Assembly: GCA_030145585.1 (NCBI GenBank)
Contig: JAQYVK010000109.1
Location: 1 to 35,947 of the forward strand
Reading direction: 5' to 3'
Length of the DNA: 35,947 nt
Origin: Desulfatiglandales bacterium
Lineage (GTDB): Bacteria; Desulfobacterota; DSM-4660; Desulfatiglandales; HGW-15
Shown one piece after another: positions 1 through 35,947 of this stretch. The position numbers and the translations under genes are program-made. Below the pieces are notes generated by a model, which saw nothing but the letters and a program-made list of their open reading frames with translations, did no database searches and was not told the origin of the DNA. The stretch's first letter is position 1. Each line of letters opens with the position of its first letter.

Positions 1-137
1 TTATATCAGATAATGTAGTCTACATTTAAGCTTATATTTATTCAATAAGTTTCAGGGCTTTGCATGAATGAGGCGCGATTAACTTTTATAGTTGATGTCA
101 TAAATATGTTTCGATTGCAAGGAGTGTGCGACAGTAT

Positions 138-301
138 AAAATCCCCCCTAGCCCCCCTTTTTCAAAAGGGGGGAAACGCTCACACTCCGGCATTTCTCAT
201 TACGGCCTCAGGTGTGCTGATACACCTTCAGGCCGTCATGAGTTCCCCCTTTGGCAAACGACTCGACATGAGCTCGTCGAATGTGGGGGACCGGGGGATT
301 T
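138..301. repeat. Composite palindromic intergenic element: outer arms AAATCCCCC/GGGGGATTT with inner hairpins
   Basis: AAATCCCCC at 139-147 is complementary to GGGGGATTT at 293-301. Inner CCCCCCTTTTTCAAAAGGGGGG and a long imperfect hairpin at about 196-242 (ACGGCCT...AGGCCGT). Confidence 0.6.
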
Positions 302-364
302 AATAAAAAGACCAATCGGAACATATTTCTGACAATCACTATAAAACCAGGGCGAGGGGCGACT

Positions 365-706
365 ATGAAAGATTATATTCAGGTGTTTACGACGACGGTG
401 AATAAGGATGATGCCAGAGAAATTGCAAGAGATTTGGTGGAAAATCGACTGGTGGCTTGTGCACAAGTCGTTGGTCCCATAATGAGCACTTACCGCTGGA
501 AGGGAAAGATCGAAGAGGAGGAGGAATGGCTTTGCATCCTGAAAAGCCGGTATGAAAGTTATGAAAAATTAGAAGATAGAATCAAGAGCATTCATCCCTA
601 TGAAGAACCGGAGATTTTGGCCTTACCTGTTGTTAAAGGGAGTCGAGGGTATCTGGAATGGATAGACCGGCAGTTGAAAGCCGACCCTGAAAATGAAGGT
701 GCTTGA
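365..706 (+). CDS. cutA: Divalent-cation tolerance protein CutA
   Basis: MKDYIQVFTTTVNKDDAREIARDLVENRLVACAQVVGPIMSTYRWKGKIEEEEEWLCILKS matches the CutA family. Start trimmed to the ATG at 365. Confidence 0.93.
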   Translation: MKDYIQVFTTTVNKDDAREIARDLVENRLVACAQVVGPIMSTYRWKGKIEEEEEWLCILKSRYESYEKLEDRIKSIHPYEEPEILALPVVKGSRGYLEWIDRQLKADPENEGA

Positions 707-712
707 GGTATT

Positions 713-746
713 TGATGAACCCCATGCGGAAGCATGGGGTTCATCA
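713..746. terminator. Perfect 15-bp hairpin between convergent cutA and mogA-like genes
   Basis: TGATGAACCCCATGC-GGAA-GCATGGGGTTCATCA; no strong T-run. Confidence 0.6.
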
Positions 747-1241
747 GGTGGCACAGTCTGACGTATCTCCATTAAGCTTCAAAACGGCATGTTTCAAAGC
801 AGGCAAGATAACCGAGAGATTCTCCCGGACACCCCGGGGACTACCTGGCAGGTTAATGATCAGACAGGTTCCTCGTACCCCCGCCATAGCCCGGGAGATC
901 ATGGCATGGGGTGTCTTCTTAAGGCTTTCCGCCCTCATGGCCTCGGCAAATCCCGGGACTTCGTAATCGAGCACTTCTTCCATGGCTTGGGGCGTCACAT
1001 CGGTCGGGCTAACACCCGTGCCACCCGAGGTGACGATCAGAGACAAACCGACATTGTCGACCCATTCCTGAAGTGTCTCGATAATCTTCGGTCGGTCGTC
1101 CGGAACGATCTCTTGTCGAAGAATGGTGAATCCTTCCCCTTCAAGCATTTCGGCCGCAAGCCTTCCGCTTTCGTCTATTCGTTCTCCCCGGGAGGCCTTA
1201 TCGCTCAAAGTCAGAACGCCGGCTCCCAGCATATTTTCCAT
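744..1241 (-). CDS. mogA: Molybdenum cofactor biosynthesis protein, MogA/MoaB family
   Basis: LTLSDKASRGERIDESG, SLIVTSGGTGVSPTDVTPQAMEEVLDYEVPGF and NLPGSPRGVRENLSVILPALKHAV are MogA/MoaB motifs. Confidence 0.88.
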   Translation of the reverse strand: MENMLGAGVLTLSDKASRGERIDESGRLAAEMLEGEGFTILRQEIVPDDRPKIIETLQEWVDNVGLSLIVTSGGTGVSPTDVTPQAMEEVLDYEVPGFAEAMRAESLKKTPHAMISRAMAGVRGTCLIINLPGSPRGVRENLSVILPALKHAVLKLNGDTSDCAT

Positions 1242-1249
1242 GTAATGCG

Positions 1250-3328
1250 TTATTCCCCTTTCCGGGTCTCCGCGATGACTTTTTCGGCCAATTGGGCCGG
1301 GACTTCTTCGTAACTGGCATGCTCCATCTGAAAGGACCCCCGACCCCCAGATATGGAGTTTAAATCTAAGGCATATTGTAGCACTTCCGACATAGGAGCC
1401 TGAGCCATGATGACTTGGTATTTCCCTTTGGTGTCCATGCCCAAGACCCGGCCACGTCTGCCGTTGAGGTCACCCATGACATCTCCCATAGCCTCTTCGG
1501 GAACTGTGATTTCCAATTTCATAATGGGCTCGAGGAGGACCGGATTAGATTCCTGCACGGCCTTCTTAAAACACATGCTTGCTGCAATCTTGAAGGCCAT
1601 TTCAGAAGAGTCCACATCATGAGATTTCCCGTCAAAGAATCGGACTTTCAGATCCACGACCGGATAACCGCCAAGCACACCGCTCTGAATCGCTTCATTT
1701 AGCCCTTTTTCAACGGCAGGGACAAAGTTCCGGGGAACATTCATGCCCACGAGGGCCTCTTCAAACTCGAAACCTTGGCCCCTTCCCAAGGGCGATAAGT
1801 CGAAATGGACTTCGGCAAATTGGCCCCGGCCGCCCGACTGTTTTTTGTGCCTATAGATGACCCTGTTTACCGTCTTTTTGATGGTCTCCAGGTAAGGTAC
1901 TTTTATGGGTTTAAGGTTTACCTCAACCCCAAATTTTCGGTTCAATTTTTCACTGGTGGTCTCCAGATGGATCTGCCCGGTCCCGGAAAGGATGATTTCA
2001 GAGGTGGCCTGATCCCTTTCCAGCTTTAGGGTAGGGTCCTCTTCTAGGAGTCTGGCAAGGGATGTGAAGACCTTATCTTCGCTCCCTTTCACTTTGGCCC
2101 CTACGGCATAGGAGATCACGGACGGGAGTGGTTGGACGGGTTCGAATATGATGGGATCGCTCTCCTGACACAGTGTATCTCCGGTTCCCGTCACCTTCAA
2201 CTTGGGGATGGCAATAATGTCTCCCGGAATGGCCACTTCTACAGCTTTCTGTTTTTTACCTTCCATAAGAAAAATTTGTCCGAATTTCTCTTTGGTCTTT
2301 TTATTGGCGTTGAAAACAGTCGATTCCGCCTTTAGGGAGCCTGAAAGGATCCTCAATAAGCTAAGTTTTCCGGCAAAGGGATCCGCCACAGTCTTGAAAA
2401 CAATGGACGAAAAAGGGGCTTCGAGGGATGGTGTCCTTTCAGCATCCTCCTCTCCACCGGGCAGCTTCCCTTTAAATCCGTCTCTTTCGGTGGGCGAGGG
2501 CAGACCCTGAGCAATCATATTCATGAGTTGGGCCACGCCCATATTCAGGGTTGCTGAGCCGGAAACGATGGGGACGAGTAGTTGTGATTTGATTCCCTTG
2601 ATGAAGGTTTGTTCTATTTCCGGGGCACTGAGTTCCTCACCCTCGAGGTATTTTTCCATGAGGTTGTCATCCGCTTCAACAATATCCTCTATCATCTTTT
2701 CGCGCCACTCCCCAACAGTCTCAGCCATGTCATCCGGTATATCTGAGTCCTCGAATTTCCCGCTTCCGTCACGACTGCAAATATGGGCCTTCATTTTGAT
2801 TAAATCAACCACCCCCTGGAAATTGTCCTCGGCCCCAATAGGTAAAAAGATCGGTGTCGCTTTTATGTTAAAGTTTTTGGCGATATTCTCCACGACGCTG
2901 AAAAAATTAGCCCTTTCCCTGTCCATTTTATTGATGAAGATGATTCGCGGAAGGTTTTGCTCGTCTGCAAAGGCCCAGACCTTTTCTGTCCCTATTTTAA
3001 CCCCGGCAGTGGCATCCACCACGACGACCACCCCATCTGCGGCCTGAAGTGAAGATCTGGTATCAGAGAGGAAATTGTCATCACCTGGCGTATCTATCAG
3101 ATTGATCTCATGTTTTTTCCAATTGCAATGGTGAAAGGCCGTGCTGATTGTGATTTTCCTCTTGGTCTCTTCCGGTTCAAAATCAAAATTAGATGTCCCG
3201 TCATCTACCCTGCCGAGTCTGTTGGTCGCCTTTCCATTTAAAAGCATGGCTTCTGCTAAAGAGGTTTTTCCTGAACCCACATGGGCCACAATACCAACAT
3301 TCCTCAATTGTTCACTTTTTCTTTCCAT
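1250..3328 (-). CDS. Elongation factor G-like translational GTPase
   Basis: 692-aa EF-G-like ORF: GIVAHVGSGKTS P-loop, NKMD, EF-G domains IV/V (MEHASYEEVPAQLAEKVIAE). G3 motif is DTPGD rather than DTPGH. Confidence 0.9.
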   Translation of the reverse strand: MERKSEQLRNVGIVAHVGSGKTSLAEAMLLNGKATNRLGRVDDGTSNFDFEPEETKRKITISTAFHHCNWKKHEINLIDTPGDDNFLSDTRSSLQAADGVVVVVDATAGVKIGTEKVWAFADEQNLPRIIFINKMDRERANFFSVVENIAKNFNIKATPIFLPIGAEDNFQGVVDLIKMKAHICSRDGSGKFEDSDIPDDMAETVGEWREKMIEDIVEADDNLMEKYLEGEELSAPEIEQTFIKGIKSQLLVPIVSGSATLNMGVAQLMNMIAQGLPSPTERDGFKGKLPGGEEDAERTPSLEAPFSSIVFKTVADPFAGKLSLLRILSGSLKAESTVFNANKKTKEKFGQIFLMEGKKQKAVEVAIPGDIIAIPKLKVTGTGDTLCQESDPIIFEPVQPLPSVISYAVGAKVKGSEDKVFTSLARLLEEDPTLKLERDQATSEIILSGTGQIHLETTSEKLNRKFGVEVNLKPIKVPYLETIKKTVNRVIYRHKKQSGGRGQFAEVHFDLSPLGRGQGFEFEEALVGMNVPRNFVPAVEKGLNEAIQSGVLGGYPVVDLKVRFFDGKSHDVDSSEMAFKIAASMCFKKAVQESNPVLLEPIMKLEITVPEEAMGDVMGDLNGRRGRVLGMDTKGKYQVIMAQAPMSEVLQYALDLNSISGGRGSFQMEHASYEEVPAQLAEKVIAETRKGE

Positions 3329-3351
3329 GTTTCATTCCTTTCCAGAGTATA

Positions 3352-3475
3352 GAATGCCTCGTACTTTGCACGAGGCATTCTGGCTTATTACGGCTTTTCG
3401 GCTGAAAGTGCCTTTCAGCAAAACAACGGCTGTTCATTCGAACAGCAGAAGAGGCCCCGACCTCCGGTCAGGGTT
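3352..3475. repeat. Cluster of consecutive short hairpins
   Basis: GAATGCCTCGT-ACTTTGC-ACGAGGCATTC (3352-3380), GCTGAAAG-TGC-CTTTCAGC (3401-3419), GCTGTTC-ATTC-GAACAGC (3429-3446), and a weaker GACC-TCC-GGTC. Confidence 0.6.
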
Positions 3476-3728
3476 TTTCTCGAAGCCGTCTTAAGAATTC
3501 GCCAACTTTGATGGGGAAATCAACAGATTGTCTGTTCGGGATTCTCACGGATTTCCCTAAACCCATTGGGGTTTTGCCAAAAAAGGTAAGTGCCTAAAAT
3601 AAAAAACTTATATCACCCGTTAAACCAAAGTCAAGCCCAGAATGCAGAGACGGATTTTTTCATTGCCAATTGATGGAATTATGTTATTTTGTTTACTTTT
3701 TCATAATAAATTGATTAACTTATTGTCG

Positions 3729-4652
3729 ATGTTGATTCCTGAACTCATAGATAAATTTATCGACTATCTCAGATCCAATAGGGGCTATTCCGAGCATACC
3801 ATCAGAAATTATCAAATTGATTTGAGACAGTTCCAGGAATTTTTACCAGGAGGGGAGGGATCGGGTGAGAAGGCATTGGCTGCGCAGGAGCCGGAATCAG
3901 TAGATTTCAGAGTTATCCGGGAGTACCTAGGGCACCTACATGGAGGCTACAAAAAAACGACGATCGCCCGCAAGCTATCTGCCATCCGGTCATTTTTCTA
4001 TTTCCTCGAAAAAAGGGGGCTGGGAAAGGATAATCCAGCGGCAGACATCCCTACACCGAAATTGGGGAAGTATATTCCCGCATATCTCCCTGTGGATGAA
4101 ATGTTCAGACTCCTGGATGGCCCGGATCGAGAAAAACCACTCGGTATGCGGGACCTGGCCATACTTGAAGTGCTCTATTCATGTGGGATCCGGGTGAGTG
4201 AACTGGCGGGGTTGAACAATTCAAGTATCGATTTCGACCAACGTTTGGTCAAAGTCCTGGGGAAAGGGAATAAAGAGAGGATCGTACCTATCGGGCAATA
4301 TGCCGTGAGAGCCATAAAAAATTATATGGAAGCCACCTTTTCCCTAAGGAAAAGAACAGGTGGGGACACTCAAGAGAGTCCCCTCTTCATTAATTTTCGA
4401 GGAGGCCGTCTTTCTACCCGCAGCATCGCTAGAATGATTAAAAAGTATGAGATCGCACAGGGCCTGATGACCGAAATCACCCCACATGGACTGCGGCATA
4501 CTTTTGCCACCCACCTCTTGGACGGAGGGGCTGATCTGCGGTCAGTCCAGGAGCTTCTCGGGCATGCGAGTCTCTCTACAACTCAAAAATACACCCATGT
4601 AAGCCTGGACAGGCTCATGGCGGTTTATGACAAGTCCCATCCCAGGAAGTAA
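3729..4652 (+). CDS. xerC: Site-specific tyrosine recombinase XerC/XerD family
   Basis: Phage-integrase family signature: LYSCGIRVSELAGL, KGNKERIVPIG, HGLRHTFATHLLDGGADLRSVQELLGHASLSTTQKYTHVS. Position upstream of hslVU suggests XerC. Start trimmed to an internal ATG. Confidence 0.92.
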   Translation: MLIPELIDKFIDYLRSNRGYSEHTIRNYQIDLRQFQEFLPGGEGSGEKALAAQEPESVDFRVIREYLGHLHGGYKKTTIARKLSAIRSFFYFLEKRGLGKDNPAADIPTPKLGKYIPAYLPVDEMFRLLDGPDREKPLGMRDLAILEVLYSCGIRVSELAGLNNSSIDFDQRLVKVLGKGNKERIVPIGQYAVRAIKNYMEATFSLRKRTGGDTQESPLFINFRGGRLSTRSIARMIKKYEIAQGLMTEITPHGLRHTFATHLLDGGADLRSVQELLGHASLSTTQKYTHVSLDRLMAVYDKSHPRK

Positions 4653-4694
4653 CAGGAAGCCCAATAGGAAACAGGTATCAAAGGATAGGCAAAA

Positions 4695-5255
4695 ATGAAA
4701 ACCACGGATATAATTCGCGCAACCACCATTTTATCTGTCAGGAAGGATAAAAGAGCGGTCATAGCGGGTGATGGCCAAGTGAGTCTCGGCGAAACCATCA
4801 TGAAGCATAAGGCCGTTAAGGTTCGCTTCATGTATAAAAGAAAGATCCTGGCAGGCTTTGCAGGGGCGGTGGCCGATGCGTTCAACCTCTTCGAAAGATT
4901 AGAAGCGAAACTGGAAGGGTTCAACGGAAATCTGCCCCGGGCTGCTGTTGACTTGGCAAAAGACTGGAGAACGGACAAGATCCTCCGAAGACTCGAAGCG
5001 CTGCTCCTTGCAATGGATGAGGAACATACGCTGATTATCTCCGGTACCGGGGATGTTATCGAACCTGATGAATCGGTGGCTGCCATAGGCTCGGGCGGTC
5101 CTTATGCCCTTGCAGCGGCCCGGGCATTGACGGCACATTCTGATCTGGATGCCCCTACTATCGCCAGGGAAGCCCTAAAAATAACCGCTTCAATCTGTCT
5201 CTACACCAATGACCAGATCGTGGTGCATGAGCTTGGAGAGAGTGAGAACAAATGA
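4695..5255 (+). CDS. hslV: ATP-dependent protease HslV peptidase subunit
   Basis: [65 protein letters not shown]. Confidence 0.96.
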
Positions 5256-6658
5256 AAATGGATGTCACAAAGATCGATCACTTCATGAAAGTCTTAAAGC
5301 CAAAGGAGATTGTCTCTGAACTCGATAAATATATCATCGGCCAAGATCAGGCCAAGCGTTCCGTGGCTATTGCCTTGCGAAACCGGTGGAGGCGGCAACA
5401 GGTACCACCCGATCTCAGGGATGAAATCGCGCCTAAAAATATCATCATGATCGGTCCCACGGGGGTCGGAAAAACAGAGATTGCCCGGCGTCTGGCCAGA
5501 CTTGCAAAATCTCCTTTTCTTAAAATAGAGGCGACGAAATTTACAGAGGTGGGGTATGTGGGTCGCGATGTTGAATCCATGATACGAGACCTGACGGAAC
5601 TGGCGACCAACATGGCAAAAAAAGAGGCCCAAGAAGAGGTCAAGACAAAGGCCCGAGAGCTGGCTGAGGAAAGGCTGCTGGATATTTTACTCCCAAAGAA
5701 AAGAGAAGAAATCCGGGAGGAGGAGAAAGGGGATAGGGAAAAGGTCCTTGAGGTGGTCAAGGCAGACAAGACAGAAATCGATTCGACCAGAGACAAATTG
5801 AGGCGATTGCTAAGGGGTGGAAAACTGGATTCTCGTTATGTTGAGCTGGAGACGGCAAACAGGAATATGCCCATGATTGAGGTTTTTTCCAACGCCGGCA
5901 TTGAAGAGATGGAATTCAACATTAAAGAAGTCTTTGGAAATATGTTTCCTACGAAGAAAAAAAAGAGGCGAGTCAAGATTCCGGAGGCCATGGAGGTCAT
6001 CATTCAGGAAGAGTCACAGAAGCTTATTGATATGGAGAAGGTGATCGAAGATGCAATCCGGATGACGGAGCAGAACGGGATTATATTCCTGGACGAACTG
6101 GATAAAGTCGCAGGCTCCGAATCAAGGCACGGGCCGGATGTATCCAGGGAAGGTGTCCAACGGGACCTCCTTCCCATAGTGGAGGGCTCCACCGTCGCCA
6201 CCAAGTACGGGATGGTTAAAACAGACCATATCCTGTTTATTGCAGCCGGTGCATTTAATGTAAGCAAACCATCGGATCTGTTGCCGGAGCTCCAAGGGAG
6301 GTTTCCCATCAGGGTAGAATTGAGTTCACTGTCCCAGGAAGATTTTGTTCGAATTTTGACGGAGCCCAAGAATGCCCTCATCACCCAGTATAGGGCACTC
6401 CTATACACTGAGGGGGTTGAGCTTGAATTCGAAGAATCTGCTATTGATGAGATTGCGCGCATCGCCAGCGATGTCAATGAGCGCATGGAGAATATTGGAG
6501 CCAGAAGGCTCCATACGGTCATGGAAAAACTGCTGGACGAAATATCCTTTGATGCCCCGGATATGAAGGAAAAAAAGGTCGATATCGACCGGCACTATGT
6601 GTCGGAAAAGCTAAAGGATATTTTCGAAGACGAAAACCTGAGCAGGTATATTTTGTGA
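5252..6658 (+). CDS. hslU: ATP-dependent protease ATPase subunit HslU
   Basis: [59 protein letters not shown]-terminal LSRYIL. Confidence 0.97.
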
Positions 6659-6668
6659 GATTTGTCAA

Positions 6669-7556
6669 ATGACAATTGATCAGACAGATAGAGCCAAGGT
6701 CCTTATTGAGGCCCTTCCCTATATTAGGCGGTTTAACAATGCCATCATCGTCGTAAAATATGGTGGGCACGCCATGGTCGATGAAACGCTGAAAAAGAAT
6801 TTTGCTTTGGACATCATTCTCATGAAGTATGTGGGGCTGAATCCTATCGTCGTGCATGGTGGGGGTCCCCAGATCGGCGAGGTCTTGAAAAAGCTGTCCA
6901 TTGAGTCGGAGTTCGTCGATGGCATGCGGGTGACTGATCAACAGACCATGGATGTGGTAGAGATGGTTTTAGTGGGGAGGGTCAACAAAGAGATCGTAGC
7001 CTTGATCAATCAGAATGGCGGCCGCTCCGTAGGTCTTTCAGGAAAAGACGGGCAGCTCATCACCGCAAAAAAAATGAGATACCTCAAGAATGGCTCTGCC
7101 GATCAACCTCCGGAGATCATCGATATGGGGATGGTGGGGGAAATCGTTGCCATCGACAACCGGATTCTTATGAGTCTTATGGATGGCCGGTTTATTCCGG
7201 TTATCGCCCCAGTGGGCGCCGGGAATGAAGGGGAGACATATAATATCAATGCGGATCTGGTAGCGGGGCATATCGCTGCTTCCCTGAAGGCCAGAAAAAT
7301 GATCCTCCTTACAGATACGGAAGGGGTCCTGGACAAGGAAGGGAAATTGCTCTCTTCCATCAAGATAGAAAAGGTCCAGGAATTGATTCAGGATGAAACG
7401 ATCAAGGGCGGCATGATACCCAAGGTAAACTGCTGTCTTGAGGCGATGAGCGGTGGGGTAAAAAAGGCCCACATTATTGATGGGCGAAAGGAACATGCTA
7501 TTTTGCTGGAAATTTTTTCCAAAGGTGGCATAGGGACAGAAATTATACATGAATGA
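6669..7556 (+). CDS. argB: Acetylglutamate kinase
   Basis: [60 protein letters not shown]. Confidence 0.96.
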
Positions 7557-7582
7557 TAGCGCGGTATAAAGGGGGTTCATGA

Positions 7583-8794
7583 ATGAATGGACAGATGAAA
7601 GAGACACAGGCCCTTGCAGACAAGGTCATGTTTCAAACATATGCCAGATTTCCTATTACACTGGTTCGGGGAGAAGGCTGCCGCGTCTGGGATGAGGATG
7701 GGAAGGAATACCTTGATTTTGTAGGCGGTATCGCGGTCTGTGCTCTAGGACATAGCTCTCCCCTGGTCACCGAGGCTTTGGAGGCTCAGTCCAAAGAACT
7801 GGTCCACGTCTCAAACCTCTACTACACAAAACCGCAGATCGAGCTGGCCCGGCTCTTGGTGGAAAACTCCTTTGCCGACCGGGTCTTTTTCTGTAACAGC
7901 GGGGCAGAGGCGAACGAAGCGGCTATAAAACTTGCCAGGCGTTACTCAAAGGAGAAACACGGGGAGGGAAGACATACGATCATTTCCATGAAGGGATCTT
8001 TCCATGGTAGAACCATGGCCACCCTTTCGGCAACAGGGCAGGACAAAATACAAATAGGCTATGACCCATTGTTGACGGGTTTTAAATTTGTCCCGTTCAA
8101 TGATCTTACAGGCCTGGAGAAAGCGGTGGATGATACTGTATGCGCTGTGATACTTGAACCTATTCAAGGAGAGGGTGGCGTTGTTTACCCCCAGGAGGGA
8201 TATCTGCAGGGGGTTAAAAAAATCTGTGATGAGAAGGATTTACTCCTCATTTTTGATGAGGTCCAGGCGGGCATGGGGCGCACGGGAAAACTCTTCGCCC
8301 ACGAACACTTTGGGGTTGCACCCCACATCATGACCCTGGCTAAAGCCTTGGGAAACGGGCTTCCCATCGGTGCCATGCTTTCAATCGAAGATCTCAGCAG
8401 TGCCTTTGGGCCGGGGAGTCATGCCACCACCTTTGGGGGAACCCCCCTCGTGACTGCCGTTGCGAGTACGGTGTTAAAGAGTATCCTGGACGATGGCTGG
8501 CTCAACCATTGTGCGCAGATGGGGGCATATCTCAAGGGGAGGTTAGAGGGATTCAGGGAGAAATATGATTTCATAAAGGATGTGAGAGGTCTCGGTCTCA
8601 TCATCGGTGCCGAGCTTGACCGGGCGGGGGCCCCCGTGGTCAAAGCTTGTATGGAAAAGGGGTTCTTGATCAACTGCGCTCAGGACAATGTCCTTCGTTT
8701 TCTTCCACCGCTTATTGTTGGGAAAGAGGAGATTGATCATCTTTTGGAGACCCTCGATGAGATATTTGAGCATTTCCCGGCGGACAATGGATAG
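7583..8794 (+). CDS. argD: Acetylornithine aminotransferase
   Basis: Class-III aminotransferase: FCNSGAEANEAAIKLARRY, GSFHGRTMATLSATGQ, FDEVQAGMGRTGKLFAHEH, LAKALGNGLPIGAML; follows argB. Confidence 0.94.
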   Translation: MNGQMKETQALADKVMFQTYARFPITLVRGEGCRVWDEDGKEYLDFVGGIAVCALGHSSPLVTEALEAQSKELVHVSNLYYTKPQIELARLLVENSFADRVFFCNSGAEANEAAIKLARRYSKEKHGEGRHTIISMKGSFHGRTMATLSATGQDKIQIGYDPLLTGFKFVPFNDLTGLEKAVDDTVCAVILEPIQGEGGVVYPQEGYLQGVKKICDEKDLLLIFDEVQAGMGRTGKLFAHEHFGVAPHIMTLAKALGNGLPIGAMLSIEDLSSAFGPGSHATTFGGTPLVTAVASTVLKSILDDGWLNHCAQMGAYLKGRLEGFREKYDFIKDVRGLGLIIGAELDRAGAPVVKACMEKGFLINCAQDNVLRFLPPLIVGKEEIDHLLETLDEIFEHFPADNG

Positions 8795-8840
8795 GGTCAC
8801 GGTGAACAAAAGTTTTGTAGGATGACGGGAACAGGGTTCC

Positions 8841-10259
8841 ATGGCGACAAAGAAATCAAAGTCAAACAAAGAAAACCTCATGGACAACAAGGTATGGGGA
8901 GGCCGTTTCAGGGAGGGGACGGATGAGATCGTCGATCGCTTTAACGCCTCCATCGCCTTTGACCGAAACCTTTATTCCCAGGACATAGCGGGCAGCATAG
9001 CCTATTGTCGGATGCTGGCGAAACAAGAGATCATGAGCCAGGAAGAGGCCAAGCAGATAATCGATGCCCTCACCGAGATCAAGGGAGAGATGGACAGGGG
9101 TGAATTCTCCTTTGATGAAGCGAGTGAAGATATCCACGGTGCTGTTGAGAAGGCCCTTGTAGGGAAGGTCGGAAGTCTTGGGGAAAAGCTTCACACAGGG
9201 CGCAGCCGGAATGACCAGGTCTCCCTGGATGTGCGTTTGTATGTCAGAGAGGCCATTGGCCGGATGATTGCGCTGATTAAGGATATGCAAAGGGCATTGA
9301 TCGGCCTTGCTGAAGGTAATCTGGATTTGATTCTTCCCGGCTACACCCATCTGCAACGGGCTCAACCTGTTCTCCTGTCTCATCACTTGCTGGCTTACAA
9401 TGAGATGCTCAAGAGAGACCGGCAGCGGTTTCAGGAAAATCTTAAGCGGGTGAACATCATGCCTTTGGGCAGCGCTGCCCTCGCAGGGTCCACCTTTGAT
9501 CTGGACCGGGCCATGGTGGCCAAAGAACTCGGATTCGACGAGATTACAAAGAACAGTATGGATGCAGTCAGTGATCGGGATTTTGTGTTGGAGTTCCTCT
9601 TCGCGTCCTCCGCACTGATGATGCATATGAGCCGAATGAGCGAGGAAATGGTGATTTGGTCCAGCCAGGAGTTCGGGTTTATCAACCTCCCTGATGCCCT
9701 ATGTACAGGCAGTAGTATCATGCCCCAAAAGAAGAATCCGGACCTGCCGGAACTCGTAAGAGGAAAAACAGGCCGAATTTATGGACACCTGATTGCCCTT
9801 TTAACCACCATGAAGGGGCTTCCCCTGACTTACAACAAGGATATGCAGGAAGATAAGGAAGCGCTATTTGATACGGTAGATACAGTTGAGCTTTGTTTGA
9901 CGGTGATGACCCGCCTATTCGAAGAGATTTCTTTCGACGGAGAGAGGATGAGGGAAGCGGTTAAAAAGGGGTATCTGGCAGCAACAGACCTGGCTGATTA
10001 TCTGGTTGGAAAAGGGGTGACCTTTCGGCAGGCCCACGAGAAGGTCGGGAAAATAGTCCTTTATGCCATGGACGAAAAAAAGGAATTGGACCAGCTTAAT
10101 TTAGAAGAGCTGAAGACCTTTGACGAACAAATGGAGAAGGACGTATACGAGTGGTTGGATCCTGCTCTCTGCATAAAAAGAAGGGAGATCCATGGGGGTA
10201 CTGGGCCTAAGGGGGTAAAAAAGCGTCTAAAAGAGGCCAAGAGGGAGATCGAAACTTGA
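8841..10259 (+). CDS. argH: Argininosuccinate lyase
   Basis: VWGGRFREGTDEIVDRFNASIAFD, HTGRSRNDQVSLDVRLY, GSSIMPQKKNPDLPELVRGKTGR. Confidence 0.95.
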   Translation: MATKKSKSNKENLMDNKVWGGRFREGTDEIVDRFNASIAFDRNLYSQDIAGSIAYCRMLAKQEIMSQEEAKQIIDALTEIKGEMDRGEFSFDEASEDIHGAVEKALVGKVGSLGEKLHTGRSRNDQVSLDVRLYVREAIGRMIALIKDMQRALIGLAEGNLDLILPGYTHLQRAQPVLLSHHLLAYNEMLKRDRQRFQENLKRVNIMPLGSAALAGSTFDLDRAMVAKELGFDEITKNSMDAVSDRDFVLEFLFASSALMMHMSRMSEEMVIWSSQEFGFINLPDALCTGSSIMPQKKNPDLPELVRGKTGRIYGHLIALLTTMKGLPLTYNKDMQEDKEALFDTVDTVELCLTVMTRLFEEISFDGERMREAVKKGYLAATDLADYLVGKGVTFRQAHEKVGKIVLYAMDEKKELDQLNLEELKTFDEQMEKDVYEWLDPALCIKRREIHGGTGPKGVKKRLKEAKREIET

Positions 10260-10693
10260 ATGTTGTCCGCTTAGTTTTGGGTTCTCTCCTCATGGGAAGC
10301 CTATTGATAACCCCGGCATGCGGTAAGAAAGGCCCGCCTTATATCCCAAAGAAGCCTGTTACTGCAAAGGTCGTGGATCTGAAAGCGGAACGGAGCGGGA
10401 ATGATATTGTATTGGAAGGGAACATTGGCGGTCTCGGCGAACCCGGGAAGGAGAAACAGTTCACAGGGTTGAGGGTGTATTTTGCACAATATCCCCTGAA
10501 AGACCCTCCCTGTGCCGACTGTCCGATCGAATACAAGGACCATTATGATCTCGGATCTGAGGTCATCAAAGGGGAAAGGTTTTTATATAGACTGAAGGAT
10601 AGACCAAAAGACCAGATCTATTTCTTTAGAATGAATATCATCGGCCCGGAAGGAAACCTAGGCCCGCCTTCAAACCAGGTTCAGGTGAAATAA
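10256..10693 (+). CDS. LptM/YifL-like small lipoprotein
   Basis: N-terminal hydrophobic segment and lipobox (LITPACGKKGPPYIPKKP); overlaps the argH stop and precedes lysA. Confidence 0.65.
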   Translation: MNVVRLVLGSLLMGSLLITPACGKKGPPYIPKKPVTAKVVDLKAERSGNDIVLEGNIGGLGEPGKEKQFTGLRVYFAQYPLKDPPCADCPIEYKDHYDLGSEVIKGERFLYRLKDRPKDQIYFFRMNIIGPEGNLGPPSNQVQVK

Positions 10694-10818
10694 AGGTTCA
10701 AGGTAAATAAAAGAAAGGTACAAGGTACAAGGTATAGGGTATACGGGAATGGTAAAAGGTTTAGGGTCCAAGGTGTACGATTTTCCGTTCACCGTTTACC
10801 ATTTACAATAGGAAGCTC

Positions 10819-12078
10819 ATGCATCATTTTAATTACAAAGAGAAAGACTTATACTGTGAAGAGGTCCAGGTTGCCGAGATAGCCGATGCTGTCGGGACGC
10901 CGTTTTATCTCTATTCCCATGCCACGCTGCTTCAGCACTTCAAGGCCTTTACCGATGCATTCCAGGACATCAGGCACTTGATCTGTTTTTCCATGAAATC
11001 CAACTCCAATCTCTCCGTTCTGAAGCTCTTTGCCCAGGAAGGAGGGGGCGTAGACATCGTCTCTGGAGGGGAACTTTTTCGCGCCCTTCGCGCGGGTGTT
11101 GACCCTCAAAAGATCGTCTATTCTGGGGTGGGGAAAAAGGTTGAAGATCTTGAATACGCCCTCCGGTCCGATATCCTCATGTTCAATGTGGAATCCTCTC
11201 AAGAGATCCTGGCCCTGAATGGGGTGGCTGAAAGGATGAAGAAAAAGGCTACGATCGCCATCCGGATCAATCCGGACATAGATCCGTTAACACATCCCTA
11301 TGTGTCAACGGGCCTCAAGGAAAACAAATTTGGCATCGATATCAAAAGGTCCTTTGAAGAATACACCATGGCAGCAGAGCTCCCTTATTTAAGGGTCTCG
11401 GGGATATCCTGCCATATCGGATCCCAGCTTACTCAACTCAGCCCTTTTGTGGACGCCCTTAAAAAGTTAAAGGAGCATATAAAGAGACTGGAAGGTGCGG
11501 GTATTGGAATCGATTTTTTAGATCTGGGAGGTGGACTGGGCATTACGTATGATAGGGAAGAGCCCCCCCATCCCAAAGAATATGCCTCGGCCATAAAAAA
11601 GGAATTGGATATGCGGGATCTGACCCTAATATTAGAGCCGGGCAGGGTCATCGTTGGGAACGCCGGAATTTTAGTTGCCAAGGTCCTATACACCAAGGCC
11701 TCACCGGAAAAAAGATTTATAATCGTTGACGCGGCTATGAATGATCTGATGCGTCCGAGTCTTTACGGTTCCTTCCATGGCATTGAACCCGTCAGAATGA
11801 GGGACCGGGAAAGTGTCAAAGCGGACATTGTTGGACCCATTTGCGAATCGAGTGATTTCCTCGCAAAAGATAGGGATTTGGACGCCTTTGAACCTGGAGA
11901 ATTGATGGCGGTTATGAGCTCAGGGGCCTATGGATTCAGCATGTCTTCTAATTATAATTCAAGACCTCGCGTCGCGGAAGTCATGGTAAAAGGTGCTCAA
12001 TATTTTACCATTCGGGCGAGGGAGACCTATGAAGACATGATCCAAGGGGAGGTGATTCCGGACTTCTTGTCCCAATAA
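10819..12078 (+). CDS. lysA: Diaminopimelate decarboxylase
   Basis: ICFSMKSNSNLSVLKLFAQEGGGVDIVSGGEL, HIGSQLT, DLGGGLGITY, GPICESSDFLAKDR, SGAYGFSMSSNYNSRPR. Confidence 0.96.
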   Translation: MHHFNYKEKDLYCEEVQVAEIADAVGTPFYLYSHATLLQHFKAFTDAFQDIRHLICFSMKSNSNLSVLKLFAQEGGGVDIVSGGELFRALRAGVDPQKIVYSGVGKKVEDLEYALRSDILMFNVESSQEILALNGVAERMKKKATIAIRINPDIDPLTHPYVSTGLKENKFGIDIKRSFEEYTMAAELPYLRVSGISCHIGSQLTQLSPFVDALKKLKEHIKRLEGAGIGIDFLDLGGGLGITYDREEPPHPKEYASAIKKELDMRDLTLILEPGRVIVGNAGILVAKVLYTKASPEKRFIIVDAAMNDLMRPSLYGSFHGIEPVRMRDRESVKADIVGPICESSDFLAKDRDLDAFEPGELMAVMSSGAYGFSMSSNYNSRPRVAEVMVKGAQYFTIRARETYEDMIQGEVIPDFLSQ

Positions 12079-12094
12079 GGCTTCATCCCCTCCG

Positions 12095-12128
12095 GCTGAC
12101 TGTAAGAAATTAAGCATCTACAGTCAGC
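12095..12128 (-). repeat. 34-nt stem-loop repeat, copy A (inverted orientation)
   Basis: GCTGACTGTAAGAAATTAAGCATCTACAGTCAGC; flanked by complementary arms CTTCATCCCCTCC / GGGAGGGGGTGAAG. Confidence 0.85.
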
Positions 12129-12182
12129 TTGGGAGGGGGTGAAGAAGGGACAATAGGGGTGCGAAAGGTGGATTGAGAAAAA

Positions 12183-13004
12183 ATGGAAGCGATAGAGTTC
12201 TGGAAAATGAATGGAAGCGGCAACGACTTTATCCTGATAGACAACAGGGAAGGGGTTGTGGCTGAAGGGGATAAAAGCCGATTGGTCCAAAGGGTTTGCA
12301 GGCGGAGAGAATCGGCAGGAGCCGACGGACTCATCTTCCTGACCAATTCAGATAGATATGACTTCGGCTGGCAGTATTTTAACGCTGACGGTGGGGAAGT
12401 AGATATGTGCGGCAACGGTACTCGATGTATTGCACGTTTTGCGTACTTGAAGGGGATTGCCGGGACAAAGATGACTTTTGAGACCCTTACAGGGCCTGTT
12501 TCTGCCGAAGTGATGGGCAGGGTGGTAAAGGTTTTGATGCCGGACCCTTCAAACCTTCAATTGGATATTGATTTACCCCGAGAACAAGAGTGGCTTACGG
12601 TGGATTCAGTCAACACCGGCGTCCCACATGTGGTCGTCCAGGTTGAAAATCTTGAGGATCATCCTGTGGTTGATCAGGGGCGGTCCATTCGTTATGATCC
12701 CCTTTTCTCACCTGAAGGCACAAATGCGAATTTTGTCAAAGTGCATGGGCTCGATTTGGTAGAGAGCAGGGCTTACGAAAGGGGGGTGGAAGATGAAACC
12801 CTCGCCTGCGGCACCGGGGCTATCGCTTCAGCCCTCGTAGCCTCTGCCAGAGGGATGGTCGCTTCACCAGTCAGGGTCAAAACCAGAGGGGGGGAGGAAC
12901 TTAAAATCCACTTCGGAAAAGAAGGAGACCGATTCAAAGAGATCTGGCTCGAAGGTGGCACCTCCATTGTTTACCATGCAGAATTACAAGAGGAGGCCGT
13001 TTAG
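12183..13004 (+). CDS. dapF: Diaminopimelate epimerase
   Basis: FWKMNGSGNDFILIDNREG, DMCGNGTRCIARFA, ETLACGTGAIASALVA. Confidence 0.96.
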   Translation: MEAIEFWKMNGSGNDFILIDNREGVVAEGDKSRLVQRVCRRRESAGADGLIFLTNSDRYDFGWQYFNADGGEVDMCGNGTRCIARFAYLKGIAGTKMTFETLTGPVSAEVMGRVVKVLMPDPSNLQLDIDLPREQEWLTVDSVNTGVPHVVVQVENLEDHPVVDQGRSIRYDPLFSPEGTNANFVKVHGLDLVESRAYERGVEDETLACGTGAIASALVASARGMVASPVRVKTRGGEELKIHFGKEGDRFKEIWLEGGTSIVYHAELQEEAV

Positions 13005-13081
13005 CCTGGAAGCATGAAGGATGCTGGTGGGAAACAGACTTCAAATCCGGTAGAGGAATTTCCGATAAAGTTAAGGAGGTT

Positions 13082-13957
13082 GTGATGTTTAAAGGATCCA
13101 TAGTGGCCATTGTCACGCCTTTCAAAGGTGGTAAAGTGGATGAGGATGGCTATCGTGACCTGATCGAATTTCAGATCAGTAATGGCACGGGGGCCATTGT
13201 GCCATGCGGAACAACCGGGGAATCAGCCACCCTGAGTATAGAAGAGCATATCCGGGTGATCGATATTGCCTTGGAGGCAGTAAACGGGAGGGTCCCGGTC
13301 ATCGCCGGAGCAGGGGGGAACAGCACCAAGGAGGCGATTCAATTATCGAAGCACGCAAAGGAGGCGGGCGCTGACGCTACGCTCCAGGTGACGCCTTATT
13401 ATAACAAACCCACCCAGGAGGGTCTGTATCAACACTACAAGGCGATAGCCGAAGCGGTCCCTCTGCCACAAGTCCTTTATAATGTCCCCGGAAGGACCAG
13501 TGTCAATATGTTACCCGAGACCGTGGCACGACTGGCGGAATTGCAAGAGGTGGTGGCTATAAAAGAGGCCTCCGGAAGCCTTGGCCAAATGGCAGAAATT
13601 CTAAACCTTGCCGGAGATAAGATCACACTTCTTTCAGGAGACGACAACGTGACGTTGCCGGTACTGGCTTTAGGTGGGAAAGGTGTGATTTCGGTCATCG
13701 CCAATATCGTGCCTAAAGATTCTGCCGACATGATTCAGGCCTGGGAGGGCGGCGATGTCACAAAGGCGAGAGAACTCTTTTACAAATTATTGCCATTGTC
13801 CAAAGCCATGTTTTTTGAAACCAACCCAATCCCCGTGAAGACCTCACTGGGTCTTATGGGTAAGATAAATGATGAGATGAGGCTTCCTTTAGTCCCGATG
13901 TCTTCGAGCAATCGTGAAAGATTGATCAAAGCCCTTAAAGATTACGACCTCATATAG
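13082..13957 (+). CDS. dapA: 4-hydroxy-tetrahydrodipicolinate synthase
   Basis: GSIVAIVTPFKGGKVDEDGYRDLIEFQISNGTGAIVPCGTTGESATLS, YNVPGRTSVNMLPE, IKEASGSLGQM. Confidence 0.97.
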   Translation: MMFKGSIVAIVTPFKGGKVDEDGYRDLIEFQISNGTGAIVPCGTTGESATLSIEEHIRVIDIALEAVNGRVPVIAGAGGNSTKEAIQLSKHAKEAGADATLQVTPYYNKPTQEGLYQHYKAIAEAVPLPQVLYNVPGRTSVNMLPETVARLAELQEVVAIKEASGSLGQMAEILNLAGDKITLLSGDDNVTLPVLALGGKGVISVIANIVPKDSADMIQAWEGGDVTKARELFYKLLPLSKAMFFETNPIPVKTSLGLMGKINDEMRLPLVPMSSSNRERLIKALKDYDLI

Positions 13958-14021
13958 CATGCGGGAGAATTCCCGTGAGGAGAAGCCCCCCCACCCAAAC
14001 CCTCCCCCTCGAGGGGGAGGT

Positions 14022-14055
14022 GCTGACTGTAGATGCTTAATTCCTTACAGTCAGC
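14022..14055 (+). repeat. 34-nt stem-loop repeat, copy B
   Basis: GCTGACTGTAGATGCTTAATTCCTTACAGTCAGC, preceded by CCTCCCCCTCGAGGGGGAGG, outer arms CCCCCACCC / GGGTGGGGG. Confidence 0.87.
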
Positions 14056-14118
14056 CGGGTGGGGGTGAAAGATGGATGAAATACTAGCATTCGGAATAAC
14101 CGCGTAAGAGGAATCCCT

Positions 14119-14922
14119 ATGATAAAGGCCATTGTTGCCGGCGCCGCCGGTCGAATGGGAGGCAGGATCATTCATATGATCCGCCAAAGTCAGGAGGTTA
14201 CCCTGGCTGCTGCTTTTGAACGTCCTGACCATCCTCATGTGAACCAGGATGCGGGACAAGTCGCCGGACTCGGAAAAATAGGGGTCACCATATCCAAATC
14301 TCTGAAAGAAGTCATTGAACCGGGTGAGGTTCTAATAGATTTTACAACACCTGAGTCAACCCTGGAAAATATGAGATTGGCCGCTTCTCACGACGTTTCC
14401 ATGGTCGTCGGCACAACGGGAATCACAGGTGACAATCTCAAAGAAGTGACGAATCTGGCAAAGCGCATTCGGTGTGTCATGGCTCCCAATATGAGTGTCG
14501 GTGTGAACGTCATGTTTCGAATTGCCGAAGAGATGGCCAAAATCCTTGGTGACGATTATGATATGGAAATCCTGGAGGTTCACCACAGGCTAAAAAAGGA
14601 TGCCCCGAGTGGGACGGCCCTTCGCCTGGCCCAGATATTGGCATCCGCTGTTGATCGTGATCTCGATAAGGTGGCCGTGTATGAAAGAAAGGGCTTGATC
14701 GGGGAAAGGTCGGACGAGGAGATCGGCATTCAGACCTGGCGGGCCGGTGATGTGGCAGGTGAACACACAGTGATGTTTGGAGGGACAGGTGAGAGGTTGG
14801 AGCTGATCCACAGGGCTCACAACCGGGATAATTTCGCACGGGGGGCGCTCAGGGCTACCGCATGGGTTGTCAAACAGCCTGTGGGTTTATATGATATGCA
14901 GGATGTGTTGGGATTAAAATGA
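14119..14922 (+). CDS. dapB: 4-hydroxy-tetrahydrodipicolinate reductase
   Basis: IKAIVAGAAGRMGGRIIHMI, DFTTPEST, VVGTTG, EVHHRLKKDAPSGTALRLA. Confidence 0.96.
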   Translation: MIKAIVAGAAGRMGGRIIHMIRQSQEVTLAAAFERPDHPHVNQDAGQVAGLGKIGVTISKSLKEVIEPGEVLIDFTTPESTLENMRLAASHDVSMVVGTTGITGDNLKEVTNLAKRIRCVMAPNMSVGVNVMFRIAEEMAKILGDDYDMEILEVHHRLKKDAPSGTALRLAQILASAVDRDLDKVAVYERKGLIGERSDEEIGIQTWRAGDVAGEHTVMFGGTGERLELIHRAHNRDNFARGALRATAWVVKQPVGLYDMQDVLGLK

Positions 14923-15059
14923 ACCAAAGACAATTTTTATGGGTTGTTGGAAATAGAAAAGAAAAATCGCAGAACAAATGAAGTGGTGTAAGGTATACGG
15001 TGCACGGTATATGGAATACGATAATAAAGTTTTAAGCTGACGGCTGATAGCTGGTTAAT

Positions 15060-16241
15060 TTGAACGAGGATCTTATGGGTTTTTTAGAACAAGCAGAAAG
15101 GTTAAGGCGTCTTCCACCCTATCTTTTCAAAGAGATAGATAGACAGAAGGCGGAAGTTAGGGATAGAGGTGTAGATATTATAGATCTCGGTGTCGGTGAT
15201 CCCGATTTGCCCACACCGACCCACATTATAGAAGCAATGAAAGTGGCGGCCGAGGATGCGGCAAACCACCAATACCCCTCGTACTCAGGGATGAACGATT
15301 TTAAATATGCGGTCGCTGAATGGTATGAAGAAAGATTTGGCGTGGAAGTGGAACCGGAAAAGGAGGTTGTTTCCTTGATAGGCAGCAAGGAAGGGATCGC
15401 TCACCTTCCCCTGGCTTTTATCAACCCGGGTGACGTGTCCCTGGTCCCGACCCCTGCATATCCGGTCTACCATACGGCCACACTTTTTGCCGGAGGCGAA
15501 TCCTATTTTATGCCACTCCTAGAGGAAAACGGCTTCCTGCCGGATCTTGACGCTATACCGGAGGAAAAGGCCCGGAAAGCCAAGTTGATGTTTATAAACT
15601 ACCCCAATAACCCAACAGCCGCTGTGGCCGATCAGGTATTTTTTAATACAGTCGTAGCATTTGCCAAAAAAAACGGGGTTCTGGTTTGCCACGATGCAGC
15701 ATACACGGAGATGGGATTCAACGGATACAGGCCACCCAGTTTTATGGAAGCGGAAGGAGCCAAAGATGTGGGTATCGAATTTCACTCCCTTTCCAAGACC
15801 TACAACATGACCGGATGGCGGATCGGTTTTGCCGTCGGTAACGAAGATGCGATAGCCGGGCTTGGTACCATAAAGAGCAACATTGATTCCGGCGTGTTTC
15901 AGGCGATTCAGATCGCAGGCATTAAGGCCATCCGCGCCGACCAGGCCTGCGTCGGGGAAAATATGGAGATCTATACGCGCCGACGGAACCTGATGGTCGA
16001 AGGTTTGAGGAATGCGGGCTTCGCTTTGGATGAACCGAAGGCAACTTTCTATATGTGGGTCAGGGTTCCCGAAGGGTTCACGTCCGCACAATTGGCGAGC
16101 CGCTTGCTGGAGAAAGGGGTGGTGGTTACTCCCGGAAATGGTTTTGGAGAACCTGGTGAGGGCTATTTCCGCATTGCGCTTTGCCAGAAGAGAGATCGGC
16201 TCGCGGAAGCGATTGACAGAATCAAGGCCTTGGCTCTATAG
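15060..16241 (+). CDS. dapL: LL-diaminopimelate aminotransferase (DapL-type class I/II aminotransferase)
   Basis: [49 protein letters not shown]; adjacent to dapB. The ORF-track start at 15060 is TTG. Confidence 0.88.
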
Positions 16242-16402
16242 AATACGGGTTTCTTAAGTGATGCCTTGCACCTTCAGCAGAGCTGTAGGTACGAACGATA
16301 CTATGGGGGAGAGAGGGTTTATTTTTTCTCTCACCCGCTCCCGTTGGTCGCTCGAGCACACCGCCCCCGGCTCGGGGGCCGGACACGGAGAAATAATTAT
16401 TT

Positions 16403-16559
16403 TTGGTCTGATTCGTTGAGAGGACGAATCAGACCAACCAACAGTCCCTTACGGGACCTAGGGCCTAGTCCAGATCCAATTGAATTGTTAAAAAGATATT
16501 GAGTCCCCGCGCAAGCGGGATGGCAAATTAATCTGAATTCCCCTCTCAGGAATTCAGAT
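16403..16559. repeat. Intergenic cluster of four perfect hairpins with complementary terminal loops
   Basis: TTGGTCTGATTCGT-TGAGAGG-ACGAATCAGACCAA (16403-16437), GTCCC-TTAC-GGGAC (16444-16457), CCCGC-GCAA-GCGGG (16506-16519), ATCTGAATTCC-CCTCTCA-GGAATTCAGAT (16531-16559). Confidence 0.75.
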
Positions 16560-16631
16560 CAAATAGACTCTGGGTGCTCTGCGAGCTCTGTGAGAGGTAA
16601 AAAGACCCTTTTAGGGAAGTTTGTTAATTCC

Positions 16632-17126
16632 ATGACCTCCGTTTATATTGGGATCGGTTCAAACCTGGGTGACAGGCAAAGAAATTGTCTTGAGGCTGTC
16701 GAACGGATGGGGAAGATGCCCGACTGCCGAATCACCGGGCGTTCAGATTGGTATTTGACAAAGCCTGTGGGTGTTGAGGACCAGGATTGGTTTGTGAATG
16801 GGGTCGCATCCTTGACCACAGAGATCTCCCCACAAGTCTTATTGCGTCGAGTCATGGATATTGAAGCGGATATGGGCCGAGTGAGAAGAGAACGGTGGGG
16901 CCCCAGGATTATCGATCTCGATATCCTGCTTTTCGGCCAGGAGATCATTCATGAAGAGAACCTAAAGGTTCCGCACCCTCTTATGCATCTAAGGCGATTT
17001 GTCCTCGAACCTTTAGCCGAACTTGTGCCTGACCTGATCCATCCAAGCCTGGGACTGTCCATGATGGAGCTGCTCAGAAGGCTCCCTGATGATGGTCAGG
17101 TCGTGACATTGATGAAGGAACAGTAG
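16632..17126 (+). CDS. folK: 2-amino-4-hydroxy-6-hydroxymethyldihydropteridine diphosphokinase
   Basis: VYIGIGSNLGDRQRNCLEAV, ADMGRVRRERWGPRIIDLDILLFG, VPHPLMHLRRFVLEPLAEL. Confidence 0.95.
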   Translation: MTSVYIGIGSNLGDRQRNCLEAVERMGKMPDCRITGRSDWYLTKPVGVEDQDWFVNGVASLTTEISPQVLLRRVMDIEADMGRVRRERWGPRIIDLDILLFGQEIIHEENLKVPHPLMHLRRFVLEPLAELVPDLIHPSLGLSMMELLRRLPDDGQVVTLMKEQ

Positions 17127-17387
17127 ATGCTCAAAATCATCATTTATGTAGTTCTCGCCTATTTTGTGTACCGTATTTTTAAAGGCCTCTTTAGTAATAA
17201 CAAGGGCATTGAAAAGGCGGGAAGCGGTGGTGTCATCGATGAAATGGTCCAAGACCCCATCTGCAAAACCTATATCCCACGTAGGGATGCCCAAAAGAGG
17301 GCGATTGGTGGGAATGATTATTTTTTTTGTAGCAACGAGTGTGCCTCAAAATTTGAAATAGAAAATAAAAAAGAGGAGAGCAACTGA
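17127..17387 (+). CDS. Small membrane-anchored YHS/TRASH-like metal-binding protein
   Basis: N-terminal TM segment, then DPICKTYIPRRDAQKRAIGGNDYFFCSNECASKFE. The ATG immediately follows the folK stop. Confidence 0.7.
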   Translation: MLKIIIYVVLAYFVYRIFKGLFSNNKGIEKAGSGGVIDEMVQDPICKTYIPRRDAQKRAIGGNDYFFCSNECASKFEIENKKEESN

Positions 17388-17777
17388 CCCAGGCACGGGA
17401 AAAGGGTATTGCTAAAGTTAGAAGGTTCGAAAATGGGGAGGAGATACAAAAGCAAGAGGATTCAAGGGGCCAAGGGTTCAAGGATCCGAGTGAACTGAAA
17501 AGGCCCTTCAAAGCGGTTTGAATCAGGAACACAGAATTTGCTATATGGAATACTGGTAGGAATCAAGGGACGAGGGGCCGTGTACTCACAAAAAGAACCA
17601 TAGAATATTGAAGGGAAGAGAAAACTTTTTCATTTATTGTTCTTTGATCTGAATTCGATATTCGGTTCATACTCGCCGGTAGTGTGGCGGGTAATGTTCA
17701 CTTGACCCCTTGAATCCTCGAATCCTTGAATCCATTCTCTCAATTTATTGAGAGAATAAAAACTGGAAGGAGATCCA

Positions 17778-18419
17778 ATGAAATTTTTTATAGACACGGC
17801 AAATATTGAAGAGATAAAGAAGGCCAATGATCTTGGGTTGCTGGACGGTGTCACCACAAATCCCACTCTGGTTTCCCGGGAGGGGCGAGAGTTTAAAGAG
17901 TTGATCAAAGAGATATGCAGTATCGTGGAGGGTCCGGTTAACGCGGAAGTTGTGAGCACGGATGCAGAAGGAATGCTGCAAGAAGCAAGAGAGCTTGTTA
18001 CAATTGCTGACAACATCGTGGTCAAGATCCCTTTGATCAAAGAGGGGTTAAGAGCGGTCAAGACTCTGTCCGGGGAAGGTATCAGAACCAACGTTACCCT
18101 CTGTTTCTCCCCCATCCAGGCCTTGATGGCCGCCAAGGCAGGGGCATCCTATATAAGCCCCTTTGTTGGAAGGTTGGATGATATCAGTCACACAGGGATG
18201 GATCTGGTCGAACAGATCGTCACGATCTACGATAATTATGGATTTCATACGGAAGTTATTGTTGCCAGTATCCGGAACCCCGTTCATGTCCTCGATGCTG
18301 CTCTTATGGGCGCAGATATTTCCACAGTTCCCTACAAAGTTATGGAGCAGTTGATTAAACACCCCTTGACGAATATCGGGCTTGAGAGTTTTCTGGCAGA
18401 TTGGAAAAAGATGGGCTAG
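17778..18419 (+). CDS. fsa: Transaldolase / fructose-6-phosphate aldolase family
   Basis: [68 protein letters not shown]. Confidence 0.94.
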
Positions 18420-18504
18420 AGATGTATTTGAAAAAGCGAATCCCCTGATTGAGCGAAAGTTGAGGATGCCCCAGGTCCGAGGCGTCCAAGGGCGAATGCC
18501 GTAT

Positions 18505-18602
18505 GCTGCTGCGAAGCAGCAGCCATCTACATGCGAGCTTTGGCATGCGCTTGTGTACAACAAGCGCCGGAGATAGGGTACCCTGCTGTTCGTAAGAACA
18601 GC
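18505..18602. repeat. Cluster of three perfect short hairpins
   Basis: GCTGCTGC-GAA-GCAGCAGC (18505-18523), GCGCTTGT-GTACA-ACAAGCGC (18547-18567), GCTGTTC-GTAA-GAACAGC (18585-18602). Confidence 0.65.
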
Positions 18603-18720
18603 CGCTTTCCCGGAGGTTCACCTACCTTGTAGGCGTAGACAAAAATGGAGAAAATAAAGAACTTTTATTACTCATAATTACGGTGGATACGAATTAGACA
18701 TAAAAAACGGTGAAAAGATT

Positions 18721-19341
18721 TTGATTTGTTTTTATCATAACACTTCTCGATTTAGTTTACGATCAATTAGGGTGATGCTCCCCTTTGTCTTTAGTGCGGC
18801 GATTTTATTATTCCTATCGAAACCCGCTTCCGCTGATATCTATCGATACCAGGATGAGCAGGGGGTCTGGCATTTTACAAACGTCAAGAGCGACAAGCGA
18901 TACAAGCTGTACTTCAGGTCTTCTGCTAGGGAGCCGACCGAATACATAAAGGAATATGAGGGGCTCATACAACAGGCCTCAAAAAAATTCAGTGTAGATC
19001 CCTACCTGGTCAAGGCTGTCATAAAGGCCGAATCCGACTTTGACTACCAGGCGGTTTCCACTAAAGGTGCTCAGGGGCTCATGCAATTGATGCCGGAAAC
19101 CGCTGATGACATGGAAGTAGCGGACCCTTTCAACCCGGAAGAGAATATTTTAGGAGGAACACGCTATCTTGGTCTCTTGCTGGAGCGCTACAAAAACGAT
19201 AAAAATTTAGCCCTTGCAGCCTACAATGCGGGTCCTGAAAGGGTGGAGGAGTATAAGGGGATCCCTCCCTTTACTGAAACAAGAGAGTTTATTAAACGGG
19301 TACTAAATTATTATCAAGCGTACCAGAACGGTACGAAATGA
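18721..19341 (+). CDS. Lytic transglycosylase (SLT domain) with N-terminal DUF4124-like segment
   Basis: ADIYRYQDEQGVWHFTNVKSDKRYK, then AVIKAESDFDYQAVSTKGAQGLMQLMPETADDM and NLALAAYNAGPERVEEYKGIPPFTETREFIKRVLNYY. The TTG start may be upstream of the true start (ATG 18775). Confidence 0.9.
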   Translation: MICFYHNTSRFSLRSIRVMLPFVFSAAILLFLSKPASADIYRYQDEQGVWHFTNVKSDKRYKLYFRSSAREPTEYIKEYEGLIQQASKKFSVDPYLVKAVIKAESDFDYQAVSTKGAQGLMQLMPETADDMEVADPFNPEENILGGTRYLGLLLERYKNDKNLALAAYNAGPERVEEYKGIPPFTETREFIKRVLNYYQAYQNGTK

Positions 19342-19419
19342 AAGCGTTCTTTATAGTCGACAGTGAAATCTGAACAGGTCTCCGGCCAATCCATAGAGGA
19401 AGCTGGAGGTGGAGGATGC

Positions 19420-19992
19420 ATGGAGCAAGACTCTCGGAAAGAGGTGATATCCAATTTACCAAATACACTGAGCCTCTTTCGGATGGTGTGTATTCCTGTC
19501 GTGGTTGTCTGTCTCACCTTTCAGGGAAGATGGGGAAGTTTCCTGGCCGCCCTGTTTTTGGGCATGGCCTTTATAACGGATATTCTTGATGGCTTCTATG
19601 CCCGGAAGTATGAGGCCGTGACGGTATTGGGTAAATTCCTCGATCCCCTGGCAGATAAAATCCTTGTCTCTTCCACGTTGATTATGCTCATGGCCCTTGA
19701 TCGAATTCCTGCTTGGGTTGTGATTCTTATCATCGCCCGGGAATTGGCAATCACAGGTCTGAGGAGCATCGCCGTTAGTGAGGGGGTGGTTATACAGGCC
19801 AGCTCTCTGGGAAAATACAAGACTATTTTTCAGTCGGTTGCCACCTTAGGCCTCTGTCTTCATTATGAATATTTCAAAATAGATTTCCATGTGGTGGGGA
19901 TGCTTTTTCTTTGGGTTGCTTTGATTTTGACACTATGGTCCGGGTGGGCCTATCTTCGACAGTTTAATAGGGTATTTTTCCCCTCGAGGTAA
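19420..19992 (+). CDS. pgsA: CDP-diacylglycerol-glycerol-3-phosphate 3-phosphatidyltransferase
   Basis: NLPNTLSLFRMVCIPVVVV and the CDP-alcohol phosphotransferase motif DILDGFYARKYEAVTVLGKFLDPLADK. Start chosen after a GGAGGT-like RBS; the ORF extends to 19363. Confidence 0.92.
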   Translation: MEQDSRKEVISNLPNTLSLFRMVCIPVVVVCLTFQGRWGSFLAALFLGMAFITDILDGFYARKYEAVTVLGKFLDPLADKILVSSTLIMLMALDRIPAWVVILIIARELAITGLRSIAVSEGVVIQASSLGKYKTIFQSVATLGLCLHYEYFKIDFHVVGMLFLWVALILTLWSGWAYLRQFNRVFFPSR

Positions 19993-20146
19993 TTAATTAA
20001 AAGGCATAAAGCACAGGGGTCATGGCTATTCGAGGTGCCTTTTTTCCCCTGCGCCTGCCGGTTGTGAAAAGTAGCCTTTACAACCGGCCGCCCTATGCCC
20101 TTTTTTTATTTGACAAACCATTTTCAAACCATAGAATAGGTTCCGT

Positions 20147-20222
20147 GCGGGAATAGCTCAGCTGGTAGAGCTCCACGTTGCCAACGTGGTTGTCGCGGGT
20201 TCGAGTCCCGTTTCCCGCTCCA
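20147..20222 (+). tRNA. tRNA-Gly (anticodon GCC)
   Basis: Cloverleaf: acceptor GCGGGAA/TTCCCGC, anticodon arm CCACG-TTGCCAA-CGTGG, TTCGAGT T-loop, encoded CCA. Confidence 0.95.
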
Positions 20223-20263
20223 ATTGTCTGATTACAGTGCTCCGGCACTTTACCATTCTTTTG

Positions 20264-20339
20264 GGCGGCATAGCCAAGTGGCTAAGGCAGCGGTCTGCAA
20301 AACCGTTATTCACCAGTTCGAATCTGGTTGCCGCCTCCA
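20264..20339 (+). tRNA. tRNA-Cys (anticodon GCA)
   Basis: Acceptor GGCGGCA/TGCCGCC, anticodon loop CTGCAAA, T-loop TTCGAAT, encoded CCA. Confidence 0.95.
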
Positions 20340-20347
20340 GTAATATC

Positions 20348-20378
20348 AAAGGGTTAGCCTTTAGGGCTAACCCTTTTT
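20348..20378 (+). terminator. Rho-independent terminator after tRNA-Cys
   Basis: AAAGGGTTAGCC-TTTAG-GGCTAACCCTTT followed by TT. Confidence 0.85.
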
Positions 20379-20635
20379 GCTTCTATGGAAAAAGTCGGGA
20401 TCAGTCAGATTTGACCCCCAAAATGATATTATAAATAAGCTTTCATTTCATTCTTGATGATCACACCATTTAATGTGGGATCTTTCTAAAATTGACAGAA
20501 AACCGCGTTTCACCTATATTGCTTTAAATCACTAAAAATCCTGTGAATTTCCTTTCAGTTTGCCCTTGTCTGGGCTATGGGCTTTAACAAAGGTAGGGAT
20601 AAACATGTCGGGTTTGCATTGAAAAAAGAAGTGTA

Positions 20636-21859
20636 GTGAAAGCAAAATACTTTTACGGCTACAACATCGTGGCGGCCAGTTTCGTCATCCAGGGAATGAG
20701 CATCGGCTCATTGGTCACCTATGGCGTCTTCTTCAAAGAGTTCCAGAGTGAGTTCGGGTGGTCTCGGACAATGATATCGGGTGCTTCGGCGTTGAACTAC
20801 TTAATCACGGGTTTAGGTGGAATCCTTGTTGGTAGGCTTAACGACAAGATTGGTCCGAAGATGGTCATCACAACGACAGGTATTTTTCTTGGGCTTGCGT
20901 TCCTGCTAATGTCTTTCCTACAGGAGCCATGGCAGCTTTACTTGATCTACGGCGTATTGGCAGGTATCGGCATCAGCACGACTGACATCATCACTCTATC
21001 CACAGTGGCGCGGTGGTTCATAAAGCGCCGGGGCATGATTTCTGGGATTGTTAAGGTTGGCACAGGGTTTGGCCAACTCGTAATGCCATTGATTGCGGTA
21101 GCTCTCATCTCAGCTTACGGTTGGCGACACTCCTACCTCTATATGGCGGCCGCCAACCTTGCGATAATCTTAGTGGCAGCCCAGGTATTGCGCCGTGACC
21201 CACAGGGAATGGGACTACTCCCCAATGGTGACAGCCATGAGAACTTAGCAGCATCAGAGAGAACTGCGGAATCGGGCGTGACGCTGAGTGCGGCCTTGGA
21301 GATGAAGCAGTTCTGGATTATCTGTATGGCTTGGTTCACCGTTTTTTTCTGCCTCCTTACAATTATAGTACATATCGTACCACACGCCAGGGACCTAGGC
21401 CTGTCACCTGCAACAGCAGCTGGAGTCCTCTCGACGATTGGTGGCGTAAGCATGTTAGGCCGGATTGTAATGGGCACGGCGAATGACAGGATTGGTGGGA
21501 AAGGCTCATTGATTCTCTGTTACATTGTGTTGCTCTGTGGACTCATTTGGTTGCAGGTTGCAAGCAATGTGTGGATGCTATTCCTGTTTGCGGCGATTTA
21601 CGGCTTTGTTCACGGCGCCTTCTTTACGGTCCTGTCTCCTACCGTAGCCGAGTTTTTCGGGACCTTATCACATGGGGTGCTATTCGGTATCATCCTATTT
21701 AGCGGAACGGTAGGCGGTTCTGTTGGCCCACTTATAGCAGGTCGTATCTTTGACACGACTGGAAGCTATCAGATCGCATTTATCGTGCTTACTGGCATGG
21801 CCGCAATAGGCTTAGCTCTGATTACCTTGCTGAAGCCGCTGCAGAAGTCTGACTCCTAA
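20636..21859 (+). CDS. MFS transporter, OFA (oxalate/formate antiporter-like) family
   Basis: FYGYNIVAASFVIQGMSIGSLVTYGVFFKEFQSEFGWSRTMISGA and GRLNDKIGPK; about 12 hydrophobic segments; GTG start. Confidence 0.88.
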   Translation: MKAKYFYGYNIVAASFVIQGMSIGSLVTYGVFFKEFQSEFGWSRTMISGASALNYLITGLGGILVGRLNDKIGPKMVITTTGIFLGLAFLLMSFLQEPWQLYLIYGVLAGIGISTTDIITLSTVARWFIKRRGMISGIVKVGTGFGQLVMPLIAVALISAYGWRHSYLYMAAANLAIILVAAQVLRRDPQGMGLLPNGDSHENLAASERTAESGVTLSAALEMKQFWIICMAWFTVFFCLLTIIVHIVPHARDLGLSPATAAGVLSTIGGVSMLGRIVMGTANDRIGGKGSLILCYIVLLCGLIWLQVASNVWMLFLFAAIYGFVHGAFFTVLSPTVAEFFGTLSHGVLFGIILFSGTVGGSVGPLIAGRIFDTTGSYQIAFIVLTGMAAIGLALITLLKPLQKSDS

Positions 21860-22045
21860 CAGGCTGTTTTTTGTGGGTTTTTAGATCGATGAGGCAAACC
21901 ACATTGACAACCTCTCACGATTGTGTCTAACTAAAACGTATTCTATTGTTAATTAGAATCTCGCCTCAAACTTCTTCCCTTTGATAAGGTGACAGAAGGA
22001 GAAAACGTCTGTCTCCAAAGTGCAGTGGACAAAGGAGGTCGGCAC

Positions 22046-22300
22046 GTGTTTAACCCTATTGTTTTTGACCAGAAAGCATGCAATGCATGCAATGTTTGTG
22101 TGGATGTGTGCACCATGGACATTCTCGCCCCCAACCCGGAGAAGGGCAAGCCGCCGGTCGTCCTCTACCCGGACGAATGTGAGTATGACGGCAGTTGTTG
22201 GACCCATTGCCCCAGCAGGGATAAAGGGGCGATCGACATTGTGATGCCGCTGTCCATGAGGGCCTCTATCTTGAGAGGGGCCAAGGAGGGGCAAAAATGA
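22046..22300 (+). CDS. Dicluster ferredoxin-like protein (Fd1)
   Basis: CNACNVCVDVC and CEYDGSCWTHCP. AAAGGAGG RBS at 22031-22038 before the GTG at 22046; the ORF track extends to 21989. Confidence 0.85.
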   Translation: MFNPIVFDQKACNACNVCVDVCTMDILAPNPEKGKPPVVLYPDECEYDGSCWTHCPSRDKGAIDIVMPLSMRASILRGAKEGQK

Positions 22301-24054
22301 ATTCACAAATAAAAGTCGTCCCCATTGAAACGGACGTGTTGATCATTGGGGGCGGGCTAGCAGGGTGCATGGCGGCGATTAAGGCGCGTGAGTACGGGGT
22401 GAGGGTGACTATTGCGGAAAAGGCCAACACGGTGAGCAGCGGGTGCGCCGGTTCCGGAATAGATCACATGTGGGCCTACCTCCCCACGATTCACCCGGAG
22501 ATAGGTTGGTCCATCGAAGACCTGGTTGAGGATCACAGTGAGGGCATGTCAGGAGGACTGGTGGACAAGGACCTGCTCTATTTCGTTGCGAGTCAGGCCT
22601 TCGACAGGGTTTTGGATCTCGAAAAGTTTGGCATCAACTTCAGGTATAAGGACAGCAAGCTTCCGGATGGATTCAGAGTGGTCCCCCAGTTTCATAGCGT
22701 ACCGGACGCCCTCAATTTTGATGGAAGGTACATCAAGAAATATCTCACCAAAGAGACGAAGAAGCGAGGTGTCACCATTGTGAACCGTGTGATGATTACT
22801 GATCTTCTCACAACGGATGGTCAAGTGTCCGGAGCGCTGGGTATTGGGACACGTGACGAGGAAATCTACTCTTTTAGTGCGAAATCGGTCGTTTTCTGTA
22901 CCGGCAGGGTAGGTCGGCTGAGCAAGGCGGTGACCGGGGTGTGGGGGAACTCCTCATCACCCCTTACCGAAACCGGGGACGGTCGGGCCATGGCCCTTCG
23001 AGCGGGACTCCCGCTCATCAACATGGAGTTTTTCCCTCCTCCGAACCCTTTTGCCATGGGGAACTGCGAAGTAAACTTGGGGGCGCCGAGAAATACCCTT
23101 TTCCCGGCCGGCTCCATCACGGGACCAAACGGGGAAGTGATTGTGCCCCGGACAGAATTTTATGATTGGGATAAGCTGGGCCGCGAAAAAGTGGATCCTG
23201 CTGAAACCAGGAAACGCTGGCTGGCGGAACGCCGGAAGGCCAAACCACAGTATGCAAAACTTCACAAGGAAGGCAAAAGTCCCTTTTACTTGGACCTGAC
23301 CGATGCCACGGATGAGGAAGTAGAATACGTCGAGTGGTCCATCAGTAACGAGGGAAGAGGGTATCGGTTTTTGGAGTACATGAAGAAGCATGAAGACTTC
23401 AATTTCAGGAGAGACAAAATTGAGTTTACCCCGACAACGCGCGGTATGGCCAGCACGGCCTCCTCCGGGTTGATGGTCAATCTGGACATGGAAACCGGGA
23501 TCGGTGGTCTTTTTGCCGCAGGTGATGACGTGGGCGGGGTCCCATGGAAATCCGCCCCAGGCGCTGTGACCATGGGGTGGCGTGCAGGGGAAATGGCTGC
23601 AAACAGAGCCAGTACGCAGAAGGAATTTCTGGGGGTGGACGGGGAAAGGCTCGAAGCTCTGAAAGCCCTCTGTACCGAAATGCTTCAAGGTGGCAGAGGT
23701 CATCACTGGCGCGAAGTGGAACTGGCAGTTCAAAACGTCATGGATTATTACTGTGGGGATGTACGTACCGGATCGTTACTGAGTCGGGGCATCGAACGGC
23801 TAGGCCACATCAAGGCGGAGGTATCTTACAACGCCACAAACGCCCATGAACTGATGCGCTGCATGGAGGTTCGGTCCCTTGCGGAAAACGCGGACTTGAT
23901 TATGAGGTCGTCGCTGGAGAGGAAGGAAACAAGAAAGCTTCCCTCTTTTGTCAGAACCGATTTTCCGGAACAGGATGACCTGAACTGGCTGGCCTTCTTG
24001 TCCGTCAGGCTTCAGGATGGAAGACTCCGGTTTGAAAGGCTTCCCATTACGTAA
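22297..24054 (+). CDS. FAD-dependent oxidoreductase, fumarate reductase/AprA-like flavoprotein (FAD1)
   Basis: Rossmann motif VLIIGGGLAGCMAAIKAREYGVRVTIAEKA; GGLFAAGDDVGGVPWKSAPGAVTMGWRAGEMAA; C-terminal RTDFPEQDDLNW. ATGA overlap with Fd1. Confidence 0.88.
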   Translation: MNSQIKVVPIETDVLIIGGGLAGCMAAIKAREYGVRVTIAEKANTVSSGCAGSGIDHMWAYLPTIHPEIGWSIEDLVEDHSEGMSGGLVDKDLLYFVASQAFDRVLDLEKFGINFRYKDSKLPDGFRVVPQFHSVPDALNFDGRYIKKYLTKETKKRGVTIVNRVMITDLLTTDGQVSGALGIGTRDEEIYSFSAKSVVFCTGRVGRLSKAVTGVWGNSSSPLTETGDGRAMALRAGLPLINMEFFPPPNPFAMGNCEVNLGAPRNTLFPAGSITGPNGEVIVPRTEFYDWDKLGREKVDPAETRKRWLAERRKAKPQYAKLHKEGKSPFYLDLTDATDEEVEYVEWSISNEGRGYRFLEYMKKHEDFNFRRDKIEFTPTTRGMASTASSGLMVNLDMETGIGGLFAAGDDVGGVPWKSAPGAVTMGWRAGEMAANRASTQKEFLGVDGERLEALKALCTEMLQGGRGHHWREVELAVQNVMDYYCGDVRTGSLLSRGIERLGHIKAEVSYNATNAHELMRCMEVRSLAENADLIMRSSLERKETRKLPSFVRTDFPEQDDLNWLAFLSVRLQDGRLRFERLPIT

Positions 24055-24121
24055 CGAAAACCTGCCCTCCCTGAGGGTAGCAGTATAAAACCCATTATTA
24101 TTATCAGAAAGGGGGTCATTC

Positions 24122-26095
24122 ATGGATAGTTTGGCTGAATATGCGAATGCGGGGGTAACCGTCAAGTGGCCATATCCCATTCGTTATGGAGAAGAGAAGG
24201 AGGTTACCGGAGATGTCCTGGTGCTTGGAGGCGGGATAGCCGGCTGCTGGGCAGCCATATCGGCGGCCAAAAAAGGGGCCAATGTGGTCCTCGTTGAAAG
24301 AGCTGCGACAATAGCCAGCGGTTCTGGTGGGCCGGGTTGTGATCACTGGAGCCTTGCCATAACCGGTAACCCAGCCTGCCCCCTGACCGCCGAAGAAGTA
24401 AGTGAAGCGATCATTGATTCGTTGGAAGGACATTACAACGGGATATCCACCTATCTCACGGCCCGAGAGAGCTACGACACCCTCTTAGAACTGGAAAAAA
24501 TGGGGGCCAAGATCAGGGACACGGAGGATGAGTTTAAGGGGGCAGCGTTCAGGGATGAAGAGACCAAGCTCCTGTATGCCTATGATTACACCAACAAGTT
24601 CACGGTTCGGGTCTGGGGCAACACTTTTAAACCGGCCCTGTATAAAGAGTGTAAGCGATTGGGTGTGAGCATACAAGACAGGGTGATGGCGACAGGCCTG
24701 TTGACCGAGGGGGGGAACGAAGGAAACCGGGTGATTGGTGCGATGGGGGTCAATGTGCGAACCGGAGAATTCATGGTCTTTAAGGCCAAGGCCACCGTTA
24801 TGTGTACCGCTAGGTCAACGCGTGTCTGGTATTCTCCCACGGAAGAGACAGGGCTCTATTATTTATCACCCCCAACAGCCGGAGGTTCGACCATGGCCTG
24901 GCGGGCCGGGGCCGAGTTTACCATGATGGAAAAAACCCACCAGGCGGGTACAATGATAGTCGGGCCCTGCCATGGGGCCGCCCATCCGGGCAACACATGG
25001 TTTCCGGCCACTATGGTTGATGCCAAGGGGAAGGAAATTCCCTATGTCGACCGGGACAACAACGTCCTGAAGACGGTGGGAGAACGGAACCGCCCATCAC
25101 CGGGCCAAAAATTCATGTTGCCGGACCACTATAGGACCGATGAATATGATTTCATCCCCCCGGGGACCATGACCATCGAAGAGATGGTGGAAAAGGGCGA
25201 ATACACCCTCCCCCTATTTGCGGATTTGACCCGCATGCCTGAGGAGGAGCGGCGTGTGATCTTCGGGCTCATGGTGGGCCAAGAGTCAAAAAGCAGATCG
25301 ACTTACAAGTATTATACCGAAGCAGGGTTTGATCCGGAAAAGGATATGCTTCAAGGGTTCCAGTTTATTGCGCCGTACGCCTACGGCATTACAGGGGTAG
25401 GAAGACGGTCGCCAACATATGCGTCCGCTCTGGGCTCGCGAAATGTCCGGACCGCTTACGGGGGAGGTCTTGTAGTCGACTGGGATTTGAGGACCTCACT
25501 GGATGGCCTCTATGCAGCCGGTTGGAGCATTTTTTCAGGCGGTGCGCATCCTGAGGCGGCCTGTACGGGAAAATACGCCGGCAGACATGCCGCCGAATTC
25601 GCAACGGGAATATCCCAGGGTGATGTTGATCGGAAACAAGTAGAGAATGAAATGCGCCGAATCTATGGCTCCACGAAGAGAAATGAAGGCATTGACTGGA
25701 AGGAACTGAATCATGGCATCAATAAGGTCATGCAGGTCTATTGCGGGGAGCCCAAAGGCGACGAACTCATGAAACTGGGCCTCGATTTGCTCGAGGACCT
25801 AAAATGGGAAACAGATACTCGCAGTTTTTCAACCGATCCTCACAAGCTATCGAGAATGATCGAGACTATGGAGATACTGACGACTGCTGAAATGATCCTG
25901 CATGCCTCCATGGCACGGAAGGCGAGCAGCAAGTACCTCGGTTTCAAGCGATGGGATTATCCTACCATGGATCCGGAAGAATGGCGCAAGTTTATTACCA
26001 TTAAACAGGAAGCCGGGCAGGTCAAGTTGGGTGAACTTCCCTTGAGGTATTGGGGAGATCTTGCGGAAAACTATGAAGCCCATTGTCTTTTGTAA
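24122..26095 (+). CDS. FAD-dependent oxidoreductase, fumarate reductase/AprA-like flavoprotein (FAD2)
   Basis: VLVLGGGIAGCWAAISAAKKGANVVLVERA; SLDGLYAAGWSIFSGGAHPEAACTGKYAGRHAAEFA. Paralogous to FAD1. Confidence 0.88.
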   Translation: MDSLAEYANAGVTVKWPYPIRYGEEKEVTGDVLVLGGGIAGCWAAISAAKKGANVVLVERAATIASGSGGPGCDHWSLAITGNPACPLTAEEVSEAIIDSLEGHYNGISTYLTARESYDTLLELEKMGAKIRDTEDEFKGAAFRDEETKLLYAYDYTNKFTVRVWGNTFKPALYKECKRLGVSIQDRVMATGLLTEGGNEGNRVIGAMGVNVRTGEFMVFKAKATVMCTARSTRVWYSPTEETGLYYLSPPTAGGSTMAWRAGAEFTMMEKTHQAGTMIVGPCHGAAHPGNTWFPATMVDAKGKEIPYVDRDNNVLKTVGERNRPSPGQKFMLPDHYRTDEYDFIPPGTMTIEEMVEKGEYTLPLFADLTRMPEEERRVIFGLMVGQESKSRSTYKYYTEAGFDPEKDMLQGFQFIAPYAYGITGVGRRSPTYASALGSRNVRTAYGGGLVVDWDLRTSLDGLYAAGWSIFSGGAHPEAACTGKYAGRHAAEFATGISQGDVDRKQVENEMRRIYGSTKRNEGIDWKELNHGINKVMQVYCGEPKGDELMKLGLDLLEDLKWETDTRSFSTDPHKLSRMIETMEILTTAEMILHASMARKASSKYLGFKRWDYPTMDPEEWRKFITIKQEAGQVKLGELPLRYWGDLAENYEAHCLL

Positions 26096-26119
26096 ACTGA
26101 TAAGATCAAAGGAGGATGA

Positions 26120-26470
26120 ATGATGAATACGAAGCGTGATGAAGAGGTCTATGTCTTCCCTAATGCGCCGACCCCGACAAGACCGGTGATATTTGATCCT
26201 GATCATTGTAACGGGTGCAATAAATGTGTGAGTGTTTGTATCATGGATATCCTGCTCCCAAACCCTGAAAAGGGGAAGCCTCCCCTTGTGGTGTTTCCGG
26301 ATGAATGTTGGTACGACGCTTGTTGTGAATTGCATTGCCCGGAGTCGAATGCCATCAGGTTGAATTATCCGCTCATGTGGAAAGTGCCTTGGAAGCGAAA
26401 AGAAACCGGCGACTACCACTGGGTGGGCGAAAAGAACCCTCTCCCGCCCAATCCAAAACCTCCGGTATAA
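26120..26470 (+). CDS. Dicluster ferredoxin-like protein (Fd2)
   Basis: CNGCNKCVSVC and CWYDACCELHCP. Shares DIL(A/L)PNPEKGKPP(V/L)V with Fd1; GGAGG RBS. Confidence 0.87.
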   Translation: MMNTKRDEEVYVFPNAPTPTRPVIFDPDHCNGCNKCVSVCIMDILLPNPEKGKPPLVVFPDECWYDACCELHCPESNAIRLNYPLMWKVPWKRKETGDYHWVGEKNPLPPNPKPPV

Positions 26471-26599
26471 CTCATTGTTTTTTAACTATAGGTTTTAAGA
26501 AAAAAACCCAAATTGTAAAAATATAAAGGAGGTGATAAAGAAACAACCTATTGGTGGATTACTGTGACATCAACCCTTATTTCTTATTGGAGGAAGCTT

Positions 26600-28129
26600 A
26601 TGGAAAGAAAAAGAAAGATTCTTTTTGTAGCAATATGTGCAGTCTTAGTAGCCTTTGGTTTCAACATGGTCGATACAGCCTTTGCGCAAACTCCGAAATA
26701 TGGCGGGGTCTTAAAGTTTGTGGCGGGAAGGTCTCCCGTCAAATTCGGTTATCCACCGGAGACAACAGGCGGTTCTTATACTTATGCGGTGCCATGTATA
26801 GAAAGTCTGTTGCGCAGAGATGAGAATAGTCAATCGGTCCCCCACCTGGCCACGTCTTGGAAGATTGCGCCTGACCGAAAATCCATCACCTTTTTTCTCA
26901 GAAAGGGGGTCAAGTTTCACGACGGTACCGATTTCAACGCACAAGCGGTCAAGTACAATATTGACTTGGCAAAAGCTTTTAAAAAGCCGGGTCTGGCCAA
27001 GATATCTTCAGTCGATGTGATCGATGACCATACAATTCAGTTTAACCTTACAGGATACGACACATCGATTTTGGAGAATCTGGCCCTAATGGACGGAATG
27101 ATTGCATCTCCAACGGCTATTGAAAAAAATGGTAAGAAATGGGCCTACACGCATCCTGTAGGGACCGGCCCCTTTCAATTCGTGAGCTTCAAACGAGATG
27201 TACATCTCAAATACAAAAAATTTGATGGGTACTGGGAAAAAGGGAGGCCTTATCTTGACGGCATTGAATATATTAATTTCAAAGATCGTATGGTCCAAGC
27301 AATGTCTTTCAAGGCCGGGGAAGGACATGTAATAAGCAGGCTGAAAAATAAAGACGCTTCTGAGCTTTCAAAGGAGGGATATAAAATCGTTGCAAATAAA
27401 ATGGGCATGTACGCTTTAGCCCCTGACAGTAAAAATCCGAACTCCGTTTATGCAGATATCAGGGTTCGAAAAGCTGTGGAGTGGGCCCTTGATAGGAAGA
27501 AAGCTGCGAAGGCCTTTGGTTATGGGTACTGGACGGCCCTTCACCAGCCCGCCCCACCTCAGTACTACGGATACAACCCTGATATCAAGGGGCGCATCTA
27601 TAACCCTGAAAAGGCCAAAGAACTGTTGGCTGAAGCCGGTTACCCCAACGGTTTCAAGACAAGAATCATCGTGAACACAAGCTTCGGGGATAAGGATGTC
27701 ATGACGGCCTTCAAGTCCGACCTTGCAAAAGTCGGCATCGATGCCAAGCTGGACATGGCCGATCGAGGCAGGATAAGACAATATCAATTCAAAGGGTGGG
27801 AAAACGCCCTGATGTTCTGGATATGGTCTTGTGATCAGAATTACGCCAATAGCGCGCACAGATTTTTTACGACAAAAACGCCTCACTACGTAAGCATGCA
27901 GAGGCCTCCGAATCTGGAAGAACATCTCATCAAGACCCTTGAGGAAGAGGACATGCAGAAAAAGATTGCAATGACTCAAAAGTCCGTGAAGGTCGCACAC
28001 GATTACGCGATGTATGTCCCCTTCAACAATTCAAGTGCATTAGCTGCTTCTGTTTCAAACTTTCATAGTGATTATAATAAATTTCACCACCTGTACTGGA
28101 GGGCAGGCGAGGCTTATTTCAACAACTAA
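26600..28129 (+). CDS. ABC transporter solute-binding protein, family 5 (peptide/DppA-like)
   Basis: Signal peptide then YGGVLKFVAGR, ESLLRRDENSQSVPHLATSWKIAPDRKSITFFLRKGVKFHDGTDFNAQAVKYNID. RBS GGAGGA upstream of ATG 26600. Confidence 0.9.
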   Translation: MERKRKILFVAICAVLVAFGFNMVDTAFAQTPKYGGVLKFVAGRSPVKFGYPPETTGGSYTYAVPCIESLLRRDENSQSVPHLATSWKIAPDRKSITFFLRKGVKFHDGTDFNAQAVKYNIDLAKAFKKPGLAKISSVDVIDDHTIQFNLTGYDTSILENLALMDGMIASPTAIEKNGKKWAYTHPVGTGPFQFVSFKRDVHLKYKKFDGYWEKGRPYLDGIEYINFKDRMVQAMSFKAGEGHVISRLKNKDASELSKEGYKIVANKMGMYALAPDSKNPNSVYADIRVRKAVEWALDRKKAAKAFGYGYWTALHQPAPPQYYGYNPDIKGRIYNPEKAKELLAEAGYPNGFKTRIIVNTSFGDKDVMTAFKSDLAKVGIDAKLDMADRGRIRQYQFKGWENALMFWIWSCDQNYANSAHRFFTTKTPHYVSMQRPPNLEEHLIKTLEEEDMQKKIAMTQKSVKVAHDYAMYVPFNNSSALAASVSNFHSDYNKFHHLYWRAGEAYFNN

Positions 28130-28189
28130 ACCCAATAGAGAATCGGATTTTTAACCTCATTGCCCCATCCTTCCCTCTCAAAGGGAGGT

Positions 28190-28258
28190 GCTGACTGTAG
28201 ATGCTCAATTTCTTACAGTCAGCCGCTGATTGTAGATGCTCAATTTCTTACAGTCAGC
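28190..28258 (+). repeat. 34-nt stem-loop repeat, tandem copies C and D
   Basis: GCTGACTGTAGATGCTCAATTTCTTACAGTCAGC (28190-28223), one base, GCTGATTGTAGATGCTCAATTTCTTACAGTCAGC (28225-28258); outer arms CCATCCTTCCC / GGGAAGGATAGG. Confidence 0.88.
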
Positions 28259-28286
28259 CGGGAAGGATAGGGGTGAGAAGTGATCT

Positions 28287-29327
28287 CTACTGGCCACCCG
28301 CTAACTCTTTCCTGAGGCGAAGGGCTTCGTCCAGGACTTTCTTTCCGGGCAGGCCCTTTTTCTCCATCGCCTTTACCCACTCATCATATGCTGGTTTTGA
28401 GGCCTTTTTCCACATCTCCAACTCTTGCGGTGAAAGCCTATAAACGGTGTGCCCTACTGATGCTAGCTTCTTCAGGACCCCCGCCAAGGCCTTATCGGCA
28501 GCCTTGCCATGAATATCAACGGAAAGGTGTTCACCGGAGAGTTCCTCGACGACCTGCTGGACATCCTTCGGGAGTTTATTCCAGGTATTCTTATTCATGG
28601 CAAACCAGAAATTGGTGTTGGACATGCCAAGAATCGTATGAAATTTGGTCACCTCACTCAATCTCATCCCCATAAGTGTCAGAGAATCGAGAAATATGAC
28701 ATCGATTACACCCCTATCGAGGGCGAGGTAAATTTCTGTTGCAGGCATCGCCACAGGCGCTTTTCCCCAGCTTTTCATGAGGTTTCCCATCAAGGCAGAG
28801 TTGACCCTGACCTTCATGCCCGTCAGATCATCGATAGACTTGATCAATTTATTTTTTGAGTGTACGTCCAGACCCGGGGGCATCCCTAAAGCCAAAAGCT
28901 TTACGTCTTTATATTCGGCGTTTAGATGTCCTCCGTCATAAATTCGCTGGAGCATACGGCAGCCGACTTCTGCACTGGGGTACATGAAGGGGAGTTCCAT
29001 CACCGATGTCAATGGAAAACGTCCCGGATTGTAAGCCCCGACTCCCCAGGCGATATCCGCTGCTCCGCGCACGGTGATATCATATTGATCCTGTGGTTTT
29101 CCCAAGGCAGCGCCGGCATAAATCCTGATCTTGAGCTTTCCGTTGGTCCTGGTTTCTATTGCTTTGGCCCAGGGTTCAAGAATAGCGGCATTCATGAAGT
29201 GTTTGGGCGGGACAAAGCTGGACAATCTGAGGTTGATGGTTTGTTGAGCCGTTGCCGGTACGGAAATTCCGAGAACCAGGCTCACCAAGAAAATTGCTGT
29301 TACGGTCCAAAGTACTCTTTTTTTCAT
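28287..29327 (-). CDS. dctP: TRAP transporter solute-binding protein, DctP family
   Basis: Signal peptide; INLRLSSFVPPKHFMNAAILEPWAKAIETRTNGKLKIRIYAGAALGKPQDQYD; start trimmed to the ATG after an AGGAGGG RBS. Confidence 0.9.
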   Translation of the reverse strand: MKKRVLWTVTAIFLVSLVLGISVPATAQQTINLRLSSFVPPKHFMNAAILEPWAKAIETRTNGKLKIRIYAGAALGKPQDQYDITVRGAADIAWGVGAYNPGRFPLTSVMELPFMYPSAEVGCRMLQRIYDGGHLNAEYKDVKLLALGMPPGLDVHSKNKLIKSIDDLTGMKVRVNSALMGNLMKSWGKAPVAMPATEIYLALDRGVIDVIFLDSLTLMGMRLSEVTKFHTILGMSNTNFWFAMNKNTWNKLPKDVQQVVEELSGEHLSVDIHGKAADKALAGVLKKLASVGHTVYRLSPQELEMWKKASKPAYDEWVKAMEKKGLPGKKVLDEALRLRKELAGGQ

Positions 29328-29377
29328 CTTTTCCCTCCTTTTTAAGTGATTAGCCGTTTTCAATTAATAAGAACCTC

Positions 29378-30592
29378 TTACACCATTTCATCAAATAAAT
29401 TGAGAACCGTTTCGCTGAATTGGGGGTCGTTTACGTGGCAATCCAACTCTATTACTTTTAATCCCGGTTTTAAGTTTGATTTCAGCGCTTCACTAAAGGC
29501 TTTGCCACCTTCGGGATCGTGAAGCGGGCTCTTGGGATGTCGATCCCCTTCGACCCAACCCACCAATGGGATGACAACCGAGGTTGGTCCTTTGGCCTCA
29601 TTGAGCCTCTCTGCCACAAGTCTTCCTACTTTGGCCTTATCATCGGTCTCGCCGAAGACAATGGTTAAAAGCTGGTTATGACGATGGTGTTTACGATCTT
29701 TCAATCCGGGAGGTAAAGGTCTCCCGGCAAACCAGAAGGAATGGCCGATCGCTCCAGCCCCGACGATTTGTGGAATGCCTTTTTCTGCGGCGGCCTTGAG
29801 CCTGAATTTACCCGCGGTCGTGACGCCCCCGACCACTTCATCGACCAGCTCAACCAAGGAAAGATCCAGGGCCACATCGATCAAGCCATCCTTGATAGCC
29901 TGCTCGTAAGCCTGACCCCCCATGCCTAACGTATGGAATACGGCAACATCGTACCCTCGTTCTTCCAGAGCCGGCCTGAGGGTTTCCACATATTTTAATT
30001 GGGACGTTCCAAGGGAAGTAATGCCGACGGTCTTTTTCTTCTTTGCCGCCTGTTTCTCAAACACAGCGGCTGCACCGGATATGGCACCGGCCGCGGCATT
30101 CAGAACACTCCTGCTTATGTTGTTGAGCCCATACAATCCCGCCGGCCAGAGCATCATCGACAAATCAGCACAGACCAACTCAGGTTTCACGAGAGGTGAA
30201 AAAGCAATGGTGGAGAGGATCAGCTTAGGCACGCCCAAGGGTATAGACTGAATGGCTTCCAAAGCCAGAGAAGTACTCATCGATCCACCGGCGGCTATAA
30301 CGCCATCCAATTGCGACCTGTCGTAGAGTTGTTTAAGCACCTTGGAGGTCCCTGCCGCCATGGCCGACATGGCCCGGCCCTCATGATGCAAGGCAATGAT
30401 ATCCTTGATGGTTGTCCCTGCCGCCTCGGCCACTTCGTCCCGACTTATAGAGGGCTGGAAAGGGGTACTGCCCAACACGCCCACATCTATTATCTTCGTC
30501 TCATGACCTTGCTCTTGAATTTTGTCAGCAAGATATTTGATCTCTTCCCCTCTGGTATCGAGGGTGCCAATGACGATAATAGTTTTACCCAC
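29378..30592 (-). CDS. Tm-1-like ATP-binding domain protein (UPF0261 family)
   Basis: KTIIVIGTLDTRGEEIKYLADKIQEQGHETKIIDVGVLG, GVIAAGGSMSTSLALEAIQSIPLGVPKLILST. GTG start at 30592 with an upstream GGGGGG; the ORF track extends to 30745. Confidence 0.85.
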   Translation of the reverse strand: MGKTIIVIGTLDTRGEEIKYLADKIQEQGHETKIIDVGVLGSTPFQPSISRDEVAEAAGTTIKDIIALHHEGRAMSAMAAGTSKVLKQLYDRSQLDGVIAAGGSMSTSLALEAIQSIPLGVPKLILSTIAFSPLVKPELVCADLSMMLWPAGLYGLNNISRSVLNAAAGAISGAAAVFEKQAAKKKKTVGITSLGTSQLKYVETLRPALEERGYDVAVFHTLGMGGQAYEQAIKDGLIDVALDLSLVELVDEVVGGVTTAGKFRLKAAAEKGIPQIVGAGAIGHSFWFAGRPLPPGLKDRKHHRHNQLLTIVFGETDDKAKVGRLVAERLNEAKGPTSVVIPLVGWVEGDRHPKSPLHDPEGGKAFSEALKSNLKPGLKVIELDCHVNDPQFSETVLNLFDEMV

Positions 30593-30653
30593 TTGAGTCC
30601 CCCCTTTAAACTGGACATTCTTTAGGAGATTAACTTGTTTTAAGGGACAGAAT

Positions 30654-31703
30654 TTAATCCGGCATGACAGAGAAAAGACGCGTATGTGGAAGCTCGATCT
30701 TGAAGAGCCTAGCTGCATTTCCACCGAGGATGAGGTTGAGATCATCCTGGCTCAAATCCAGTTTCATGGCCATTTTTTCGACCTGCCGCAAACTCCAACC
30801 CCAGATATCCGGTTGATGCTTAGGAGGGCCCCAAGGCTTGATCTGATCCGCGTAGCTTGGGGGATACTGTCCCCTTTGGCTGTACACCACAATAGATGCG
30901 CCCCAATCAGTCCCCCAGATCATTTTTTTAGGACCGATATTGGGATCGGCAAGAGGTTTATCATAGAGGTCTGCCCAATAAAGCCCGGTTTCAAGATAGA
31001 CATTATCAAAAGTTGCCGCTACCTGCAAGGTGTCATCCATGAATTTTTCAGACCACCAGCCCTGCATGCCCCCATGGGCCATGATGATAGGAACATCAGG
31101 ATACTCACCGGCAAGATCAAAGGCAAGCATGGGCTCAATCCGCTCGGGGGCGGATAACCTGCGAGAGCTGCCGGAGCTGTAACCGGTAATCGCACCGGTG
31201 TGGTAACTAACGGGCACCTTATATTTTCTTGCCACCTCCATAAATAGCCCAAGTTCATCTAATCGCTCGGGCCAGGAGAGCCGCTTCGTCGGGTTGGGAT
31301 GCCGGGGAAGCCCTTCTCCGATCCCACCTTTGTAGAGCCCTGTGCTGAGCAATTCGTCTAGTTCTTCTGCTGCGGCCTCTGCGGTCCATTCTTTTTCGCC
31401 CAGCAGGGACTTTTTCATGGTTTGAACGGGAAGACAGCTCGCGATAAATTTGTCCGGATATTTCTTGAGGAGTTCAGCATTGAGTTCATTGGTCATAGCA
31501 AACTCAGGTTGAATTACGCACATATCGATCCCATACCGATCCATGTCATAAAGTAACCTGGGTGAATTGTCATAGGTCTCCATCAACCTCATTTCCTTTG
31601 AGAGGGACTTGAAATCTCCCTTCACACCCCTTTTCTTGAATTTCGCCGCGTGACGTTGAGAATGAACGTGGGTATCCACGATTAATCGAGCTCTAACAGT
31701 CAT
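30654..31703 (-). CDS. Amidohydrolase-2 (ACMSD-like TIM barrel) family hydrolase
   Basis: VDTHVHSQ, VSYHTGAITGYS, IIMAHGGMQGWW, MIWGTDWGAS, LILGGNAARLFKI. Confidence 0.87.
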   Translation of the reverse strand: MTVRARLIVDTHVHSQRHAAKFKKRGVKGDFKSLSKEMRLMETYDNSPRLLYDMDRYGIDMCVIQPEFAMTNELNAELLKKYPDKFIASCLPVQTMKKSLLGEKEWTAEAAAEELDELLSTGLYKGGIGEGLPRHPNPTKRLSWPERLDELGLFMEVARKYKVPVSYHTGAITGYSSGSSRRLSAPERIEPMLAFDLAGEYPDVPIIMAHGGMQGWWSEKFMDDTLQVAATFDNVYLETGLYWADLYDKPLADPNIGPKKMIWGTDWGASIVVYSQRGQYPPSYADQIKPWGPPKHQPDIWGWSLRQVEKMAMKLDLSQDDLNLILGGNAARLFKIELPHTRLFSVMPD

Positions 31704-31746
31704 GGTGATACTCCTTTCTTTGAGGAGGATTAGGTTGAGGACCGAC

Positions 31747-31937
31747 TAGAAGCCATCTCAAAAAAGCCAAATGGCCCGATCTCTGCTTCCGGCTTGAATC
31801 GTAATCCTCAAAATATTTACATATATTCCTGCGGTTACGATCCTGCGCCGTCCCCTCCGGGGCGTAGGCCCTACGGGCTGGAAGCGGGGCCGGAGGCTTG
31901 ACCTCGAACCATTTTTCTATTTTTGAGATGGCTTCTA
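31747..31937. mobile_element. MITE-like element with 18-bp perfect terminal inverted repeats
   Basis: TAGAAGCCATCTCAAAAA (31747-31764) and its exact reverse complement TTTTTGAGATGGCTTCTA (31920-31937); no transposase inside. Confidence 0.55.
31856..31900. repeat. GC-rich module shared (inverted) with 35802-35850
   Basis: CTCCGGGGCGTAGGCCCTACGGGCTGGAAGCGGGGCCGGAGGC versus reverse complement of 35802-35850, CTCCGAGGCGTAGGCTCTACCCTACGGGCTGGAAGCGGAGTCGGAGGC. Confidence 0.6.
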
Positions 31938-32066
31938 CCTCATTGTGGCCCTGAAGATACAGGAAGGTTAGCATCTTCCGTTCTTCTCCAAATTAGTTGG
32001 AGAAGAGGGTCCAAGCCCGCTACAAAGACGGCGAGTAAAGACTCCGGGGAAATAAAATCGAATATC

Positions 32067-32141
32067 GAATATCGAACAAGGAATGTCGAATTATGAAGTT
32101 ATTTTTTCCCTTCGATATTCATTATTCTTTGTTCGATATTC
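32067..32141. repeat. AT-rich inverted repeat GAATATCGAACAA / TTGTTCGATATTC
   Basis: 13-bp perfect arms at 32067-32079 and 32129-32141. Confidence 0.6.
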
Positions 32142-32285
32142 AGCGGTTCTATTTAGTAAATCCTTGACCCCTCGACCTTTGCCCGCTGTTCGCGTAGCGG
32201 GCCTGAATCATTCTAAATCTGAGCAACCTTTTTGAAAATGAACTCCGCATTTTTCCTTCAACTAAATAGGAGATGATCCACATCT

Positions 32286-34202
32286 TTAGAGTCCTCTCAT
32301 GATACCGGGTAGAAACAAGGCTATCTGGGGGATCATCACTATAAGAAACAGACGAACCATATCTGCTCCCCAAAAGGGGAGTATTCCCTTGAATATGTCG
32401 GTAATGGGGACATCCGGGGCAACCCCTTTGACAACAAAGACATTCAGTCCGACGGGTGGTGTTATAGCCCCAATCTCTGCTACGATCACGATGACCACTC
32501 CGAACCAGATCGGATCAAAACCCAAAGATTGCACCAGTGGGAAGACAATGGGTATCGTCAAAATGATCATAGATCCCGGATCCATAATGCAACCGAGTAA
32601 TAGATACACGAATAATATTGCTGCAAGGATAACGTAACGATTGAATCCCTGGTCGGCAATCATCTGTGCGAGATCCATGGGGAGGTTCGACACAGCCATG
32701 AAATAATTAAAGATCATGGCACCCACAAAGATGAAAATGAGCATGGCCGTCGTTCGGCCGGTCTCCAGGAGACATTCGTATATGATTCTCACGTTGAGTT
32801 TTTTTCGTAATATGGCAAGCAAGAAGGCACCGAATGAGCCTACAGCGCCGGCTTCCGTGGGTGTGAAAAATCCGAGGTATATGCCGCCCATAACCAAGAA
32901 AAACAAAATGATCATGCCCCAGGTGTGACGTAATGATAATAACTTTTCTTTAAAATTTGTCCTGGGTCCAGGAGGTCCCAACTTTGGATTAATCCGAACC
33001 TGAATGGCTATGGTCAATAAGTACAACAAAACCGTGAGCACCCCGGGAATAAATCCGGCGAGAAAAAGTTCACCGATCGACTGCTCAGTCAGAATACCGT
33101 AGAGTATGAATACAATACTCGGCGGAATTAAGATGCCTATGGTGCCCCCGGCAGCGATGCTGCCCAGAGCCAGCTTTGGACTATAGCCATACTTCTTCAT
33201 GCCCGGGAGGGCGACGCTCCCCATGGTAGCTGCCGTTGCCACACTGGACCCGCTGACCGCTGCAAAAGCAGCGCACCCGCCGACTGTCGCCATGGCCAGG
33301 CCTCCGGGATACTGACCAAGCCACTTATAGGATGTGTCGTATAGATCCTGGCTCAAACCGGAATGAAAGGCGAATTGGCCCATGAGTAGGAAAAGGGGAA
33401 CGACGCTTAGAATATAATCCGAACCGACGCCATAGGGCACTGTTTCCAACTGCATCAATCCCGCACCCGGATCTACGATCACGGAATAACCGGCGAAACC
33501 GACCAGCCCCAAGGCAAACGCAATGGGCATTCGGGCTGCCAGAAGAACCAGCAGGACCACGATTCCTACAAAACCTATGATGAGAGGGCTGCCTTCCCAG
33601 GTGATCCAGTGGACGGCATAAGCGACAGGAATAATCAGCACGACAACCGAAATAGCGTAAAAAGACACTATCTCTTTACTTGAAAGGATTTTATGGGTTT
33701 TTGACAGGGACTCTAAAAATTGCACCAATAGGACCAAGGACAGGACACCGCACCCAAAGGCGACCAGATAATAAAAAGGGAAAAATGGGACGGACAAAAG
33801 GAACGATGACTCGTTTTGGAGCCATAAATCCCTTGCTCTGAAAATATTCCGCCAGGTCATCAGGGCTATGAGGCCAAAGCTCATGAAAAGGGTTACCGTG
33901 TCGATTACTGTCTGGGCCTTAAGTGACAGCTTGGAGACGACCATATCGACGGCAATATGCCCTTTTTTTGTCGCCGTGTACGCCGTCCCCAGATAAACTA
34001 TGGTGACCAACATAAATTGAACCAGCTCAAAGGTGCCGGTAAAGGGTCGGTTGAAAAACCGGCGTAAGATGACCTCTCCCACTAATAGGAACATAATGGC
34101 CAGGAGTAAAACGACACCCACCCCATTGATTGAGCGGCTCAACCCAAAGATGATGCTTTTTGAGCGCCCACCTGCGTCTTCATTCGGTATTATATCATTC
34201 AT
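32286..34202 (-). CDS. TRAP transporter fused small/large permease (DctQ-DctM)
   Basis: 638 aa: N-terminal DctQ-like GEVILRRFFNRPFTGTFELVQFMLV; C-terminal DctM-like MGQFAFHSGLSQDLYDTSYKWLGQYPGGLAMATVGGCAAFAAVSGSSVATAATMGSVALPGMKKYGY, GTIGILIPPSIVFILYGILTEQSIGELFLAGFIPG. Confidence 0.93.
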   Translation of the reverse strand: MNDIIPNEDAGGRSKSIIFGLSRSINGVGVVLLLAIMFLLVGEVILRRFFNRPFTGTFELVQFMLVTIVYLGTAYTATKKGHIAVDMVVSKLSLKAQTVIDTVTLFMSFGLIALMTWRNIFRARDLWLQNESSFLLSVPFFPFYYLVAFGCGVLSLVLLVQFLESLSKTHKILSSKEIVSFYAISVVVLIIPVAYAVHWITWEGSPLIIGFVGIVVLLVLLAARMPIAFALGLVGFAGYSVIVDPGAGLMQLETVPYGVGSDYILSVVPLFLLMGQFAFHSGLSQDLYDTSYKWLGQYPGGLAMATVGGCAAFAAVSGSSVATAATMGSVALPGMKKYGYSPKLALGSIAAGGTIGILIPPSIVFILYGILTEQSIGELFLAGFIPGVLTVLLYLLTIAIQVRINPKLGPPGPRTNFKEKLLSLRHTWGMIILFFLVMGGIYLGFFTPTEAGAVGSFGAFLLAILRKKLNVRIIYECLLETGRTTAMLIFIFVGAMIFNYFMAVSNLPMDLAQMIADQGFNRYVILAAILFVYLLLGCIMDPGSMIILTIPIVFPLVQSLGFDPIWFGVVIVIVAEIGAITPPVGLNVFVVKGVAPDVPITDIFKGILPFWGADMVRLFLIVMIPQIALFLPGIMRGL

Positions 34203-34383
34203 AGTTTCTTTCGGTCCGGGCCATAGATGAATATGATAACATTAAAGAAGGCAGATTGATCACCTCCACAGAAGATGATAAGACAAAGAATTTTTGTGCC
34301 AACAAATATAGAGTGAATCGGATTGTGTGTCAATAATATCTCCATAACACCCCCACCCTAACCCTCCCCCTCGAGGGGGAGGT

Positions 34384-34417
34384 GCTGACTGTAGATGCTT
34401 AATTTCTTACAGTCAGC
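34384..34417 (+). repeat. 34-nt stem-loop repeat, copy E
   Basis: GCTGACTGTAGATGCTTAATTTCTTACAGTCAGC, preceded by CCTCCCCCTCGAGGGGGAGG, outer arms CACCCCCACCCT / AGGGTGGGGGTG. Confidence 0.88.
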
Positions 34418-34734
34418 CGGGCAGGGTGGGGGTGTCATCCAGTTGGATCCGAGAAAAGAAATGCAAACAATATTATGCACCCAATATTAAGTCAAGATTC
34501 CGTTGGATAACCGGTATATCATTCATGTTACATGTGAATTGAGTAATACCGAAGATGGTTTCGTTATTTATAAGTGGCTTTTTAAGTATTGCATTTTGTA
34601 ATATTTCAAGCAAAGATATCATTTAAAAGTCATTCAAGAATTTTCGAAACTTGAAAATACCATTTGGATTAGTTTTTACGGGGATTTTGAAGAAAGGCAA
34701 CCCTCAACCCGAATTCTAATTAAGGAGAAATACC

Positions 34735-34806
34735 ATGAGCAACACGATATACTCGGCAACCGGTTGTGTCCGATGTAAAATAGCAAAAAAAATTATGGAT
34801 GATTAG
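34735..34806 (+). other. 5' part of a glutaredoxin-like coding region ending at an in-frame TAG
   Basis: TAAGGAGA RBS then MSNTIYSATGCVRCKIAKKIMDD*; reading continues in the same frame into the downstream ORF. Confidence 0.7.
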
Positions 34807-34845
34807 GGGATCGCGTACGAAGATCTCAATATTAAGGGCGACGGC

Positions 34846-35583
34846 ATGGAGGCTTTCCGTAAATTCTATGGTGCTAATCGCAGTTCCATCCACCGCGGTG
34901 ACGAAGGTCTCGAGTTTCCTATTTTTACAGACGGTACGGTGATTCGACAGGGTGTCGGTGTAGTCATCGCCTATTTGCTGGCAGAAACAAAGCTGGATGG
35001 ATTTATCCGGCGCAGCGAACTGTTTCACGGCTGGATCGACGGTCTCCATTTGTCCGGAGGGGATCCGACTCAGGCTAATGAATTTGTCTCAGTATTGAGT
35101 TTTCTGAAGGAAAACGGTCTTAAAATGGAATTGGACACCAATGGGAAGAATGCATCATTGCTGGAACAATTGTTCGAGCAAGGGTTAGGCGACAGGATTG
35201 CCATGGACATCAAAGGACCCGCAGCGCTTTACCCGACCCTGCTCGATGAGAAGGTAGATTCAGGTGAGATTGAAAAATCCATGTCCTTGGTTGCCAAGTT
35301 CCCTGAATATAAATTTTACACCACCATAGCACCGGTTATCCGGCAACCGGGAGAAAATCCGGACATCAGTTACCTGACGCCGGAAGAGGTCGGCGAAACC
35401 GCCAAATCGATCGAAGATGCCACAGGGAGCAAGAAGCATCTCTATGAATTGCGCAGCTTTGATCCGAGCGTATGTGAAGACGAGAGACTCAAAAGCATTG
35501 AACCCCTTTCCCCAAGCGAAATGTTTAATTATCGTACAGCCGCCCGCCGGTACATGGTATTGACTGAGATAGAAAAAAAATAA
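34846..35583 (+). CDS. Glutaredoxin / radical-SAM-like (NrdG-like) fusion, downstream open part
   Basis: In frame with ATG 34735. Grx-like EFPIFTDGTVIRQGVGVVIAYL, then GLHLSGGDP, MELDTNG and MDIKGP, resembling radical-SAM activase motifs without CxxxCxxC. Confidence 0.65.
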   Translation: MEAFRKFYGANRSSIHRGDEGLEFPIFTDGTVIRQGVGVVIAYLLAETKLDGFIRRSELFHGWIDGLHLSGGDPTQANEFVSVLSFLKENGLKMELDTNGKNASLLEQLFEQGLGDRIAMDIKGPAALYPTLLDEKVDSGEIEKSMSLVAKFPEYKFYTTIAPVIRQPGENPDISYLTPEEVGETAKSIEDATGSKKHLYELRSFDPSVCEDERLKSIEPLSPSEMFNYRTAARRYMVLTEIEKK

Positions 35584-35801
35584 GGCGGAGCATTCTGCGA
35601 AGGGAAGTCAAACCCTGAAATAGCTAATATAGTTTTGATTTTGATTTGTGGATCATCCCCCGATCAGACGTAGTTAATTAAGGCCCAATAATTCGGTTAT
35701 TTCCGATTGAGGAGGTGTGATCAAAGAGGGAACAAGGGGTCGAGGATTCGAAGAAATTAACCCGCCACACAAACGGCGGGGAAATATTGAATTTCGAACA
35801 A

Positions 35802-35850
35802 GGCCTCCGACTCCGCTTCCAGCCCGTAGGGTAGAGCCTACGCCTCGGAG
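35802..35850. repeat. Inverted copy of the GC-rich module at 31856-31900
   Basis: See the 31856-31900 entry; 5-nt indel and a few substitutions. Confidence 0.6.
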
Positions 35851-35947
35851 AGATACTGGATCCTGGATTCTGGATAAACACAAAATCCTGGTTCTGACCT
35901 ATATCATATTATTCAATATCCGGCATCCAGAGACCGGCATCCAGCAT

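Follow-up and report, generated by a model that had tools for sequence, protein, structure and literature searches.

The closest described systems to the locus studied here are the dissimilatory APS reductase AprBA (1jnr/2fja) and the PAPS reductase of Methanothermococcus (8a8o). Both combine an FAD protein, the alpha subunit, with a dicluster ferredoxin in which eight Cys ligands hold two [4Fe-4S] clusters, and in aprBA the gene of the ferredoxin subunit comes first. In the A. fulgidus enzyme, cluster I of AprB is bound by Cys25, Cys47, Cys50 and Cys53, Trp48 of AprB lies between this cluster and the FAD, and Asn74, Trp234, Arg265 and His398 are arranged around the sulfate (PMC2211403). The FrdA/SdhA flavoproteins and the NCBIfam family NF006131 have the same superfamily fold, with domains PF00890 and PF02910. 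Moreover, rhizobia and Paraburkholderia have flavoprotein-ferredoxin-HEAT-ABC transporter clusters, in which a flavoprotein and a 'ferredoxin family protein' stand beside an ABC transporter. Finally, in the free, single-cluster ferredoxin of P. furiosus (CXXDXXC) an Asp replaces the second motif Cys, and the protein has potentials of -160 mV in the 3Fe form and -375 mV in the 4Fe form (PMC6237146).

The locus lies in the window, by which we mean the whole 35,947-nucleotide stretch of Desulfatiglandales DNA that was analysed. Four intact open reading frames follow each other on the + strand, at the positions and in the order proposed by a sequence-only reading of this DNA: the AprB-like dicluster ferredoxin Fd1 (22046..22300, 84 aa), its partner FAD1, a flavoprotein of the AprA/PAPS-reductase fold (22297..24054, 585 aa), the AprA-fold flavoprotein FAD2 (24122..26095, 657 aa) and its partner, the dicluster ferredoxin Fd2 (26120..26470, 116 aa). 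Both ferredoxins carry the Pfam 4Fe-4S dicluster domain. In FAD1 and FAD2, Pfam finds FAD_binding_2 plus the fumarate reductase C-terminal domain (PF00890, PF02910). The overlap of Fd1 and FAD1 that had been noted was confirmed, their stop and start codons sharing ATGA. For Fd1 the GTG at 22046 is preferred over a longer reading frame, because the Shine-Dalgarno sequence AAAGGAGGT lies immediately 5' of it; a Shine-Dalgarno-like element read directly from the sequence, AAAGGAGG, is at 22032..22039 (+). Close Fd1 orthologs start at the same residue (MFRPIVF), which agrees with this choice. Fd1 and Fd2 share the segment xDIL-PNPEKGKPP, as had been noted, but it is not idiosyncratic to them, since most ferredoxins of both families contain it. 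Likewise, GGG(L/I)AGC is common to FAD1 and FAD2, but the entire PF00890 superfamily uses it as its usual Rossmann motif for FAD binding.

The AlphaFold models (pLDDT 90 for FAD1 and 85 for FAD2) bear out the AprBA-like fold and flavoprotein/ferredoxin pairing that had been suggested. The best PDB matches of both are the alpha subunits of PAPS and APS reductases (8a8o, 1jnr), with TM scores, normalized by query length, of 0.82-0.83 for FAD1 and 0.68-0.71 for FAD2, whereas identity in the structural alignments is only 23-27% and 19-20%, respectively. Fd1-FAD1 also has the ferredoxin-first gene order of AprBA. The active site, however, differs. In profile alignments Asn74 corresponds to Trp59 of FAD1, which is invariant in the seven FAD1 rows aligned, His398 corresponds to a Thr in FAD1, and FAD2 has kept neither residue; Arg265 and Trp234 are not kept at the aligned positions, where the alignment is gapped. 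A Gly-x-Asp-His motif occupies this place in both families (Asp56-His57 in FAD1, Asp74-His75 in FAD2). The NCBIfam aprA model gives 113 bits for FAD1 and 78 bits for FAD2 against a cut-off of 641.75 bits. Judged by the missing Asn74 and His398 and by these scores, neither protein is an APS or PAPS reductase. Scores of 249 and 201 bits for FAD1 and FAD2 are also far below the cut-off of 587 for NF006131, and with the FrdA/SdhA flavoprotein models both stay under the family cut-offs. Near the quartet we found no gene for a three-cluster FrdB/SdhB, only Fer4_7-type dicluster ferredoxins adjoin and, unlike in Frd/Sdh, there is no adjoining membrane anchor gene. The rhizobial and Paraburkholderia flavoproteins are about 28-30% identical and form a clade apart from those of FAD1 and FAD2, and a search of a plasmid collection for closer named relatives yielded matches of only about 25-30%. 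The benzene 'Magic' cluster of ORM2 was set aside as GlcDEF-like. Literature searches recovered no characterised enzyme with measured activity or substrate for the FAD1 or FAD2 family, and those of the open-licence literature no described AprBA-like catabolic enzyme of this type.

The mirrored gene order had been ascribed to duplication of one pair with reversal. This is contradicted by several results. FAD1 and FAD2 are only 27% identical over their full length. In a tree of 65 flavoproteins they fall into separate clades that are not sisters, one of 17 rows for FAD1 (support 100/98) and one of 23 rows for FAD2 (100/100). Constraining the two to one clade is disfavoured (AU p = 0.025; the tree contains some long branches). 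The identity and the tree rule out a recent tandem or inverted duplication. Moreover, gene order is family-specific: a ferredoxin precedes FAD1 in every FAD1 locus where one is visible, and FAD2 is followed by its own ferredoxin, with two clear exceptions (L056, L061); in L047 and L051 the ferredoxin ahead of FAD2 seems to be the partner of another flavoprotein. The mirror image thus arises because each pair retains the order of its family and the two are placed side by side. FAD1 and FAD2 are members of two old AprA-like families.

FAD1 is rare, being present in three of 395 genomes sampled in the phylum. At an identity of at least 46% we collected 17 FAD1 loci, from deltaproteobacterial (Desulfobacterota-type), Chloroflexota, gammaproteobacterial and acidobacterial records; 15 are informative, L073 and L106 being cut too short to be judged. 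Sampled contigs are short, and most of the genomes are MAGs. FAD2 lies less than 5 kb from FAD1 in seven of the 15 (window, L042, L095, L098, L100, L101, L103) and about 7 kb away in one (L105), and no FAD2 is seen in the available sequence of the other seven (L096, L097, L099, L102, L104, L113, L120), several of which have a short flank on one side. At least five genomes, including that of the window, have the quartet in the same order (window, L042, L098, L101, L103), which lends support to conserved synteny. In the L101 quartet (genome G028), FAD2 is split into two overlapping frames (6598-8503, +), owing either to a real frameshift or to misassembly. At least three subclades of FAD2 supply the partners (window with L039; L042 with L100 and L103; L095 elsewhere), so the pairing has arisen more than once. 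Most genomes carrying FAD1 also encode FAD2 somewhere. Seen from the side of FAD2, linkage is exceptional: eight genomes of the window's family have about 33 FAD2 genes or fragments, a count in which short contigs may conceal some or split one gene in two, and only two of them (window, G001:C28) adjoin FAD1.

That the quartet is linked to uptake systems, as had been proposed, is supported by the genes around it. A TRAP permease, which we read as part of a TAXI-TRAP carboxylate importer, and both pairs lie on one strand in L098, L100, L101 and L103, with a TAXI binding protein in the last three and a GntR-FCD regulator in L100 and L101. The L101 run reads GntR-FCD, TAXI binding protein, DctM, Fd1, FAD1, FAD2, Fd2, and L103 is alike from the TAXI binding protein onwards, its regulator not being in view. 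In L098, cut by the contig ends, the last part of a DctM gene is followed by Fd1, FAD1 and the first part of FAD2, and in L100 the transporter genes sit between Fd1-FAD1 and FAD2-Fd2. Behind the quartet of G001 follow OppA, OppB, OppC, OppD and then a reductive dehalogenase. Free-standing FAD2 pairs adjoin Opp, Liv or TRAP systems, an amidase, an Amidohydro_2 protein or a choloylglycine-hydrolase-like protein. This pattern is that of catabolic modules with varied importers. In L104 (818-15351), FAD1 occurs without FAD2. Its neighbours there, which are a lead toward N-heterocycle or aromatic substrates, comprise a TRAP system, an FMN reductase, a GltD-like pyridine-nucleotide oxidoreductase and two gene sets of the xanthine dehydrogenase type.

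In the window itself, the gene upstream of the quartet encodes an MFS transporter of the monocarboxylate / oxalate-formate type (20636..21859, +), which we regard as context only. A terminator-like hairpin at its end (21846-21865) separates it from the quartet, which is therefore probably transcribed from a start of its own. A gene for an SBP_bac_5 solute-binding protein of an ABC transporter (26564..28129, +) begins 93 bases 3' of Fd2, and Fd2 of the G001 quartet is likewise trailed by a gene of this kind. Beyond lies a convergent block, again only context (28287..34202, -), which comprises TRAP DctP (28287-29363, -), UPF0261 (29378-30745, -), Amidohydro_2 (30654-31703, -) and a fused DctQM-like permease (32286-34202, -). 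The UPF0261 frame as listed overlaps the amidohydrolase gene by 92 bases, and its true start is probably further in, because the Pfam domain begins only at residue 54. Finally, tRNA-Gly(gcc) and tRNA-Cys(gca) (20147-20339, +) separate a housekeeping block of dap, hsl and arg genes from the catabolic block and mark a possible insertion site.

The main oddity of the quartet, absent from the sequence-only reading, is the replacement of a cluster ligand. Instead of the eight Cys of APS/PAPS reductases, Fd1 and Fd2 each have seven motif Cys and one Asp. It stands at the second-Cys place of the C-terminal cluster motif, as Asp48 in Fd1 (22187..22189, +; C45-E-Y-D48-G-S-C51-W-T-H-C55) and as Asp66 in Fd2 (26315..26317, +; C63-W-Y-D66-A-C-C69-E-L-H-C73). 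By motif order both are equivalent to Cys50 of AprB, and homology to AprB suggests that the altered cluster is cluster I, the one adjacent to the FAD. The equivalent of AprB Trp48 is present in Fd2 (Trp64), whereas Fd1 has Glu there and a Trp after the third Cys instead. Fd2 also has an extra Cys, Cys68, beside C69, which could serve as ligand in place of Asp66. One FAD1 clade (100/98; window, L073, L095, L096, L097, L113, L120), which spans three phyla, Chloroflexota, Pseudomonadota and Desulfobacterota-type, has Asp or Glu at the second-Cys place in each of its seven Fd1. The shift of Trp from after the first to after the third Cys was seen in all seven as well. Elsewhere the place is taken by Gly or Ala, namely in Fd2 of L042, L101, L103, L045, L168 and L169 and in Fd1 of L101 and L098. 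Ala or Gly is common in [3Fe-4S] ferredoxins. According to the trees the Cys was lost at least five times, twice or more in the FAD1 family and three times or more in the FAD2 family; most free-standing Fd2 retain it. A third, related group of flavoproteins has ferredoxins with Phe at this position (L092 8154-8387, L093 6677-7111). The replacement is the same as in the P. furiosus ferredoxin, but here it would concern the flavin-side cluster of a flavoenzyme subunit. For the cluster beside the flavin, an Asp-ligated [4Fe-4S] or a [3Fe-4S] form is the probable one; since the P. furiosus Asp ferredoxin differs in potential between its two forms, a shifted potential is expected, in a direction that is not readable from sequence.

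The several independent losses of the Cys might also be taken as decay of the ferredoxins rather than as tuning of a cluster. We consider this very unlikely, since the remaining Cys, the flanking sequence and the flavoproteins are all intact and the acidic residue is kept clade-wide across Chloroflexota, Pseudomonadota and Desulfobacterota-type genomes. Even less credible is that the two pairs are neighbours by chance and share no function. The window's genome (G000, a 4.7 Mb MAG) is indeed rich in such genes, with 68 PF00890 matches and about nine FAD2 copies or fragments, but at about ten FAD2 per 4.7 Mb we estimate that only about 2% of FAD1 loci would have a FAD2 within 5 kb by chance, compared with the seven of 15 observed, in various phyla and with various FAD2 subclades. 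The sequence-only reading had proposed a hetero-oligomeric two-headed oxidoreductase. In such an enzyme FAD1 and FAD2 would exchange electrons via facing ferredoxins. The ordered quartet in several genomes and the likeness of Fd1 and Fd2 (54% identity over 74 aa) would fit such an enzyme. That reading had itself named independent occurrence of the flavoproteins as evidence against it, however, and this is largely what we found, FAD2-Fd2 standing alone in most genomes and Fd1-FAD1 in about half of its loci. Moreover, in genome G006 an intact FAD2-Fd2 (81%) is followed by no more than a remnant of FAD1 that is 5'-truncated and frame-shifted (L039 385-1099, -), and in L100 the pairs are 3 kb apart. 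An obligate complex is unlikely because both pairs are so often free-standing, and we see little prospect for the two-headed enzyme as a whole.

Another explanation gives the pairs a common client: FAD2-Fd2, fed by FAD1-Fd1 in quartets, would have the dedicated role of delivering electrons in the cytosol to reductive dehalogenases that remove halogens from imported compounds. The electron supply of cytosolic reductive dehalogenases has been described as not fully resolved (PMC6129605). A dehalogenase gene lies directly 3' of Fd2 in L041, from the deltaproteobacterial MAG G006 (5093-6337, -), and in the acidobacterial L105 (2459-3688, +), and the two products are 62% identical; by eye, that of L041 shows no Tat-type start. 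L039 and L040 also have such a gene close to FAD2, in L042 one closes the quartet run, and three of the four members of the window's FAD2 clade have a dehalogenase neighbour. Furthermore, the reductive dehalogenase family TIGR02486 gave 32 matches in the genome of the window. Against this stand the low frequency of the association (five of about 40 FAD2 loci), the lack of a dehalogenase gene near the quartet or anywhere within the window, and the fact that in the three richest genomes the number of dehalogenases makes some nearness expected. Nine further FAD2 stretches yielded no new case, only L174, which is the L105 locus again. As a separate observation, FAD_binding_2 (68) and TIGR02486 (32) are both strongly expanded in the 4.7 Mb of G000. 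We treat the dehalogenase connection as a lead rather than a function and judge a dedicated supply to be unlikely.

The explanation that we favour, and hold to be probable, is that Fd1:FAD1 and FAD2:Fd2 are two separate AprBA-like oxidoreductases that form one catabolic unit, catalyse tandem steps and have an Asp-altered flavin-side cluster. From the observed gene content, family relationships, recurrence and residue changes we infer complex composition, electron path, cluster type and substrate class as follows. The quartet would be a catabolic unit next to genes that import an organic compound, which is probably carboxylic. Each flavoprotein would exchange a hydride or an electron pair with its substrate at the buried FAD, and its own dicluster ferredoxin would connect the flavin, one electron at a time, with a cytosolic carrier or some other enzyme. 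Most likely the pairs would serve the same pathway at two different steps, with a single imported organic acid as the starting compound. Two observations weigh against this explanation: a shared pathway is not universal, as half of the FAD1 loci have no nearby FAD2, and the pairs are associated with transporters of several unrelated types, which do not single out one substrate. A bolder version, which we regard as unlikely, is that throughout the superfamily repeated changes of Cys to Asp/Glu or Gly/Ala at the flavin-touching cluster tune the exit of electrons, and that tandem enzymes acting on an imported, possibly halogenated acid feed cytosolic reductive dehalogenases.

FAD1 and FAD2 belong to a large group of flavoproteins that is expanded in anaerobic bacteria and functionally blank, and the pairs are a compact target suited to expression. 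From the exchanged ligand of the flavin-side cluster follows a clear prediction, accessible to EPR and redox titration. If the dehalogenase link is true, the pairs would suggest a candidate electron donor for cytosolic reductive dehalogenases.
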